From: Streptomyces sp. NBC_00376
Lineage (GTDB): Bacteria; Actinomycetota; Actinomycetes; Streptomycetales; Streptomycetaceae
Assembly (NCBI RefSeq): GCF_036077095.1
Contig: NZ_CP107960.1
Location: forward strand, 6,138,001-6,202,000
Length of the DNA stretch: 64,000 nucleotides
Direction: 5' to 3'
Shown here one piece after another: positions 1 to 64,000 of this stretch (positions are counted from its first letter, which is position 1; each line of letters begins with the position of its first letter). The notes below the pieces were generated by a model. It was not told the origin of the DNA. It did not search any database and saw only the letters and a list, made by a program, of their open reading frames with translations. The position numbers were made by a program, and so were the translations under genes.

Positions 1-1200
1 GACGGCCCCGATGATCAGCGCGGGCAGCGAGGAGTAGGCGAGCCCGATGCCGGCGCCGAGCATCACCGCGATCACCACCGTCTGCCAGGCGGCGCTCATC
101 AGCCCGAGCCCGGCCCCGTAACCGATCGCGATGACCAGCATGCCGAGCATCAGCGAGACCTTGGGGCCCCGGCGGGCGGACAGCCGGGCGTACAGCGGGG
201 CGACGAGCATCATCGTCAGGCCGAGCGGCGCCACGCACAGCCCCGCGACCACCATCGACTGCCCGAGGCCGTACCCCGTCGACGCCGGCAGCTGGAGCAG
301 CTGCGGCAGGACCAGTGAGACGGCGTAGAAGGCGACCCCGACCATGATCGAGGCGAGGTTGGTGAGCAGCACCTCGCGCCGGGCCGTGGTCCGCAGATCG
401 ACCAGCGGGGCCGGGCTGCGCAGCTCGAACAGGCCCCACAGGACGAGGATCGCCAGCGAGGCGCCGATCAGCCCGAGGGTGCTGCCCGAGGTCCAGCCCC
501 AGTCGCTGCCCTTGGTGATGGGCAGCAACAGGCAGACCAGGCCGAGCGACAGCCCCAGCGCGCCGACGAGGTCGAACCGGCCGGGCGCGCGCAGCGTGGG
601 CTCCGGCACGACCAGGACGGTGAGCGCCATCGACAGCACACCGAGACCGGCCGCGCCGAGGAACAGGGTGTGCCAGTCGGAGTGCTGGGCGACCAGCGCG
701 GCGGCGGGCAGCGCCAGGCCGCCGCCGACCCCGATCGAGGAGCTCATCAGCGCCATCGCCGAGCCGAGCCGCTCGGGCGGCAGCTCGTCGCGCATGATGC
801 CGATGCCCAGCGGGATGGCGCCCATGGCGAAGCCCTGGAGCGCGCGTCCCACGATCATGATCACGAGGTCGTCGGTGGAGGCGCATATCAATGAGCCGGC
901 CACCATCACGGCGAGGCTGGCGAGCAGCATCCTCCGCTTGCCGTAGAGGTCACCGAGCCGCCCCATGATCGGGGTGGAGACGGCCCCCGCGAGCAGCGTC
1001 GCGGTCATCACCCAGGTGGCGTTCGACGGGTCGGTGTGGAGAAGGGCGGGCAGGTCCTTGATGACGGGGACGAGCAGGGTCTGCATCACCGCGACGGTGA
1101 TGCCCGCGAAGGCGAGCACGGGGACGACCCCGCCACCCGCCCTGCGCGGCCTCGGATCGGGGAGTTCCCCGGTGTGCTGTCCGTTCGTCGTCTGTGGCAT
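1..1200 (-). CDS. MFS efflux transporter, DHA2 type (3' end outside window)
   Basis: Major facilitator drug:H+ antiporter acting in the cytoplasmic membrane. The first 400 codons are visible and the gene runs off the left edge. Seen: ATG at 1200, a short basic N-terminus, successive hydrophobic segments, and the family motif A (GRLGDLYGKRR) at about residues 80-90 after the second membrane segment. DHA2 proteins normally have 14 segments and about 450-520 residues, so roughly the last fifth is missing. It is divergent from the acyl-CoA dehydrogenase gene with about 260 bp between the starts; that gap carries a KstR-like operator closer to the other gene. The substrate cannot be inferred. Confidence 0.9.
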   Translation of the reverse strand, partial: MPQTTNGQHTGELPDPRPRRAGGGVVPVLAFAGITVAVMQTLLVPVIKDLPALLHTDPSNATWVMTATLLAGAVSTPIMGRLGDLYGKRRMLLASLAVMVAGSLICASTDDLVIMIVGRALQGFAMGAIPLGIGIMRDELPPERLGSAMALMSSSIGVGGGLALPAAALVAQHSDWHTLFLGAAGLGVLSMALTVLVVPEPTLRAPGRFDLVGALGLSLGLVCLLLPITKGSDWGWTSGSTLGLIGASLAILVLWGLFELRSPAPLVDLRTTARREVLLTNLASIMVGVAFYAVSLVLPQLLQLPASTGYGLGQSMVVAGLCVAPLGLTMMLVAPLYARLSARRGPKVSLMLGMLVIAIGYGAGLGLMSAAWQTVVIAVMLGAGIGLAYSSLPALIIGAV

Positions 1201-1404
1201 ACGTGCGCCTCCGGGCGGCGTGATCGAGGTTCTGGGCAGGCATGCGGGCGGCGCGGGCGGGCAGCGCCCGACCGCCAAGTGTGTGCAGCGTGAAACCTTC
1301 CCGGTGTCGGCGGTATTCCGGTGAACGCGGTGCGAACGGGGGCACTACGGCGCACTCGGCCGGAGCGCGCGGAGATCCCTCCGTCATCTGACCTTCCGTC
1401 AGAA

Positions 1405-1418
1405 TGGAACGTGTTCTA
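1405..1418. promoter_or_regulatory. KstR-like operator
   Basis: TGGAACGTGTTCTA fits the KstR consensus TnnAACnnGTTnnA exactly. KstR is the TetR-family repressor of sterol catabolism in mycobacteria and rhodococci. The site lies 42-55 bp upstream of the acyl-CoA dehydrogenase start. A second, fully palindromic copy lies at 10173-10186, before the MaoC gene. No KstR-like gene is in the window, so the regulator is inferred. Confidence 0.65.
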
Positions 1419-1459
1419 CTCTTGCGCCGTTCCAGTGGCTGCGACCGGCGAGGATCCGC

Positions 1460-3640
1460 ATGGGCATCGGAATCACCGAAGAACACAGGGAGTTGGCGCA
1501 GTCCGTACGGGGCTGGCTGGCGCGCGCCGTACCTCCGAAGGAGATCCGCGCACTCCTCGACGCGGACCCGCCCGGTACCTCCGGCGTGCGCCCCGGGTAC
1601 TGGGACGGGCTCGCCGGACAGGGCCTGCTCGCCATCCATCTGCCCGAGGAGCACGGGGGCGGGGGCGGCCGGCTCCTCGATCTGGCCGTGGTCCTCGAAG
1701 AGGCCGGCCGGGCCGCGCTCCCCGGCCCGTACCTGTCGAGCGCCCTGGCCTCCGCCGTACTGCACACGGCGGGCCCGCCCGGCCTCGTGCGCGACCTCGC
1801 GTCCGGTACGCGCATCGGCGCCGTCGCCCTCGGACCCGGCACCCTCACCGCCGTCGAGCGCGAGGACGGCCATCTGCTCGACGGCACGGCGCCGCCCATC
1901 CTCTCCGGAGCCGAGGCCGACCTGCTGCTCCTGCCCGCCGAATCGGCCACCGGCACCCTCTGGTTCGCCGTCGACTCCGCCACCGCCGGGCTGACCGCGC
2001 GCCCGCACCGGGGCGCCGACCCGACCCGGCCCACCGCCGAGGTCCACGCCGAAGGCGTACTCGTCCCGGCCGGCCGCCTCGTACGGACCAGCACCACCCG
2101 CGTCCGCGACCTGGCCGCCGTCCTCCTCGCCGCCGAAGCCTGCGGAACCGCGGCCAGGGCACTGCACACCGCCGCCGAACACGCCAAGGTGCGCGAACAG
2201 TTCGGCCGCCCCATCGGACAGTTCCAGGGCGTCAAGCACCTCTGCGCCGACATGCTCGTACGCGTCGAGCGGGCCCGTGCGCTGGCGTGGGACGCGGCCC
2301 GCGCCGCCGACGAGGAGACGGACCCGGACGTACGGTCCATGGTCGCCGCCCTCGCCGCCTCGGACGCCCTCGACGCCGCGTACGGCTGCGCCAAGGACTG
2401 CATCCAGATCCTCGGTGGCATCGGCTTCACCTGGGAGCACGACGCCCATCTGTATCTGCGCCGGGCCCTGGTGGCCCGCCAGTTGCTGGGGACCGGCGAC
2501 AGCCACCGGCTGCGGGCCGTCCGGCTGGCCGAGGGCGGCGCGCGCCGCTCGCTCGCCCTCGAACTGCCCGCCGACGCCGCCGCCCACCGGGCCGCCGCGC
2601 GCGAGGCCGTCGCCGCCGCCCGCGGCCTCGACCCGAAGGCGGTCCGCCGCACCCTCGCACCGACCGGCTACGCCGCCCCGTACCTCCCCGCCCCCTACGG
2701 CCTGGGCGCAGGCCCCGTACAACAACTCGCCATCCAGCAGGAGTTGAAGGAACAAGGGGTGAAGCTGAGCGACCTCGGGATCGCCACCTGGGTGGTGCCC
2801 TCGCTCCTCGCCCACGGGACGGCCGAGCAGCAGGAGCGCTACCTGCTGCCCACCCTGCGCGGCGAACTCCTTTGGTGCCAGCTGTTCTCGGAGCCCGACG
2901 CGGGATCCGACCTCGCCTCGCTGCGCACGAAGGCGGAACGGACCGACGAGGGCTGGCGGATCAACGGCCAGAAGGTGTGGACGAGCGCTGCCCAGTGGGC
3001 CGACCACGGGATCCTGCTCGCCAGGACCGACCCGGACGCCCCCAAGCACCAGGGGATCGGCTACTTCCTCGTCGACATGAAGAACACCCCGGGCATCGGG
3101 ATCCGGCCGCTGAAGGAGATCACCGGCGACGCCCTCTTCAACGAGGTGTACTTCGACGACGTCCTGCTGCCCGCCGACGCCGTCGTGGGCGAGCCCACCG
3201 GCGGCTGGAAGGTCGCCCGCAACACCCTGGGCAACGAACGCGTCCACATGGCCGACCAGATGACCTTCGACACCGGCCTGGAGGCGCTGATCGCCCGCTC
3301 CGGCGAACTCGACGGCGCCTGCCGGGCCCGCATCGGAGCACTCGCCGCCGAGGCACACGCACTGGGCTGCATCGGGCTGCGCACCACGATGCGGCAGGTC
3401 TCCGGGCTCGAACCCGGCGCGGGTGCCTCCGTCCGCAAGCTCGTCCAGACCACCCACCAGCAGAAGGTCGCCGAACTCGCCCTCGAACTGCTCGGCCCGG
3501 CGGGCGCGGCCGGCGAGGGGCCGGGGGAGCGGGCCCTGCACGGCTTCCTGATGTCCCGCTGCCTGACCATCGCGGGCGGCACCACCCAGGTTCAGCTCAA
3601 TGTCGTCGCCGAGCGCATTCTCGGCCTCCCGCGCGATTGA
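1460..3640 (+). CDS. Fused two-domain acyl-CoA dehydrogenase (FadE34-like)
   Basis: FAD-dependent alpha,beta-dehydrogenation of an acyl-CoA. The 726 residues hold two acyl-CoA dehydrogenase units. The N-terminal half (about 1-350) includes a glycine-rich [13 protein letters not shown] segment. The C-terminal half (about 370-726) carries the FAD/substrate motif around [14 protein letters not shown] (about residue 472) and ends with the typical TIAGGTTQ...ILGLPRD tail. Single ACADs are about 390 residues. Sterol-specific ACADs are alpha2beta2 enzymes, and mycobacterial FadE34 is a comparable fusion of about 710 residues. A KstR-like site upstream and a thiolase gene 11 bp downstream support a sterol or related side-chain substrate; the exact substrate is inference. 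Confidence 0.88.
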
Positions 3641-3651
3641 AGGGACTTTCC

Positions 3652-4875
3652 ATGAAGCCCATGAAGCCCATGAAGCTCATGAAGGCGTACGTCGTCGGCG
3701 TCGGAATGACGAAGTTCGAGAAGCCCGAGACCCGCGACTGGCAGTACTGGGACATGGCGAAGGAGGCCGGGACGGCGGCGCTCGACGACGCCGGGGTCAC
3801 GTACGAGCAGATCCAGCAGGCCGTCGTCGGCTACTGCTTCCAGCCCTCCACCGCCGGTCAGCGCGCGGTGTACGGACTCGGCCTGACCGGGATCCCCGTC
3901 TACAACGTCAACAACAACTGCGCCACCGGCTCCACCGCCCTGATGATGGCCCGGCAGTTCGTCGAGGGCGGCGGCAGCGACTGCGTCCTCGCGCTCGGCT
4001 TCGAGAAGATGACGCGCGGCGCGCTCGGCGGTGGTGGCGCGGACGGCGGTGCCGCCGACTTCAAGACGTCACCCGTCGCCCGGCACTACGGGATCATGGC
4101 CGCCGCCCACGGCTTCGAGATGAGCCCGCCCACCGCCCAGATATTCGGCAACGCGGCCCGCGAGCACATGGAGCGGTACGGGACGACCGAGGCGCAGCTC
4201 GCCGCGGTCGGCGCCAAGAACCACCGGCACTCGGTGAACAACCCGTACGCCCAGTTCCAGGACCCGTACACGGTCGAGGAGATACTCGCCGCGAAGACCG
4301 TCCACCGCCCGCTGACCAAGCTCCAGTGCTCACCCACCTCGGACGGCGCGGCCGCCGCCGTGGTCGTGTCGGAACGCTTCGTCGAGACCCACGGCCTGGG
4401 CGACAGGGCGGTCGAGATCGTCGCCCAGGCCATGACCACCGACACCACCGACTCCTTCGCCTCGGGGACCTGCATCGACGCCGTGGGCCGGCCGATGTCG
4501 CAGGCCGCCGCCCGGCAGGTCTACGAGGCGTCCGGGCTCTCGGCCGCCGACCTGGACGTCATCGAACTGCACGACTGCTTCTCCATCAACGAACTCCTCA
4601 CCTACGAGGCGCTCGGGCTGTGCGGCGAGGGCGAGTCCGGGAAGCTCGTCGAGTCGGGCGCCACCACATACGGCGGGCGCTGGGTGGTCAACCCGTCCGG
4701 CGGGCTGATCTCCAAGGGACACCCGCTCGGCGCCACCGGCATCGCCCAGACCGCCGAACTGACCTGGCAGCTCAGGGGCGAGGCGGGAAACAGGCAGGTG
4801 AAGGATGCCCGGGTCGGCCTCGCCCACAACATCGGGCTCGGCGGAGCGGCGGTGGTGACGCTGCTGCGGCGGTAG
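3652..4875 (+). CDS. SCP-x type thiolase / lipid-transfer protein
   Basis: Thiolase-superfamily enzyme of 407 residues, likely the carbon-carbon cleaving step of beta-oxidation or an Ltp-type aldol cleavage. Seen: a probable nucleophile Cys90 in NNNCATGS, the HDCFS motif at about 307-311 and GHPLGATG at about 356-363, all typical of the SCP-x thiolase family annotated as lipid-transfer proteins. The AAGGGA ribosome site overlaps the end of the preceding gene, so the two are probably co-transcribed. The N-terminus is a triplicated MKP/MKP/MKL followed by MKA, leaving four possible ATG starts (3652, 3661, 3670, 3679). Homology begins at about the fourth. Confidence 0.88.
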
Positions 4876-4915
4876 GCCCGAATACCGATGTACGGGGCGA
4901 TGCGCGGGTGCGAGT

Positions 4916-6346
4916 ATGACGGACATGGTTGACGTCACCACGCCCGCGCCGCCGCGAGAGCGGACCAGCACCCGCACCTGGGCGGCGGTGCTCGCCGCCT
5001 GCATCGGCCAGTTCCTCGTCGTGCTCGACGTGTCCGTCGTCAACGTCGCCCTGCCGTCCATGCGTTCCGACCTCCAGATGAGCTCCGCCGGACTCCAGTG
5101 GGTGCTCAACGCCTACTCGATCGCGTTCGCCGGATTCATGCTCCTCGGCGGACGCGCCGCGGACATATACGGCCGCAAGCGGATGTTCCTCATAGGGCTC
5201 GGCCTGTTCACCGCCGCCTCCCTGGCCGGCGGGCTCGCCCAGGAGGGCTGGCAGCTGCTCGCCGCCCGCGCCGCGCAGGGGCTCGGCGCCGCCGTGCTCG
5301 CCCCCGCCACCCTGACCCTGCTCACCACCGCCGTCCCCGAGGGCCCGGCCAGGACGAAGGCGATCGGCACCTGGATGGCCGTCGGTGCGGGCGGCGGCGC
5401 GGCCGGCGGGCTGATCGGCGGGGTGCTGACCGATCTGCTCTCCTGGCGCTGGGTGCTGCTGGTCAACGTACCCATCGGGGTGCTGGTTCTGGCCGGCGCC
5501 GCCGTCCGGCTCGTGGAGGGCCGGGCCGGGGACCGGCGGCGGATCGACCTCCTGGGCGCGGTACTGGTCACGGTGGGCCTCGCCTGCGTCGCGTACGGCA
5601 TCGTGCAGACCGAGGAGTCGGGGTGGGCCGCGACGGCGACCCTGGCACCGCTGCTCGGCGGGGTGGCCCTGCTGGGCGTCTTCGTGGCGGTGGAGGCCCG
5701 GACGGCGGAGCCGCTGATGCCGCTGCGGGTGCTCGGGGCGCGGGCGGTGACATCGGCCAACGCGGCGATGTTCGTGATCGGTTCGGCGACCTTCTCGATG
5801 TGGTACTTCATGACCGTGTACGCCCAGGCCGTGCTGGACTACAGCCCGCTGGAGGCCGGACTCGCCCTGATGCCCACGTCATTGGCGATCGTTCTCGGCT
5901 CGAAGTGCGCGCCCAGGGTGATGGCCGTGACCGGCACGAAGAACCTGGCGCTCATCGGTACGGCGGTCGCCGCGGCCGGTTTCGGCTGGCAGTCCACGAT
6001 GGGCGCCGACGGTTCGTACCTCACCTCGGTCTGCCTGCCAGGGATCCTGATGATGGCCGGTGCGGGCCTGGCGTCCACGCCGCTCGCCTCGCTGGCCATC
6101 ACCGGCGCGGCCCCCGGCGAGGCCGGTCTGGTCTCCGGGCTCGTCAACACCTCCCGCACGATGGGCGGTGCGCTCGGTCTCGCCGTGCTCTCCACCGTCG
6201 CGGCGGCCCGCACCGCGGGCGGCACCGGACCGGAGGAGCTCACGGCCGGGTACGCGCTCGCCTTCCGGACGGCCGGCACGGTGCTGCTGGGCGGGCTGCT
6301 GCTGATGGTGCTCTGGCTGCCGCGCGCCCGGTCTGCCAGGCGCTGA
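4916..6346 (+). CDS. MFS drug efflux transporter, DHA2/EmrB family
   Basis: Proton-coupled exporter of the 14-segment DHA2 family, 476 residues, in the cytoplasmic membrane. Seen: the LDVSVVNVALP segment in the first membrane helix, motif A GGRAADIYGRKRM in the loop after the second helix, alternating hydrophobic segments, and a basic C-terminus. It lies 40 bp after the thiolase on the same strand and may share its transcript. The ATG at 4916 has only a weak ribosome site, and the ATG at 4925 is an alternative. The substrate is unknown; export of a sterol-derived or toxic compound is possible but unsupported beyond position. Confidence 0.9.
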   Translation: MTDMVDVTTPAPPRERTSTRTWAAVLAACIGQFLVVLDVSVVNVALPSMRSDLQMSSAGLQWVLNAYSIAFAGFMLLGGRAADIYGRKRMFLIGLGLFTAASLAGGLAQEGWQLLAARAAQGLGAAVLAPATLTLLTTAVPEGPARTKAIGTWMAVGAGGGAAGGLIGGVLTDLLSWRWVLLVNVPIGVLVLAGAAVRLVEGRAGDRRRIDLLGAVLVTVGLACVAYGIVQTEESGWAATATLAPLLGGVALLGVFVAVEARTAEPLMPLRVLGARAVTSANAAMFVIGSATFSMWYFMTVYAQAVLDYSPLEAGLALMPTSLAIVLGSKCAPRVMAVTGTKNLALIGTAVAAAGFGWQSTMGADGSYLTSVCLPGILMMAGAGLASTPLASLAITGAAPGEAGLVSGLVNTSRTMGGALGLAVLSTVAAARTAGGTGPEELTAGYALAFRTAGTVLLGGLLLMVLWLPRARSARR

Positions 6347-6386
6347 GGCGAGAGGCCCGCCCGCGCCCGGTCGGCCCGGCGCTGAG
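6323..6386 (+). repeat. Imperfect duplication of a gene 3' end
   Basis: The last 22 bases of the MFS gene plus three more (6323-6347, containing the TGA stop) reappear at 6362-6386 with 23 of 25 bases identical, including the CGCTGAG. The copy lies in the gap between convergent genes. Similar stop-codon-containing tail duplications occur near 19172, 29599 and 45228. Confidence 0.7.
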
Positions 6387-6403
6387 ACGCGGGGCCGCAG
6401 GCC

Positions 6404-7036
6404 CTACAGCCACCCCTGCTGTCGCGCCGCCCGCACCGCCTCCATCCGGTTGCGGGTCCCCGTCTTGCCGATCGCCGCGGACAGGTAGTTCCGCACCGTC
6501 GACTCGGACAGATGCAGCCTTGCCGCGATGTCGGCGACCGTCGCCCCGTCCACCGAGGCGTTCAGCGCGTCCCGTTCCCGCGCGGTCAGCGGGCTCGGGC
6601 CGGCACTGAGTGCGGCGGCGGCCAGCGCCGGGTCGATCACCGTCTCCCCGCCCAGCACCCGGCGGATCGCGGCGGCGAGCTCCTCGACCGGACCGTCCTT
6701 GACCAGGAACCCCGCCGCCCCGGCCTCCATCGCCCGGCGCAGATAGCCGGGGCGGCCGAACGTGGTGAGGATCAGCACCCGGCAGTCCGGTACCTCCTCG
6801 CGCAGATCGGCGGCGGCGTCCAGCCCGCTGCGGCCCGGCAGTTCGATGTCGAGCAGCGCCACATCGGGGCGGGACAGCAGCGCGGCGTCCACGATCTCGT
6901 CCCCGGCGGCCACCTGCGCCACGACCTCGATGTCGGGCTCCAGACCGAGCAGCAGCGCGAGCGCGCCCCGCATCATTCCCTGGTCCTCGGCGAGCAGCAC
7001 ACGTACGGACTTGGCCGGACGGTGGTCCTGCGGCAT
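6404..7036 (-). CDS. LuxR-family (NarL/DesR-like) response regulator
   Basis: Transcription factor of 210 residues, output of the sensor kinase encoded just upstream. Seen: receiver domain with acidic E17-D18, phospho-acceptor Asp63 in LLDIELPG, the Thr91-Thr92 region and Lys113 in FLVKDG. A LuxR helix-turn-helix follows at about 150-210 (LTARERD ... HLSESTVRNYL). Start: the ATG at 7036 is preceded by GGGACGG at 8 bases spacing. A GTG at 7045 would overlap the kinase stop as GTGA and is the alternative. Last gene of a four-gene operon with ABC ATPase, permease and kinase; it likely controls that exporter. Confidence 0.93.
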   Translation of the reverse strand: MPQDHRPAKSVRVLLAEDQGMMRGALALLLGLEPDIEVVAQVAAGDEIVDAALLSRPDVALLDIELPGRSGLDAAADLREEVPDCRVLILTTFGRPGYLRRAMEAGAAGFLVKDGPVEELAAAIRRVLGGETVIDPALAAAALSAGPSPLTARERDALNASVDGATVADIAARLHLSESTVRNYLSAAIGKTGTRNRMEAVRAARQQGWL

Positions 7037-7041
7037 CTCGT

Positions 7042-8283
7042 TCACCGTCCCAGCGTATGGCTCGTGGCGGTATCGGGAGTGCCGGCCGCGTCCGCCGGGC
7101 CCGCCTCGTCCACCGGGAGCTGTGCCGTGACCACGAAGCCGCGCTCCGGCCCCGGGCTCGCGCGCAGGCTGCCGCCCGCCGCGGCGAGGCGTTCGGTGAG
7201 CCCGGTCAGTCCGGTGCCGCCGATGCCGGGCGTGGCCGGGGCGTCCGGGTCGGGGCCGCGGCCGTCGTCGGTGACCGTCAGCCGGACCCGTTCGGCCGTG
7301 CCCTCGACCACGAACGAGCAGGTGGTCGCGCGGGAGTGGCGTACGACGTTGGTGACGGCCTCCCGTACCACCCACCCCAGCAGCGCCTCCGTCTGCGGGG
7401 CGAGCGGCGGTCCCGAGCGGCGGAGCACCGGTTCGATCCCGGCGGCGGTCAGCGCGGAGCGGGCCCGGTCCAGTTCGGTGGCCAGGCTGCCCTCCCGGTA
7501 GCCGGTGACGGCCTCCCGGATCTCGGTGAGGGCCTGCCGGCCGACGGACTCGATGTCGGCGACCTGGGTGAGCGCCGCGTCCATGTCGCGCGGCGCGAGC
7601 CGGCGGGCGGCCTCCGACTTGACCACGATCACGGAGAGCGTGTGACCCAGCAGATCGTGCAGATCGCGGGAGAAGCGCAGCCGCTCCTTCTCGACGGCGG
7701 TACGGGCCAGTTCCTGCCGGGTGGCGCGCAGTTCCATCACCGTCTCCGCGAGGGTGAGGAGCGCGGCCGTCACCGCACCCGAGATGAAGGTGCCGTAACC
7801 GATCGTCCACGGGTCCGAGCCGCCGTTGCCGCGCCACACCGCCACGAAGGTGGCGACCGCGGCGAGCGTGAGCATGCAGACCGCCAGTTGCCGGTTGCGC
7901 AGGACGGAGCCGCAGGCCAGCGAGAGCAGCGGGAAGAACAGCAGCCAGCTCCCGCCGTAGCCGATCGCCAGCGCGAGGGTGATGGCGGCCATCGCGGCGA
8001 GCAGCCAGTACGACACCGGGCTCTCGCGCTTCCTCCTGTCGAAGGAGCGGAACACCACCGAGATGTAGAGGGAGTTGAAGGCGAGCAGCCCGAGACCGCC
8101 GAGCCAGGGGTTGGCCGCCTCGCCCTGGAAGAGATTGGAGAAGGAGCCCATCCCCATCAGCAGCCAGGGCAGCAGGGCGTACGGGCCGGGCGGGCCGGGG
8201 CGCCGCTCCTCGCCCCTCCTGCGCCGGCGCCACCACGGGCCCGGCCGCCCCTCCGCACACGCATCCGCCCGGTTCCTGGCCAT
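7042..8283 (-). CDS. Sensor histidine kinase (DesK/HPK7 type)
   Basis: Membrane histidine kinase, 413 residues from the chosen ATG. Seen: several N-terminal membrane segments, a dimerisation/phosphoacceptor helix with His209 in RDLHDLLGHTL (HisKA_3 type), and a HATPase domain with the N-box EAVTNVVRHS and G-box DDGRGPD. Start: the ATG at 8283 sits behind AGGAGGGG, much better than the in-frame GTG at 8307, which directly follows the permease stop. It pairs with the LuxR-type regulator downstream. Kinases of this kind linked to ABC-2 exporters often answer membrane-active compounds; that is family knowledge, not shown here. Confidence 0.92.
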   Translation of the reverse strand: MARNRADACAEGRPGPWWRRRRRGEERRPGPPGPYALLPWLLMGMGSFSNLFQGEAANPWLGGLGLLAFNSLYISVVFRSFDRRKRESPVSYWLLAAMAAITLALAIGYGGSWLLFFPLLSLACGSVLRNRQLAVCMLTLAAVATFVAVWRGNGGSDPWTIGYGTFISGAVTAALLTLAETVMELRATRQELARTAVEKERLRFSRDLHDLLGHTLSVIVVKSEAARRLAPRDMDAALTQVADIESVGRQALTEIREAVTGYREGSLATELDRARSALTAAGIEPVLRRSGPPLAPQTEALLGWVVREAVTNVVRHSRATTCSFVVEGTAERVRLTVTDDGRGPDPDAPATPGIGGTGLTGLTERLAAAGGSLRASPGPERGFVVTAQLPVDEAGPADAAGTPDTATSHTLGR

Positions 8284-8307
8284 GTCCCCTCCTGTCACAC
8301 GGTCCAC

Positions 8308-9030
8308 TCACACGGTCCTTGCGGACCGACGGTACGAGACCACGGCGTACGTGCCGAACAGCAGGAGCCAGGCGCTGAGCACCGCGACCGTGCCGACGCC
8401 GGGCGCGTGGCCCTCGGTGGTCGCCCAGCCCAGGTCGGCGAAGCGGTTGGCCGGGGTGAACCTGCCGATGGAACGCAGCCATCCGGGCAGCAGCTCCAGC
8501 GGGAACCACAGCCCGCCGACGACCCCGAAGCCCATCAGGCAGGCCACGTTGACCACCCCGGTGCCCTGCGGGGTGAGCCGGTAGCCGTTGCCGAGGCCGA
8601 GCATGGTGAACGGCAGCGCGCCGATCCACAGCAGCACCGCCAGCGCGATCCACTGCCAGGCGTCCAGCCGTACCCCGTTGACCAGCCCGCCGGCCAGCAG
8701 CACCGTGAAGATCGTCGGCAGGACCGTCACCGAACCGCTGATCGCGCGGCCCACGACCGCCTGCGAGGGCGAGAGCGGAGTGACCCGCAACTGCTCCAGC
8801 CAGCCCAGGGTCTTGTCGGAGGCGACCCCTGTACCGATCGACATGGCGGAGCCCAGCGCCCCGTACGCGGCCATGCCGACCATCGAGGCGGTCCTCCAGC
8901 CGTCGACGTCGGTGCCGCCGCCGATGTTGGTGAAGAGCAGGTACATCATCACCGGCATGCCGGTCCCGAAGATCAGGAAGGAACTGTCACGCAGGGTCCG
9001 GCGGATTTCGAGCACGATGTAGCGGTACAT
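8308..9030 (-). CDS. ABC-2 type exporter permease
   Basis: Membrane subunit (240 residues) of an ABC-2 exporter with about six hydrophobic segments. The N-terminal pattern YIVLEIRRTLRDSSFLIF and the later LRVTPLSPSQAVVGR loop are typical of DrrB/NatB-like permeases. Its ATG overlaps the last base of the ATPase stop (TGATG at 9028-9032), which indicates translational coupling; GAGAGGGAGAA lies upstream as ribosome site. It forms an exporter with the ATPase encoded before it. The cargo (antibiotic, lipid or peptide) cannot be read from sequence. Confidence 0.92.
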   Translation of the reverse strand: MYRYIVLEIRRTLRDSSFLIFGTGMPVMMYLLFTNIGGGTDVDGWRTASMVGMAAYGALGSAMSIGTGVASDKTLGWLEQLRVTPLSPSQAVVGRAISGSVTVLPTIFTVLLAGGLVNGVRLDAWQWIALAVLLWIGALPFTMLGLGNGYRLTPQGTGVVNVACLMGFGVVGGLWFPLELLPGWLRSIGRFTPANRFADLGWATTEGHAPGVGTVAVLSAWLLLFGTYAVVSYRRSARTV

Positions 9031-9971
9031 CAGACGTTCTCCCTCTCGGAAGCGGTCGTGGCGGCTGGTGCGGTGAGGGAGAGGAACGCGTCCTCCAGCG
9101 TGGCCCGGGAGACCTGGAGGCCGCGGATCGCGTCCAGGCGGGCCAGCTCCCGGACGGTGTCGTCCGAGTCGTCGGTGTGCAGCAGCGCCCGGTCCCCGGA
9201 CACCTCGACGGTGACCACGCCGGGCAGCAGCTCCAGGCCCCCGGTCGGGCGGCCCGCCAGGTCGAAGGAGACGAGGCCGCGGCCGGCCGAGCCCCGGAGC
9301 GTGTCGCCGGTGCCGTCCGCGACGATCCGGCCCCGGTCGATCACGACGATCCGGTCGGCGTTCTCGTCGGCCTCCTCCAGGTAGTGGGTGGAGAACAGGA
9401 CGGTGTTGCCGCGCCGGGCGTAGGCCCGCATCGAGTCCCAGAACGTGCGGCGCGCCTCCACGTCCAGGGCGGCGGTCGGCTCGTCCAGGACGATCAGTTC
9501 CGGATTGCCGGCCAGCGCGACGGCGAAGCGGACGCGCTGGGTCTGGCCGCCGGAGAGCTTGTCGATGCGCCGGTTCGCGTATTCGCTCAGCCCCGCCAGC
9601 GCGAGCGCCTCGGAGACCGGCATCGGCTCCGGGTAGGTCGAGGCGACGAAGTCGACCAGCTCGCGGACGGTGACCCGCTGGATGGGCCGCCCGTCCTGGA
9701 GCATGGCACCGACCAGACCGTCCCGCACCGCGTGTTCGGCACTCCGGCCCAGCACCCGCACGGTGCCGGAGTCCGGCTGGTCGAGGCCGAGCAGCAGCCG
9801 GATGGTGCTGGACTTGCCCGCGCCGTTGCGGCCGAGCAGGGCGACGGTCTCGCCGCGGCCGATGGACAGATCGATCCCGTCCACGGCCCGTACGCGGCGC
9901 TCCGCCCGGCCGAAGGTCTTGACCACCCCGGTGAGGTCCACCGCGGCTCCGTTCCCCGTTGTCTGCGTCAT
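9030..9971 (-). CDS. ABC exporter ATP-binding protein (DrrA-like)
   Basis: ATPase of 313 residues driving the ABC-2 exporter. Seen: Walker A GRNGAGKSS (about 47-55), signature LSGGQTQRV, Walker B LIVLDEPTA, and a switch histidine in STHYLEEAD. An extended C-terminal domain follows, as in DrrA/CcmA proteins. Start: the ATG at 9971 (MTQTTGNG) fits the family. Upstream ATG/GTG codons only extend through non-conserved sequence, and no strong ribosome site precedes it. First gene of the ATPase-permease-kinase-regulator operon. Two perfect palindromes upstream (10014-10025 and 10031-10046) are candidate regulator sites. Confidence 0.92.
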   Translation of the reverse strand: MTQTTGNGAAVDLTGVVKTFGRAERRVRAVDGIDLSIGRGETVALLGRNGAGKSSTIRLLLGLDQPDSGTVRVLGRSAEHAVRDGLVGAMLQDGRPIQRVTVRELVDFVASTYPEPMPVSEALALAGLSEYANRRIDKLSGGQTQRVRFAVALAGNPELIVLDEPTAALDVEARRTFWDSMRAYARRGNTVLFSTHYLEEADENADRIVVIDRGRIVADGTGDTLRGSAGRGLVSFDLAGRPTGGLELLPGVVTVEVSGDRALLHTDDSDDTVRELARLDAIRGLQVSRATLEDAFLSLTAPAATTASERENV

Positions 9972-10013
9972 GGACACGACGTTACGGAGACCGCCACGGA
10001 CCCCGGCAGATGT

Positions 10014-10046
10014 GTCCGTACGGACTTCGCCATGACATATGTCATG
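10014..10046. promoter_or_regulatory. Two adjacent palindromes upstream of the ABC/two-component operon
   Basis: GTCCGTACGGAC (10014-10025) is a perfect 12-bp palindrome and CATGACATATGTCATG (10031-10046) a perfect 16-bp palindrome, 43-75 bp upstream of the ATPase start. NarL/LuxR-type response regulators commonly bind such inverted repeats, so autoregulation by the operon's own regulator is a reasonable inference. Confidence 0.5.
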
Positions 10047-10172
10047 ACCGGGGGACAGGGCCCGGCATGATCCGGACATGGATCGAGAGGCAGCCCCGCC
10101 AAGGAATCTGACGCTACGTCAGCAGTGGTCTTCCCAACCGCTGGGCACTGCGTTATACATGGGTTCATCGGC

Positions 10173-10186
10173 TAGAACGCGTTCTA
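10173..10186. promoter_or_regulatory. KstR-like operator (palindromic)
   Basis: TAGAACGCGTTCTA matches TnnAACnnGTTnnA and sits inside the perfect 16-bp palindrome CTAGAACGCGTTCTAG (10172-10187). A second overlapping palindrome GTTCTAGAAC follows at 10181-10190. A possible -10 element, TATACAT (10154-10160), lies just upstream, so a bound repressor would block transcription of the MaoC gene 96 bp downstream. It pairs with the site at 1405-1418. Confidence 0.7.
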
Positions 10187-10282
10187 GAACGGGCGTGGCG
10201 GCCGGTCCCGAGCGACCTCGGTGCGGCCGACGGTGCGGACGGCCGCGCCGAGGTCTTCCCACCATCAAGGAGCAGCTCTCCC

Positions 10283-11155
10283 ATGCCCATTGATGCCGAA
10301 AAGGCTCTCGCCGCCGAACCCCGCTCCACCCGGATCAGCTGGGGCCACAAGGACGTCCAGCTCTACCACCTCGGGATCGGCGCGGGCTTCGGCCCCGACC
10401 GCCCCGATGCCGCGACCGACCCCGCCGAGCTGCGCTACACGCTGGAGTCCCGGCTCCAGGTGCTGCCCTCCTTCGCCACCGTCGCGGGCGCCGGCATGGG
10501 CGTCGTCGGCGGACTCTCCTCGCCCGGCATCGACATCGACCTAGCCGCCGTCCTGCACGGCGGGCAGAGCGTGCGGGTGCACCGGCCGATCCCGGTGAAG
10601 GGCAGCGCCGAAGTGACCTCGAAGGTCGCCGCGGTGTACGACAAGGGCAAGGCGGCCGTGCTGGTGCTGCGCACCGAGGCCGCCGACGAGGAGGGCCCGC
10701 TGTGGACCAACGACGCCCAGATCTACGTACGGGGCGAGGGCGGCTTCGGCGGTGAACGCGGCCCGTCCGAACGGGCCGCCTACCCCGCGATCGCCCCGAA
10801 CCACATCGTGCAGCGTCCCATCAGGCCGGACCAGGCGCTGCTGTACCGCCTCTCCGGAGACTGGAACCCGCTGCACGCCGACCCCGAATTCGCCGCGCTC
10901 GCCGGCTTCGACCGGCCGATCCTGCACGGACTGTGCACCTACGGCATCACGCTCAAGGCCGTCACCGACACGGTCCTCGGCGGCGATGTGACCCGTATCC
11001 GCTCCTACCGCACCCGTTTCACCGGGATCGTCTTCCCCGGCGAGACCCTCCGCATCGAGATGTGGACGTCCGAGAACCAGGTGCGGGTCGAGGTGAGGGC
11101 CGTGGAGCGGGACAACGCCATGGTTCTCGGCGACACCTTCGTCGAACACTCCTGA
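10283..11155 (+). CDS. MaoC-family enoyl-CoA hydratase (double hot-dog)
   Basis: Hydrates an enoyl-CoA to the 3-hydroxyacyl-CoA. The 290 residues contain a degenerate N-terminal hot-dog and a C-terminal hot-dog with the hydratase-2 motif YRLSGDWNPLHAD, giving catalytic Asp193 and His198 with Asn195, followed by GFDRPILHGLC. This is the architecture of the 17-beta-HSD4 hydratase domain and of actinobacterial Hsd4B/ChsH3-type sterol hydratases. First gene of a three-gene block (hydratase, zinc dehydrogenase, SDR) behind a KstR-like operator. The ATG follows GGAGCAG at a suitable distance. Confidence 0.88.
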   Translation: MPIDAEKALAAEPRSTRISWGHKDVQLYHLGIGAGFGPDRPDAATDPAELRYTLESRLQVLPSFATVAGAGMGVVGGLSSPGIDIDLAAVLHGGQSVRVHRPIPVKGSAEVTSKVAAVYDKGKAAVLVLRTEAADEEGPLWTNDAQIYVRGEGGFGGERGPSERAAYPAIAPNHIVQRPIRPDQALLYRLSGDWNPLHADPEFAALAGFDRPILHGLCTYGITLKAVTDTVLGGDVTRIRSYRTRFTGIVFPGETLRIEMWTSENQVRVEVRAVERDNAMVLGDTFVEHS

Positions 11156-11184
11156 CCCGTCCCGGACCGACTCCACGAGGACCG

Positions 11185-11226
11185 CAGGCCCAGTTCCACA
11201 GGCCCAGTTCCGCAGGCCCAGTTCCA
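11185..11226 (+). repeat. Three tandem 14-bp repeats
   Basis: CAGGCCCAGTTCCA, CAGGCCCAGTTCCG and CAGGCCCAGTTCCA follow one another without gaps between the MaoC stop and the dehydrogenase ribosome site, and a partial CACGCCCA follows. They lengthen the intercistronic spacer to about 96 bp inside a probable operon. No coding role is seen. Confidence 0.85.
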
Positions 11227-11251
11227 CACGCCCATGAGGGGAGCCGCACCA

Positions 11252-12328
11252 ATGCGCGCAGCCGTACTGCACGAGATAGGCCAGGAGAAACTCGAAGTAC
11301 TCGACGACGTCGAGGCGGTGGGCTTCGGCCCCGGCAAGGTCAGGCTCCGCATCCGGGCCACCGGGCTGTGCCACTCCGACGTCTCCGCGATGAGCGGCGT
11401 GCTGCCGCAGCCCGCCCCGTTCATCCCGGGCCACGAGGGCGCCGGCGAGGTCATGGACGTCGGCGACGGTGTCACCGGTCTCAGCGCCGGGGACCGGGTG
11501 CTGGTCTGCTGGCTGCCCGCCTGTGGGGCTTGTCCGTCCTGCAAGCGCGGCCAGACCCAGCTCTGCCTGGCCGGCTTCATGAACGCGGGCACCCCCAACT
11601 TCAAGCGCCCCGGCGGCGACGTGTTCGGCTTCGCGGGCACCGGCACCTTCACCGAGGAGGTCGTCGTCGGCGCGGGCTGCGCGGTGCCGATCCCGGACGA
11701 CGTGCCGTTCGAGATCGCCGCGCTGATCGGCTGCGGGGTGACCACCGGGCTCGGCGCCGCCATCAACACCGCGAAGGTGGAGGCCGGTTCGTCGGTCGCC
11801 GTGATCGGCTGCGGCGGCGTCGGGATCTCCACCATCCAGGGCGCCAGGGTGCAGGGCGCCGCCCAGATCGTGGCCGTGGACCCGGTCGCCTCGCGGCGCG
11901 AGGCGGCGCTGCGGTTCGGCGCGACCGAGGCGGTGTCGCCCGACGAGTTCGCCGACGCCAAGCAGCGGATCACCGCGGGCGAGGGCTTCGACTACGTCTT
12001 CGAGGTCGTCGGCAAGTCGGCCACCGCACGCACGGCGTACGAGAACACCCGGCGCGGCGGCACCCTGTGCGTCGTCGGCGCGGGCGCGATGGACGACAAC
12101 TTCCAGGTCAACATGTTCGAGCTGTTCTTCGACGAGAAGCGGATCCTGCCCTCCATGTACGGGGGCGGCGACGTGCTCCGCTCGTACGAACGGGCCATCG
12201 CACTCTGGCGGGCCGGCCGGATCGACCTCGAATCGATGATCACCCACCGGGTGCGGCTCGACGGGATCAACGACGCACTCGACCAGATGCGGACCGGCGA
12301 GTCGCTGCGCACCTGCGTCGAGCTCTGA
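11252..12328 (+). CDS. Zinc-dependent alcohol dehydrogenase
   Basis: Medium-chain NAD(P)-dependent dehydrogenase, 358 residues. Catalytic zinc ligands are Cys40 (GLCHSD) and the His61-Glu62 pair (GHEGAGEV). Four structural-zinc cysteines, C91, C94, C97 and C105, are intact, and a GCGGVG nucleotide motif lies near residue 188. Start: the ATG at 11252 follows GAGGGGAG at 8 bases; the in-frame ATG 18 bases upstream overlaps that site. It resembles AdhD-type enzymes found with sterol genes and could oxidise a side-chain alcohol, but the substrate is inferred from neighbours only. Confidence 0.9.
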   Translation: MRAAVLHEIGQEKLEVLDDVEAVGFGPGKVRLRIRATGLCHSDVSAMSGVLPQPAPFIPGHEGAGEVMDVGDGVTGLSAGDRVLVCWLPACGACPSCKRGQTQLCLAGFMNAGTPNFKRPGGDVFGFAGTGTFTEEVVVGAGCAVPIPDDVPFEIAALIGCGVTTGLGAAINTAKVEAGSSVAVIGCGGVGISTIQGARVQGAAQIVAVDPVASRREAALRFGATEAVSPDEFADAKQRITAGEGFDYVFEVVGKSATARTAYENTRRGGTLCVVGAGAMDDNFQVNMFELFFDEKRILPSMYGGGDVLRSYERAIALWRAGRIDLESMITHRVRLDGINDALDQMRTGESLRTCVEL

Positions 12329-12369
12329 CCACCGCCCCGCCCCCTCCCGAGAGGACTGGAGAGATTCCG

Positions 12370-13311
12370 ATGTCACTTCCCCTGGACGGCATGTCCGCGA
12401 TCGTCACCGGCGCGGGCCGCGGCCTCGGACGCGCCGAAGCGCTGGAACTGGCGGGGCTGGGCGCGTCCGTGGTCGTCAACGACTACGGGCAGCCGGGCCG
12501 CGACGGCTCCGGCGAGGCGTCCGCGACGCCCGCCGAGGAGGTCGCCGAGGAGATCCGGGCCGCGGGCGGCCGGGCCGTCGCGCACCTCGGCGACGTCTCC
12601 GACCACGAACAGGCCCGCGCCCTGGTGGAGCTGGCCGTCGACACCTACGGAAAGCTCGACATCCTGGTCAACAACGCGGGCATCCTGCGCGACCGGATGA
12701 TCTTCTCGATGACCGAGGACGAGTGGGACTCGGTCATCAGGGTCCACCTCAAGGGCCACTTCAACACCACGCACTTCGCCGCCGCGCACTGGCGCACCCG
12801 CTCCAAGGAGTCCGGCGGCCCGGTCCACGGACGGATCATCAACACCTCGTCCGAGGCGTTCCTGGCCGGTTCGGCGGGCCAGCCGAACTACGCGGCGGCC
12901 AAGGGCGGCATCGTCGGTCTCACCACCTCCACGGCCCTGGCCCTGGCCAGGTACGGAGTCACCGCCAACGCCATCTGCCCGCGGGCCCGCACCCGGATGA
13001 CCGAGGACGTCTTCGCGGGCTTCCAGGAGCCGACGGACGGCCGGCTCGACGCGCTCGCCCCCGAGCACGTCGCGCCGCTGGTCGGCTATCTGGCCTCCCC
13101 GGCCGCCGCCAAGGTCAACGGGCAGCTGCTAGTGGTGCACGGCGGGATGGTCGCGATCGTCGAACGCCCCAGGGTGGCGGCGAAGTTCGACTCCTCGAAG
13201 GAGACGTTCTCCTTCGACGAACTGGACGAGCTGATCTCGCCGTACTACGAGGACCGCCCGCCGAACGAGACCTTCGCCGCGGCGGAGGTGCTCGGCCTGA
13301 AGCGGGGCTGA
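12370..13311 (+). CDS. Short-chain dehydrogenase, 3-hydroxyacyl-CoA type (Hsd4A-like)
   Basis: NAD(P)-dependent Rossmann enzyme, 313 residues, placed to oxidise the 3-hydroxyacyl-CoA made by the MaoC protein. Seen: TGAGRGLG at 13-20, NNAG, and the active-site serine pair near 160-161 with Tyr174 and Lys178 (NYAAAK). The C-terminal extension of about 50 residues beyond a basic SDR is as in Hsd4A and the dehydrogenase part of 17-beta-HSD4. A GAGAGGACTGGAGAG ribosome region precedes the ATG. Last gene of the block; a strong hairpin follows at 13331. Confidence 0.88.
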   Translation: MSLPLDGMSAIVTGAGRGLGRAEALELAGLGASVVVNDYGQPGRDGSGEASATPAEEVAEEIRAAGGRAVAHLGDVSDHEQARALVELAVDTYGKLDILVNNAGILRDRMIFSMTEDEWDSVIRVHLKGHFNTTHFAAAHWRTRSKESGGPVHGRIINTSSEAFLAGSAGQPNYAAAKGGIVGLTTSTALALARYGVTANAICPRARTRMTEDVFAGFQEPTDGRLDALAPEHVAPLVGYLASPAAAKVNGQLLVVHGGMVAIVERPRVAAKFDSSKETFSFDELDELISPYYEDRPPNETFAAAEVLGLKRG

Positions 13312-13330
13312 CGACGTCGAACGGGGGAAC

Positions 13331-13370
13331 GGGTGGGCCCCGGCAGCCGTTTGGCTGGCGGGGCCCACCC
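13331..13370. terminator. Strong hairpin terminator
   Basis: Inverted repeat with 18-bp arms, one mismatch and a GTTT loop, starting GGGTGGGCCCCG. It lies 20 bp after the SDR stop. It could also end transcription of the small minus-strand frame at 13404-13571. Confidence 0.8.
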
Positions 13371-13403
13371 GTCCCTCGTTCTCCTCGTCGATGTTCCGCG
13401 CGG

Positions 13404-13571
13404 TCAGGCCGCCCGGCTGTCCCCCTCGTCGGGGCGGCGATGGCGACCGTGCGGCTGTGCGGACGCGTCGTCCATCGACTCACCCCCTCGGTGTTTTCCG
13501 GAGCCGCCGGCTTCGGCCCGGTCGGCGTCGCCCGGACGCGTCTGGGTCGGGTCGGTTAGGGCTTCAGACAT
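13404..13571 (-). CDS. Possible small hydrophilic protein, 55 residues
   Basis: I do not recognise this. An open frame on the minus strand starts MSEALTDPTQTRPGD and ends DEGDSRAA; it is highly charged with no membrane segment. GGGGTGA lies 8 bases before the ATG at 13571. An internal ATG (codon 33) also has AGGGGGTGA in front of it and would give a 23-residue peptide. About 78% of third positions are G or C, lower than in the neighbours. It lies 125 bp downstream of the hypothetical gene 13697-15007 on the same strand. It may be only a chance frame in the 385-bp gap. Confidence 0.35.
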   Translation of the reverse strand: MSEALTDPTQTRPGDADRAEAGGSGKHRGGESMDDASAQPHGRHRRPDEGDSRAA

Positions 13572-13696
13572 GTGGGAAGTCACCCCGTTGCGATCGCTCA
13601 GATATGTGTGTCACCAGGGCCGATCACGCCGGTCGCACCCGGCACGGTCACCGTCGGCGACCGTCGGGCACGGCTGCGTAGCCCGGGCCCCAGATC

Positions 13697-15007
13697 TTAA
13701 CCAGGCACCAGGCGCCCCGTGAGAGCCGCCTGCCCCAGTGGAACCGGCTTGCACACGGGTAGAGGCGCGACGTCGGCGGACGGTTGCATACCGCTTTCCG
13801 CGCCGGCCGCCGACGACGGCCACACCCCGCGTTCGTCGTCCGCCGGAGCCTCCAGCAGGGCCACCCCGCACGCCACGTCCCCGTCGGCGTACGGAAGTCC
13901 GAGCACACCGTCCCGGGACCAAACCCCGTGGCCGGCCTGCCATCCCTCGGGGGCGGCGAGTTGGTGCAGCCGGCGCCCGGCCGGGCGCCACACCCCGACC
14001 CAGCTGCCCGCCGCGCCGTCGATCCGCAGCGCCACCGCGCAGCTCTCCGGCATCAGCATCTGGCCCGGCTGCACGGCGAACGGCGTCACCGCCACATCGG
14101 CCGGGCGCAGGCACTCCGGGAAGCGCACCGGCAGACAGCTGCCGAGCACCCCCCACCCCAGCCGGTCGTGCCCCGGCGCGTCCGAGCGGATCAGCAGCAG
14201 CCCGCTGTCCGGGTCGGCGAGCAGCAGCCGGTCATTGCTTTCCGGGGCGATCTGCAGCAGCGGCGTCACCTCGCCGCCCCGCTCCAGGTCCACGGCGACC
14301 GCCTTGACCGGGCCGCCGCCCGGCATCTCCCGGTCCAGGGCCAGCATCCGGCCCGCCCGGTCCAGCCAGACGCCGCCGGAGCAGCGCCCCGGGACCTCCG
14401 CGACCAGCTCGGGGCCGAAGGCGCCGCCCGCCACCAGCCAGACGGAGGTGGCGCGCGCACCGGCCGACAGCGCGTACGCGCTCACGCCGTCCGGTGAGGG
14501 CGGCAGCAGGGTCAGCTCCGCGGATTCGACGGTGCCGAGCGGGAGTTCACCGGTCCCCGGGCCGGTGGGATAGAGCAGCGACACCGTGTGCCGGTCCGCG
14601 ACCCGGCGCCGGATCAGCACCCGCCCGTCGGCCAGTGGCAGTACCTCGGAGTCCGGCTCCTCCGGCTGGTCGAGGGGGAGCGGTACGGCGTACGGCTCGG
14701 GTCCGTCGAGCGTCCAGCGCTCCACGAACCACGCCTCGCCCGCCCCGTCGGCCGCGTCGGGCGGATCCGCCGCCACTTTCGCGAGCGCGAGCCGGGCCGC
14801 GTACGAACCGTCCGCGGAGATCGTGAACGCGGGCGCGACGGGCAGCGCGGCGGGGGCCGCTTCGAGGGGCGCGCCGCCCGGTCCGCCGGCCCCGTCCGGC
14901 GGGTCGTCCGGCGCGCTGTCCTCCAGGACCGTTTCCCCGGGGACCTCGGCGTCTCCGGTGGCCCCGGTCGCCTCCGCGGTCCCGTTCTCGATTGCACAGG
15001 CAGTCAT
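13697..15007 (-). CDS. Hypothetical protein, possible beta-propeller
   Basis: Function unknown. The protein has 436 residues from the ATG at 15007, which is preceded by GGAGGTGA at 7 bases. The N-terminal 60 or so residues are rich in Ala, Gly, Glu, Asp and Pro with no signal peptide. The rest shows repeated short stretches such as WLVAGG, WLDRAGRMLALD and LLLADPDSGLLLI with interspersed Trp and Gly, suggesting a cytoplasmic beta-propeller or WD-like fold; this is inference. It is divergent from the iron-siderophore binding lipoprotein gene, with an iron box between them nearer the other gene. Confidence 0.8.
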   Translation of the reverse strand: MTACAIENGTAEATGATGDAEVPGETVLEDSAPDDPPDGAGGPGGAPLEAAPAALPVAPAFTISADGSYAARLALAKVAADPPDAADGAGEAWFVERWTLDGPEPYAVPLPLDQPEEPDSEVLPLADGRVLIRRRVADRHTVSLLYPTGPGTGELPLGTVESAELTLLPPSPDGVSAYALSAGARATSVWLVAGGAFGPELVAEVPGRCSGGVWLDRAGRMLALDREMPGGGPVKAVAVDLERGGEVTPLLQIAPESNDRLLLADPDSGLLLIRSDAPGHDRLGWGVLGSCLPVRFPECLRPADVAVTPFAVQPGQMLMPESCAVALRIDGAAGSWVGVWRPAGRRLHQLAAPEGWQAGHGVWSRDGVLGLPYADGDVACGVALLEAPADDERGVWPSSAAGAESGMQPSADVAPLPVCKPVPLGQAALTGRLVPG

Positions 15008-15151
15008 GGGCTGATCACCTCCGGCAACCGAAGCTAGTTTTCGCACTTCCTGCCGAACAACACGAGACCCACCTCTTCACACATAAGGGTGGTGATGCCC
15101 GGATTCACCTGAGGGGGAGGGGGTGGCTGTGCTGCCCATGAGGCTGGTGGG

Positions 15152-15170
15152 TAAGGTTAGGCAGCCCTAA
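15152..15170. promoter_or_regulatory. Iron box (DmdR/IdeR-type)
   Basis: TAAGGTTAGGCAGCCCTAA matches 14 of 19 positions of the actinobacterial iron box TTAGGTTAGGCTAACCTAA. It lies 36 bp upstream of the siderophore-binding lipoprotein start and would give repression when iron is plentiful. Confidence 0.75.
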
Positions 15171-15206
15171 GAAATACCCGTTTGTCCCTCACAACTGGAG
15201 CAAGTG

Positions 15207-16247
15207 ATGTCCCTTCGTCGCCGCGGCACCGCCGCAGTCGGCCTGGTGGTGGCCGCCGCCCTTTCCCTCTCGGCCTGCGGGAGCGGCGACGGGGAGTCGG
15301 GCGGCTCGGCCAAGTCGGACGGCGGCGACAAGAAGGCGGCTGTCGCCACGGGCGGCAAGGACTTCGGTGACGCCGCGAAGAAGACGGCGGAGTACGGGAC
15401 GGACGCCAAGGCCGGCGAGTTCCCCCGGACCCTCACCCACGCCATGGGCAAGACGGAGATCAAGTCCGCCCCCAAGCGCGTCGTCGTGCTGGACGTCGGA
15501 GAGTTCGACAACGTCGTGTCGCTGGGTGTGAAGCCGGTCGGCTACGCCCCCTCCGAGGGCGACGCGGCCATCCCCTCGTACCTGAAGAAGGACGCGGGCA
15601 ACCCGAAGAACGTCGGCACGATCAACAACCTCAACCTTGAGGCGATCGCCGGCCTGAAGCCCGACCTGATCCTCGGCAGCCAGCTGCGCGCCGCCGACAA
15701 GTACGACGCGCTCTCCAAGATCGCGCCGACCGTGTTCTCCATCCGCCCGGGCTTCACCTGGAAGGAGAACTACCTCCTCAACGCTGCCGCGCTGGACAAG
15801 ACGGCCAAGGCCAAGAGCGAGCTCGGCGCCTACGAGGCGAAGGCCGAGAAGCTCGGCGAGGACATCGGCCCCGACAAGCCGACCATCTCCATGGTCCGCT
15901 ACCTGCCGGACCGCATCCGCCTCTACGCCAAGGCGTCCTTCATCGGCACCATCCTCGAGGACGTCGGTCTGCCGCGGCCCAAGAACCAGCAGATCGACGA
16001 CCTCGCCGCGGAGATCAGCCCGGAGAAGATCGACGAGGCCGACGCCGACTGGATCTTCACCGGTGTCTACGGCGACGTGAAGGCCACCAAGCGCGACACC
16101 ACCCAGGCCAACCCGCTGTGGAAGAACCTCAAGGCCGTCAAGGAGGGCCGGGCCAAGAACGTCTCCGACGAGACCTGGTACCTCGGCCTCGGTGTCACGG
16201 CCGCGAACCTGGTCCTCGACGACCTCCGCGCCGACCTCGTGAAGTAA
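15207..16247 (+). CDS. Iron-siderophore ABC transporter binding lipoprotein
   Basis: Periplasmic-type solute-binding protein of the FecB/FepB family anchored to the membrane by lipid; 346 residues. Seen: a basic N-terminus and hydrophobic core ending in the lipobox LSAC with Cys24, a charged Gly/Ser/Lys linker, then the binding fold with PKRVVVLDVGEFDNVVSLGV and GLKPDLILGSQ. The ATG at 15207 follows GGAG at 6 bases; a GTG directly before it is less likely. The upstream iron box supports iron regulation. No permease or ATPase is adjacent, so it probably works with transporters encoded elsewhere. Confidence 0.92.
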   Translation: MSLRRRGTAAVGLVVAAALSLSACGSGDGESGGSAKSDGGDKKAAVATGGKDFGDAAKKTAEYGTDAKAGEFPRTLTHAMGKTEIKSAPKRVVVLDVGEFDNVVSLGVKPVGYAPSEGDAAIPSYLKKDAGNPKNVGTINNLNLEAIAGLKPDLILGSQLRAADKYDALSKIAPTVFSIRPGFTWKENYLLNAAALDKTAKAKSELGAYEAKAEKLGEDIGPDKPTISMVRYLPDRIRLYAKASFIGTILEDVGLPRPKNQQIDDLAAEISPEKIDEADADWIFTGVYGDVKATKRDTTQANPLWKNLKAVKEGRAKNVSDETWYLGLGVTAANLVLDDLRADLVK

Positions 16248-16264
16248 CCGTTACCGAGCAGTAT

Positions 16265-16288
16265 GTGGCGGTCCGCACGGACCGCCAC
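16265..16288. terminator. Hairpin terminator
   Basis: GTGGCGGTCC / GCAC loop / GGACCGCCAC, a perfect 10-bp stem 18 bp after the lipoprotein stop. Confidence 0.75.
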
Positions 16289-16324
16289 AGCCATGGGCGA
16301 CGGGGCACGGAGGGCAGGTAGCCT

Positions 16325-17173
16325 TTGCCTGTGCCCCGTCTGTCTGATGTCCTCGCCGAGCTCGACGCTCTCTGGCCGCCCGAGCGGGCCGAAAGCTGGG
16401 ACGCGGTCGGCACCGTCTGCGGAGACCCCGACGCCCCCGTCGACCGCGTGCTCTTCGCCGTCGACCCCGTCCACACGATCGCCGACGAGGCGATCCGGCT
16501 CGGCGCCCAGCTGATCGTCACCCACCACCCGCTCTATCTGCGGGGTACGACGACGGTCGCCGCCGACACCTTCAAGGGCCGGGTCGTGCACACCCTCATC
16601 AAGCACGACATCGCGCTGCACGTCGCCCACACCAACGCCGACACCGCCGACCCGGGCGTCTCCGACGCCCTGGCCGGTGCGCTCGACCTGCGCGTCGAAG
16701 GCCCCCTCGTACCGGACCCGTCCGACCCCAAGGGGCGGCGCGGCCTCGGCCGGATCTGCGTGCTCGACCACCCCGAGACCCTGGCCGACTTCGCCGCCCG
16801 CGCGGCCGCCCGGCTGCCCGCCACCGCGCAGGGCATCCGGCTCGCCGGCGACCCGGCGGCAATGGTGCGCACCATCGCGGTGAGCGGCGGCTCCGGCGAC
16901 AGCCTCTTCGAAGCGGTGCGCGCCGCGGGGGTCGACGCCTTCCTCACCGCCGACCTGCGCCACCACCCGGCCTCCGAAGCCGTCCAGCGCTCCCCGCTCG
17001 GTCTGATCGACGCCGCCCACTGGGCCACCGAATGGCCCTGGTGCGAACAGGCCGCGGCACAGCTCGACGCGATTTCCGACCGCCACGGATGGGACCTGCG
17101 GGTCCACGTCTCGAAGCAGGTCACCGACCCCTGGACCACCACCACCCACCACTCTTCTGGAGCCCCCAACTGA
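16325..17173 (+). CDS. Nif3-like dinuclear metal centre protein
   Basis: NIF3/YbgI family protein, a conserved predicted metal-dependent hydrolase of unknown substrate, 282 residues. Seen: the metal motif VTHHPLYL with His67-His68, a conserved LHVAHTNADTA stretch, and a C-terminal LTADLRHHPASEA with further metal ligands. Start uncertain: the TTG at 16325 lies 10 bases after GGAGGG, while a GTG at 16331 is the alternative. Its stop overlaps the CTG start of the zinc-ribbon gene (CTGA), so translation is probably coupled. The trio Nif3, zinc ribbon, RNase H forms an operon. Confidence 0.9.
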   Translation: MPVPRLSDVLAELDALWPPERAESWDAVGTVCGDPDAPVDRVLFAVDPVHTIADEAIRLGAQLIVTHHPLYLRGTTTVAADTFKGRVVHTLIKHDIALHVAHTNADTADPGVSDALAGALDLRVEGPLVPDPSDPKGRRGLGRICVLDHPETLADFAARAAARLPATAQGIRLAGDPAAMVRTIAVSGGSGDSLFEAVRAAGVDAFLTADLRHHPASEAVQRSPLGLIDAAHWATEWPWCEQAAAQLDAISDRHGWDLRVHVSKQVTDPWTTTTHHSSGAPN

Positions 17174-17913
17174 ACGCCGCGCCCGCCGACCAGATCCGAC
17201 TCCTCGACGTCCAGGCCCTCGACGTACGCCTGTCGCAGCTCGCGCACCGGCGCAAGTCGCTGCCCGAGCACGCCGAGATCGATTCGCTCACCAACGACCT
17301 CGCGCAACTGCGTGACCTGCTGGTCGCCTCGCAGACCGAGGAGAGCGACACCGCCCGCGAGCAGACCAAGGCCGAGCAGGACGTCGACCAGGTGCGCCAG
17401 CGCGCCGCCCGCGACCAGCAGCGTCTCGACTCCGGCGCGGTCACTTCGCCGAAGGACCTGGAGAGCCTCCAGCGCGAGATCACCTCGCTGGCCAAGCGCC
17501 AGGGCGACCTGGAGGACGTCGTCCTCGAAGTGATGGAGCGCCGCGAGTCCGCCCAGGAGCGCGTCACCGAGCTGTCCGACCGGGTCTCCGCCGTCCAGGC
17601 CAAGGCCGACGACGCGACCGCCCGCCGCGACGCCGCGACCAAGGAGCTCGACGAGGAGGCCGCGACCGTCACCAAGGAGCGCGAGGTCGTCGCCGGTTCC
17701 GTCCCCGCGGACCTGATGAAGCTGTACGACAAGCTCCGCGCCCAGCAGGGCGGGGTCGGCGCCGCCCGCCTCTACCAGCGCCGCTGCGAGGGCTGCCGCC
17801 TCGAACTGAACATCACCGAGGTCAACGACGTGAAGGCGGCCTCCCCGGACACCGTCCTGCGCTGCGAGAACTGCCACCGCATCCTGGTCCGTACGGCGGA
17901 GTCGGGCCTGTAA
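17170..17913 (+). CDS. Coiled-coil C4-type zinc-ribbon protein with CTG start
   Basis: 247 residues: a long coiled coil (about 20-190) rich in Glu, Gln, Lys and Arg, then a zinc ribbon with CxxC pairs C206/C209 and C232/C235. The family is widespread beside Nif3 and RNase H genes; its function is a presumed nucleic-acid or protein-binding role. Family proteins begin at the NAAPADQ segment. The only codon there is CTG at 17170-17172, preceded by GGAG at 7 bases and overlapping the Nif3 stop as CTGA. No ATG, GTG or TTG occurs in the first 30 codons. I therefore call CTG the start, unusual for this organism. Confidence 0.85.
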   Translation: MNAAPADQIRLLDVQALDVRLSQLAHRRKSLPEHAEIDSLTNDLAQLRDLLVASQTEESDTAREQTKAEQDVDQVRQRAARDQQRLDSGAVTSPKDLESLQREITSLAKRQGDLEDVVLEVMERRESAQERVTELSDRVSAVQAKADDATARRDAATKELDEEAATVTKEREVVAGSVPADLMKLYDKLRAQQGGVGAARLYQRRCEGCRLELNITEVNDVKAASPDTVLRCENCHRILVRTAESGL

Positions 17914-19172
17914 TGACCCAGCCGCGCCAGTTCGTCATCGAGGCCGACGGCGGATCCCGGGGCAACCCCGGGCCCGCCGGTTACGGAGCGGCCGTCATCG
18001 ATCCGGTGACGGGGGAGACCCTCGCCGAGGCCGCCGAGTACATCGGTGTCGCGACGAACAACGTCGCCGAGTACAAGGGCCTCATCGCGGGCCTGAAGGC
18101 GGCGAAGGCGCTGGTGCCGGACGCCTCGGCGGACGGCGCGGTCCAGGTGCGGGTCCGGATGGACTCCAAACTGGTCGTGGAACAGATGTCGGGCCGCTGG
18201 AAGATCAAGCACCCCGACATGAAGCCGCTCGCGGCGGAGGCCGCCAGGATCCTGCCGGCCTCCGCCGTCACGTACGAGTGGATCCCGCGCGAGAAGAACA
18301 AGCACGCCGACCGGCTCGCCAACGAGGCGATGGACGCGGGCAAGCGCGGCAAGCAGTGGGAGCCGTCGGCGTCGACGGCCGCCCTCGACACCCCCCGGTC
18401 CTCGGTGGCCTCCGCGCTGCCGCCGGTCTCCGGCCCGCCCGGTGACGCGGCGGCGGGCGCGGCGAAGGCCCGCGCGGCCCTGGCCTCCCGGCCGGCCGCG
18501 GCCTCCACGTCGGCCCCTCAGGTCGGCTGGGCCGCGGCACCCGATCTGGGGACGCCCGCCACCTTCGTACTGCTCCGGCACGGTGAGACCGCCCTCACCC
18601 CTGAGAAGCGGTTCTCGGGCAGCGGCGGCAGCGATCCCGAACTCTCGGCGGCCGGCCGCCACCAGGCCGAGTGCATCGCCCGGTCCCTGGCCGCCCGCGG
18701 CACGGTCGAGGAGATCGTCAGTTCCCCGCTGCGCCGCTGCCGCGAAACGGCGGCCGTGGTGGCCGCCCGGCTCGGTCTGGAGGTCCGGATCGAGGAGGGC
18801 CTGCGCGAGACGGACTTCGGCGCGTGGGAGGGCCTGACCTTCGCCGAGGTACGTGAGCGCTACGGCCCCGACCTGGACGCCTGGCTGGGTTCCGCGAAGG
18901 TGGCCCCCACCGGCGGCGGCGAGAGCTTCGCCGAGGTCACCCGCCGTGTGTCAGCCACCCGCGACCGCCTCACCACCCGCTACGCGGGCCGCACGGTCCT
19001 CCTGGTCACGCATGTGACCCCGATCAAGACCCTGATCCGACTGGCACTGGGCGCCCCGCCGGAGGCCATGTTCCGGATGGAACTCTCGGCGGCCTCGGTC
19101 TCGGCGGTGGCGTACTACGCGGACGGCAACGCGTCGGTCCGACTGCTGAACGACACATCGCACTTGCGGTGA
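17913..19172 (+). CDS. Bifunctional RNase HI / acid phosphatase
   Basis: 419 residues with two enzymes. The N-terminal RNase HI domain (1-140) degrades RNA in RNA-DNA hybrids: Asp12 in EADGGSRGNPGPAGYG, the acidic NNVAEYKG segment, RMDSKLVVEQM and the NKHADRLANEA tail. An Ala/Pro-rich linker runs to about 210. A C-terminal histidine phosphatase (CobC/PhoE-like) follows with RHGE at 222-225 and a second catalytic His in LVTHVTPI. The same fusion is known from S. coelicolor and mycobacteria. Its ATG overlaps the preceding stop (TAATG). Confidence 0.95.
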   Translation: MTQPRQFVIEADGGSRGNPGPAGYGAAVIDPVTGETLAEAAEYIGVATNNVAEYKGLIAGLKAAKALVPDASADGAVQVRVRMDSKLVVEQMSGRWKIKHPDMKPLAAEAARILPASAVTYEWIPREKNKHADRLANEAMDAGKRGKQWEPSASTAALDTPRSSVASALPPVSGPPGDAAAGAAKARAALASRPAAASTSAPQVGWAAAPDLGTPATFVLLRHGETALTPEKRFSGSGGSDPELSAAGRHQAECIARSLAARGTVEEIVSSPLRRCRETAAVVAARLGLEVRIEEGLRETDFGAWEGLTFAEVRERYGPDLDAWLGSAKVAPTGGGESFAEVTRRVSATRDRLTTRYAGRTVLLVTHVTPIKTLIRLALGAPPEAMFRMELSAASVSAVAYYADGNASVRLLNDTSHLR

Positions 19173-19295
19173 GGCGGGGCGGGGGCGGGTCAACGTCGCC
19201 CGGCCTCGGTCCCGGGCTCGGCGGTGGGTGGGGTAGTGGGTGGATGGGAACGTGACATTTCGGGTGCTGAACGACACGTTGTACTTGGGGTGAGG
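19144..19295 (+). repeat. Decayed duplication of the RNase H gene tail
   Basis: The last 29 coding bases plus two (19144-19174, with the stop codon) recur at 19265-19295 with 27 of 31 bases identical, including the TGAGG. The copy has no gene attached. Confidence 0.75.
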
Positions 19296-19337
19296 TGGTG
19301 AGCGGCGGTTCCCACGCGGATGCGGTGACCTCCCGGT

Positions 19338-19763
19338 GGGACAGCAGCGCGTCACTCACTCGGGCAGGACGGCTGAGGGACGCCCACTCCGCCGGGGCAG
19401 CCGAGTGTCGCTCACACTGCCAGGGCAGCCGAGGGTCGCCACCCTGCCGGGACGGCTGAGCGCCGCCCAGTCTGCCGGGACGGCTGAGTGCCGCTCACTC
19501 GGGCAGGACAGCAGCGCGTCGCCCACTCCGTCGGACGGCTGAGTGCCGCCCACCCCGGCGGACAGCCGTGCGTCGCTCACTCGGGCAGGACAGCAGAGGG
19601 CCGCCACCCTGCCGGGACAACTGAGCGCCGCCCACCCCGCCGGGGCGACAGTGCGTCGCTCGCTCGGGCAGGAGAGCAGAGGGTCGCCCATTCCGCCAGG
19701 GCGGCAGAGGGGCGCCACCCTGCCGGGACAACTGAGTGCCGCTCATTCCGTCGGCACGGCGGA
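19338..19763 (+). repeat. Degenerate minisatellite, about 15 units of 23-32 bp
   Basis: Non-coding tract of reiterated units built on GGGACGGCTGAG / (T/C)GCCGC(C/T)CA / C(C/T)C(T/C)G(C/T)C, with a longer form inserting CGGGCAGGACAGCAG. Clear copies begin near 19338, 19378, 19455, 19483, 19538, 19613 and 19733. All six frames are partly open over it only because of the repetition; I call no gene. It lies between the RNase H tail duplication and the eda terminator. Confidence 0.8.
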
Positions 19764-19873
19764 ACTTCTTCCGCTTCGGCGGGGCAACGGAACGGCTTCC
19801 CCGACGGCGCGAAGCTGCCGCTTCTGCTCGGCACGCGGTGGCGCCCCGCATCCTCGCCCACACCCACCGGGGT

Positions 19874-19890
19874 CCGGGGCGGAGCCCCGG
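19874..19890. terminator. Hairpin, likely terminator of the KDPG aldolase gene
   Basis: CCGGGGC GGA GCCCCGG, 7-bp arms and a 3-base loop, 27 bp beyond the aldolase stop. This GGGGCGGAGCCCC form is common between Streptomyces genes. Confidence 0.6.
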
Positions 19891-19916
19891 TTCCGGGAAG
19901 GGGCGGGGAGGGGAGA

Positions 19917-20537
19917 TCAGCCGCGCAGCGCCGCCGCCTCGCCCGCCAGCCGCTCCACCCGCGCCCAGTCCTTCGCCGCGACAGCATCCGCCGGAACCAT
20001 CCAACTGCCGCCCACGCAGCCGACGTTGGGCAGCGCCAGATACGACGGCGCGGAGGCGAGCGAGATGCCGCCGGTCGGGCAGAACCGGGCCTGCGGCAGC
20101 GGCGCGGAGAGCGCCTTCAGATACGCCGTGCCGCCGGCCGCCTCGGCCGGGAAGAACTTCATCTCGGTGACCCCGCGCTCCAGCAGCGCGACCACCTCGG
20201 ACGTCGTGGAGACACCCGGCAGGAACGGCACCCCCGAGGCCTTCATCGCGTCCAGCAGCCGGTCCGTCCAGCCGGGGCTGACCAGGAACCGGGCCCCCGC
20301 GGCGACGGTGTCGGCGACATTCCGTACGGAGATCACCGTGCCGGCCCCGACCACCGCGTCCGGCACCTCGGCCGCGATCGCCCTGATCGCGTCCAGCGCC
20401 GCGGCGGTGCGCAGCGTCACCTCGATGGCCGGGAGCCCGCCCGCGACCAGGGCCCGTGCGAGCGGCACCGCGTCGGCGGCGTCCTCCAGGACGACTACGG
20501 GCACGACGGGGGCAAGGTCCAGCACAGAGGAGGTCAT
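19917..20537 (-). CDS. eda: 2-dehydro-3-deoxy-phosphogluconate aldolase
   Basis: KDPG/KHG aldolase, splitting KDPG to pyruvate and glyceraldehyde-3-phosphate; cytoplasmic, 206 residues. Seen: Glu39 and Arg43 in IEVTLRT, GAGTV at 64-68, and Schiff-base Lys127 in EMKFFPAE, then a phosphate-binding PTGGIS. Start: the ATG at 20537 (MTSSVLDLAP); longer frames upstream are not conserved in character. It stands alone, with no dehydratase or kinase beside it, so it may serve uronate or hexonate breakdown. A perfect palindrome at 20569-20582 upstream may be an operator. Confidence 0.93.
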   Translation of the reverse strand: MTSSVLDLAPVVPVVVLEDAADAVPLARALVAGGLPAIEVTLRTAAALDAIRAIAAEVPDAVVGAGTVISVRNVADTVAAGARFLVSPGWTDRLLDAMKASGVPFLPGVSTTSEVVALLERGVTEMKFFPAEAAGGTAYLKALSAPLPQARFCPTGGISLASAPSYLALPNVGCVGGSWMVPADAVAAKDWARVERLAGEAAALRG

Positions 20538-20568
20538 ACGCTCATCTTGCGCGACAGCAGCATCGTAC

Positions 20569-20582
20569 GCAACGAGCGTTGC
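20569..20582. promoter_or_regulatory. Palindrome upstream of eda
   Basis: GCAACGAGCGTTGC: 6-bp arms around AG, 32-45 bp before the eda start, in the right place for a repressor site. The regulator is not identified. Confidence 0.45.
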
Positions 20583-20633
20583 GCATAGTGCAATGCGTGG
20601 GATCGGGTGGCCCACCCGCAGGCGGTCGGTGGC

Positions 20634-21434
20634 TCAGTGAATCTCCGTCACCACGACATCGAGCGACCATGCCCGCCCGGCCCGCGCCGGAGCCTCGGCC
20701 TCCACCACGTACCCGAGCCCGCGCAACGTCTCCACCAGCTCCGCGGGCCCCTCCGGCCGCGCACCGGAGACCAGCAGATCGCGGACCATCCGTCCCTTCG
20801 TCGCCTTGTTGAAGTGGCTGACCACCGACCGCTTCTCGACCCCGTCCACCAGCTGGGAGTGCAGCACCCGCACGCTCGCCGTGCGCTCCGCCACCTCGCC
20901 CTTCGGCTTCCAGGCCGCGGTGTAGGCCGAGGACCGCAGGTCCAGGACGAGCCCGTCCCCGGCGGCCTCCGGCATCACCTGCGCCATCGGGTCGCGCCAG
21001 TACGCCCCGAGCGCGCCCAGGCCCGGCAGCTTCACACCCATCGAGCAGCGGTACGTCGGAATCCGGTCGCCCACCCGCACGGCGCCCCACAGTCCGGAGA
21101 AGACCAGCAGCGACTTCCCGGCCCGCCGCTTGGCCGCCGCGTCCAGGGAGGCCAGGTCCAGCGCGTCGTACAGCACGCCCGTGTAGACCTCCCCGGCCGG
21201 ACGCGTCCCGGCCGTCCGGAGCTCCACGTTCTTCGCGATCTCGCCGCGCAGCCCTTCGCTCAGCCCGAGCACCTCACGGGCCTTCTCCTCGTCCGCCGTA
21301 CACAGCTCGACCAACTCGTCGAGCACCGCCGCCCGCGCCTGGGCCAGACCCGGCAGCGACAGCGACTCCGGCTTCAGCGGAGCACCGCGCCCCGAGGCGG
21401 CCTTTCCTTCGGAGGGCGGCAACAGCACGAGCAC
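20634..21434 (-). CDS. yaaA: YaaA family peroxide stress protein
   Basis: DUF328/UPF0246 protein, 266 residues; E. coli YaaA limits free iron and protects DNA during peroxide stress. Seen: the N-terminal LLPPSEGK hallmark, YTGVLYDALD, FSGLWGAVR, YRCSMG and the late SHFNKATKGR motif, all family-typical. Start: the GTG at 21434, preceded by AAGGAGAA, since upstream codons lack family similarity. It is divergent from the RNB ribonuclease gene. Confidence 0.92.
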   Translation of the reverse strand: MLVLLPPSEGKAASGRGAPLKPESLSLPGLAQARAAVLDELVELCTADEEKAREVLGLSEGLRGEIAKNVELRTAGTRPAGEVYTGVLYDALDLASLDAAAKRRAGKSLLVFSGLWGAVRVGDRIPTYRCSMGVKLPGLGALGAYWRDPMAQVMPEAAGDGLVLDLRSSAYTAAWKPKGEVAERTASVRVLHSQLVDGVEKRSVVSHFNKATKGRMVRDLLVSGARPEGPAELVETLRGLGYVVEAEAPARAGRAWSLDVVVTEIH

Positions 21435-21585
21435 GGCGGTTCTCCTTCGTACGCACGGTCGGGGCGACGGGACCAGCCCCCCGCGCCAGCGTACGGGGAC
21501 GGCGGAGCCGTCCCGGCCGCAGCCCGGGACCGGCCGGTCCGTCACCCGGGATGCCGCTCGCCCCGCCCCGCCATACGCTCGGTCC

Positions 21586-23028
21586 ATGCCCCGCCGCCAT
21601 CTCCGTATGACCGGGCCGGCCGACACCCCGCTGGGGGCGTCCCTGCGCAAACTGCGCACCGAGCTCGACCTTCCCGACGACTTCCCGGCCGAGGTCCTCG
21701 CCGAAGCGGTACAGGCGGCGAAGGACCCAGCGGTATCGGCCCACGAGGACGCGACGGACCTGCCGTTCCTCACCATCGACCCGCCCACCTCGACCGACCT
21801 CGACCAGGCCGTGCACCTCGAACGCCGCCGACACGGCTACCGGGTGCACTACGCCATCGCCGACGTCGCGGCCTTCGTACGCCCCGGCGGAGCACTCGAC
21901 ACCGAGGCGCACCGCCGGGTGACGACCCTCTACTTCCCCGACGGCAGGGTGCCGCTCCACCCCGCACTGCTCTCCGAGGGCGCCGCCAGCCTTCTGCCGG
22001 GACGGACCCGCCCCGCCGCGCTCTGGCGGATCGACCTCGACACCGAGGGCGCGGTCGTCGCCACCTCGGTGCGCCGGGCCCTCGTCCGCAGCCGCGCCAA
22101 GCTCGACTACACGGGCGTCCAGCGGCAGATCGACACCGGCACCGCCGAGGAGTCCGTGGCCCTGCTCCGCGACATCGGACGGCTCCGCGAGGAGCAGGAG
22201 GTCGTCCGCGGCGGCATCTCCCTCAACGTGCCCGAGCAGGAGATCGTCGAGCGCGACGGCGGCTACGGCCTCGAATACCGCGCCCCGCTGCCCGCGGACG
22301 GCTGGAACGCCCAGATCTCCCTGCTGACCGGCATGGCCGCCGCCCACCTCATGGCCGAGACCGGAACCGGCATCCTGCGCACCCTGCCGGTCGCCCCGGA
22401 CGGCGCCGTGGCCCGGCTCCGCCGCTCCGCCGAGGCGCTGCACATCGACTGGCCGCACCACGTCCCGTACGCGCAGGTCGTCCGCTCCCTGGACCCGCGG
22501 AAGGCCGGCCACGCCGCGTTCCTCCAGGAGTGCACCACCCTCCTGCGCGGCGCCGGCTACACCGTCTTCGAGCACGGCGAACTCCCCACCCCCGCCGTCC
22601 ACGCCGCCGTCGCCGACCTCTACACGCACTGCACCGCCCCGCTGCGCCGCCTCGTCGACCGTTACGCCGCCGAGCTGTGCCTCGCCGCCGTCGCGGAACA
22701 GGACCCGCCCGAGTGGGTCCGTGCCGCGCTGCCGGGCCTGCCGAAGGAAATGGCGGACGGAACCAGGCGCGCCAACACCGTCGAGCGCGAGTGCGTCGAC
22801 CTGGTCGAGGCCGCGCTGCTCAAGGACCGGATCGGCGAGGTCTTCGACGCGTACGTGGTCGACGTGTCGGAACAGGAACCCACCACCGGCACCGTCCACA
22901 TCGAGGAACCGGCCGTCGTCGCCCGGATCGAGAGCGGCGACGCGAAGCTCCCGCTGGGGGAGCGGCTGCGGGTCAGGCTGGCCCAGGCGGATCCTGGTTC
23001 GTCGAAGGTGCTCTTCGCCCCTGCGTGA
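21586..23028 (+). CDS. RNB-domain 3'-5' exoribonuclease
   Basis: RNase II/R family enzyme degrading RNA, 480 residues. Seen: the catalytic RNB motif with acidic residues around Asp65, Asp71 and Asp73 (LTIDPPTSTDLDQAV), then HYAIADVAAFV, LYFPDGRVPL, and the late THCTAPLRRLVDRY helix. Compared with RNase II (about 640) it lacks N-terminal cold-shock domains and has only a short C-terminal S1-like region, a compact actinobacterial form. The ATG at 21586 is used; an ATG at 21607 is possible. Its end overlaps the convergent membrane protein gene by 56 bp. Confidence 0.9.
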   Translation: MPRRHLRMTGPADTPLGASLRKLRTELDLPDDFPAEVLAEAVQAAKDPAVSAHEDATDLPFLTIDPPTSTDLDQAVHLERRRHGYRVHYAIADVAAFVRPGGALDTEAHRRVTTLYFPDGRVPLHPALLSEGAASLLPGRTRPAALWRIDLDTEGAVVATSVRRALVRSRAKLDYTGVQRQIDTGTAEESVALLRDIGRLREEQEVVRGGISLNVPEQEIVERDGGYGLEYRAPLPADGWNAQISLLTGMAAAHLMAETGTGILRTLPVAPDGAVARLRRSAEALHIDWPHHVPYAQVVRSLDPRKAGHAAFLQECTTLLRGAGYTVFEHGELPTPAVHAAVADLYTHCTAPLRRLVDRYAAELCLAAVAEQDPPEWVRAALPGLPKEMADGTRRANTVERECVDLVEAALLKDRIGEVFDAYVVDVSEQEPTTGTVHIEEPAVVARIESGDAKLPLGERLRVRLAQADPGSSKVLFAPA

Positions 23029-23596
23029 GCGCGGCCACGGCGGCCCCCGGATCATCCGCGTGGAACCGGACCGCCCGCGCGAACCCCCGCTTCCCCATCG
23101 GCCGCACGAACTCCACCGGACCGGCCAGCTCCACGGTCACCGTCGTCTGACCGCCCACGACCAGGTCGAGCACCCCGTCCGCACCCAGCAGCACCGGCCC
23201 GCCCTCGGGAAACCGCCGCTCGACCCGCGCCCCGGCGACCGCGTCGGCGGGAATCCGCAGGTCGAACCGTCCGCCGTAGCGAATCCGCAGTGCGCCGTCG
23301 GCGTCCACCACATGCGGCCGGGTCACGCAGGACGCATGCAGCGCCAGGACGAACACCACCCCGTACACATCGAGTACGAGCAGCACACCGTGCACGACCG
23401 GCCACGGGACCAGCAGCGCCAGCATCACCGTCTCGACCACGGCGACGAAGAGCAGGCCGTACATCATCGCCGTCTGCGGCCCGGTGTACGCGACGGCGAC
23501 GGCCCCCTCGGGCACGGCGTGCCGCCGCCGCAGCACCCACAGCCCGAGACTGCGCAGGGAACGGATCTCGTGCCCGACGAGTGTGCGCACGCTCAT
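22973..23596 (-). CDS. Hypothetical membrane protein
   Basis: Function not recognised. 207 residues; a basic N-terminal segment (MSVRTLVGHEIRSLRSL) is followed by two adjacent hydrophobic helices (about 45-90), then a soluble C-terminal half with FDLRIPADAVAGARVERRF and TVTVELAGPVEFVRPMG, consistent with a PH-like or beta-rich domain. The ATG overlaps the stop of the MerR gene (ATGA at 23593-23596), so both are co-translated and this protein is probably a target or partner of that regulator. The 3' end overlaps the convergent ribonuclease gene. Confidence 0.82.
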   Translation of the reverse strand: MSVRTLVGHEIRSLRSLGLWVLRRRHAVPEGAVAVAYTGPQTAMMYGLLFVAVVETVMLALLVPWPVVHGVLLVLDVYGVVFVLALHASCVTRPHVVDADGALRIRYGGRFDLRIPADAVAGARVERRFPEGGPVLLGADGVLDLVVGGQTTVTVELAGPVEFVRPMGKRGFARAVRFHADDPGAAVAALTQGRRAPSTNQDPPGPA

Positions 23597-24348
23597 CCCG
23601 CATCCCTCCCCGCAGTGCTCCCCGTCACGCGAGCCGCCAGGGCCGCCATCACCCGGCGCACCACCTCGGCCTGCGCGGGCGCGAAGTCGTCGAGCAGCGC
23701 CTCGCCGAGCCCCGCCACGACCGGCCCCTCCGAGGGGATCGCCGCCAGCACCCCGTCCGGCACGGCAGCCGCCAGCTCGGCGGCGAGCGGGGGAATCCGG
23801 GTATCGTCCACGGCCGCCCCGGCCAGCGCGTCCAGCCGCTCGTACAGCGCGTGCACGGCCGGGTCCTCGGCCAGCGGCGCCAGCTCGGCGTAGATCTCGC
23901 CGCCGACGCCCGTGGTGTCCAGCAGCACGAGATGCTCGCGGTCCTTGGCGGCCATGGGGGAGCCGGTCGTCGAGACCGTACCCAGCAGCTCGGCGAGGGC
24001 CGGTGAAACGGGCTCCTCGGCGGAGACCGGCCCGTCCAGCAGCCGGGCCAGCCGACGCCGCCGCTCCCGGATCTCGCCCTCCTGCCGGGCCAGATCCGCG
24101 TCCAGCCCGGCCAGTACCTCCATGAGCTCGTGCCCCTCCGCGTCGGCGAGCACGTCCCGCACCTCGTCCAGCCCGAGCCCGAGCTCGGTGAGCCGCCGGA
24201 TCCGGGCCAGCACCACGGCGTCCCGCACGCTGTAGACGCGGTAGCCGTTGGCCCGGCGTACGGGCTCGGGAAGCAGCCCGATGTGGTGGTAGTGCCGGAC
24301 CGCCCGCGAGGTGACCCCGACGAGCGCGGCTATCTCTCCGATGCGCAT
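23593..24348 (-). CDS. MerR family transcriptional regulator
   Basis: DNA-binding regulator, 251 residues. N-terminal winged helix-turn-helix MRIGEIAALVGVTSRAVRHY, wing GLLPEPVRRANGYRVYS, then a coiled dimer helix (about 70-120). The C-terminal effector region of about 130 residues has no recognisable ligand motif and no metal-binding cysteines, so it is not a metal sensor of the classical type. Operon with the membrane protein by an ATGA overlap. Confidence 0.9.
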   Translation of the reverse strand: MRIGEIAALVGVTSRAVRHYHHIGLLPEPVRRANGYRVYSVRDAVVLARIRRLTELGLGLDEVRDVLADAEGHELMEVLAGLDADLARQEGEIRERRRRLARLLDGPVSAEEPVSPALAELLGTVSTTGSPMAAKDREHLVLLDTTGVGGEIYAELAPLAEDPAVHALYERLDALAGAAVDDTRIPPLAAELAAAVPDGVLAAIPSEGPVVAGLGEALLDDFAPAQAEVVRRVMAALAARVTGSTAGRDAG

Positions 24349-24510
24349 GGCTCCAGTAGAAACCGTGACGCTGCGGCAGGGTCAAGCGCTCACCGAGCAC
24401 CTCTCCGTGTCCGACAACTCCGGACCCGCCTGCGCCACGATCGAGGGACCTGCTCCCACCTCACGGACGGCGGGTCCATCGATGACGGGTAGCATGGTCG
24501 GCACGGCAGA

Positions 24511-24908
24511 CGAGCCGGGCGGACGGCCGCGTGGGGATCCTCGGATCTCCCCGAGGAACGTCCGGGCTCCACAGGGCAGGGTGATGGCTAACGGCCACCC
24601 GGGGTGACCCGCGGGACAGTGCCACAGAAAACAGACCGCCGGGGACTTCGGTCCTCGGTAAGGGTGAAACGGTGGTGTAAGAGACCACCAGCGCCTGAGG
24701 TGACTCAGGCGGCTAGGTAAACCCCACCCGGAGCAAGGTCAAGAGGGGCCGTCGCAAGACAGCCCTGCGCGAATGATCGAGGGCGGCCCGCCCGAGTTCG
24801 CGGGTAGACCGCACGAGGCCGGCAGCAATGCCGGTCCTAGATGGATGGCCGTCTCCCCGGCCGCCGCGAGGCGACCGGGCGACAGAACCCGGCGTACAGC
24901 CCGACTCG
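24511..24908 (+). ncRNA. rnpB: RNase P RNA, bacterial class A
   Basis: Catalytic RNA that matures tRNA 5' ends. The 5' strand CGAGCCGGGC (24511-24520) pairs with GCCCGACTCG at the 3' end (24899-24908) as helix P1. Conserved core elements follow in order: GAGGAACGTCCGGGCTCC (24552 on), the ACAGTGCCACAGAAAAC region (24615 on), GGTAAGGGTGAAACGGTG (24656 on), and the 3' core AGATGGATGGCCG and ACAGAACCCGGCGTACAGC. Length of about 400 nt fits. A -10-like TAGCAT lies at 24491-24496. End points are accurate to a few bases. Confidence 0.97.
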
Positions 24909-24919
24909 TCTGCCACAGG

Positions 24920-24960
24920 GGTCCCTGGTCAGTGAATTTCCTGGCCAAGGGCCCTTTTCC
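24920..24960 (+). terminator. Intrinsic terminator of rnpB
   Basis: GGTCCCTGGTCAG (24920-24932) pairs with CTGGCCAAGGGCC (24941-24953) through 12 of 13 positions including G-U pairs. The loop has 8 bases, and CTTTTCC follows. A T-tract is rare in this GC-rich genome, which makes this a convincing terminator. Confidence 0.8.
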
Positions 24961-25061
24961 GTCGGACTGGGGACACTCGCCGTGAGCGCGTACTGCCGGA
25001 TTCGCGGCGTGCCCGATGAGCCGCACGCCGGGAGGCGGGCGACTCACCGGACTCGGCCGTG

Positions 25062-25268
25062 TCAGGTGTCCTGGTGGTCGGCTTGCTCCGGGGCCGGGGC
25101 CTCCAGGTATTCGGGGCATTCGGGGTTGTGGCAGGGGCCGGGGTGCCACACGGGTACGAAGATTCCGAGACTCTTGTGCCGTCTCTTCACAACCGCGGTC
25201 ACGGGCTGCTTGCAGACCGGGCAGACAAGCGCCCCTTGGGGACCGGTCTCATGCTCGGTTTTAATCAT
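25062..25268 (-). CDS. Small zinc-ribbon-like protein
   Basis: Unrecognised 68-residue protein with four paired cysteines: CPVCKQPV (about 16-19) and a CHNPEC motif near 46-51, enough for one zinc site. It ends with an acidic Pro/Glu tail. The ATG at 25268 has GAAGG directly abutting it, too close for a ribosome site, while TATCGT ends 6 bases before the ATG; this is the layout of a leaderless promoter. It lies between rnpB and the oxidoreductase gene. Confidence 0.65.
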   Translation of the reverse strand: MIKTEHETGPQGALVCPVCKQPVTAVVKRRHKSLGIFVPVWHPGPCHNPECPEYLEAPAPEQADHQDT

Positions 25269-25321
25269 CCTTCAACGATAGGCGTGATGGCCGCAGCCTG
25301 CCGGTGGGGCGGCGCCTACCG

Positions 25322-26248
25322 TCAGTTCGGCGTGATGATCAGCTTGCCGCGTACATGGCCGCCCGCGCTCTCCCGGTGGGCGTCGGCGGCCCGGGACAGG
25401 GGGTACGTCCTCGCCACGGACAGGGTGAGTCCGCCGCTCACGACCAGTGCGGCCGCCCGCTCAAGGCGCTCACGGATCGCGTCGGGGCCGGCGAACGCGA
25501 AACGCACGCCGTGCTCCGCCGCCCGGTGATCGGCGATGGTGACCACGCGGTCCGGGCCGCCGGCGAGTTCGACGAGGGCCGGCAGCGAGCCCTTCCCGGC
25601 GGCGTCGAACGCCGCGTCCACGCCCTTCGCGGCGACGGCGCGGACCCGCTCGGCGAACCCCTCGCCGTACGCCACGGGTTCGGCGCCGAGCGAGCGCAGG
25701 TACGCGTGGTTGCGCTCGCTCGCCGTGCCGATCACGGTCGCGCCGAGATGCCTGGCGAGCTGCACGGCCACGGACCCGACGCCACCGGCGGCCCCGTCCA
25801 CGACCACGGTCTCCCCGGACCTCAGCCCGAGGTCCGTGAGCACCTGGTACGCCGTGTTGACGGCCACCGGCAGCCCGGCCGCGACCTCCCAGGGCACGCC
25901 TTCGGGCTTCCGTGCGAGCTGCGCCGCGGGCGCGAGTGCGAACTCGGCGTAGCCGCCGGAGCCGATCGAGCCGAAGACCTCGTCGCCCACGGCGAGGCCG
26001 GTCACGTCCGCACCGGCCTCCGCGACGACACCGGCGACATCGCCGCCGGGCACCGAGGGGAACTCCACCGGCATCATCTCCGCGACGGCCCCGCTGCGCA
26101 GCTGCCAGTCCAGCGGATTCACCCCGGCGGCGCGGACCTCCACCAGCACCTGCCCGGGACCAGGACGAGGCACCTCGCGGTCCACCACGCGTAAGACCTC
26201 GGGATCCCCGTACTCCGCGAACTCCACAGCGCGATACATCTTTGTCAT
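25322..26248 (-). CDS. NADP-dependent quinone-oxidoreductase-like protein
   Basis: Zinc-free medium-chain reductase (QOR/zeta-crystallin group), 308 residues. Seen: GPGQVLVEVRAAGVNPLDW, GGDVAGVV and the nucleotide site AAGGVGSVAVQLARHLGATV; the zinc cysteines of alcohol dehydrogenases are absent. Start: the ATG at 26248 (MTKMYRAVEF) behind AAAAGGGC; an ATG at 26239 is the alternative. It is divergent from a DHA2 pump; the shared region holds TGACGG half-sites and a CsoR-like palindrome. Such enzymes reduce enones or quinones; the substrate is unknown. Confidence 0.9.
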   Translation of the reverse strand: MTKMYRAVEFAEYGDPEVLRVVDREVPRPGPGQVLVEVRAAGVNPLDWQLRSGAVAEMMPVEFPSVPGGDVAGVVAEAGADVTGLAVGDEVFGSIGSGGYAEFALAPAAQLARKPEGVPWEVAAGLPVAVNTAYQVLTDLGLRSGETVVVDGAAGGVGSVAVQLARHLGATVIGTASERNHAYLRSLGAEPVAYGEGFAERVRAVAAKGVDAAFDAAGKGSLPALVELAGGPDRVVTIADHRAAEHGVRFAFAGPDAIRERLERAAALVVSGGLTLSVARTYPLSRAADAHRESAGGHVRGKLIITPN

Positions 26249-26279
26249 TTTTGCCCTTTTCGGTATGCGGTGCATCTGG

Positions 26280-26306
26280 TTGACGGGATATCTGACGATC
26301 CGTCAA
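26280..26306. promoter_or_regulatory. Clustered TGACGG half-sites
   Basis: TTGACGG (26280-26286), TGACG (26293-26297) and the inverse CGTCA (26301-26305) give the palindrome TGACG ATC CGTCA and an outer pair TTGACGG/CCGTCAA, 32-58 bp upstream of the oxidoreductase start. Looks like a repressor site; the regulator is unknown. Confidence 0.45.
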
Positions 26307-26401
26307 CCCTCTTGCTCAAGCTATCGGACGGAGGTTCGGCGGGGCATCCGGCTCCGGGTGGAGCCTGTCGGCCGTCTCGTGCCGCCGGGCGCTGGTCATG
26401 G

Positions 26402-26420
26402 ATACCCCTAGGGGGTATAT
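26402..26420. promoter_or_regulatory. CsoR/CstR-like operator
   Basis: ATACCCCTAGGGGGTATAT has the ATACCC-n-GGGTAT form of operators bound by CsoR-family sensors (copper, persulfide or formaldehyde). It overlaps the -10-like TATATT at 26416-26421 and lies 44-62 bp before the DHA2 pump start. A second partial site (ATACCCCCCTCCCGTAT, 26434-26450) lies between it and the ribosome site. No CsoR-family gene is in the window. Confidence 0.6.
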
Positions 26421-26463
26421 TCGCGATGCGTAGATACCCCCCTCCCGTATAGGAGTGCTTGCA

Positions 26464-27930
26464 ATGGCCGTGTCGGCATCACCAAACGCGTCAACCGATT
26501 CGCGGAGATGGTCCGCGCTCGCGCTGATCGCCCTGGCTCAGTTCATCGTCATCATGGATACGTCGATCATCGGCGTGGCCCTGCCCGAGATGCAGGCCGA
26601 CCTGGGCTTTTCCCAGGAGAACCTGTCGTGGGTGTTCAACGCCTATGTCGTCGCCTTCGGCGGGCTGCTGCTGCTCGGCGGGCGGCTGTCGGACCTGCTC
26701 GGCGCCAGGCGCCTGTTCAGCGCCGGATGGGTCGTCCTCGCCGCGGGGTCCCTGACCGCGGGCCTCGCGGGTGAGGTCTGGGTCGAGCTGACCGGGCGGG
26801 CCCTGCAGGGCGTGGGTGCCGCGCTGATCGCGCCGTCCGCCCTCACCCTGCTGATGACCCTGTTCGGCTCGCGGCCCCAGGAGCTGGGGAAGGCCTTCGC
26901 GCTGTACGGCGCCGCCGCCCCGGCCGGCGGTACCGCCGGAGTCTTCCTCGGCGGGGTCATCACCCAGTACGCCAGCTGGCCCTGGGTGTTCTACATCAAC
27001 ATCCCCGTCGCCCTCGTCGTCCTGATCGCCACGCCCGCCGTCATGCCTTCGGGAGCGGGACGGCGCGGCTCGATCGACCTGGCCGGCGCGGTCACCGTCA
27101 CGGCGGGTCTCGCCGCCGCCGTCTACGCCATCGTCCGTGCTCCCGAGACCGGTTGGGGTTCGGCCGAGACCTGGCTGGTCCTCCTGGCCGGTGCGGCGCT
27201 GATCGCCGCGTTCGTCGCGATCCAGGCCAAGCGGCGCGAACCGCTGATGCGGCTGGGCATCTGGCGGGCGCCCAACCTGGCCGGTGCCAACATCGCCCAG
27301 CTGCTCATGGCCGCCGCGTGGATCCCCATGTGGTTCTTCCTCAACCTCTACCTCCAGCAGGTCCTGGGGCTGGGCGCCTTCGCCTCCGGCTCCGCGCTGC
27401 TGCCGATGACCGTCGCCATCATGATCATGATGATCGTCCTGGCGCCGCGGCTGATCTCCCGGTTCGGGCCCAAGCCCCTCATCGTCCTGGGGCTGTTCGC
27501 GCTCGGGGCGGGCATGTTCTGGCTCTCGCTCGCCCGCCCGGACGGAAGCTTCCTCGTCGACGTGCTGCCCGCCTCCCTGCTCTCGGCGGTGGGTATGTCG
27601 CTGGCGTTCATCCCGTCGCTCGGCACCGCGCTCTCCAGTGCCCGTCCGGAGGAGGGCGGTCTGGCCTCGGGGATCGTCAACACCAGCTACCAGGTCGGCT
27701 CCGCACTGGGTCTCGCCGCCATGACGGCACTGGCCGCCGCGCACGGCGCCGGTGAGCAGGGGAACCCGGTGGCGCTCACCAACGGCTTCTCCGCCGCCTT
27801 CCTCGGCGCCGCGTCCCTCGCGGTGGTCGGTGGTCTCGCCGCCCTGCTGACCCTGCGCACCGCACCTGCTGCCGGGGACGCGGGCGAGGGTGCGGGCAGT
27901 GGCGACCGGCCGGAAAAGGCCGCGGCCTGA
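26464..27930 (+). CDS. MFS efflux transporter, DHA2 family
   Basis: Proton-driven exporter of 488 residues with 14 predicted membrane helices. Seen: IMDTSIIGVALPEMQADLG in helix 1, motif A GGRLSDLLGARRL, and a Gly-rich GLASGIVNTSYQVGSALG near helix 13. Start: the ATG at 26464 follows AGGAG at 9 bases; a GTG at 26455 overlaps that site. The CsoR-like palindrome in its promoter suggests induction by copper, sulfur species or an electrophile. It is divergent from the quinone-oxidoreductase gene, and the two could form a detoxification pair. Confidence 0.92.
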   Translation: MAVSASPNASTDSRRWSALALIALAQFIVIMDTSIIGVALPEMQADLGFSQENLSWVFNAYVVAFGGLLLLGGRLSDLLGARRLFSAGWVVLAAGSLTAGLAGEVWVELTGRALQGVGAALIAPSALTLLMTLFGSRPQELGKAFALYGAAAPAGGTAGVFLGGVITQYASWPWVFYINIPVALVVLIATPAVMPSGAGRRGSIDLAGAVTVTAGLAAAVYAIVRAPETGWGSAETWLVLLAGAALIAAFVAIQAKRREPLMRLGIWRAPNLAGANIAQLLMAAAWIPMWFFLNLYLQQVLGLGAFASGSALLPMTVAIMIMMIVLAPRLISRFGPKPLIVLGLFALGAGMFWLSLARPDGSFLVDVLPASLLSAVGMSLAFIPSLGTALSSARPEEGGLASGIVNTSYQVGSALGLAAMTALAAAHGAGEQGNPVALTNGFSAAFLGAASLAVVGGLAALLTLRTAPAAGDAGEGAGSGDRPEKAAA

Positions 27931-28021
27931 AAGGGGGCGGGTGTTCCTCGACGACTGCGGCCGGGCGGCGCCCGCTGCCAGGGGTGGGTGTCCGCCCCGG
28001 CGGCGGACGCCGCCCCTCGTG

Positions 28022-28864
28022 TCACCCGGGCCGTCGTGCGGTGACCAACCGGGCGGCACTGCGCAGCTGGATTGCGCCTTCCCGCTCGTGGGGCCGCAGG
28101 AGGTCGACGAGCCGCTGCCGGGCCCGATCCCGGTCGTCCTCCCCGGCCCGGCCCATCAGGTGCCGGCCGGGGCCGGAGCCCAGCAGGAAGGCCGCGGCGT
28201 CGGCGGCGTCCAGGCCCCAGGTCCCGTACGCCTCGACCGGCGTCGTGACGATGGCCTCGTACCCGGCGCGGGACAGTGCGTCATGCACGGCCTCCGGGTC
28301 CGCCAGCGAGAACATGCCGGGGCCCGGGGTGCCCAGCCCGCCGACGGGCAGGAGGTCGCCCAGCGCCCGGATGGCCTGGAGCCACTCGTTCCGGTCGGCC
28401 CGCGCGGTGCAGACGAAGGCGATACGGCCGCCGGGGCGCAGCGCCCGCCCGATGTTGGCGAAGGCGGCGACGGGATCGGCGAAGAACATCACCCCGAAGC
28501 GGCTGATCGCGACGTCGAAGAGCGCGGGCCCGAACGGATGGACCTGGACGTCCGCCTGCTCGAACGCGACATTGCCGATCCCCTCGCGCCGCGCGGACTC
28601 CCGCGCACGGGCCAGCATCGGGGCCGACAGATCCAGGCCCAGCGCCTGCCCGCCGCTCGCCCGTCGCGCGGCGAGCCGGGTGGTGCGCCCCGCACCGCAG
28701 CCGATGTCGAGGACACGGTCCCGTCCGGTGAGGGCCGCGGCGGCGAGCAGGGGCTCGTCGAACCCTCCGTTCACCCCGTCCCAACGGTCCTGGTTGGCGG
28801 CCCAGTAGCTCCCTTCGTAACCGTTCCATGCCTGGTCCTGGTCCTTGTTGGCGATGTGGCGCAT
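28022..28864 (-). CDS. SAM-dependent methyltransferase
   Basis: Class I methyltransferase, 280 residues, UbiE/type 11 style. Seen: motif I VLDIGCGAGRTTRLA (about 59-73), an acidic loop GLDLSAPMLARAR, FEQADVQ, and the post-motif FDVAISRFGVMFFADP. Start: the ATG at 28864 (MRHIANKDQ) with GGGGGAGAG at 6 bases. It is divergent from a TetR gene; the doubled palindrome between them (28914-28956) overlaps a possible promoter TTTACA-17-TACCTT on this strand. The substrate is unknown. Confidence 0.92.
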   Translation of the reverse strand: MRHIANKDQDQAWNGYEGSYWAANQDRWDGVNGGFDEPLLAAAALTGRDRVLDIGCGAGRTTRLAARRASGGQALGLDLSAPMLARARESARREGIGNVAFEQADVQVHPFGPALFDVAISRFGVMFFADPVAAFANIGRALRPGGRIAFVCTARADRNEWLQAIRALGDLLPVGGLGTPGPGMFSLADPEAVHDALSRAGYEAIVTTPVEAYGTWGLDAADAAAFLLGSGPGRHLMGRAGEDDRDRARQRLVDLLRPHEREGAIQLRSAARLVTARRPG

Positions 28865-28913
28865 GCGGATCTCTCCCCCTGGATTCAGGCGCCCGCGGAC
28901 GTCGGAGCAACTA

Positions 28914-28956
28914 GTATGGGCGAGCGCCCATACAAGGTATGGGCAATCGCCCATAC
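28914..28956. promoter_or_regulatory. Doubled TetR-type operator
   Basis: GTATGGGCGAGCGCCCATAC (28914-28933) and GTATGGGCAATCGCCCATAC (28937-28956): two 20-bp palindromes with identical perfect 8-bp arms, repeated every 23 bp. They cover promoter-like hexamers on both strands (TACAAG-17-TACTGT rightward, TTTACA-17-TACCTT leftward), so the TetR protein encoded beside them probably represses itself and the methyltransferase. Confidence 0.8.
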
Positions 28957-28984
28957 TGTAAACGGGCTGAGAGGGAGGGACGCC

Positions 28985-29599
28985 GTGTCACCGCGTGGTG
29001 TGACGACTCCGGACGTCCGCGAGCGGCTGTTCGCCGCTGCGGAGCGGGTGCTGGAGCGGGACGGGCCGGGCGCCCTGACGAGCCGGGCGATCACCGGTGA
29101 GGCCGGCTGCGCCAAGGGCCTTCTGCACGCCCACTTCCGCGGACTGGACCAGTTCGTCGCGGAGTTGGTCCTGGACCGGTTCGCGCGGGTGGCCCGGCAC
29201 GCCGAGGAGCTCCGGGGGCGGGTGGGGCAGGGCACCGTCGCGGAGAACCTTCACGGCGCCGCTCTCGCGCTGCTGTCCTCGGCCGGCCCCACCGTCGCCG
29301 GGCTGGCGCTCACCCGCCCCGAGGCTTCATCGCACATCCGCGAGGCCCTGGCGGGCGGTGCGCCGGGCTTCGACACGGTCCAGGACGCGATCACCGGCTA
29401 CCTGGACGCGGAACGGCGGGGCGGCCGGATCGCGGAACGGGCCGACACCGCCGCCGCGGCCCTCGCCCTGGTCGGGACCGTCCACCACCTGCTCATGACC
29501 GGCGCGCACGACCGGCAGCAGGCACAGGAACGGGTCGGGCAACTGGTGACCCTGCTCGACGCCGCCCTCCGGCTCGGGCCGGGCGACGCCGCCGAGTGA
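28985..29599 (+). CDS. TetR family transcriptional regulator
   Basis: 204 residues. N-terminal helix-turn-helix: VRERLFAAAERVLERDGPGALTS region, then ITGEAGCAKGLLHAHF (recognition helix, about 35-50), followed by an all-helical ligand-binding domain ending in LLDAALRLG. Start: the GTG at 28985 behind GGGAGGG. The operator pair immediately upstream points to autoregulation and control of the divergent methyltransferase. The ligand is unknown. Confidence 0.93.
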   Translation: MSPRGVTTPDVRERLFAAAERVLERDGPGALTSRAITGEAGCAKGLLHAHFRGLDQFVAELVLDRFARVARHAEELRGRVGQGTVAENLHGAALALLSSAGPTVAGLALTRPEASSHIREALAGGAPGFDTVQDAITGYLDAERRGGRIAERADTAAAALALVGTVHHLLMTGAHDRQQAQERVGQLVTLLDAALRLGPGDAAE

Positions 29600-29638
29600 G
29601 GCGGGGCGGGCGGAAACCGAGTGAGCCGGGGCAGGCGG
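29592..29638 (+). repeat. 22-bp duplication of the TetR gene end
   Basis: 29592-29613, which contains the TGA stop (CCGAGTGAGGCGGGGCGG...), is repeated at 29617-29638 with 20 of 22 identical after a 3-base gap. The second copy forms the left arm of the terminator hairpin. Confidence 0.8.
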
Positions 29639-29662
29639 CACCTTCGCCGCTTGCCCCGGCTC
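29623..29662. terminator. Hairpin terminator
   Basis: GAGCCGGGGCAGGCGG (29623-29638) pairs with CCGCTTGCCCCGGCTC (29647-29662), one mismatch, 8-base loop. It lies between the convergent TetR and TipA-like genes and can serve both. Confidence 0.75.
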
Positions 29663-29694
29663 GGACCGGCAGGGTTGTCACGCCGGCACGGTCG

Positions 29695-30456
29695 TTACGT
29701 CAACCGGGTCGTCACGTACGCCTCGATGGCGTCCCGCTGGTACGCGGCCAGGCCCGGCGCGATCGCCTCGTACGCCGCGCGCCACTGCTCGTTCTCCACA
29801 CAGGAGCGGCCGATCGCCCGGTACTCCTCGGCGGAGACCGCTCGTAGTCCGGTCAGGGCCCGGTGCTGGGCCTCGATCTCGGCCTGCACCTGACCCGCGT
29901 CGGCGGGCACCCCGGCGGCCAGCAGCTCCGCCAGGCGGATCATCTGTGCCGTGCGCTCGCGGTGTCCGGCCTCGATCTGCTCCTCGCTCATCGCCGAGGT
30001 GTGCCGGTCGATGTCCCCGGCCAACTCCGGGAAGTCGCGCAGGCTCTCCTGGATCTGGGCGGGCCGAACGCCCTCGAAGAGATTCTCCGGTCGGTTGATC
30101 GCCGTCATGGGGCCACCGTCCTTTCTGGATTCCTCCAGTTCGGCGATCGTGCGGGAGACGGTGCCGGCCAGCGCGTCGATCCGGTCGCGCTCGGCGAGGA
30201 GCCGGCGGTGGTGACCGCGCAGCGCCTCCACCTCATCGACCTGCGAGGCCAGGATCCGCCCGATCTCGGGCAGACCCAGCCCCAGCGCCCGCAGCACGAG
30301 GATCTGCTGCAGCCGGAGCAGCTCGCCCTCCCCGTAGCAGCGGTGGCCGTTGGAACCGGTCCCCGCGGGCGGCAGCAGGCCGATCTCGTCGTAGTGGCGC
30401 AGCGTCCGAGCCGTCACACCGGACATCCGGGCGACCTCCGCGATCGGCCAGACCAT
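29695..30456 (-). CDS. MerR/TipA-like regulator with TipAS domain
   Basis: 253 residues. N-terminal MerR helix-turn-helix (IAEVARMSGVTARTLRHYDEIGLLPP), coiled coil at about 75-110, an internal PMTAINRPENLFEG stretch, then a C-terminal TipAS-type antibiotic-binding domain (about 120-253) with FEGV...QESLRDF and the late EAYVTTRLT. TipAL of Streptomyces binds thiopeptides and activates multidrug genes; this paralogue may sense similar ligands. The ATG at 30456 follows GGGGAGG at 5 bases. Stands alone. Confidence 0.9.
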   Translation of the reverse strand: MVWPIAEVARMSGVTARTLRHYDEIGLLPPAGTGSNGHRCYGEGELLRLQQILVLRALGLGLPEIGRILASQVDEVEALRGHHRRLLAERDRIDALAGTVSRTIAELEESRKDGGPMTAINRPENLFEGVRPAQIQESLRDFPELAGDIDRHTSAMSEEQIEAGHRERTAQMIRLAELLAAGVPADAGQVQAEIEAQHRALTGLRAVSAEEYRAIGRSCVENEQWRAAYEAIAPGLAAYQRDAIEAYVTTRLT

Positions 30457-30619
30457 CGCCGCCTCCCCTCACGATCACCTCACCGGGCCGGTCTCTCCGG
30501 CCCTGTTCAGGACGGTAGAAGCTGCCGCTGCGGCAACCGCAACCCCGGAGCCCAGGATGGCCCGGCGGCACCCGAAGGGCACGCCGGGCCATCCCGTGGT
30601 CACCGCATCCGGCCCGTGG

Positions 30620-33049
30620 TCACCGCACCCGGACGCGCACCGTGTGCGTGGCGCCGCGGCTCCGGCTCAGGTCGCCGAAGGTCATGGTCACCGACGAACC
30701 GGTCTGGACGCCGGTGACCGTCTCCGCCTTGGACAGGACGGACTTGACGGGTCGCTTCCAGGTGAGGGTGAGGCCGGTGACGGTGCGGGACGGGTCGGAG
30801 ACACTGATCGTGGCGGTGCCGTCGCGCTTCTCGTGGATCTGCACGCAGACCGGCGCACTCGCCGTGACCTTGCCCGCCGTGCCCGCCGCCCAGAAGTTGA
30901 CGCCGGTGAAGCCGAGGGAGGGAACGCGGATGCCGGTGCGTCCGGCGTCATTGGCGAGGATCTGCAGCCAGCCGGTGTCCGCGGCGCGGTCGGCGGTGCG
31001 CTTGCTGCTCGCGCCCGGCATCAGGATGTACGCGTAGGAGCTGTCCGCCGGGTCGGTGCCGTGATCCTTCCAAAGGGTCACGTACCGGCGGGTGTTGGGC
31101 GTGGCCGTGCCGCTGTCGTTGATGTCCTTCCAGGAGCCGGTGCGCTCCTCGCGCAGCGCGTGCAGTTCGGTGCCGCCGGGGAAGACGTATCCGGCATGCC
31201 GGTCGAGGTGGGCCCAGGTGGTGGTGCGGGTGGTGGTCCAGCCCTGGGTGGCGGGCTGGGCCACGCCGTCGAGCAGCAGCCGCTGTGTGCCGCTCGCGCC
31301 GAGGCAGCGGTTGTCGATGACCGTCTCGACGGCCGCGCCGTCGGCGGAGGTGATGCCGGAGCCGAGGCAGACCACGCAGTCGTCGAGCCAGAACCACGAC
31401 TTGCGGGCGTGCATCGTGCTCGCCAGGCCCTGGAAGTGCTGGCCGGAGGTGCCGAACTCGCCGTCACCGGTGCCGCCGACCCACTTCGTGCCCGGCTTCG
31501 GGTTGGCCCAGGCGCCGCCCTGCCCGTCGGCGAGCTTCTTCCGGGAGACGGTGATGCCGGGCAGCCGGTACGGGTCGACGGTCGGCCAGTACGCGTCCGA
31601 GTACTGTTCGAGACCCGCGCCGTCGCCCCACCACTGCAGCCAGCCCGCGCCGGTGTGCCAGCCGCGCTTGTTCTCCCCGTTGCCGAACTCGTAGTGGGCG
31701 ATCCGATCGGAGGCCATCGAGAGACCGGCGCCCCAGCCGCGGCGGCGGTGGGTGGCCCGGTCCATGTTGTGGAAGACCCGGTGCGCGGCCGGCTCCGGCG
31801 ACGCGGTGACGGTCGTGTCGTCCAACAGGGTCTGCAGCCGGGCGGTGTTGACCAGGCTCAGGGAGCCGGCCTTGAGCGCCGGGGCGTAGTAGTCGCGCTG
31901 CAGCCAGCCCTTGACCATGGCGCGCCAGCGGGCGTTCTCCTCGGGGCCGGCGCCCATGCCGAGCAGCACGATGGAGGCCATCACGCCGTGGGCACGGGTG
32001 TGGTCGCTGGCGCCGACGCGGGTGATGCCGCGGCCCGAGACGTTGTCCATCATCAGGCCGTCGTAGATGAACGGGGCGATGGCCGCGTCGATGGTGTCGA
32101 GGAACTGCCGGCTGCCCGGATCGGTGATCTCCCAGGTCGAACCGCGCAGCAGGGCGAACAGCCGGCCAAGACCGTCGTTGAGGACCGCGCCGTAGCCACC
32201 GATGTACGGGATGGAGGTGTGCTGGACGAACGAGCCGTCCGGGTAGAAGCCGTCGCCGGTCGTGACGTACGGGAAGACCGGCGAGAGCGCGTCGACCGCG
32301 AGCGCGACCTTGGCGGCGTCGGCACCGACGATGCCGCGCAGGATCATGCCGCGGCACAGGTCGACGCGGTTGGCGCCGGTGCTGGTGCCGGTGTACGAGC
32401 CGACGGCGGAGTCGGGCAGGAACTTGTCCACGGCATTGCAGTAGTTGGCACGCTGGACGTCCGACAGGGCGTCGTACAGCAGCACGCAGGTGTCCATGAG
32501 GGCCTGGGGCGCGCCGATCTGCCAGTTCCACCAGTTCCCGTAACGGGCGGTCGACTCGTTGAAGACGTCGGCGTACAGGTGGTCGAGGCCGGTGATGACC
32601 GCATCCCTGAGACCGGTGTCGCCGGTGACCCCGGTGCCGGGCTGGGAGTACGCCTCCGCCATGGTGCGCAGCCGGTTGTAGCCGGTGTTCATGTTGGCGG
32701 AGAAGTTGAACGACTCGGTGTCGGTGTCCGGTTCGGGGTCGAGATGGACCAGGTCCGGCCAGAGGGAGCCGCGCGCGGGGGCCATCGTGGAATGGAAACC
32801 GCTTGCCTGGGCGCCGAGGTCGGCGAGCTTGGACTTGAAGGGCTCGGCGGTCGGGCTGAAGCCGGTTCCCAGGTACAGATCGCGCCACTTCGCACGCAGG
32901 GCGGCGAACTCGTCGGCGGCGGTGGTGGAGGCGGCGGAAGCGGGGAGGGCTGCGGAGCCGGTGGCGGACGCGGCGGTCGGCAGGCCGAGGGCGAGCGCCG
33001 CACCGCCGCCCGTGGCCAGCAGGGCGCGACGGGACCAGGCAGTTGTCAT
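30620..33049 (-). CDS. Polysaccharide lyase family 8 (hyaluronate-lyase-like), Tat-secreted
   Basis: Secreted beta-eliminating lyase for hyaluronan, chondroitin or xanthan-type polymers, 809 residues. Seen: Tat signal WSRRALLATGGGAALALG; an alpha-barrel domain with the aromatic NWWNW patch at 172-176; probable catalytic residues Asn227, His277 and Tyr286, whose spacing (50 and 9) equals that of the streptococcal hyaluronate lyase triad; then beta-sandwich domains to the C-terminus. The ATG at 33049 has GGAG upstream. A LacI-type half-palindrome at 33092-33107 may give sugar control. Substrate choice within PL8 is not certain. Confidence 0.9.
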   Translation of the reverse strand: MTTAWSRRALLATGGGAALALGLPTAASATGSAALPASAASTTAADEFAALRAKWRDLYLGTGFSPTAEPFKSKLADLGAQASGFHSTMAPARGSLWPDLVHLDPEPDTDTESFNFSANMNTGYNRLRTMAEAYSQPGTGVTGDTGLRDAVITGLDHLYADVFNESTARYGNWWNWQIGAPQALMDTCVLLYDALSDVQRANYCNAVDKFLPDSAVGSYTGTSTGANRVDLCRGMILRGIVGADAAKVALAVDALSPVFPYVTTGDGFYPDGSFVQHTSIPYIGGYGAVLNDGLGRLFALLRGSTWEITDPGSRQFLDTIDAAIAPFIYDGLMMDNVSGRGITRVGASDHTRAHGVMASIVLLGMGAGPEENARWRAMVKGWLQRDYYAPALKAGSLSLVNTARLQTLLDDTTVTASPEPAAHRVFHNMDRATHRRRGWGAGLSMASDRIAHYEFGNGENKRGWHTGAGWLQWWGDGAGLEQYSDAYWPTVDPYRLPGITVSRKKLADGQGGAWANPKPGTKWVGGTGDGEFGTSGQHFQGLASTMHARKSWFWLDDCVVCLGSGITSADGAAVETVIDNRCLGASGTQRLLLDGVAQPATQGWTTTRTTTWAHLDRHAGYVFPGGTELHALREERTGSWKDINDSGTATPNTRRYVTLWKDHGTDPADSSYAYILMPGASSKRTADRAADTGWLQILANDAGRTGIRVPSLGFTGVNFWAAGTAGKVTASAPVCVQIHEKRDGTATISVSDPSRTVTGLTLTWKRPVKSVLSKAETVTGVQTGSSVTMTFGDLSRSRGATHTVRVRVR

Positions 33050-33091
33050 CGAAGCTCCGGGGGAGAGTGAGCCAGTGCGGGAATGTCAGCG

Positions 33092-33107
33092 TGGTAAGCG
33101 TTTTCTA
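33092..33107. promoter_or_regulatory. Possible LacI-type operator
   Basis: TGGTAAGCGTTTTCTA resembles the LacI/CcpA-like pattern TGGTAAGCGCTTACCA in its left half and centre; the right half is imperfect. It lies 43-58 bp upstream of the polysaccharide lyase start. The binding protein is unknown. Confidence 0.4.
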
Positions 33108-33313
33108 GCATGGGGGCGTTGGGGTACTCAAGGGGTCGTCCGGGTCGCCGACGGCCCGGCGGGGGCGGTGTGCGCCGGGGTCGTACGCGCCGGCGGAAGC
33201 CGTTTGACGGGTGGGCCGGGCGTCGGATGCCGGTAACCGGGCGCAGGGGTGCGGGAGTTCAGAGAGCCGGTACGGAGACGGCGGAAGCGGGCCGACGCGG
33301 CGGGAAGCGGATC

Positions 33314-33401
33314 GGCCGGTTCGGATGTGCGGCCGGTTCGGGCGTGCGGCCGGTTCGGGCGTGCGGCCGGATCGGCCGGTATGGGCGTGCGGCCGGTACG
33401 G
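33314..33401 (+). repeat. 17-bp tandem repeat tract
   Basis: Units of GGCCGGTTCGGGCGTGC or variants at 33314, 33331, 33348 and 33374, with truncated units at 33365 and 33391. The tract lies in the 366-bp gap between the lyase gene start and the SpoIIE-type gene end, just after the latter's stop. Apart from this and the LacI-like site I see nothing in the gap. Confidence 0.85.
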
Positions 33402-33415
33402 AGGTGACGGGCGGA

Positions 33416-35974
33416 TCAGATGGTTTCGGCGTCCGGGGTGTCCACGGCGTCCACGGCGTCCGGGATCGGCTGCTCGGCCCAGATCGTCTTGCCGCGCCGG
33501 GTGTAGCGGCTGCCCCAGCGCGTGGTGAGCTGCGCGACCAGATACAGGCCGCGGCCGCCCTCGTCCGTGAGCAGGGCCCGGCGCATGCGGGGCTGCGTGG
33601 CGCTGGGGTCGGAGACCTCGCAGGTCAGCTGCCCCGCACGGATCAGCCGCACCTCGACCGGGCCACCGGCGTGCCGGATGGCGTTGGTGACCAGCTCGCT
33701 CAGCACCAGCTCGGTGGTGAAGACGAGCTCCTCCAGCCCCCACTCGCGCAGCTGCTGCGCCGCGTCCTGCCGGACCTGGGCGACGGCGGCCGGGTCGGTG
33801 GCCACGGGCCAGACGGATGTGTTGCCGGGCGGCACCGCATGGGTGCGGGCGAGCAACAGGGTCACGTCGTCGGCGAGTTGGTGTGCGGGCCGGGCGGAGA
33901 TGATCTCCTGGCCGAGTTCGCGCAACGGTGCGGTGGCGGCGCCGGGGCGGGCCAGCCGGCGGCTCAGCTCGGCCATGCCCTCGTCGAGGTCGCTGTCGCG
34001 GCCCTCGATCAGCCCGTCGGTGTAGAGCGCGAGCAGGCTGCCGGGCGCCAGTTCCACCTCGGTCACCTCGAAGGGCAGACCGTTGACGCCCAGCGGCGGC
34101 CCGGGGCTGAGGGGCACGTACGAGACGGTCCCGTCCGGGTCCACGACGGCGGGCGGGGGGTGTCCGGCGGAGACCATCGCGCAGCGCCGTGACACGGGGT
34201 CGTAGACGGCGTACAGGCAGGTGGCGCCGACCGGGTCGGCCCGGAGAAGACCGCTGTGCGACCCGCTTTCGTCCGGTGGGGTGACCGGGCTGGGCCGATC
34301 GGGTCCGTCGTACCGGCCGGACGCACCCGATCCACCTGATCCAGATCCACCCGATCCGCCTGATCCGACGGCTTCGTCCAGCCCGTCCAGCCCTTCCCAT
34401 TCATCCGGCTCGTCCGGTCCGTCCAGCTCGTCCAGCTCGTCCAGCCCGTCCGGCTGTCTGGGCTCGTCGCGGAGCTGGGACACCAGGTCGTCGAGGTGCA
34501 CCATCAGCTCGTCCGGCTCCAGATCGAGATCGGCGAGGGTGCGGACGGCGGTACGGAGCCGCCCCATGGTGGCGGTGGCCCCAAGACCGTGGCCGATCAC
34601 ATCCCCGGCGACCAGGGCGACCCGGGCGGAGGACAGCGGGATCACGTCGAACCAGTCGCCGCCGACGCCTCTGGCGGTGTCGGCCGGCAGGTAGAAGCCG
34701 GAGGTGGTCACGGCGACGGTCTCGGCGTGCGCGGGCGGCAGCAGGCTGCGCTGCAGGCCGATGGCGGCCCGGTGTTCCCGGGTGTAGCGGCGGGCGTTGT
34801 CCAGGGCGAGGGCCGCGCGGGCGGCGATCTCGCACAGGAGGTCCAGGTCGGCCGGCGCGTAGACGGGCCGGCCGGGGCCGCGCCGCACGGTCACCCGGCC
34901 GAGGAAGCCGCCCCGGGCCCGCAGCGGGGCGGTCATCGACACGGGGGAGTCACCGACGGCCGGGGCACAGCGGGCATCGGCCGGGGCCACGGTGCCGGTC
35001 GCCACCTCCTCGGCCCCTTCCCCGGCCGCCGCGGTCAGCCGGAGCGGCACCGTCCCGTCCTTGCCGGGAGCCGGCTCCTCGCCCGTGAACACCGCTCGGG
35101 CGATCTCCACCACGGCGAGGTCGGCCAGGCCGGGCACCAGCACGGCGGCCAGCTCCTCGCCGGTGCCGGCGACGGACAGCGATCCGCCGACGGCGGCGGT
35201 GGCGCGGTGCAGGATCGCCAGGCGCTCGTCGGAGCGGCGCTGCTCGGTGATGTCCGTGAACAGCGCGGTGACGCCGAAGACCTGCCCGTCCGGCGCCTGG
35301 AGCCGGAACGCCGAGACGGCCATCACCACCCCGCCGCCGGGATCCTCGATGGTCCGTACGGTCTCCTCCGCCAGGATCAGCGGCCGGCCGGTCCGCAGCA
35401 CCTCGCGCAGCCGCCGCTCGATCGCCGCCGCGCCCGGCGCCTCCAGGAAGTCCCCCAGCCGATGGTTGCGCAGATCCGGCAGGAGGCCGGTGTACGGCAG
35501 CAGATGGGTGTTGGTCCTGACCAGCCGCAGTTCCGCGTCGAACACGGCGAGACCCAGCCGGTCCTGCAGGAAGAGCTCCCGGGTGAACGCCTGGTCCTGC
35601 TGCCACTGGGCGACCGTCCCGGCGGGCGCCCACAGCACGAAGAACCGGGCCGCGCCCGCGGACGTCCCGGCGCCGTCGCCCGTCAGCGGGAGCACCTGGT
35701 AGGCGATGCCCAGCTCCTCGCCCCGGCCGGTACGCACCGTGGTCTCGCCGTACCAGGAGCTCGTCCGGTACTCACCGGGCGGTTCGGGCCAGCCGTCCGG
35801 ATCCGCGAGCAGCTCCATGGCGGAACGGCCGCAGGCCTGGTCGGCGGGGAGCGAGAACAGCTCCTCCGCCGCGGGTGTCCAGCCGATGATCAGTCCGTCC
35901 CCGTCGAGCAGGGCCCCGGCCGCGCCGTCCGCGAACGGGAGCCCGTTGTGCCCGGGGGCGCCAGGGAGGGTCAT
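33416..35974 (-). CDS. PAS-GAF-SpoIIE phosphatase with C-terminal anti-sigma kinase domain
   Basis: Signalling protein of 852 residues. Order: PAS (about 10-110), second PAS (about 125-245, ending FTDITEQRRSDERL), GAF (about 255-395), SpoIIE/PP2C phosphatase (about 415-685; GGDWFD, GDVIGHG, LYTDGL, DDVTLLLAR), and HATPase of RsbW type (about 710-835; ELVTNAIRHAGG). Such proteins set partner-switching of sigma factors. Odd: a low-complexity insert at about 507-549, Asp/Glu/Leu repeats then Gly/Ser repeats, splits the phosphatase domain. Start: the ATG at 35974 follows GAGG; a GTG at 35983 overlaps it. Confidence 0.93.
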   Translation of the reverse strand: MTLPGAPGHNGLPFADGAAGALLDGDGLIIGWTPAAEELFSLPADQACGRSAMELLADPDGWPEPPGEYRTSSWYGETTVRTGRGEELGIAYQVLPLTGDGAGTSAGAARFFVLWAPAGTVAQWQQDQAFTRELFLQDRLGLAVFDAELRLVRTNTHLLPYTGLLPDLRNHRLGDFLEAPGAAAIERRLREVLRTGRPLILAEETVRTIEDPGGGVVMAVSAFRLQAPDGQVFGVTALFTDITEQRRSDERLAILHRATAAVGGSLSVAGTGEELAAVLVPGLADLAVVEIARAVFTGEEPAPGKDGTVPLRLTAAAGEGAEEVATGTVAPADARCAPAVGDSPVSMTAPLRARGGFLGRVTVRRGPGRPVYAPADLDLLCEIAARAALALDNARRYTREHRAAIGLQRSLLPPAHAETVAVTTSGFYLPADTARGVGGDWFDVIPLSSARVALVAGDVIGHGLGATATMGRLRTAVRTLADLDLEPDELMVHLDDLVSQLRDEPRQPDGLDELDELDGPDEPDEWEGLDGLDEAVGSGGSGGSGSGGSGASGRYDGPDRPSPVTPPDESGSHSGLLRADPVGATCLYAVYDPVSRRCAMVSAGHPPPAVVDPDGTVSYVPLSPGPPLGVNGLPFEVTEVELAPGSLLALYTDGLIEGRDSDLDEGMAELSRRLARPGAATAPLRELGQEIISARPAHQLADDVTLLLARTHAVPPGNTSVWPVATDPAAVAQVRQDAAQQLREWGLEELVFTTELVLSELVTNAIRHAGGPVEVRLIRAGQLTCEVSDPSATQPRMRRALLTDEGGRGLYLVAQLTTRWGSRYTRRGKTIWAEQPIPDAVDAVDTPDAETI

Positions 35975-36167
35975 GCCGTCCACCTCGTACTCAGCTCCCT
36001 CTCCCGGCCCTGCCCTGCCGACGGTCCCGCGCCGCGTCCACGGACGTCTCCATCATCCCTCGGCTCGTTCCGGTCGCCAGTTCCGGCAGCCCGGTTCCGG
36101 CCGCCACCGGCCGGGTCGGTCCGCGGTGGGGCACTATTCGTTCAGTCACTGCGTGGGAGGGTTCTGC

Positions 36168-37040
36168 ATGTCCGATCGCACCGATGGAAGCCGCGGTTCT
36201 CTGCTGGCGGTGAGCGACCTGCACGTGGGTATGGCGGACAATCGCCCCCTCGCCGAGTCCCTGCGGCCCGGTTCGGACGACGACTGGCTCATCGTCGCCG
36301 GTGACGTGGCGGAGCGCATGGCGGACGTGGAGTGGGCGTTACGGCTGCTCGCGGGCCGGTTCGAGCGGGTGATCTGGACCCCGGGGAACCACGAGTTGTG
36401 GACGCCCGAGAGCGATCCGGTCCGGCTGCGGGGCCAGGAGCGGTACGAGCACCTGGTCGGGTTCTGCCGGAGCCTCGGGGTGGTCACCCCGGAGGATCCG
36501 TACCCGCTGTGGTCCGGGCCCGACGGGCCGGTGGCCGTCGCGCCGGTGTTCGTGCTGTACGACTACAGCTTCCGGGCGCCGGGCACGGCGACCAAGGAGG
36601 AGTCCCTGGCCTACGCGTACCGGACGGGGGTGGTGTGCACCGACGAGTTCCTGCTGCACCCGGACCCGTATCCGAGCCGTGACGCCTGGTGCCGGGAGCG
36701 GGTGGCGGAGACGGAGAAGCGGCTGGCGGCACACGATCCCGAGATCCCGCTGGTCCTCGCCGGCCACTGGCCGCTGGTGCGCGAACCGATGGACGTCCTG
36801 CGGTACCCCGAGTTCGCCCAGTGGTGCGGCACCCGGCTCACCGCCGACTGGCACCGGCGGTTCGGCGTGGCGGCGGTGGTCTACGGCCATCTGCACATAC
36901 CCCGTACGACCTGGTACGACGGGGTGCGCTTCGAAGAGGTCTCCGTCGGATACCCGAGGGAATGGCGCAGACGCGGCCACCCCAGGGGCCTGCTGCGGCA
37001 GATCCTCCCGTACGACGACGACCGGAGCGGCGGCCCATGA
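36168..37040 (+). CDS. Calcineurin-like metallophosphoesterase
   Basis: Dinuclear-metal phosphoesterase, 290 residues, cytoplasmic. Metal-binding motifs: SDLH (Asp17, His19), GDVAER (Asp46), GNHE (Asn74, His75), AGHWP and GHLHIP near the C-terminus, all intact. The ATG at 36168 follows GGGAGGG. The C-terminus is basic (REWRRRGHPRG). Relatives occur in Streptomyces beside various metabolic genes and their substrate is not established. It is divergent from the SpoIIE-type gene and convergent with the glycosyltransferase. Confidence 0.92.
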   Translation: MSDRTDGSRGSLLAVSDLHVGMADNRPLAESLRPGSDDDWLIVAGDVAERMADVEWALRLLAGRFERVIWTPGNHELWTPESDPVRLRGQERYEHLVGFCRSLGVVTPEDPYPLWSGPDGPVAVAPVFVLYDYSFRAPGTATKEESLAYAYRTGVVCTDEFLLHPDPYPSRDAWCRERVAETEKRLAAHDPEIPLVLAGHWPLVREPMDVLRYPEFAQWCGTRLTADWHRRFGVAAVVYGHLHIPRTTWYDGVRFEEVSVGYPREWRRRGHPRGLLRQILPYDDDRSGGP

Positions 37041-37116
37041 TGCCGAGCTGCTGAGCCGGACCATGGGCCGGGACGCGGATCCGGGCGTCGTGATCCAGCC
37101 GCCGCGGGGCGGCGGA

Positions 37117-38019
37117 TCAGATGACCGGCGGCCGGCCCAGTTTCGTCATCCGCCACACCGTGCGCCAGCGCATCGGCTGCCTTCGCCCGCACGGGGTACG
37201 GACGCCCTCGGCGAAGCCGCCGGCCCAGGCGCGCAGACCCGTCGCCGAGCGGGTGCGGGCCACGGTGAGGAGGGTCCAGGTGCCCAGGTAGGCAGGGACC
37301 AGGGGGAGGGGCAGGTTCCGGCGGGCCAGCCAGACCCGGTTGCGGGCCGTCATCCGGTAGTAGACGGAGTGCCTGGCCGGGGAGGTCTTGGGGTGCTGGA
37401 GCAGCAGGTCGGGCTCGTAGAGGATCTTCCAGCCCGCGTCGAGCGCCCGCCAGGACAGGTCCGTCTCCTCGTGGGTGAAGAAGAACTCCGCGGGCCAGGG
37501 ACCGGTCTGGGCGAGCATCTTCATGGAGAAGGCGTGGCCGCCGCCCAGGAACGCGGTGACCGGTCCGCCCCGCATCGGGTCGGTGGCGCGCAGCCGGGGC
37601 ACGTGGCGGCGCTGGGTCTCGCCGTGCTCGTCGGCGATCCGGAAGCCGACGATGCCGAGCCGCGGGTCGGCGGCGAACAGCTCCCGGACCTTGCGGAACA
37701 CCCCGTTGTCGACCAGGAGCCCGTCGTCGTCGAGTTCGATGACGACATCCACGTCGCCGAACTCCGCCAGCCTCTGCAGGGCGACGTTGCGGCCCCCGGG
37801 GCAGCCCAGGTTCTCGGGCAGCTCGATCGTCGTCACCCCGCCGGACAGATCGGACAGGCCGGGAAAGGCGCTGAAGTCGGGGAGGGGCGATCCGTTGCCC
37901 ACCACGACGAGCCGGTGCGGACGGACGTCCTGCCCGGCCACCGAGGCCAGCAGGGCCTCGACCTCCTGCGGGCGATCGCCCATGGTGATGACGGATACGG
38001 CGATGCGTGGTTCGGGCAC
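37117..38019 (-). CDS. Family 2 glycosyltransferase
   Basis: Nucleotide-sugar-dependent glycosyltransferase (GT-A fold), 300 residues. Seen: IAVSVITMGDRPQEVEALL at the N-terminus, VVGNGS, ENLGCPGGRNVAL, the metal-binding DDD in VVIELDDDGLL, GGGHAFSMKML, and EETDLSWRALDAGW typical of rhamnosyl/galactosyl-type GT2 enzymes. A hydrophobic segment near the C-terminus may touch the membrane. Start: the GTG at 38019 with AGGAG at 8 bases. Acceptor unknown, likely a surface polysaccharide or glycolipid. Confidence 0.9.
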   Translation of the reverse strand: MPEPRIAVSVITMGDRPQEVEALLASVAGQDVRPHRLVVVGNGSPLPDFSAFPGLSDLSGGVTTIELPENLGCPGGRNVALQRLAEFGDVDVVIELDDDGLLVDNGVFRKVRELFAADPRLGIVGFRIADEHGETQRRHVPRLRATDPMRGGPVTAFLGGGHAFSMKMLAQTGPWPAEFFFTHEETDLSWRALDAGWKILYEPDLLLQHPKTSPARHSVYYRMTARNRVWLARRNLPLPLVPAYLGTWTLLTVARTRSATGLRAWAGGFAEGVRTPCGRRQPMRWRTVWRMTKLGRPPVI

Positions 38020-38126
38020 GGTCGGCACTCCTGGTCTCGCTCCGGTGCCCGCGATCGTAGCCCCAAGAGCTGGTCGCCCGTTGTTCAGCCACCTGTTGCC
38101 GCCCCGCCATGCCCCGTGACCCTTGG

Positions 38127-38528
38127 TCAGGATGCGGTGCCGGGGCTCTGCGGGGACGGGGCGAGCGGGGAGCGCGGGCGTGCCGCGACGCGTCGCACAT
38201 GCCGGTCGAAGACGGCTGCCGCGTCGGGGGTGAGGGTGCGCAGGGCCACCATCGCCGTCACGATGACGTCGCAGAGCTCGGCCTCCACGTCCTGCCATGA
38301 ATGGCTGGCGCCCTTGCGCGGGTTCTGGCCGGCCGCCCCGATGACGGCCTGGGCGACCTCGCCCACCTCCTCCGACAGCTTCAGCATCCTCAGCAGCAGA
38401 TCCTGCTCGGGCGGGATGCCGGTCTCCGCGTCGAGCCAGCCGTGCAGCTCGTCGATCGTCCGCCAGGTGTCGTGGTCCCGGTCCTCGCGGTCGTGGTCCT
38501 CGTGGGCATGGGTGCTCTGCTGGTCCAT
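38127..38528 (-). CDS. MazG-like nucleotide pyrophosphohydrolase
   Basis: All-alpha NTP pyrophosphatase fold, 133 residues. Metal-binding residues Glu53, Glu54 and Glu57 (LSEEVGEV) and Glu84/Asp87 (ELCDV) are present. The N-terminal 20 residues are rich in His, Asp and Glu, unlike the family core, and might bind metal. Hydrolyses non-canonical nucleoside triphosphates in relatives. The ATG at 38528 is used. It lies 23 bp downstream of the PhzF gene, so probably in one transcript. Confidence 0.87.
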   Translation of the reverse strand: MDQQSTHAHEDHDREDRDHDTWRTIDELHGWLDAETGIPPEQDLLLRMLKLSEEVGEVAQAVIGAAGQNPRKGASHSWQDVEAELCDVIVTAMVALRTLTPDAAAVFDRHVRRVAARPRSPLAPSPQSPGTAS

Positions 38529-38551
38529 GGTGCCCAGCCTGCCAGGACCGG

Positions 38552-39463
38552 TCAGCCCCCGATGCGGGTTCCGGTTCCGCTCACCCGCACCCGGGCGTCG
38601 TCCGCCCGCAGTTCGACCGTGAGTGTGCCGGGGCGGCCCATGTCCTCGCCCTGGTGGAGAGTGAGGACCGCCGCTTCGGGAACGAGGCCCCGGTCACGGA
38701 GATAGGCGCCGAAGGCGGCCGCCGCAGCGCCCGTGGCGGGGTCCTCGACGACGCCGCCGACCGGGAACGGGTCGCGGACGTGGAAGACGTCCGGCGCGGC
38801 CCGCCACACCAGTTGCAGGGTCGTCAGGTCCAGCCGGTGCATCAGCGCTTCGAGGCGCGCGAAGTCGTACGAGAGGTCGGCGAGACGTTCACGGGTCGCG
38901 GCGGCCAGCACCAGGTGACGGGCGCCCGCGAAGGCGATCCGGGGCGGCAGGGACGGGTCGAGATCGGCGGCCGGCCAGTCCAGCGCGGCGAGCGCCTCGG
39001 CCAGGTCGTCGGGGGCGATGTCCATGACGTCCGGTTCGACGCTGGTGAGCGTGGCACGGAGCTCGGCGCCCTCCCGGGTGACGGTGACCGGGACCGTGCC
39101 CGCGCGCGTGTCGAACACCAGGTCGCCGGGGCCGTCGCGCTCGGCCAGGGCGAGGGCCGTCGCGACGGTGGCGTGGCCGCAGAACGGGACCTCGGCCTTC
39201 GGGCTGAAGTAGCGGATGGCGTACTCCCGGGCGCCCGGCGCCCCAGTGCCGACGGGTTCGCCCTCGCTCGGTTCGTTGTCGGCCGGCTCTCCCCGCCCGG
39301 TCAGGAACGCCGACTCGCTGTACCCCAGCTCCGCAGCGACGGCCAGCATGGCGGCGTCGTCGAGTCCGGACGCGTCGAGGACCACCCCGGCGGGATTGCC
39401 GCCCTCGGGGTCGGCGGAGAACGCGGTGTAGCGCAGGACCTGGGTATCCGGATGACGGCTCAT
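38552..39463 (-). CDS. PhzF family isomerase-like protein
   Basis: PhzF/diaminopimelate-epimerase fold, 303 residues. Seen: N-terminal FSADPEGGNPAGVVLD, YSESAFL with the catalytic-type Glu, PFCGHATVATALAL, and the C-terminal DPATGAAAAAFGAYL; both symmetric lobes are complete. Family members isomerise small acids; the substrate here is unknown. The ATG at 39463 fits the conserved start. A second, shorter PhzF protein is encoded at 61319-62005. Confidence 0.92.
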   Translation of the reverse strand: MSRHPDTQVLRYTAFSADPEGGNPAGVVLDASGLDDAAMLAVAAELGYSESAFLTGRGEPADNEPSEGEPVGTGAPGAREYAIRYFSPKAEVPFCGHATVATALALAERDGPGDLVFDTRAGTVPVTVTREGAELRATLTSVEPDVMDIAPDDLAEALAALDWPAADLDPSLPPRIAFAGARHLVLAAATRERLADLSYDFARLEALMHRLDLTTLQLVWRAAPDVFHVRDPFPVGGVVEDPATGAAAAAFGAYLRDRGLVPEAAVLTLHQGEDMGRPGTLTVELRADDARVRVSGTGTRIGG

Positions 39464-39551
39464 GCCGCAGGTCAACCGTGTCGCGGCCCGGGGCATTCCC
39501 ACCGGTCGGCCGGAGCGGGGGCGGGAGCGCCCCGGGCCGCGGTCGCCCGGC

Positions 39552-40019
39552 TCAGTGGCAGTTCTTGGTGCCCTTGTCGGACTTCGTCCAGGAGCAGGAG
39601 TCCTGGAGCCTGCCGTTCGGCTTGATCAGCCGGGCCTTGTCACCGGTGTTGTTCCACACGTACGAACCGCGGTTCCAGTACACGTTGCCCGACGCGTTCT
39701 TGCCCCGGCCGGTGTGGACCTTGACGGTCTTGCCCGCGCCGATGGTGTAGCTGCCGAAGGTGTACGTGTAGCCGGTGTTGTCCTTGAGCTTGTAGCCCTT
39801 GAGCTGGAGCTTCGACTTGCCGTTGTTGTGGATGTCCACCCACTCGGCGTTGAGGGACGAGTTGCTGCGGGTGTCCTTGCCGGGGCTGTCGTACTGGATC
39901 TTGCCGAGGTGCAGCCCGCCCTGGTGCGAGGCGGCCGAGGCGGGGGCGGAGACGAGCAGCGAGCCGGCCAGGGCGGTGGCGGCCGCCAGGGCGAGGGGTG
40001 CCGCGGTGCGTATGCGCAT
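39552..40019 (-). CDS. Secreted lamin-tail-domain protein
   Basis: 155 residues: Sec signal peptide (about 1-29, ending VSAPASAAS), then a single lamin tail domain (about 35-130) with LGKIQYDSPG, NAEWVDIHNNG, LQLKGYKL and the closing Asn/Gly strand. Two C-terminal cysteines (near 143 and 154) may pair. Extracellular, small and basic. The domain is found in secreted nucleases and surface proteins, but alone it has no known activity. Confidence 0.9.
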   Translation of the reverse strand: MRIRTAAPLALAAATALAGSLLVSAPASAASHQGGLHLGKIQYDSPGKDTRSNSSLNAEWVDIHNNGKSKLQLKGYKLKDNTGYTYTFGSYTIGAGKTVKVHTGRGKNASGNVYWNRGSYVWNNTGDKARLIKPNGRLQDSCSWTKSDKGTKNCH

Positions 40020-40166
40020 GCTGTGTTCCTTGCGTGGAGTTCCGGTGAAGGAGTGTCAGCATAAGGGCGGCGCGCGGCACCCCGGAGCGCGGGCGCTCAC
40101 TACGCCCGGATTCCGGTCATTCGGGCAGCAACTGCCCTTGGTGGGCCGCTCGTCGGGGCCGTCCCG

Positions 40167-40964
40167 TCAGCCGCGCCCCACGTACGGCATCGCCGTCGCC
40201 AGTACCGTCGCGAACTGCATGTTCGCCTCCAGAGGCAGCTCCGCCATGTGGAGCACCGTCCGGGCCACGTCCGCCGCCGCCATCACCGGCTCGACCGCGA
40301 GTTCGCCGTTGGCCTGGAGGATGCCGGTCCGCATCTGCTCGGTCATGTCCGTGGCCGCGTTGCCGATGTCGATCTGCCCGCAGGCGATCCGGTACGGACG
40401 CCCGTCCAGCGACAGCGACTTCGTCAGCCCCGTCATGGCGTGCTTGGTCGTGGTGTAGGCGACCGAGTGCGGGCGCGGCGCGTGGGCGGAGATCGAGCCG
40501 TTGTTGATGATCCGGCCGCCCTGCGGGTCCTGTTCCTTCATCAGCCGGTACGCCGCCTGCGCGCACAGGAACGCGCCCGTGACGTTCACGTCCACCACCG
40601 CTCGCCAGTCCGCCACCGAGAGGTCCTCCACGGGGACGGAACGCGGGCCGAACGTACCCGCGTTGTTGAAGAGCAGGTCGAGGCGGCCGAAGCACTCCCG
40701 TACCGAGGAGAAGAGCGCGGTCACGTCCTCGGGGCGGGACACGTCGGCGGGGACGGTGATCACCCGGGCGTGCTCCCCGGCCAGCGCGGCCGTCTCGGCG
40801 AGCGGTCCGGGCCGCCGGCCCGCGAGCGCCACCGACCAGCCGGCGCCGGTCAGGGCGAGCGCCACCGCGCGGCCGATGCCGGAGCCCGCGCCCGTCACGA
40901 CCGCCGTCTTCGGACCGGACTCCGGGCCGGACTGCGGATCGAAATTCAACAGTTTGTTGCTCAT
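40167..40964 (-). CDS. Short-chain dehydrogenase/reductase
   Basis: Classical SDR, 265 residues. Seen: cofactor motif TGAGSGIG (about 22-29), NNAG, and the catalytic Ser...Tyr-x3-Lys in [20 protein letters not shown]. Arg after the glycine motif (AGRR) suggests NADP. The ATG at 40964 ([10 protein letters not shown]) begins a 15-residue non-conserved leader. Divergent from phoD; single gene. Substrate unknown. Confidence 0.9.
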
Positions 40965-41181
40965 GACGCCGCAGCGTACGCCCTGCCGCCCCGGGGGTGC
41001 GCGAGGCCGCATGGGGCCGCACGGGGCCGAGGAGGCGCACGGGATGCGCGCTTTGTCCCCGGGGACCCATTGCTGCCGCACTCCTCATCCCCCCGACGCC
41101 CGGACGACGCGAACACGACAGCCGCCCGATGCGCTGGGCCGGTGAACTGCCGCAGTACATCACCAGCCAGGGGAGGGACAG

Positions 41182-42810
41182 ATGACACACTCATCGCACC
41201 AGCAGGAGATGCGCGACGCGGCCAGGCAGGTCGGGCGCCGCCGTTTCCTCACCGTCACCGGCGCGGCCGCCGCGCTCGCCTTCTCGGTCAACCTGCCCGC
41301 CGCGGGCACCGCGAGCGCCGCCGAGCTGGACGCGAAGAAGATCGGCGACGACCCGTTCACCCTCGGCGTCGCCTCCGGCGACCCGCTTCCCGACTCGGTC
41401 CTGCTGTGGACGAGACTCGCGCCGCGCCCCTACGAGCCCGGCAGCGGACTGCCCCGGGCCCGGGTGCAGGTGCGCTGGGAACTCGCCCGCGACGAGCGGT
41501 TCTCCCGCGTCGTGCGGCGCGGATCGGCCACCGCCCACCCGGAGTTCGACCACAGCGTCCACGTCGAGGTCAAGGGCCTCGAAGCCGACCGCGTCTTCTA
41601 CTACCGCTTCCGCACCGGAACGTGGACCAGCCCCGTCGGCCGGACCCGCACCGCGCCCGCCCGCGGCGCCCGCAACAGCTCGCTGAGCCTGGCCGCCGTC
41701 TCCTGCCAGGCGTACCACGACGGCTACTTCACCGCGTACAAGCACCTCGCCCAGGAGGACGTCGACGTCGTCTTCCACCTCGGCGACTACCTCTACGAGT
41801 ACGCCGTCAACGCGACCGGCGGCGCCCGCAACCACACCGACCGCAGGCTCCCCGCCCACTACAACCGGGAGACGGTCACGCTGGAGGACTACCGGCTGCG
41901 GTACGGCCTCTACAAGTCCGACCCCGATCTGCGCGCCGCCCACGCCGCACACCCCTTCGTCGTCACCTGGGACGACCACGAGACCGAGAACAACTACGCG
42001 GGCGAGACCCCCGAGAACGACGTCCCGCCGGAGGAGTTCCTGCTGCGCCGGGCCGCCGCGTACCGCGCCTACTGGGAGAACCAGCCGCTGCGCGCCCCGC
42101 AGCGCCCCACCGGCCCCGACATGAGGCTCTACCGGCGCCTGCAGTTCGGCCGGCTCGCCCAGTTCGACATCCTCGACACCCGCCAGTACCGCAGCGACCA
42201 GGCGTACGGCGACGGCTGGCAGACGCCCGGACCGGAGTCCGAGGACCCGTCGCGCACCATGACCGGCGCCACCCAGGAACGCTGGCTGATCGACGGCTGG
42301 CACGCCTCGCGGGCCACCTGGAACGTCGTACCGCAGCAGGTCACCTTCGCCCAGCGGCGCGACGTCCCCACCGGCGCGTTCAAGTTGTCCATGGACGCGT
42401 GGGACGGCTACCCCGCCTCCAGGGCCCGCATCCTGAAGGGCGCCGAGGCCGCCGGGGTCGACAACCTGATGGTGCTGACCGGCGATGTGCACGTCGGCTA
42501 CGGCTTCGACCTGAAGAAGGACTTCGACGACCCCGCCTCCCGCACCCTCGGCACGGAGATCGTCGCCACCTCCATCACCAGCGGCAAGGACGGCTCGGAC
42601 AAGCCCGGCAGCTGGAACAACCAGATGCAGGCCAACCCGCACATGAAGTTCTTCAACGGCCGCCGCGGGTACGCCGTCGTCACACTGGGCCGGGAGCAGG
42701 CACGCGCCGACTACCGCACGGTGTCCGCCGTCACCACCCCCGGCGCGCCCCTCGCGACGGCCGCCTCGTTCGTCACCGAGGTTGGCAACCAGGGCCTCAC
42801 CCCTGCGTGA
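41182..42810 (+). CDS. phoD: PhoD-type alkaline phosphatase, Tat-secreted
   Basis: Secreted Fe/Ca-dependent phosphodiesterase/monoesterase releasing phosphate, 542 residues. Seen: a twin-arginine signal (GRRRFLTVTGAAAAL, about 18-32), then PhoD motifs ASGDPLPDSVLLWTRL, HLGDYLYEYA, TWDDHETENNYAGE, ILDTRQYRSDQ, a late VLTGDVHVG, and a C-terminal strand region. The ATG at 41182 is preceded by GGGGAGGGAC. Usually PhoP-controlled in Streptomyces; I could not find a clear PHO box. The end overlaps the convergent oxidoreductase gene by 14 bp. Confidence 0.94.
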   Translation: MTHSSHQQEMRDAARQVGRRRFLTVTGAAAALAFSVNLPAAGTASAAELDAKKIGDDPFTLGVASGDPLPDSVLLWTRLAPRPYEPGSGLPRARVQVRWELARDERFSRVVRRGSATAHPEFDHSVHVEVKGLEADRVFYYRFRTGTWTSPVGRTRTAPARGARNSSLSLAAVSCQAYHDGYFTAYKHLAQEDVDVVFHLGDYLYEYAVNATGGARNHTDRRLPAHYNRETVTLEDYRLRYGLYKSDPDLRAAHAAHPFVVTWDDHETENNYAGETPENDVPPEEFLLRRAAAYRAYWENQPLRAPQRPTGPDMRLYRRLQFGRLAQFDILDTRQYRSDQAYGDGWQTPGPESEDPSRTMTGATQERWLIDGWHASRATWNVVPQQVTFAQRRDVPTGAFKLSMDAWDGYPASRARILKGAEAAGVDNLMVLTGDVHVGYGFDLKKDFDDPASRTLGTEIVATSITSGKDGSDKPGSWNNQMQANPHMKFFNGRRGYAVVTLGREQARADYRTVSAVTTPGAPLATAASFVTEVGNQGLTPA

Positions 42811-43828
42811 TGCCGTCCGCCGCGTAGCGGACGCCGATGCGGTCACGTACCGCGTCGAGCGTCCGCATCACGGCCAGTGACCCGTCCAGCGGCACCAGCG
42901 GCGACTCCGTCTCGCCCGCCCGCAGCGCCCGCACCACCTCGGCCTGCTCGAACTGCATCCCGCGCAGCTCTGCGGCACCGGCACCGGCTCCGGTTCCGGC
43001 GGTGAACTCCTCGGGCTCGTGTCCCGGCCGGTGCAGTACGAACCGCTCCGGGTAGAAGAAGCCGCGCGGGAACTCGATCCGGCCCTTCGTGCCCGTGACC
43101 GCCGCGGTCTGCGGGGTGTCCGCGACGAGCGAGCAGTTCAGCAGCGCCGAGGCGCCCGCCTCCGACCAGCCCAGCAGCATCGCGGTGTGCAGATCGACGC
43201 CCTCGGGGGAGAGCACCGCGTCGGCCTGCACCCGGTCCGGCTCGCCCAGCAGCAGCTGCGCGAACGACACCGGATAGACCCCGAGGTCCAGCAGCGCGCC
43301 GCCGCCCAGCGCCCGGTCGCGCAGCCGGTGCTCGGGCCCGAACGGGCCCGCGAGCCCGAAGTCGGCCTGCACGGTGCGGATCTCACCGATGGCGCCGTCC
43401 CGCACCAGCTCCGTCATGCGCCGGATGACCGGGTTGCAGTACGTCCACATGGCCTCCATCAGGAAGAGCCCCCGGTCCCGGGCGAGCTTCACCAGCTCGT
43501 CCGCCTCCCGGGCGTTGAGCGTGAACGCCTTCTCGCACAGCACGTGCTTCCCGGCCTCCAGACAGAGCGCCGCCGCCTCCCGGTGTGCCGAGTGCGGCGT
43601 GGCGACGTACACCACATCGACCTCGTCGTCGGCGGCGAGCGCGGCCCAGCTGCCGTACGCCCGGGGTATCCCGAACCGCTCGGCGAACGCCTGCGCCGAG
43701 GCGTCCGTCCGAGATGCGACGGCCACCACTTCCGTGTCCGGCATCGACCGGAGATCCTCGGCGAACGTCGTGGCGATACCGCCGGTCGCCAGCACACCCC
43801 ACCGCACAGTGCCGCTCATGCCTGTCAT
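42797..43828 (-). CDS. Gfo/Idh/MocA family oxidoreductase
   Basis: NAD(P)-dependent oxidoreductase acting on sugars or diols, 343 residues. Seen: VRWGVLATGGIATTFAEDL Rossmann start, AVASRT, VYVATPHSAHREAA, the catalytic-lysine motif CEKAFTLN, and a C-terminal alpha/beta domain with DLGVYPVSFAQLLLG. The ATG at 43828 follows GGGGAG; an ATG at 43819 is possible. Divergent from the broken Bcr/CflA transporter gene with 65 bp between them. Confidence 0.92.
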   Translation of the reverse strand: MTGMSGTVRWGVLATGGIATTFAEDLRSMPDTEVVAVASRTDASAQAFAERFGIPRAYGSWAALAADDEVDVVYVATPHSAHREAAALCLEAGKHVLCEKAFTLNAREADELVKLARDRGLFLMEAMWTYCNPVIRRMTELVRDGAIGEIRTVQADFGLAGPFGPEHRLRDRALGGGALLDLGVYPVSFAQLLLGEPDRVQADAVLSPEGVDLHTAMLLGWSEAGASALLNCSLVADTPQTAAVTGTKGRIEFPRGFFYPERFVLHRPGHEPEEFTAGTGAGAGAAELRGMQFEQAEVVRALRAGETESPLVPLDGSLAVMRTLDAVRDRIGVRYAADGITQG

Positions 43829-43893
43829 GCCTGCTCCCCAAGAGGTCTCGACCAGTCCGGCTGAGCTGAGAGCATAGATGCGGATTCAACGAC

Positions 43894-45228
43894 ATGGAGA
43901 TGGAAATGCCGGAGAGCGGCGCAAGCCGGGCCCAGCAGGAACGCACACACATATCGACCGCCGGAACCGGGGCCACAGAGCCCGGAGCCACCGGCACGAC
44001 CCCCGGAAAGCCGGCCGCTGCCGAAGCGGCCAGGCGCACCGGACTTCTCGTCACCCTCGTCCTCGGCGGCCTCACCGCGGTTCCGCCGCTCTCCATGGAC
44101 ATGTACCTCCCCGCCCTGCCCGCGGTCACCGACTCCCTGCACGCGCCCGCCGCCACCGTCCAGCTCACCCTCACCGCCTGCCTGACCGGCCTGGCGCTCG
44201 GACAGGTCGTCGTCGGCCCGCTGAGCGACCGGTGGGGGAGGCGCAGGCCGCTGCTCATCGGCATGATGATCTACGTCGTCGCCACCGCGCTCTGCGTCTT
44301 CGCGCCCACCACCGGGCTCCTCATCGGCTTCCGCCTGCTCCAGGGCCTGGCCGGTGCGGCGGGCATCGTCATCGCCCGTGCCGTGGTGCGCGACATGTAC
44401 GACGGCGTGGAGATGGCCAGGTTCTTCTCCACGCTGATGCTCATCTCCGGCGTCGCGCCGATCGTCGCCCCGCTGATCGGCGGCCAGGTGCTGCGGTTCA
44501 CCGACTGGCGCGGAATCTTCGCCGTCCTCACCGTCGTCGGCCTGGTGCTCACCCTCGTCGTCTGGAAGTGGCTGGGCGAGACCCTGCCGCCGCAGGACCG
44601 GCACACCGGCGGCCTCGGCGACGCACTGCGCACCATGCGCGGACTGCTCGCCGACCGGGTCTTCACCGGCTACATGATCGCGGGCAGCCTCGCCTTCGCC
44701 GCCCTCTTCTCGTACGTGAGCGCATCGCCGTTCGTCATGCAGGAGATCTACGGCGCCTCGCCGTAGACGTTCAGCCTGCTCTTCGGCATCAACTCGGTCG
44801 GCCTGATCATCGTGGGCCAGATCAACGGCAAGATCCTGGTCGGCCGGGTCAGCCTGGACAAGGCGCTCACCTTCGGGCTCTCGGTCATCACGCTCGCCGC
44901 GGCCGCACTGCTGCTGATGACGACCGGGGTCTTCGGAGAGGTGGGCCTGTTCCCGGTCGCCGCCGGGCTGTTCGTGCTGATGTCGGCGATGGGGATGGCG
45001 ATGCCGAACACGAACGCGCAGGCGCTGATGCGTACGAAGCACGCGGCCGGCTCCGCCTCCGCGCTGCTCGGCACCTCGTCCTTCCTGATCGGCGCCATCG
45101 CCTCGCCGCTCGTCGGGATCGCGGGCGAGGACACGGCCGTACCGATGGCCGTCGTGCAGTTGGTGTGCGCGGTGGGCGCGATGGCCTGCTTCCTGGGTCT
45201 GTGCCGGCCCTGGCGGCGGGCGGCGTGA
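43894..45228 (+). pseudogene. Bcr/CflA MFS transporter interrupted by in-frame TAG
   Basis: The reading frame encodes a 12-helix Bcr/CflA drug efflux protein. Motif A (GPLSDRWGRRR) is at about 109-119, and helices 1-8 run to FVMQEIYGASP. At 44764-44766 the frame meets TAG, then continues without shift as TFSLLFGINSVGLIIVGQ to a normal end at 45228. The family usually has YGxSPQxFSxLFG, so CAG to TAG (Gln to amber) at codon 291 explains it. The rest is intact, suggesting a very recent lesion, or a sequencing error. Start could be 43894 or, with GGAG at 6 bases, 43906. Confidence 0.87.
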
Positions 45229-45350
45229 CGCGGGCGGCGTGACGCGGGCGGCGTGACGCGGGCGGCGTGACGCGGACGCCGTGACGCGGACGCCGTGACG
45301 CGGACGCCGTGACGCGGACGCTGTGATGCGTACGCCGTGACGCGGGCGGC
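45225..45350 (+). repeat. Nine tandem 14-bp repeats at a gene end
   Basis: Units GTGACGCGGGCGGC (45225, 45239, 45253, 45337), GTGACGCGGACGCC (45267, 45281, 45295) and variants (45309, 45323). The first unit contains the TGA stop of the transporter frame, so the array has grown from the gene's 3' end. Confidence 0.92.
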
Positions 45351-45366
45351 GGGGCCGTGGCGTGGT

Positions 45367-46017
45367 TCAGCCCCAGGTCTCGCCGCTGATCATGTCCGGC
45401 CCGAAGCAGCGCGAGGCGACGGAGGCGAGTGCCGGTACCGGGCCCTCCTCCATCGAGTGCTTGAAGGTGTGGACCACACAGGTCCGCACCGGATGCGTGG
45501 GCCCACCGGGATTCCCGCAGTGATCGGCGGACAGCGGCCGGTGCTGCGGACGTGCCAGGGCGAAGCAGACCAGCATCGTGCGGTGGTCCTCGAACCAGAG
45601 GTGGTCCCTGACCGCCCGGTTGCCGAAGTCCATGCGGTCGAAGACGACGGCGATGTCCTCGGCGCCGTACGGGGCGGCCCGCAGCGCCGGCATCACATCG
45701 AGGATCGCGTCCCCGGACGCGAGCAGCCTGGCCTCCTCGTGCGAAGGGCCCCAGGGCGGCGGGTCGTCGTCCGGCACCGCCGCCGGGTACTCCTCGGTCC
45801 GCAGCAATGTGCCGACGGGCGGCCGGTCCCAGCGGGCCTGCCCGCTGACGCTGCCCCAGTTGAGACCGGCGTTGACGCAGAGCTTCCCCGCGAGGAGCGC
45901 CCACGGCGTCCGGACCACACGCTCACGCGCCAGCTCGACCGCGAGACCGCCGAACGCCTCCGGCCGCAGGAGAACGGGTTTCGGGGGCGCGATGAAGGCG
46001 TCGGTCCAGATTCCCAT
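45367..46017 (-). CDS. Hypothetical protein
   Basis: I do not recognise this 216-residue protein. It is soluble, with no signal peptide. Seen: N-terminal MGIWTDAFIAPPKPVLL, a Trp/Pro-rich middle, an AEDIAVVFDRMDFGNRAV stretch, and a C-terminal CVVHTFKHSMEEGPVPAL with Cys and His residues. The ATG at 46017 lacks a strong ribosome site. It is flanked by the 14-bp repeat array and, 65 bp away, by a lipoprotein gene on the same strand. Confidence 0.75.
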   Translation of the reverse strand: MGIWTDAFIAPPKPVLLRPEAFGGLAVELARERVVRTPWALLAGKLCVNAGLNWGSVSGQARWDRPPVGTLLRTEEYPAAVPDDDPPPWGPSHEEARLLASGDAILDVMPALRAAPYGAEDIAVVFDRMDFGNRAVRDHLWFEDHRTMLVCFALARPQHRPLSADHCGNPGGPTHPVRTCVVHTFKHSMEEGPVPALASVASRCFGPDMISGETWG

Positions 46018-46082
46018 GTCCCACTTGTAACAGCGGGGTTCGAGCCGGGGCGAACGAGTTTCCGCCCCGGCACCCCACGCCG

Positions 46083-47393
46083 TTACGAAGACCTCGGGTA
46101 TCCGATCAGGTGCGGGCGGTCCTTCTCGTCCGTCCAGCGGAACAGCCCGACGCCGTCCGCGGTCTCCATGCCCGGGACGCGCACGTTCGAGGGCAGGGCG
46201 CCCGTCGAACCGCTGCGGACGGCGACCGCGACCGGGGCGCCGCCGCCGGCCAGGACGTCGGCCGCGTTGCGCGCGCTCGCCGCGCCGTACGCGGTGCCCT
46301 CGTCGTTCACCGAGGCCAGGGTCAGCGGCTTCGTGCCGTCCGCGCCCTCGAAGCAGAACCCCCGCTTCGTGGCCAGGTCGAACGCGAGCGGCCCGGCCAC
46401 CAGGTAGGAACCCGAGGGCGCGGCGACCAGCTGCGGGTACTGGCCCGGCTTTATCGCGGGCTTGCTGCACTCCACCGAGGCCAGCGGCTTGCCCGTCTCC
46501 ACGTCGTGCACCACCCACATGTCGTGGGTGGCGGCGCGCTTCGCCTTCTTGTCCAGCTGCCACTTCGCCAGGATCAGGCCCGGGACCACCGACGTCGGGA
46601 TCCCGCTGTACTTGTCCGTGCCCTTGGGGGCGACGTTGCGGCTGAACCAGCCGCCCTGCACCCAGAATTCCTTCGACCCGCTGACCAGCAGGCCCTTCTG
46701 CGTCAGCCCGCGCACCTCGGTGAGCTGCTTGCAGGTCTTGCAGTCCTTCGGGTACTTGAGCGCGGGTGCCGCGACCTTGGACACCCGGCCGGTCACCGGG
46801 TCGACCACCGCGCTGTTCGTCCGGCCGTCGCTGATGAGGATGCCGGGGCCGGTGGTGGAGACCGTCGGGACCGAGTTCCACGGCACCTCGACGCGCCGCC
46901 GGGAGCCGTCCTCCACGTCGTAGACATCCAGCGAGACGATCGTGTCGGCCGGGGTCAGCGCGTTCTCGCCGACCTTCCCGTACGCCCAGGTCACGAAGTA
47001 CTCGTGGTCGTCGACGGTCACCGCCAGGAGCTTCGGGAACTGGTGCGGCGACGGGGGCCGCCAGCTCTCGCCGTGCCAGCCGGTCTCCCCCGTCTTGGAG
47101 TCGATGGTCCTCAGCTGGTACTTGGTCTCCGACTCCCGTACCAGGTAGGCGAGGCGGCCCGTGGTCCGGGAGATCGCGTAGTCGGGCGAGGTCCCGATGA
47201 GCTCCCAGCCGCGCTCGGGCGCGTACGCGGAGGGGACGGTGAGCTGTGTCACCTCGGCCGGACTCTTCTTCTTGGCCTGCTTCTCCGGCTCGTCCGTGTC
47301 CTTCTCACCGCTGCCGCAGGTGGCGAGCAGAAGAAGCATGGCCAGCACGAGCACTCCGCCGACCAGAACCAGGCGCACGATCTTCTGTCTCAT
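46083..47393 (-). CDS. Putative lipoprotein with beta-propeller-like repeats
   Basis: 436 residues, exported. A basic hydrophobic N-terminus ends at a lipobox-like LLATC with Cys26, followed by a Lys/Glu-rich linker (about 28-45) and a region with repeated VSLDVYDVEDG, VVDPVTGRVSK and VVHDVETGKPLASV segments, like PQQ/WD-type propeller blades. Two further Cys lie in PKDCKTCKQL, a CxxC. No catalytic motif recognised. The ATG at 47393 follows GAGGGG. Divergent from the Rsm22-family gene. Confidence 0.82.
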   Translation of the reverse strand: MRQKIVRLVLVGGVLVLAMLLLLATCGSGEKDTDEPEKQAKKKSPAEVTQLTVPSAYAPERGWELIGTSPDYAISRTTGRLAYLVRESETKYQLRTIDSKTGETGWHGESWRPPSPHQFPKLLAVTVDDHEYFVTWAYGKVGENALTPADTIVSLDVYDVEDGSRRRVEVPWNSVPTVSTTGPGILISDGRTNSAVVDPVTGRVSKVAAPALKYPKDCKTCKQLTEVRGLTQKGLLVSGSKEFWVQGGWFSRNVAPKGTDKYSGIPTSVVPGLILAKWQLDKKAKRAATHDMWVVHDVETGKPLASVECSKPAIKPGQYPQLVAAPSGSYLVAGPLAFDLATKRGFCFEGADGTKPLTLASVNDEGTAYGAASARNAADVLAGGGAPVAVAVRSGSTGALPSNVRVPGMETADGVGLFRWTDEKDRPHLIGYPRSS

Positions 47394-47534
47394 GGTTCCC
47401 CTCGATGGGCAATCCCGACCTCGCGGCGGTCAGCGTAGCAACTTGCGTGGGCATCGCGGCAGTTCGGATTCCGTGCAGTTCGGCGCGGATACCGGCGCGT
47501 ATACCGGGGCGGAGACTGGTCCGTCGGCTTTGCC

Positions 47535-47540
47535 TACAAT
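47535..47540 (+). promoter_or_regulatory. -10 element for a leaderless transcript
   Basis: TACAAT ends 6 bases before the GTG start at 47547, the spacing seen for leaderless actinobacterial genes; no ribosome site is present. A good -35 is not visible. Confidence 0.6.
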
Positions 47541-47546
47541 TCGTCG

Positions 47547-48551
47547 GTGAACGCCACCCTCCCCTCCGCGGAAGTCCTGCGCGCGACGCTCGCCGGACTG
47601 CTCGACGGACTGCCGCCCAAGCAGGCCGCCCAGGCCGTCGAACGGCTCATCGCCAACTACCGCGGGACCACCCCGACCGACGCGCCGGTGCTCCGTGACC
47701 GCTCCGACGTCGCCGCGTACGCCGCGTACCGGATGCCCGCCACCTTCGAAGCGGTACGGTCCGCCCTCGACGCGCTCCGGGAGGCCGCCCCGGACTGGGC
47801 GCCCGTCACGCACACCGACGTCGGCGGCGGCACCGGAGCGGCGAGCTGGGCCGTGGCCGGGGCCTGGGAGGGGGAGGAGCCGCGCACCACCGTGCTGGAC
47901 TGGGCCGAGCCCGCACTCGCCCTCGGCCGTGAACTGGCGGAGCTCTCCGGGATCCCCGCCCTGCGCGCCGCCGAGTGGCGCCGGGCCCGGATCGGCGCGG
48001 GCCTCGAACTCGCCCCCACGGACCTGATCACCGTCTCCTACGTACTCAACGAGCTGACCGCGGACGTCCGCGCCGCCCTCGTCGACACCGCCGCCGCGGC
48101 GGCGCAGGCGGTCGTGGTCGTCGAACCGGGCACCCCCGACGGCTACGCCCGGATCATCGAGGCCCGCGACCGGCTGATCGCCGCCGGGCTGACGGTCGCC
48201 GCGCCCTGCCCGCACAGCGCGGCCTGCCCGATCGAGCCGGGCACGGACTGGTGCCACTTCTCGGCCCGGGTCAGCCGCTCCTCGCTGCACCGCCAGGTCA
48301 AGGGCGGCTCGCTGCCCTACGAGGACGAGAAGTTCAGCTACGTGGTGGCGACCCGCTTCGGGACACAGCCCGTGGCGGCGCGGGTCACCCGCAAGCCGCA
48401 GATCCGCAAGGGGCAGGTGCTGCTGGACCTGTGCACCCGTGACGAGGCCCTGCGGCGTGCCACGGTCACCAAGCGGCACGGCGAGCTGTACCGGGCCGCC
48501 CGGGACGTCGCGTGGGGCGACGAGTGGCCGCCCCCCGGGGAGGACGGCTGA
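47547..48551 (+). CDS. Rsm22-family putative rRNA methyltransferase
   Basis: 334 residues, a predicted SAM-dependent methyltransferase of the mitochondrial-ribosome Rsm22 group. Seen: SAM motif I THTDVGGGTGAASWA (about 91-105), VSYVLNELT, VVVEPGTPDGY, and an iron-sulfur-type cluster of cysteines C221, C227 and C236 (CPHSAACP...WC) followed by FSARVSRSSLHR; a later Cys in LDLCTRD could be the fourth ligand. The gene begins with GTG 6 bases after TACAAT and without ribosome site, so the mRNA is probably leaderless. Confidence 0.9.
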   Translation: MNATLPSAEVLRATLAGLLDGLPPKQAAQAVERLIANYRGTTPTDAPVLRDRSDVAAYAAYRMPATFEAVRSALDALREAAPDWAPVTHTDVGGGTGAASWAVAGAWEGEEPRTTVLDWAEPALALGRELAELSGIPALRAAEWRRARIGAGLELAPTDLITVSYVLNELTADVRAALVDTAAAAAQAVVVVEPGTPDGYARIIEARDRLIAAGLTVAAPCPHSAACPIEPGTDWCHFSARVSRSSLHRQVKGGSLPYEDEKFSYVVATRFGTQPVAARVTRKPQIRKGQVLLDLCTRDEALRRATVTKRHGELYRAARDVAWGDEWPPPGEDG

Positions 48552-48566
48552 CGGCCGCCCGCGCGG

Positions 48567-49382
48567 CTACCCCCGCAGCTCCTGCGTGCAGCACTTCACG
48601 CTGCCGCCGCCCTTGAGCAGCTCGCCCAGGTCCATCGGCACCGGTTCGAAGCCCCGCGCCCGCAGCGGATCGAAGAGCCCCGTCGCGGCCTGCGGCAGCA
48701 GCACATGGAACCCGTCGCTCACCGCGTTCAGCCCGAGCGCCGCCGCGTCCGCCTCCTCGGCGATCAGCGCGTCCGGGAAGAGCCGGGCCAGCACCGACCG
48801 GCTGCCCGGCGAGAACGCCCCCGGGTAGTACATGATCTCGTCGCCCGCGTCGTCGAGCACGGACAGCGCCGTGTCCAGGTGGTAGTAGCGCGGGTCGACC
48901 AGATCGAGCCCGATCACCGGGCGCCCGAAGAACTCCTGCGCCTCGCCGTGCGAGAGCGGACTGGACCGGAAGCCCCGCCCGGCCAGCACGTACGACGCGG
49001 TGACCGCGAAGTCGCCCTCGCCCTCGTTGACGTGGTCCGGCTCATGGATCTCGGTGAAGCCGTTGGCCCGGAACCACTCGCGGTGGGCCCCGGCCTCCTC
49101 GTACCGCTCCCGGTACGCGAAGCGGGCGCCCAGCACCCGGCCGTCGATGACGGCGGCGCCGTTGGCGGCGAACACCATGTCGGGCAGCTCGGGGCGGGGG
49201 GCGATCAGCTCCACGGTGTGCCCGAGGGCGCGGTACCGGTCGCGCAGGTCCTCCCACTGGGTCTGGGCCAGGGGGAGATCCACGGGCTTGCTGGGGTCCA
49301 TCCAGGGGTTGATGGAGTACGTCACCCTGAAATGCGTGGGCGCGCACATCAGGTAGCGGCGGGGTGTGGCTTCACGAGGCAA
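48567..49382 (-). CDS. ddaH: Dimethylargininase-like amidinohydrolase (DDAH family)
   Basis: Pentein-fold hydrolase, 271 residues, expected to act on methylated arginine or related guanidino compounds. Seen: MCAPTHFRVTYSINPWM, MVFAANGA, EGDFAV, the catalytic His segment YYHLDTALSVL, and the C-terminal nucleophile Cys264 or Cys265 in GSVKCCTQELRG. Start: a TTG at 49382 with GGAG at 6 bases; the family stretch PREATPRRYLMCAP begins there, and the ATG at the MCAP codon would trim it. Some relatives are ornithine- or arginine-modifying, so the substrate is not settled. Confidence 0.88.
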   Translation of the reverse strand: MPREATPRRYLMCAPTHFRVTYSINPWMDPSKPVDLPLAQTQWEDLRDRYRALGHTVELIAPRPELPDMVFAANGAAVIDGRVLGARFAYRERYEEAGAHREWFRANGFTEIHEPDHVNEGEGDFAVTASYVLAGRGFRSSPLSHGEAQEFFGRPVIGLDLVDPRYYHLDTALSVLDDAGDEIMYYPGAFSPGSRSVLARLFPDALIAEEADAAALGLNAVSDGFHVLLPQAATGLFDPLRARGFEPVPMDLGELLKGGGSVKCCTQELRG

Positions 49383-49712
49383 CGGAGGCTCCTCACGAAA
49401 AGGCAGGGGTTGCCTGCCGGGGGGGCATCGCACGGGTGTGTGCGTGAGCCCATGGTCCGCTCTCCCGGGCCCCGCGCACAGTGATCCGATCGGGTGGTTC
49501 GGTGCCGCCGCCGGCCATGCGGTGCGCGGGCCGGTGCACCGACGCCCGATGTGCGGGCCGGTGCCCCGAGACGCACCCGTCATTTCCTGACAAGAAGTGG
49601 CATAGTGCCCAGCTCACGGCGTTGTCGCGCGTACCCCGCTTCGGGAGTCCGGCCACCCGGGGCGCAGGATGGTGGGACCATGGGCAGGGGCAACGCAGAG
49701 GTAAGGGGATAG

Positions 49713-50459
49713 ATGGGCGCCGATTTCGGCCGTTATCGCGGCTCAGAGAGCAAATTTTCCCAATGGCTGCGACGCCGACCCAAACCGCAGCAGAGCGCGG
49801 TCGACGACACCGCCCGGGAGGCGCTGCTCCTGGCCGTCGCCGAGGCCGGAATGCCGATCGCGCCCGCCGCCCATCCGGTCGGATACCGATGTTCGTGCGA
49901 ACGCATCGGCTGTCCCACCCCCGCCCGGCACCCGATCTCCTTCGCCTGGCAGACGCAGTCCACCACCGACCGGGCCCAGATCGAGCGCTGGGCCCGCAGT
50001 CAGCCGCAGGCCAACTTCATCACCGCGACCGGCATGATCCACGACGTGCTCGACGTGCCGCTGTCCGCGGGCACCCAGGCACTGGAACGCCTTCTCGCCG
50101 CCGGCATCGACGTCGGCCCCGTCGCCCGCTCCGGCGACGACCGGATGCTCTTCTTCACCGCCACCCGGGGTACGCCCGAGGACGAGGACGAATGGTGGCC
50201 GTGCGAGCTCGACTGCCATCCCGAGACCATGGACGAACATCCGGGGCTGCGGTGGCACTGCCGGGGCAGCTACGTGCTCCTGCCGCCGGCCCTGCTCCCC
50301 GGCGAACTGGACGTGCGGTGGGTGCGCGGGCCGGAGAACCCGTTGCCCGATCCGCTGACCCTGCTGGAGACGCTCACCGACGCGTGCGCGCAGTACGCGG
50401 ACGCGGCGGACCAGAGCGATCTCGACCATGACTCGGTGGCCTGGCCGATGAGCCGTTAG
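49713..50459 (+). CDS. Bifunctional primase/polymerase-like (prim-pol) protein
   Basis: 248 residues resembling only the N-terminal prim-pol domain of actinobacterial or plasmid replication proteins. Seen: a conserved-type start with ALLLAVAEAGMPIAPAAHP, a cysteine motif CSCERIGCPTPARHP (about 62-76), the spacing element AQIERWARSQPQANF, and GLRWHCRGSYVLLPP. The acidic catalytic pair expected after the GVATG-like strand reads IHDVLDVP, so activity is uncertain. No helicase domain follows. The ATG at 49713 follows AAGGGATAG. Family members sit in core Streptomyces regions; a regulatory role is possible. Confidence 0.82.
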   Translation: MGADFGRYRGSESKFSQWLRRRPKPQQSAVDDTAREALLLAVAEAGMPIAPAAHPVGYRCSCERIGCPTPARHPISFAWQTQSTTDRAQIERWARSQPQANFITATGMIHDVLDVPLSAGTQALERLLAAGIDVGPVARSGDDRMLFFTATRGTPEDEDEWWPCELDCHPETMDEHPGLRWHCRGSYVLLPPALLPGELDVRWVRGPENPLPDPLTLLETLTDACAQYADAADQSDLDHDSVAWPMSR

Positions 50460-50490
50460 GCATTGTCCGCAGGACACCGTCCCGCGGAAG

Positions 50491-50520
50491 AACCGGGGCC
50501 GCCCGCGGGCGGCCCCGGTT
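50491..50520. terminator. Perfect 30-bp palindromic terminator
   Basis: AACCGGGGCCGCCCG pairs fully with CGGGCGGCCCCGGTT. It sits between convergent genes ending at 50459 and 50524 and serves both. Confidence 0.85.
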
Positions 50521-50523
50521 CCG

Positions 50524-51522
50524 TCACGAGCCCTTCGCCGCCGTCAGGCCCGGCAGCCTGTTCAGCAGGACGACCTTGCCGCCGTCCTTCGTCGAGCCCT
50601 TCTTCGGGACGTACACCAGCTGGCTGGAGACCCGCTCCTTGGTGAGGGTGGACTTCACCTCACCGGTCAGCAGCGCCTCCACGTCGGCGTTGAGCGGCGG
50701 GCGCAGCCCCTTCGCCGCGGTCTGCCGCTCGAAGTGCTTGCTGCTGAAGAAGACCAGCGCCCCGCCGTCGTCCGTCTCCAGGGCGAGCGGACCGTACGTA
50801 CCGCTGTCCAGCGGCTGGTCGATGTACTGGTACGAGAAGCCCGCCCGCCGGGTGGTCCGGCGCGCCTCCCGCCAGCCCGAGGTGGCGGAGCCGGGGGCGA
50901 AGACGTCCGGGGCGCCCTTCTGCAGGTACTGGGTGTACTGGGTGCTCAGGTCCTTCGGCGCCACGGCCAGACCGCTGCTGTCCGCGGCCACCGGCCTGGC
51001 CCGGCCGTCGTCGTCCTTCGCGAGGGCGGGCAGCCGGGAAGGGGCGACGACCGACAGGTAGGACGCCTTCCACCCGGCGCCGGGCCCGGACTTGACGAAG
51101 ACGACCAGCCAGCGGGTGTCCAGCTTCCCGCCGTCCTGGTCGCGGTTGGAGTCGGTGTCCGCGAGGAACCACCGAGGCCAGCCGGCCTTCTTCGGGATGA
51201 GGTAGTCGGCGTCGGTCAGCTCCAGCGGCGAATGGTTCGGGTTGCCGTCCGGATGGTTCTTCTGCCGCGCCTTCAGCCCGGCCTGGTTGATCGCACCGAG
51301 CGGACCGGTGACCCGGTCCGCGTCCAGGGCCGGGTCGTAGGCCTTGTCCGCCGCGTTGTACGCGGAGGTGAAGGCATTCAGGGCCTGAGCGGCCTCAGAC
51401 CTGGTTGCCGCCGGTACCACTGCCAGCTCGCCGTGCACCGTCACGCAACCGCTCGCCGTCATGGACAGCACCGTCGCCGTCGCGAGCCCCGTCGCCAGCC
51501 GAATCGGCCTCAGGCTTCTCAT
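50524..51522 (-). CDS. Putative lipoprotein overlapping efeU
   Basis: 332 residues, exported. A signal with the lipobox TASGC (Cys26) is followed by a soluble domain with LNAFTSAYNAADKAYD, a WPRWFLADTDSNRD stretch and RWLVVFVKSGPGAGWKASYL; no catalytic motif recognised. The first 128 bp (51395-51522) overlap the end of the iron permease frame on the same strand. Both frames look genuine: a full signal peptide here, and the charged tail of the permease there. Being fourth in the Efe operon suggests, but does not prove, an iron-related role. Confidence 0.82.
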   Translation of the reverse strand: MRSLRPIRLATGLATATVLSMTASGCVTVHGELAVVPAATRSEAAQALNAFTSAYNAADKAYDPALDADRVTGPLGAINQAGLKARQKNHPDGNPNHSPLELTDADYLIPKKAGWPRWFLADTDSNRDQDGGKLDTRWLVVFVKSGPGAGWKASYLSVVAPSRLPALAKDDDGRARPVAADSSGLAVAPKDLSTQYTQYLQKGAPDVFAPGSATSGWREARRTTRRAGFSYQYIDQPLDSGTYGPLALETDDGGALVFFSSKHFERQTAAKGLRPPLNADVEALLTGEVKSTLTKERVSSQLVYVPKKGSTKDGGKVVLLNRLPGLTAAKGS

Positions 51523-52381
51523 CCGTTGCTTTCCGCGCCTTCTGATCCGTCGCCCCTCCCGAGAGGGCCCCTCCTGACCGTCCGAACCCTACCGGGGCGA
51601 GGAACAGCGCGAGGGTGGGGATCAAATACAGCGCCCACACCGTGACCTGGAGAACGGTCGGGTCGGGCTGGAAGTTGAACGTGCCCTTCAGCAGCGTGCC
51701 GTACCAGCTGTCCGGCGGGATCGTGGTGCTGATGTCGAACGCCCGGTTGTGGAGCCCGCCGATGAACTCCGCTTCCTGGAGGTCGTGGACGCCGTACGCG
51801 AGCACGCCCGCGGCGACGACCACCAGCATGCCGCCGGTCCAGGTGAAGAACTTCGACAGGTTGATCTTCAGCGCACCGCGGTAGAACAGCCAGCCCAGCA
51901 CGACGGCGGACGCGATCCCGAGGAGCGCGCCGATCATCGGGTGCCAGCCGTCGTCCGCCGCGTGCACCGCACGCCACACGAACAGCGAGGTCTCCAGACC
52001 CTCCCGGCCCACCGCGAGGAGCGCCGTGGCGACCAGTGCGCCGGTGCCCATCGCCAGCGCCGCGTCGAGCTTGCCGTGCAACTCCGTCTTCAGGTGCCGC
52101 GCGGTGCGCCGCATCCAGAAGACCATCCAGGTGACCAGGCCGACGGAGACGATCGACAGCGAACCGCCCAGCGCCTCCTGGGCCTTGAACGTCATCTCCT
52201 GCGAACCGAATTCGAGCCCGGCGCCGAACGCCAGGCTGACGACGATCGCGATCCCGACGCCGGTCCAGATCGGCACCAGCTTGTCCTTGTTGCCGGTCTT
52301 CACCAGATAGGCGATGAGGATGCAGACGACCAGGCTGGCCTCAAGGCCCTCACGCAGGCCGATCAGGAAGTTGCTGAACAC
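51395..52381 (-). CDS. efeU: Ferrous/ferric iron permease, FTR1/EfeU family
   Basis: Iron channel of the EfeUOB system in the cytoplasmic membrane, 328 residues with seven hydrophobic helices. Two REGLE motifs, residues 10-14 and 126-130, carry the iron-binding glutamates. The last 50 or so residues form a hydrophilic Gly/Asp/Glu/Arg tail that overlaps the lipoprotein signal sequence in another frame. Start: the GTG at 52381 behind AAGGAGAA at 7 bases. Third gene of efeO-efeB-efeU, 32 bp after efeB. Confidence 0.93.
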   Translation of the reverse strand: MFSNFLIGLREGLEASLVVCILIAYLVKTGNKDKLVPIWTGVGIAIVVSLAFGAGLEFGSQEMTFKAQEALGGSLSIVSVGLVTWMVFWMRRTARHLKTELHGKLDAALAMGTGALVATALLAVGREGLETSLFVWRAVHAADDGWHPMIGALLGIASAVVLGWLFYRGALKINLSKFFTWTGGMLVVVAAGVLAYGVHDLQEAEFIGGLHNRAFDISTTIPPDSWYGTLLKGTFNFQPDPTVLQVTVWALYLIPTLALFLAPVGFGRSGGALSGGATDQKARKATDEKPEADSAGDGARDGDGAVHDGERLRDGARRAGSGTGGNQV

Positions 52382-52413
52382 GTCTCGGTTCTCCTTTTCT
52401 GCTTCGAGTCCCG

Positions 52414-53688
52414 TTACGAGAACAGCGCCCGGCCCCACCAGTCGTCCTTGTCACGGACGCCCGGCGGGACGGCGAAGTGCGCCGAACCCACGTGCTGGAT
52501 GTACTCGTTGAGTGCGTCGTGCGCCGCGAGGCGCCGCTGCAACGGAATGAATGCCTTGCGGACATCGCGCTGGTAGGCGATGAAGAACAGCCCGGCGTCG
52601 AGCCGGCCGAGGCCGTCCGTACCGTCGGTGAACGAATAGCCGCGGCGCAGGATCGTCGCGCCGTCGTTGCTGTCCGGGTGGGCGAGGCGAACGTGCGCGG
52701 TCGGCAGCATCGCCTTCAGGAACGGCTCGTCGTGCTCCTTGGACTTGCCGACCGCAGCTCCTTCGCCCTTGTCGCGGCCGAAGACGTCCTCCTGCTCCTG
52801 GAGCGAGGTACGGTCCCAGGTCTCGATGTGCATCCGGATGCGCCGGGCCACCAGGTACGACCCCCCGGTCATCCAGCCCGCGTCGTCTTTCCCGCCCACC
52901 CACACGTGCTTGTCCAGGGCGGCGGTGTCGGTGCCGGAGATGTTCCGGGTGCCGTCCTTGAAGCCGAACATGTTCCGCGGGGTCTGGGCGTCCGGCGTCG
53001 TCGACGACGTCTTGCCGAAGCCCAGCTGGGACCAGCGGATCGCGGTGCGGCCCATGCCGATCCTGGCGAGGTTGCGGATGGCGTGCACGGCGACCTGCGG
53101 GTCGTCCGCACATGCCTGGACGCAGAGGTCGCCGCCGCTGCGCGCCGCGTCGAGGTTGTCGCCGGGGAACTTCGGCAGGTCGACGAGCGCCTCGGGCCGC
53201 TTGTCCTCCAGGCCGAACCGGCCCTTGGCGAAGAGCGAGGGCCCGAAGCCGATGGTGAGGGTGAGCCGGGACGGCTTGAGCCCCAGCGCCTCGCCCGTGT
53301 CGTCCGGCGGGGCCTCGGCGAGACCGCCGTACGCCCCGTCGCCGACCGCGTGACCGGCCGTCATCCGCTCCGCCGCCCGCGTCCACTCCTTGAGCAGCGC
53401 GACCAGTTCGGCGCGGTCCTTCGTCGTCACGTCGAACGCGGCGAAGTGCAGCCGGTCCTGTACGGCGGTGGCGATACCGGCCTGGTGCGCACCGTGGAAC
53501 GGCACCGCCGCACCGCTGTCCGCGGCGGGCACCGCGTCGCTGCCCGGACGCACCGCGGCGACCGCGCCACCGGCCGCGACGGCGCCGAGCGCGAGACCCG
53601 CGCCGCCCCAGCCGAGCAGTGCCCGGCGGGACGGGGCGGGGCCGGCGGTCCCTGCCGTGGTTTCGGCGGCCTGTGTCTGATCGGACAT
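52414..53688 (-). CDS. efeB: Tat-secreted Dyp-type peroxidase EfeB
   Basis: Heme peroxidase (deferrochelatase type) of the EfeUOB iron system, exported folded with heme; 424 residues. Seen: a twin-arginine signal (SRRALLGWGGAGLALG, Arg21-Arg22), then the DyP fold with a probable proximal His in DPQVAVHAIRNLARIG, the distal GxxDG motif GFKDGTRN, and the late RRGYSFTDG and FFIAYQRD segments. The ATG at 53688 is used. It lies 20 bp after efeO. Supplies oxidised iron or removes iron from heme; both roles are reported for the family. Confidence 0.94.
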   Translation of the reverse strand: MSDQTQAAETTAGTAGPAPSRRALLGWGGAGLALGAVAAGGAVAAVRPGSDAVPAADSGAAVPFHGAHQAGIATAVQDRLHFAAFDVTTKDRAELVALLKEWTRAAERMTAGHAVGDGAYGGLAEAPPDDTGEALGLKPSRLTLTIGFGPSLFAKGRFGLEDKRPEALVDLPKFPGDNLDAARSGGDLCVQACADDPQVAVHAIRNLARIGMGRTAIRWSQLGFGKTSSTTPDAQTPRNMFGFKDGTRNISGTDTAALDKHVWVGGKDDAGWMTGGSYLVARRIRMHIETWDRTSLQEQEDVFGRDKGEGAAVGKSKEHDEPFLKAMLPTAHVRLAHPDSNDGATILRRGYSFTDGTDGLGRLDAGLFFIAYQRDVRKAFIPLQRRLAAHDALNEYIQHVGSAHFAVPPGVRDKDDWWGRALFS

Positions 53689-53708
53689 GACCCGGAGCCC
53701 TCCGCTCG

Positions 53709-54845
53709 TTACTTCGTCACCGCGGCGGCGAGCCGGGACAGCGGCTCGGCCAGCGCGTTGACCGCGTCCGACAGTTCCTTGCGATCCGCCTTGGAGACCT
53801 TCTCGTACGAGGTGAACTCGTAGGAGCCCTTGTCCTCGCGGTACTTGTCCAGCAGCGTGTTGAGCTCCGCGAACCGCTTGTCCAGGGTGGCGGTCAGAGC
53901 GGCGTCGTTCTTCGAGGCGATCGGCTTCAGCAGCTCGTAGGACTTCTCGGCGCCCTCGACATTGCCCTTGAAGTCGACCAGGTCGGTGTGGCTGTAGCGC
54001 TCCTCCTCACCGGTGACCTTGCCGGTGGCGACCTCGTCCAGGAGCTCCTTGGCGCCGTTGGCCATCGAGGTCGGGGTGATGTCCGCGGTGCCGACCCGCT
54101 TCTGCCAGTCGAGCAGGTCCTTGTAGAGGACGGGGGCGAGGGCCTTCTCCTCGGCGCCCAGCTTCTTGTCCTGCCACAGCGCCTTCTCCAGGCGGTGCCA
54201 GCCGGTCCACTTCTGGCCGTCCTCCAGGCCGTCCTCGCGGATGTCGACCTTCGGGTCGATGTCGCCGAAGGACTCGGCGACCGGCTCGGTGCGCTCCCAG
54301 CCGAGCCGGGAGTCGGCGTAGGCCTTCTTGGCGGCCTCGATGTCACCGGCGGCGACGGCGTCCGTGAACTTCTTGGCCTTCGGCAGCGTCTCGTCGGCCT
54401 GGGCCTGGACGTAGGTGCGGTACTCCGCGACGGCCTTGTCCATCTCGGGGCTGCGCTTGGCCGCGGAGGCGCCGGTGATCTCCAGCTTCTGCCGGATGCC
54501 GTGGCCCTTCATGCCGGGCTTGCAGGCGATCTCGTACGAACCGGCCTTGATCTCGGCCGTGATGTTGGCCTTGGTGCCGGGGCCGATGTTCTCGCGCTCG
54601 GCGACGATGCGGTCGTCCGGGAACAGGACGTAGACCTCGGTGACCTTGGATCCCTTGTTCTCCACAGCCAGTTCGATGTGACCGGCCGGGAGCTTCTTCT
54701 TCGACACCTCGCAGGAGTCGTCCTTCGCGACGACCTGGACGGCGCCGTCACCCTTGCCGTCGCTCTTCTGTGCGCAGCCCGTGACGGCGGTCAGAGCGGC
54801 CACGGTGGCGGCAGCGGTGACGACGGAGAAACGAACGGCTCGCAT
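53709..54845 (-). CDS. efeO: EfeO/EfeM iron-binding lipoprotein
   Basis: Extracytoplasmic component of EfeUOB, 378 residues. Seen: lipobox TAVTGC with Cys24; an N-terminal cupredoxin-like domain (about 40-130; VENKGSKVTEVYVLFPDDRIVAERENI, with Cys near 117 and a Met) and a C-terminal M75/imelysin-type domain with the metal motif GWHRLEKALW. Start: the ATG at 54845 with GGAG at 5 bases, giving a proper signal peptide; an upstream frame would add a Ser-rich stretch. First gene of the operon; a weak iron box lies at 54916-54934. Confidence 0.93.
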   Translation of the reverse strand: MRAVRFSVVTAAATVAALTAVTGCAQKSDGKGDGAVQVVAKDDSCEVSKKKLPAGHIELAVENKGSKVTEVYVLFPDDRIVAERENIGPGTKANITAEIKAGSYEIACKPGMKGHGIRQKLEITGASAAKRSPEMDKAVAEYRTYVQAQADETLPKAKKFTDAVAAGDIEAAKKAYADSRLGWERTEPVAESFGDIDPKVDIREDGLEDGQKWTGWHRLEKALWQDKKLGAEEKALAPVLYKDLLDWQKRVGTADITPTSMANGAKELLDEVATGKVTGEEERYSHTDLVDFKGNVEGAEKSYELLKPIASKNDAALTATLDKRFAELNTLLDKYREDKGSYEFTSYEKVSKADRKELSDAVNALAEPLSRLAAAVTK

Positions 54846-54915
54846 ACGGGCTCCACATGAGGACGAAGGAGAAGCGGGAGAAGAACGGGACAAAGTCAGG
54901 TGAGGCGGACCTAAC

Positions 54916-54934
54916 TTAACCGAGGCTTACCTGA
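54916..54934. promoter_or_regulatory. Candidate iron box before efeO
   Basis: Read on the minus strand, TCAGGTAAGCCTCGGTTAA agrees with the iron-box consensus at about 12 of 19 positions, good only in the left half. It lies 71-89 bp upstream of efeO. Location and gene function raise its credibility. Confidence 0.5.
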
Positions 54935-55036
54935 GCGATACCCACCCGTGCCGTGATTCAGCTCTCATCCGGCAGGCCCGGGAACGGGTTGATCACGGAC
55001 TGGCCATGGGTGTCCCACGGAAAGGTCAAGTAATGG

Positions 55037-55879
55037 TCAAGCACCTCTTGTCGGTACGACGAGGGGCGCCCCGGTCCGCGGATGCGGGAACACCTCGACG
55101 GGCTGCCGGTAGACCTCGCCGAGCAGCTCGCCCGTGAACACCCCGGCGGGCGGCCCCGCCACCGCGATCCGTCCGTCGTGCAGCACGGCCGCCCGGTCCG
55201 CGTACGCCGCCGCGAGCCCCAGATCGTGCAGCACCACGACGACCGCGTCCCCGGCGGCGGCCCGCTCCCGGCAGATCCGCAGCACCAGTTCCTGGTGGCG
55301 CAGGTCGAGCGCGGCCGTCGGCTCGTCGAGCAGCAGCAGCGGGGCGCGCTGCGCCAGCACCCGGGCCAGCGCGACCCGGGCCCGCTCGCCGCCGGACAGG
55401 GCGGAGAAGGGGCGCTCGGCGAACTCGGTGACCTCGGTCGCCGCCATCGCCGAGGCGACGGCGGGATCGTCCTCGTCGGCCCGCTCCGTACCGGCCCATG
55501 GCGCCCGCCCCATCCGTACGACCTCCGCCACCGGGAACGGGAACGACAGCGCGGCGGACTGGGGCAGCACGGCGCGGCGCAGCGCCAGTTCGGCGGGCGA
55601 CCAGTCGGTGACCGGACGCCCGTCGATCCGTACCTCGCCCTGCTCGGCGGGCAGATCGGCGGCCAGCGCCGCCAACAGGGTCGACTTGCCCGCCCCGTTG
55701 GGCCCCACGAGCGCCAGCACCTCGCCCGCGCGGGCGGTCAGGTCGATGGAGTCGAGCACCGGCCGCTGCCCCAGCCGCACCCGCAGCCCGCGCGCCACGG
55801 CGACGGGGGAGCCGGGGGAGAGGGGAGCGGGCAGCAGGCGCCGTACGCGTACCCGGAAGGGATTCTTCAGAGGCTTCAT
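55037..55879 (-). CDS. hmuV: Heme ABC transporter ATP-binding protein
   Basis: ATPase of the heme importer, 280 residues. Seen: Walker A GPNGAGKST (59-67), the SALSGGERARVALARVLAQ signature, Walker B LLLLDEPTAALD, and a switch His in VVVLHDLGLAAAYADRA. Start: the ATG at 55879, which overlaps the permease stop (ATGA), with AAGGTGG before it; a TTG at 55885 is less likely. Last gene of hmuT-hmuU-hmuV. Confidence 0.92.
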   Translation of the reverse strand: MKPLKNPFRVRVRRLLPAPLSPGSPVAVARGLRVRLGQRPVLDSIDLTARAGEVLALVGPNGAGKSTLLAALAADLPAEQGEVRIDGRPVTDWSPAELALRRAVLPQSAALSFPFPVAEVVRMGRAPWAGTERADEDDPAVASAMAATEVTEFAERPFSALSGGERARVALARVLAQRAPLLLLDEPTAALDLRHQELVLRICRERAAAGDAVVVVLHDLGLAAAYADRAAVLHDGRIAVAGPPAGVFTGELLGEVYRQPVEVFPHPRTGAPLVVPTRGA

Positions 55880-56976
55880 GCCCAACCACCTTGCTTGCGA
55901 CGGGTCCTGCGCAGCAGCCAGAAGAAGAACGGGCTGCCGAAGAGCGCGGTCAGCACGCCGAGCGGCAGCTCTGCGGGGTCGGCGACGGTACGGGCCGCGA
56001 GATCGCCCATCACCAGGACCAGGGCGCCGCCGAGCGCGCTGCCGGGGATCAGGAAGCGGTGGCCGGGGCCGTTCGCCATCCGCAGCAGATGCGGCACCAG
56101 CAGCCCCACGAACGAGATGATCCCGGCGACCGCCACCGCGGCGGCGGTCAGCAGCGCCACGACGAGCACGAGCACGATCCGGAGCCGTTCCACATCGACG
56201 CCCAGATGGCGGGCGGGCCGCTCACCGAGCGCGAGCAGGTCCAGCTTCCGGGCGTGGAACGGTGCGACGAGCAGCCCGAGCACCGCGCACGGCAGCACGG
56301 CGAGCACCTTGGGCCAGGTCGCCTGGGCCAGCGAGCCCAGCTGCCAGAAGGTGATCTGGGAGACCTGCGCGTTGTCGGCGAAGAAGATGAACAGCCCGAT
56401 CAGCGCGCCCGCGAAGGCGTTCACCGCGATCCCGGTGAGGATCAGCGTCACCACCTCGGTCCGGCCGCCCGACCGGGACAGCGCGTATACCAGCAGCACG
56501 GTCGCGAGCCCGGCGGCGAACGCGCAGACGGTGACGGTCCAGTTGCCGAAGAAGTTCAGCCCGAGCGCGATCGAGGCGACCGCGCCGACCGCGGCGCCGG
56601 AGGAGATCCCGATCACCCCGGGCTCGGCGAGCGGATTGCCGAACACCCCTTGCATCAGGGCGCCCGCGCAGCCCAGCGACGCCCCGACCAGCAGGGCGAG
56701 GACGACCCTGGGCAGCCGTACGTTCCACAGCACGCTCTCGCCGACCCGGTCCAGCGCCGCCCCGCCGAGGCCGAGCCGGTGCTGGACGGAGCCGAGTACG
56801 TCGCCGAGCGGGATGCTGTACGCGCCGAGCCCGGCGGAGAGCAGACAGCACAGCAGGAGGGCGGTGAGCAGCCCGGCGGTCAGCGCGAAGGACGGGGAGC
56901 GCCGGGGCTTCCCGGTGGCGGTGGTGGCGGTGGCGGTGGTGTCGGCCCGGGGTCGTTCCGGGGACGAGGTGGTCAC
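55876..56976 (-). CDS. hmuU: Heme/iron-siderophore ABC transporter permease (FecCD type)
   Basis: Membrane subunit, 366 residues with about ten helices. FecCD hallmarks: RLPRVVLALLVGASLGCAGALMQGV, NPLAEPGVIGISSGAA, and GIISFVGLLVPHLLR near the C-terminus. The N-terminal 25 residues are Thr/Ala-rich and not conserved. The GTG at 56976 overlaps the hmuT stop (GTGA), and hmuV overlaps its own stop, so all three are translationally coupled. The binding partner HmuT and nearby HtaA and HmuO point to heme as substrate. Confidence 0.93.
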   Translation of the reverse strand: MTTSSPERPRADTTATATTATGKPRRSPSFALTAGLLTALLLCCLLSAGLGAYSIPLGDVLGSVQHRLGLGGAALDRVGESVLWNVRLPRVVLALLVGASLGCAGALMQGVFGNPLAEPGVIGISSGAAVGAVASIALGLNFFGNWTVTVCAFAAGLATVLLVYALSRSGGRTEVVTLILTGIAVNAFAGALIGLFIFFADNAQVSQITFWQLGSLAQATWPKVLAVLPCAVLGLLVAPFHARKLDLLALGERPARHLGVDVERLRIVLVLVVALLTAAAVAVAGIISFVGLLVPHLLRMANGPGHRFLIPGSALGGALVLVMGDLAARTVADPAELPLGVLTALFGSPFFFWLLRRTRRKQGGWA

Positions 56977-58052
56977 GTGTCCGCCCCGTCCTGCGGGTAG
57001 AGCTGCGCGATCAGTTCGCTCAGCACCCGGTCCGTGCGCGGGCCGTAGTTCAGCAGCACGCCGTCGTCGATGGAGACGATCCGCCGGTCCATCCCGGCCG
57101 GGGTCTCGGCGACGCCCGGGATCTTCACGAGCCCGTCGACGCCGCCCACCGATTCGAGCCCCTTGGACATCACCAGGATGGCGTCCGGGGCGGCCTTGGC
57201 CAGGGCCTCGCTGGTGATGGCGGTGAAGTCCTTCTCCAGCCCGGACGCCTTGCCCGCGTCGACGGCGCCCGCCGCTTCCAGCAGCGAACTCGCCCCGGAA
57301 TCCCGGCCGCCCAGCAGATACACGGAGGCCGAGCCGCGCAGATAGAGGAAGGCGACCCGGGGTTTCGTCTTCCCGTCCGCCGGGGCGGGCACGGACTTCT
57401 GTACGGCGTCGATGCGCGACTGGGTGCGCGACTTCAGTTCGGTGCCCGAATCCGGCACACCCAGGGCCGCGGCCACGGTGTCGATCCGGCGGCCGACGTC
57501 GGAGAGCTGCTTGGCGGGTGCGACCACGACGAGCGGAATGCCGGCGTCCCGGATCTGGGCGATGGCCTCCGCCGGGCCGGTCGTGGTCTCGGCGAGCACG
57601 ACGGTCGGCTTCAGCGACAGCACGCTCTCCGCCGAGACGTCATGGGCCCGGGTCACCACCGGGAGTTCCGCGGCCTGTTCGAAGGTGGCGGTGATGTCGC
57701 GGGCCACGACCTGCTTGCCGAGGCCGAGCGTGAAGACGATCTCGCTCAGCCCGCCGGTCAGCGGAACGATCCGGTCCGTCGAGGTGATGGTGACCTCGGC
57801 GCCGTCCGCCGATTTGACCATGACGGGCAGTTGCGGATCCGGCGCGGTGGTGAGGGGTTCGATCCGGTCGGCGGTGGCCTTGGTGGCGGTGGCGGGAGCC
57901 TTCGCGTCCGTACCGCCGCCGCAGCCCGTCAGGGCGAGGGCCAGCGCGAGGGTGGCGGCCAGGATGCCGAGCGGTCCACGGGTCCCGGCCCGCCCGCGCC
58001 CCGGCCGTCGGCCGGCCCGACCCGGTGGGGCGAAGTCCTGCGAGAAGCGCAC
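56973..58052 (-). CDS. hmuT: Heme-binding lipoprotein HmuT
   Basis: Surface solute-binding protein for heme, 359 residues. Seen: a long basic N-terminus, a hydrophobic core and lipobox LTGC with Cys44; binding domain with DRIVPLTGGLSEIVFTLGLG, VVARDITATFEQAAELPVV, and the helical backbone region; the C-terminal MDRRIVSIDDGVLLNYGPR stretch is typical of HmuT. Start: the GTG at 58052 with AGGACGG at 7 bases. Divergent from htaA; the iron box at 58151-58169 lies in the shared promoter region. Confidence 0.92.
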   Translation of the reverse strand: MRFSQDFAPPGRAGRRPGRGRAGTRGPLGILAATLALALALTGCGGGTDAKAPATATKATADRIEPLTTAPDPQLPVMVKSADGAEVTITSTDRIVPLTGGLSEIVFTLGLGKQVVARDITATFEQAAELPVVTRAHDVSAESVLSLKPTVVLAETTTGPAEAIAQIRDAGIPLVVVAPAKQLSDVGRRIDTVAAALGVPDSGTELKSRTQSRIDAVQKSVPAPADGKTKPRVAFLYLRGSASVYLLGGRDSGASSLLEAAGAVDAGKASGLEKDFTAITSEALAKAAPDAILVMSKGLESVGGVDGLVKIPGVAETPAGMDRRIVSIDDGVLLNYGPRTDRVLSELIAQLYPQDGADT

Positions 58053-58150
58053 TGGGGCACCGTCCTGTCGTTCCTGTCGCCCGCGAGGGGCAGTTGGTCC
58101 TGGTATCTGAGGGATGCGGGGGCCGGGGGCCGCCGTGAAGCCCGTATGGC

Positions 58151-58169
58151 TTAGGTTAGCCTTACCTGA
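58151..58169. promoter_or_regulatory. Iron box between hmuT and htaA
   Basis: TTAGGTTAGCCTTACCTGA matches 16 of 19 positions of the DmdR/IdeR consensus, the best in the window. It lies 25 bp before the htaA start and about 100 bp before hmuT, and can repress both directions. Confidence 0.88.
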
Positions 58170-58193
58170 CTTTCCAGACCTCGGAGGGGTCCC

Positions 58194-59606
58194 ATGCTGC
58201 CGTCCAGACCTGCCCGCGCACTCGCCGTCGCGCTTCTCGCGGCCGTGCTGGGAGCGCTGCTCCCGGCCACCGCCGCGCAGGCGGCGGGCCGCACGGTGCA
58301 GGGCGGCAGGCTGGACTGGGGCATCAAGTCCTCCTTCCAGAGCTATGTCACCGGCCCGATCGCGAACGGCAGTTGGAGCCTGACCGGCGGCGCCGCCACG
58401 GTCGGCGGCAGCCAGTTCCGCTTCCACTCCGCCACCGGTTCCTACGACCCGGCGACCGGCGCCTTCGGCTCGGCCTTCGCGGGCGGGGTCCACTTCCTCG
58501 GCCACCGGAAGGCCGACGGCAGCCATGAACTCGACCTCACCATCAGCCGTCCCACCGTCCGCATCACGGGCGGCAGCGGCACCCTGTACGCCGACGTGGT
58601 CAGCAAGGACCGGGGGAGCGGGCGCGTGACCTCGGCCGCCCAGGTGCCGCTCGCGACGCTCGGCCTGTCCGGGATCGACATGAGGGGCGGTTCCACCCCC
58701 GTCGCCCTGAGCAACGTCCCGGCGACCCTGACCGCCCGGGGGGCGAAGGCGTTCGCCGGCTACTACACCGCCGGCACCCCGCTCGACCCGGTCAGCCTCT
58801 CCGTGGACACTGCCGCCCCGGCCGGGAAGCCGGCTGCCACCAAGTCCCCCGAAGCGAACAAGTCCTCCGAGAAGAAGGAAGCGAAGAAGGCCGCCCCGGC
58901 CGCCGGGCGCTTCGAGGACGCCGCCGTCGACTGGGGCGTCCGCCGGACCTTCCGCGAGTACGTCACCGGCTCCATCGGCAAGGGGAAGTGGACCCTCGCC
59001 GAGGGTGCCCAGGACGGCGGGGCGCTCTTCCGCTTCCCGCGCGGCAAGGGCACGTACGACACGGACAAGCAGACCCTGGACGCCGGCTTCGCGGGCAGCG
59101 TCCACTTCACCGGGGCCGACGGGCTCGACCTGGAACTCTCGGCCGTCAAGGTCCGGGTGAAGGCGGGCAGGGGCACGCTCCTGGCCGACGTCCACCGCGA
59201 CGGCGGCCGGGACGAGGCCGTCCCGCTCGTCACCTTCACCGCGAAGGACTTCGCGGTGAAGGACGGTCTCGCCGTCCTCACCGAAGCCCCCGCCACCCTC
59301 ACCACCGACGGCGCCGAGGCGTTCGGCTCGCTCTACCGGGCGGGCACCGCCATGGATCCGGTCTCCCTGGCCGTCGCCGTCGACTCAGGGGCCGAACTGC
59401 CCGCCCTGCCCGACCTCGGCAGCGACCCCGCCCCCTCGTCCGAGCCGTCCGCCGGGGCCGAGGCGAAGCCCGCCGAGGCAGCGGCGTCCGGCACCGGCGA
59501 CGGCACCGTCCTGTACCCGGTCCTCGGCGGCGCGGGCGTCCTCGCCATCGCGGCGGGCGCGCTGTACCTGGCCCGCCGTCGTACCGCCCGGCAGACCGAC
59601 AACTGA
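58194..59606 (+). CDS. htaA: HtaA-domain heme-binding surface protein (membrane-anchored)
   Basis: 470 residues. Sec signal (about 1-30), two HtaA heme-binding domains (about 35-205 and 240-400), each with LDWGIKSSF/VDWGVRRTF, SYVTGPI/EYVTGSI, and PATLTARGAKAF/PATLTTDGAEAF; a Lys/Ala linker between; an acidic Pro/Ala stretch; a hydrophobic helix at about 438-458; and a basic tail RRRTARQTDN. It thus resembles C. diphtheriae HtaA, which binds hemoglobin heme at the surface and passes it to HmuT. The ATG at 58194 follows GGAGGGG. First gene of a two-gene HtaA unit. Confidence 0.93.
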   Translation: MLPSRPARALAVALLAAVLGALLPATAAQAAGRTVQGGRLDWGIKSSFQSYVTGPIANGSWSLTGGAATVGGSQFRFHSATGSYDPATGAFGSAFAGGVHFLGHRKADGSHELDLTISRPTVRITGGSGTLYADVVSKDRGSGRVTSAAQVPLATLGLSGIDMRGGSTPVALSNVPATLTARGAKAFAGYYTAGTPLDPVSLSVDTAAPAGKPAATKSPEANKSSEKKEAKKAAPAAGRFEDAAVDWGVRRTFREYVTGSIGKGKWTLAEGAQDGGALFRFPRGKGTYDTDKQTLDAGFAGSVHFTGADGLDLELSAVKVRVKAGRGTLLADVHRDGGRDEAVPLVTFTAKDFAVKDGLAVLTEAPATLTTDGAEAFGSLYRAGTAMDPVSLAVAVDSGAELPALPDLGSDPAPSSEPSAGAEAKPAEAAASGTGDGTVLYPVLGGAGVLAIAAGALYLARRRTARQTDN

Positions 59607-59659
59607 CCTTTCCCGTCCCACCACCCCCTGTTCCTGTGTTCCTGAGGAGACCAACGACC

Positions 59660-61240
59660 ATGGCAGCAACCAACCGCCGCCCCATAGCTCTCACCGCCGC
59701 AGTCGCCACGGCGGCCGCCCTCGGCGCCACGGTGTTCGCCCTTCCGGCGCTCGCCGCCGACGGCGCCGCGACCGGCGCCACGGCCGCCGCACCGAAGCTG
59801 GAGCTGACGGACGGCACGCTGGAATGGGGCGTCAAGGAGTCCTTCCGCAAGTACCTCGCCTCGTCGTTCTCCGGCGGGAAGATCACCGTCCGGGACGGTG
59901 TCGTCCAGGCGCCCGACAACGGGGTGTTCACCTTCTCCGGCGGCAAGGGCACGTACGACACGGCCACGCACGGCACCGACACCGCCTTCGGGGGCGGCGT
60001 CAACTTCTACGCCCACGGGGGAGTCCTCGACATCACGCTCTCCGACGTGAAGCTCGCCACGACCGGTACCGGCGGGGCGATCACCGTCGACGTCACGACC
60101 CCGAAGGGGACCAGCGACGACGTGGAGTTCGCGGCCCTCGACCTCTCGGCGGTGAAGCCGGGCAAGGGCGAGGGCGGCGCGATGGTCTTCAAGGACATCC
60201 CGGCGACGCTGACGAAGGCGGGTTCCGAGGCGTTCGACGGCCAGTACAAGGAGGGCGACGCGCTCGACCCGGCCACCCTCTCGGTGAAGGCGGTCACGCC
60301 CCCGTCCACCGACCCCACCGAGGAGCCCGGCACCGAACCGACCGGCACGCCCTCCACCGAGCCCACCGGCAGCCCGTCCACCGGACCGGGCACGAAGCCC
60401 ACCGGGCCCGCGTCCCCGTCCCCCTCGGTCACGGCCACCGACAAGCCGGCCGCCACCCCGGGCGAGATCGTCGACGGCACCCTGGACTGGGGCGTCAAGA
60501 AGTCCTTCCGCTCGTACGTCACGGGCCCGATCGCGGGCGGCAGGGTCGAGACGACGGCAGGCGCCACCGCGTCCGGCGACGGCTACCGGTTCTCCGACGC
60601 GAGCGGACACTTCGACGCCGCGAAGCAGAGCCTGAACGCCGAATTCCACGGCAAGGTCCGCTTCCTGGGCCATGAGGAGGACGGCGCGTACACCCTCGAC
60701 CTCTCACTGACCGGCATGGAGATCCAGGTCAACGGCACGAAGGGCACCCTGATCGCGGACGTCTCCAGCAAGGACCGCAAGACCAAGGAGGTCTCCACCT
60801 ACACCGGTCTGGCCGTCGCGGACCTGAAGCTGCCGAAGGGGCAACTCGCCGTCAGGAACGGTGTGGTGAACCTCTCCGCCGTCCCGGCGACCCTCACCGC
60901 CGACGGCACCAAGGCATTCGGCGGCATGTACGAGGCCGGCGAGCAGCTCGACGCGCTGACCGTCGCGGTCGCCCTCGACAAGGACGCCGAACTCCCGGGC
61001 ACCACGGGCGGTTCCGGCTCCGCGGGCGGCACCGGATCGGCCGGCGGCTCCGGATCGACGGGCGGCTCCGCGACCTTGGGCGGCGGCGGCAGCGTCGGCG
61101 GCGGCTCGGTCGGCGGTTCGGGCTCCCTCGCCGCCACCGGCTCCGGCATCCCGGCGGGCGCCCTGTTCGCCGCCTCGGGCGTGGTCGTGGCGGCCGGCGC
61201 CGGAGTCGTGATCGCGGCCCGCCGTCGCCGTACCGTCTGA
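59660..61240 (+). CDS. htaA: HtaA-domain surface protein with class E sortase signal
   Basis: 526 residues. Signal peptide (about 1-33), HtaA domain (about 48-215), a Thr/Pro/Glu/Ser-rich linker (about 217-265), a second HtaA domain (about 273-435), a Gly/Ser tract (about 450-488), then LAATG at 490-494, a hydrophobic helix and ARRRRTV. LAxTG is the class E sortase motif of Streptomyces, so this protein is probably linked to peptidoglycan, whereas its neighbour is membrane-held. Heme relay from wall to membrane is the likely role. GAGGAGA precedes the ATG; 53 bp separate it from the first htaA. Confidence 0.93.
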   Translation: MAATNRRPIALTAAVATAAALGATVFALPALAADGAATGATAAAPKLELTDGTLEWGVKESFRKYLASSFSGGKITVRDGVVQAPDNGVFTFSGGKGTYDTATHGTDTAFGGGVNFYAHGGVLDITLSDVKLATTGTGGAITVDVTTPKGTSDDVEFAALDLSAVKPGKGEGGAMVFKDIPATLTKAGSEAFDGQYKEGDALDPATLSVKAVTPPSTDPTEEPGTEPTGTPSTEPTGSPSTGPGTKPTGPASPSPSVTATDKPAATPGEIVDGTLDWGVKKSFRSYVTGPIAGGRVETTAGATASGDGYRFSDASGHFDAAKQSLNAEFHGKVRFLGHEEDGAYTLDLSLTGMEIQVNGTKGTLIADVSSKDRKTKEVSTYTGLAVADLKLPKGQLAVRNGVVNLSAVPATLTADGTKAFGGMYEAGEQLDALTVAVALDKDAELPGTTGGSGSAGGTGSAGGSGSTGGSATLGGGGSVGGGSVGGSGSLAATGSGIPAGALFAASGVVVAAGAGVVIAARRRRTV

Positions 61241-61260
61241 CCCGTCCGGGTCCCATGACG

Positions 61261-61306
61261 GCACCGCCCGGGTGGACCGGCCGAACGGCCGCCACCCGGG
61301 CGGTGC
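61261..61306. terminator. Long hairpin terminator after htaA
   Basis: Perfect 15-bp arms GCACCGCCCGGGTGG (61261-61275) and CCACCCGGGCGGTGC (61292-61306) with a further short stem inside. It ends one base before the leader of the next gene. Confidence 0.85.
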
Positions 61307-61318
61307 TTGAATGCCCAC

Positions 61319-62005
61319 ATGAGCGACATCGACTTCGACGTACCCGAGGGCATCGACGTACTGCGCGTGTTCTGCGGCCCCGACGGGCGGCACGGCAACG
61401 CCCTCGGCGTGGTGCGCGACGGCCGGACCTACCCGGACGAGGCGTCCCGGCAGGCGCTGGCCGGCCGGCTCGGCTTCAGCGAGACGGTGTTCGTCGACGA
61501 CCCCGAGCGCGGACAGGTCGACATCTACACCCCGGGTCTCCGCCTCCCGTTCGCCGGGCATCCGCTCGTCGGCACGGCCTGGCTGCTCGACCTGGAGATC
61601 CTGGAGCTTCCGGTCGGGGAGATCTTCGCCCGCCAGGACGGCGAGTTCACCTGGATCACCGCCCGCCCCGAGTGGGCACCCCCGCGCACGCTGGAGCGGT
61701 ACGGGTCCGTCGCCGAGGTCGAGGCGCTGGACGGGCCGCCGCCGGGGGAGGGCTGGCTGTACGTATGGGCCTGGGAGGACGAGGCGGCCGGCCAGGTCAG
61801 GGCGCGGGCGTTCCCCCGGCGCGACGACAACATCGTGGAGGACGAGGCGACCGGAGCGGCGGCGCTGCTGCTCAGTGCGGAGCTGGGGCGCGCCCTCAAC
61901 ATCAGGCAGGGCCGCGGCTCCCAGATCCTCACCGCCCCCGCGCCCGACGGCACGGTGGAGGTCGGCGGCCGGGTGGCACTGGCCCCCGTACGGGCCCGGC
62001 GCTGA
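61319..62005 (+). CDS. PhzF family protein (short)
   Basis: 228 residues of PhzF fold. Seen: VFCGPDGRHGNALGVV, GFSETVFVDD with the catalytic-type Glu, LPFAGHPLVGTAWLL, and EDEATGAAALLLSAELGR. Shorter than usual (about 260-300), with a trimmed middle, so activity may differ. The hairpin ending at 61306 leaves no room for a ribosome site before the ATG at 61319; the message may be leaderless, or start at the TTG at 61307. It sits between heme genes but no heme link is evident. Confidence 0.88.
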   Translation: MSDIDFDVPEGIDVLRVFCGPDGRHGNALGVVRDGRTYPDEASRQALAGRLGFSETVFVDDPERGQVDIYTPGLRLPFAGHPLVGTAWLLDLEILELPVGEIFARQDGEFTWITARPEWAPPRTLERYGSVAEVEALDGPPPGEGWLYVWAWEDEAAGQVRARAFPRRDDNIVEDEATGAAALLLSAELGRALNIRQGRGSQILTAPAPDGTVEVGGRVALAPVRARR

Positions 62006-62023
62006 ACCGGGCCCGAGGCGCCA

Positions 62024-62686
62024 CTACGCGCTGAGCGGGAACACCTTGCCAAGCTCCCGGAAGACCGCCGTGTTCAGCGCGAAAGCGCGCTTGCACTCGT
62101 CGACGACGCGCTGCTTCTCCAGGTCGTCCGCGTCCACCGCGTCCAGCAGCTCGCGGTAGTCCCGCTTGAACGAGGCGGGGTTGGATATCTCCTCGAAGAC
62201 GTAGAACCGGACCCCGTCGCCCTTGCGCGCGAAGCCCCAGGTCCGCTCCGCCTTGTCCCGGATGATCTGGCCGCCGGAGAGGTCGCCGAGGTAGCGGGTG
62301 TAGTGGTGCGCGACGTATCCGGCCGGCCAGTCGCGGGCGCACTCGGCGACCCGGGCGGCGTACACGGCCGTGGCCGGCAGCGGCTCCAGGCCCTCGCGCC
62401 AGTCCGCACCCCGCAGATGGGCCAGATCGCGCTCCAGCTCGGCGGTGCGCATGAGTTCGGGCCGGATGAAGGGACCGGCGACCGGGTCGCCGTGCAGCGC
62501 CTGCGCGCCTTCCTCCAGGGCCCGGTACACGAACCACAGCTGCTCCGTGTACCGCGTGTACGCCTCCACTCCGAGGCGCCCGCCGAGCAGGTCGCTCATG
62601 AAGGTCGAGGTCTCCGCCTCGGTGTGCTGCTCGTGCGACGCGGTACGGATGAGCGTCGAGAAGGGCGTGGTGGCGGTGGCGTCCAA
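62024..62686 (-). CDS. hmuO: Heme oxygenase
   Basis: Cleaves heme to biliverdin, CO and iron; cytoplasmic, 220 residues, all helical. Seen: a probable proximal heme ligand His21 in ASHEQHTEAE, the LWFVYRALEE helix, HYTRYLGDLSGGQ with the flexible glycine distal helix (Gly-Asp-Leu-Ser-Gly-Gly), and the C-terminal ALNTAVFRELG helix. Start: a TTG at 62686 behind AGGAGG at 6 bases. The iron box palindrome at 62792-62809 lies upstream. It completes the HtaA-HmuTUV pathway by freeing iron. Confidence 0.95.
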   Translation of the reverse strand: MDATATTPFSTLIRTASHEQHTEAETSTFMSDLLGGRLGVEAYTRYTEQLWFVYRALEEGAQALHGDPVAGPFIRPELMRTAELERDLAHLRGADWREGLEPLPATAVYAARVAECARDWPAGYVAHHYTRYLGDLSGGQIIRDKAERTWGFARKGDGVRFYVFEEISNPASFKRDYRELLDAVDADDLEKQRVVDECKRAFALNTAVFRELGKVFPLSA

Positions 62687-62791
62687 GGCGGGCCTCCTGG
62701 GACCGAGAGGGGACGGGAAGTCCGGAAAGAAACGGAAATATCGGCAGCGACCGCGTGGTGCGGTGGCGCTGTCGACAACTCCGATCTTCCT

Positions 62792-62809
62792 ACTTAGGCT
62801 TACCTAAGT
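62792..62809. promoter_or_regulatory. Iron box before hmuO
   Basis: ACTTAGG CTTA CCTAAGT: perfect 7-bp arms, and on the minus strand CTTAGGTAAGCCTAAG shares the TTAGGTnAGnCTAA core of the iron box. It lies 106-123 bp upstream of the TTG start. Confidence 0.8.
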
Positions 62810-62868
62810 CAACGGCTTCCCGACAATCTGTCGGTAAAAACGATACGCCGCGTTCCGTGTGCGGAATA

Positions 62869-62906
62869 CGCGAAAGCGGCCGCCCGGGAGGGCGGCCGCT
62901 TTCGCG
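62869..62906. terminator. Terminator of map
   Basis: Perfect 17-bp arms (CGCGAAAGCGGCCGCCC and its complement) with a GGGA loop, 18 bp past the methionine aminopeptidase stop. Confidence 0.88.
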
Positions 62907-62924
62907 GAGGAACGGTCCGGGCGG

Positions 62925-63782
62925 TTACGGGAGCGTCAGGATCTCGGCGCCCGTCTCCGTCACCACCAGCGTGTGCTCGAACTGCGCGGTGCGCCTGCGG
63001 TCCTTCGTCACCACGGTCCAGCCGTCGTCCCACATGTCGTAGTCGTGGCTGCCCAGCGTCAGCATCGGCTCGATGGTGAACGTCATCCCGGGCTGCATCA
63101 CGGTGGTCGCGTGCGGGCTGTCGTAGTGCGGAATGATCAGGCCGGAGTGGAACGAGGAGCTGATCCCGTGCCCGGTGAAGTCCCGCACCACGCCGTAGCC
63201 GAAGCGCTTGGCGTAGGACTCGATGACCCGCCCGATCACATTGACCTGCCGGCCCGGCCGGACCGCCTTGATGGCCCGGTTCAGCGACTCCTCGGTGCGC
63301 TCCACGAGCAGCCGGGACTCCTCGTCCACGTCGCCGCAGAGGTACGTGGCGTTGTTGTCGCCGTGCACACCGTTGATGTACGCCGTGACGTCGAGGTTCA
63401 CGATGTCGCCGTCGCGCAGCACCGTGGAGTCCGGGATGCCGTGGCAGATCACCTCGTTGAGCGAGGCGCAGAGCGACTTGGGGAAGCCGCGGTAGCCGAG
63501 CGTCGACGGGTAGGCGCCGTGGTCGCACATGAACTCATGGGCGACCCGGTCGAGTTCGTCCGTCGTGACACCCGGGGCGATGTGCTTCGCGGCTTCCGCC
63601 ATCGCCTGCGCGGCGATCCGGCCGGCGATGCGCATGCGCTCGATGGTGTCGGAGTCCTGGATCTCCGGACCGGTGTACGGGGTGGGGGCCGGCTTGCCCA
63701 CGTATTCGGGGCGCCGGATGTTTCCGGGTACGGAGCGGATGGGAGTGATCTCCCCGGGTACGAGCAGCGACTGGCCAGACAT
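62925..63782 (-). CDS. map: Methionine aminopeptidase, type I
   Basis: Removes N-terminal methionine from new proteins; 285 residues. Seen: an N-terminal extension with [19 protein letters not shown], typical of the actinobacterial MapB form; metal ligands in [19 protein letters not shown] (two Asp), GHGISSSFH (His), [10 protein letters not shown] (Glu) and the late AQFEHTLVV (Glu); the substrate His in NEVICHGIP. Start: the ATG at 63782 ([10 protein letters not shown]); an upstream extension is not conserved in character. Divergent from the small gene at 63841. Confidence 0.96.
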
Positions 63783-63840
63783 GTCAGCGAGTCTAACCAG
63801 CGCGCTTGGGGCAGCATGGCCCCGAGGGAAGGAGCCGATG

Positions 63841-64000
63841 ATGGCCCTGTTCAAGAAGCGCACGGTCGGCAAGCCGGGCGAGTGGTACTACTGCCTGGAA
63901 CACCACAAGGTCGAGGAGGGCCCCGAGTGCCCGGCCAAGGACCGGTTCGGGCCGTACACCTCCCGTGAGGAGGCGCAGCACGCGATGGACACCGCGCGGG
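63841..64000 (+). CDS. Small conserved hypothetical protein (3' end outside window)
   Basis: Fifty-three codons are visible: [18 protein letters not shown], then [21 protein letters not shown] and [14 protein letters not shown], with the last codon cut by the window end. A basic start, two cysteines and the [13 protein letters not shown] block look like a small actinobacterial protein often adjacent to map; its function is unknown. GGAAGGAG precedes two consecutive ATGs (63838, 63841); the second has the better 6-base spacing. Confidence 0.75.

Follow-up and report, generated by a model that had tools for sequence, protein, structure and literature searches.

Two blocks of beta-oxidation genes, all on the forward strand, lie in the window (the whole 64 kb stretch of DNA that was analysed). 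Block 1 consists of fadE (1460..3640), which by family matches encodes a fused two-domain acyl-CoA dehydrogenase of the FadE34 type, exact orthology unsettled, with no PDB match at E<=1e-40, and of ltp (3652..4875), encoding a lipid-transfer protein/SCP2-thiolase type 1 (NF006102, 631 bits, cutoff 436; 6hsj, E 4.7e-154). Block 2 consists of maoC (10283..11155), an MFE-2-type enoyl-CoA hydratase 2 (PF22622 and PF01575; 7mku, E 1.1e-56; 1s9c, E 5.4e-53), adh (11252..12328), a zinc-binding alcohol dehydrogenase by family matches, and sdr (12370..13311), a short-chain dehydrogenase of the (3R)-hydroxyacyl-CoA dehydrogenase type (NF005862, 494.6 bits, cutoff 414; 2et6, E 1.5e-85). The interval between the blocks holds a transporter gene and, by translation, response regulator, kinase and ABC transporter genes, while the start of an MFS transporter gene, read from its translation, occupies the reverse strand at 1..1200 and runs on to the left of the window.

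Hydratase 2, (3R)-dehydrogenase and SCP2-thiolase, which characterise an MFE-2/SCPx-type module, are all present by family and PDB matches. The two blocks jointly are predicted to encode one MFE-2/SCPx-like round of beta-oxidation, which would run from dehydrogenation through hydratase 2 and (3R)-dehydrogenase to SCP2-thiolase. Peroxisomes use MFE-2/SCPx beta-oxidation on branched and sterol side chains. The resemblance to that system extends to hydratase 2, the (3R)-hydroxyacyl-CoA dehydrogenase type and SCP2-thiolase type 1, but the bacterial enzymes are on separate genes, and an acyl-CoA dehydrogenase stands where the peroxisomal system uses an oxidase.

Each block is preceded by a putative KstR-type operator of 14 bp, listed without strand: K-site 1 (TGGAACGTGTTCTA, 1405..1418) upstream of fadE (ATG 1460), and K-site 2 (TAGAACGCGTTCTA, 10173..10186), a perfect palindrome, upstream of maoC (ATG 10283). 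The original prediction had placed one exact match before each beta-oxidation block, with no further copy in the window, and the sequence agrees on every point: TNNAACNNGTTNNA has 2 matches in the 64 kb, where 0.04 would be expected, and 0/100 shuffles of the window reached that number. The same two sites are the only window matches of TnnAACnnGTTnnA. Their assignment draws on the pattern match, on conservation upstream of fadE and maoC, and on the list of published M. smegmatis KstR sites, in which the 14-mer of K-site 1 recurs identically at MSMEG_0305/0306 and that of K-site 2 at MSMEG_5919 and MSMEG_5932 (PMC1995591). In the RT-qPCR column of that table MSMEG_5932 is positive, while MSMEG_0305/0306 and MSMEG_5919 are given as n.d. 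(PMC1995591). Promoter scans of both operator regions gave no sigma-70-like match. The MFS transporter gene is divergent from K-site 1, and its co-control from this site is possible.

In the whole genome the loose pattern TNNAACNNGTTNNA occurs at 43 places, a modest enrichment over the 14 found with a reversed-pattern control. By itself it is little proof, because 19 of the 34 places that were looked up are inside called genes, with 13 intergenic and 2 unplaceable (genes outside the window were called by a simple codon-position script, so that their starts are approximate). TNRAACNNGTTCTA has 5 places (7 matches, 2 places being palindromic) against 0 for the reversed control: 4452591, 5564329 (inside a gene), 6121538, 6139405 and 6148173. 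The first of these, G000:C1:4452591-4452604 (L036), reads TAGAACAGGTTCTA and is a candidate KstR site before an acyl-CoA dehydrogenase gene adjoining paa-like genes, an arrangement also seen in other Streptomyces. Across 31 Streptomyces genomes, TNRAACNNGTTCTA has 147 matches against 37 for the control, palindromic places being counted twice. Of 20 regions picked from that list, the K-site stands before a lone acyl-CoA dehydrogenase gene (~390–400 aa) in 14, before an acyl-CoA dehydrogenase gene beside paa genes in 2, and within a gene in 1; the remaining 3 are ltp/maoC, fadE/kstR and cholesterol oxidase. Tandem TTGAACNNGTTCAA pairs with 44 bp spacing at G000:C1:872745-872802 and 3456683-3456740 are probably operators of another regulator.

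The strong evidence is conservation at orthologous promoters. A K-site is present in all of the best 80 of 544 confirmed maoC upstreams, and in 20/20 fadE upstreams long enough to be counted (150 bp or more; 20 of 30 matches). The maoC set comprises loci found via the hydratase, from related and thus non-independent genomes; 79 of these best 80 of 544 are titled Streptomyces, Actinobacteria bacterium or MAG of Streptomyces, and one is Microtetraspora glauca. Resampling, computed on the maoC upstreams only, gave null frequencies of 0.00075 for the K-site and 0.001 for the second palindrome described below at <=1 mismatch. Within the best 80 of 544, 65 loci extend 9.5 kb or more to the left of maoC, and fadE was seen in 29 of them. 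Among the same best 80 of 544, ltp lacks a preceding fadE in 14 loci, and in 8/14 of these the K-site stands before ltp; the other six comprise four with 0–247 bp to inspect, two of these being without any upstream sequence, and two with 350 bp that are unmatched. These counts of fadE, ltp and maoC loci mean that the two-operon layout is common in the genus. That the K-sites are chance matches to a degenerate palindrome would fit the 43 loose matches in the genome and the intragenic position of 19 of the 32 placeable ones. With the excess over expectation in the window and the retention of the sites upstream of both maoC and fadE, such an origin is extremely unlikely, and we reject it because the K-sites are conserved at orthologous promoters. 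The proposal that two operons belong to one putative KstR-type regulon is supported.

A regulator is also at hand. The statement that no kstR gene is nearby holds within the window but not beyond its edge, as a search for a KstR homologue identified a KstR-like TetR protein of 203 aa, recognised by PDB, domain and NCBIfam matches and encoded on the reverse strand (G000:C1:6120767-6121375), at a distance of 16.6 kb from the left edge of the window and 18 kb from K-site 1. Since the motif exceeds chance and the genome encodes a KstR homologue, neither of the two objections that had been anticipated, chance density of the motif and the lack of a homologue, applies. PDB chains of M. tuberculosis KstR match the protein at E 1e-41, with 3bjb, a TetR protein of unstated function, slightly better, and its TetR_N (57.4 bits) and TetR_C_20 (94.2 bits) domains are both above cutoff. 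KstR is its best NCBIfam family, yet the score of 198 bits is below the equivalog cutoff of 280, which is passed in 16 of 197 genomes of the class. Mean identity over the DNA-reading residues 13–66 is 65% to 16 KstR proteins of family f4 (the reference set, all above the NCBIfam cutoff), 69% to 8 relatives from f20 and 55% to 5 f4 paralogues, and over the ligand domain (residues 67–200) 32%, 32% and 22%, respectively. Membership in the f4 paralogue clade is unsupported, as identity is 40% to f4 KstR against 31% to the 5 paralogues and the protein falls outside that clade in the tree, where open forks and long branches leave the deep branching order unsure. The origin of KstR has been placed in the ancestor of Mycobacterium and Rhodococcus, with 2–3 paralogues in more distant organisms (PMC3388012).

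The promoter of the KstR-like gene itself carries TnnAACnnGTTnnA (6121538-6121551), and the motif recurs in the kstR promoter at 29/30 Streptomyces loci (the best 30 of 140 genomes). The protein is found in 140/150 Streptomyces at E<=1e-30. All 16 f4 kstR promoters read TAGAACNNGTTCTA. Among relatives elsewhere, the exact motif lies <=500 bp upstream in 1/8 each for f20 and f14 and in 0/8 each for f11, f13, f15 and f28, the f14 and f15 counts including one paralogue each. Some other TetR protein with a similar operator might read the sites, leaving the KstR-like gene a bystander; the genome has 124 TetR_N matches, only part of which were scored as candidates, palindromes of the form TTGAACNNGTTCAA occur in it as well, and KstR kin in other families often have no motif. 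Against this reading, which we regard as improbable, stand the motif at the KstR-like promoter in 29/30 of those loci (best 30 of 140 genomes) and a DNA-reading region close to that of KstR. K-site 1 and K-site 2 very probably serve as operators in a KstR-type regulon, the regulator being encoded 18 kb away.

The likeness to the Mycobacterium KstR regulon (Kendall 2007, PMC1995591) covers the operator TnnAACnnGTTnnA, with both 14-mers in its list, a TetR repressor with the motif at its own promoter, and beta-oxidation genes of the side-chain type. Unlike in that regulon, the Streptomyces regulator lies 18 kb from fadE and falls short of the family cutoff for KstR, few conserved targets were seen, HsaC and KstD gave no match, and a second palindrome is paired with the operator. 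Mycobacterial kstR adjoins fadE; the Streptomyces gene does not, its neighbour reads as a glycosyltransferase gene, and a position divergent from fadE34 is thus not what we find. The regulator is best called KstR-type rather than KstR, because family cutoff, synteny and ring-gene content all fail. In S. coelicolor, SCO2319 was named a possible KstR orthologue in one sentence, and the text on it gives neither operators nor a regulon (PMC1995591). Like the protein described here it is a Streptomyces KstR-like TetR protein without synteny (PMC1995591), and the two may be orthologues. Beyond that sentence we found no description of a Streptomyces KstR-type regulon in the literature searched, which excluded most subscription titles; one match to 'kst' was an unrelated usage.

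Absent from the original prediction is a second conserved palindrome (S) at both promoters, of the form TCTGAC-N5-GTCAGA and also present at many other acyl-CoA genes. The copy at fadE (TCTGACCTTCCGTCAGA, 1387..1403, no strand) abuts K-site 1; it is retained with <=1 mismatch in 20/20 fadE upstreams, and the S-to-K offset is 18 bp in 19/20. The copy at maoC (TCTGACGCTACGTCAGC, 10107..10123, no strand) is found with <=1 mismatch in 48/80 and with <=2 in 77/80 maoC upstreams (best 80 of 544), where at <=2 mismatches S lies 61–70 bp (mostly 63) or 78–79 bp upstream of K. A third S-like palindrome in the window, at 26291-26307, has 2 mismatches. Over the whole genome, TCTGACNNNNCGTCAGA with <=1 mismatch gives 25 matches forward and 25 in reverse, at 30 distinct places, against 3 and 2 for the control; for the S-core, relaxing it to one mismatch lowers the enrichment to 478 against 249.

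Seven S places fall within 50 kb (G000:C1:3756938-3807628; L055–L057), beside genes that, by reading only, appear to encode acyl-CoA dehydrogenases, CoA ligases, thiolases, amidohydrolases and a short-chain dehydrogenase, and this cluster is probably a catabolic regulon. A TetR gene (3770774-3771409) inside it has only a 3-mismatch S-like site upstream and no PDB match at E<=0.001. Proximity did not single out an S regulator, as the exact S-cores (35) and TetR_N matches (108) on C1 come no closer to each other than 6 kb. One perfect S copy lies upstream of a luciferase-like gene that scores 437 bits for the Rv3520c family, above its cutoff of 335; the KstR site of M. tuberculosis Rv3520c is positive by gel shift (PMC1995591). 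Divergent MBL-fold hydrolase and aldehyde dehydrogenase genes of the source genome share an S-site and the near-K sequence CGAGAACTTGTTCCAG (L066:3795-4064), and the same arrangement at L197:15705-15939 has a K-site. Strings of the S motif were not found in the literature text searched. We suggest that a second factor, acting on S, co-controls both operons. It is unlikely, in our estimate, that both operons are governed chiefly by this factor, with KstR only fine-tuning them: S is retained beside K and has 30 distinct places at <=1 mismatch, but at maoC it is looser (48/80 at <=1 mismatch) than K (80/80, both among the best 80 of 544).

We favour a KstR-type repressor as the switch of both operons, and the question is then what its regulon degrades. 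The original prediction spoke of a sterol-type regulon; its KstR-type operators are supported, but a sterol is no more than a candidate substrate. HsaC had no match in the source genome at E<=1e-30 (15/16 first-look candidates scored), nor KstD at E<=1e-60 (10/18 scored), and by these two markers neither ring-degradation genes in the regulon nor the 9,10-seco pathway were recognised, so that 'sterol-type' can mean at most side-chain work. One Rieske protein (345 aa, 78.1 bits) is above the KshA_C cutoff. KstD is matched in 47 of the 140 KstR-positive Streptomyces, HsaC at any level in 32, and neither in 85; HsaC at >=48% occurs in 9, all with KstD. The 10 KstR-negative Streptomyces include 1 with KstD and 0 with HsaC. 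No K-site was present at the Streptomyces hsa clusters of L303 and L304 or at the KstD regions of L302 and L305. In L303 and L304 an hsaA-D-C-B-kstD-like cluster lies beside an IclR-type gene, with neither a KstR nor a KstR2 pattern within 20 kb; in L303 this gene matches, below cutoff, the PcaR/PcaU family, which we take to be IclR-type. A survey found steroid pathways to be absent from 55/57 Streptomyces (PMC4810484).

A K-site does stand before cholesterol oxidase in at least 2 of the 31 Streptomyces genomes, L199 (1coy, E 1.9e-223) and L301, where the oxidase was identified by likeness to that of L199 and the site sits between it and a KstD above the family cutoff. In family f4, a maoC homologue (49–51%) adjoins a KstD-like gene, with no K-site in those 3.8-kb loci, and kstR has a divergent fadE (47–49%) next to it, hsa-like genes lying farther out; the f4 hsa, ksh and most KstD names are presumptive, resting on translations and gene order. 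In 5 f4 genomes another fadE copy, away from kstR, gives slightly more bits than the kstR-linked one, which leaves the FadE34 name unsettled. In Nocardioides simplex, a putative KstR site has been reported for cholesterol oxidase (PMC9782250). These comparisons make it likely that the regulon is linked to sterols by descent, though it may act on another substrate today. There is close to an even chance that the same KstR-type repressor serves a non-sterol substrate, such as a methyl-branched fatty acid, terpenoid or other polycyclic acyl-CoA. The unmatched HsaC and KstD, the diverged ligand domain (32% identity), the 85/140 KstR-positive Streptomyces with neither marker and the occurrence of S at other acyl-CoA genes all fit such a substrate, but the K-site before cholesterol oxidase in two species and the f4 maoC kin beside KstD-like genes do not, and side-chain shortening does not need ring cleavage.

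Taken as a whole, we consider it probable that a KstR-type side-chain regulon is uncoupled from steroid ring degradation in the source organism and is co-controlled through S. The TetR repressor would bind TnnAACnnGTTnnA at its own promoter, at fadE-ltp and at maoC-adh-sdr, and probably also at one or two acyl-CoA dehydrogenase genes that stand alone, until an acyl-CoA ligand releases it. What appears to be new is how widely a KstR-type regulon extends across Streptomyces, that it is separate from ring degradation and that its operator is paired with a second one. More speculatively, and with the balance rather against it, KstR may be older than and separable from ring catabolism, Streptomyces having a stand-alone side-chain module whose operators are shared with a second regulator of a wider polycyclic/terpenoid acyl-CoA regulon that includes the 50-kb cluster at 3.756–3.808 Mb; the mycobacterial cholesterol regulon would then be a later expansion. 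The result points to a further operator, S, and a catabolic regulon. That 140/150 Streptomyces have a KstR-type switch with this operator, 85 of them without a match to either ring marker searched, raises the question of the original ligand of KstR, and offers harmless laboratory species in which that question may be addressed.
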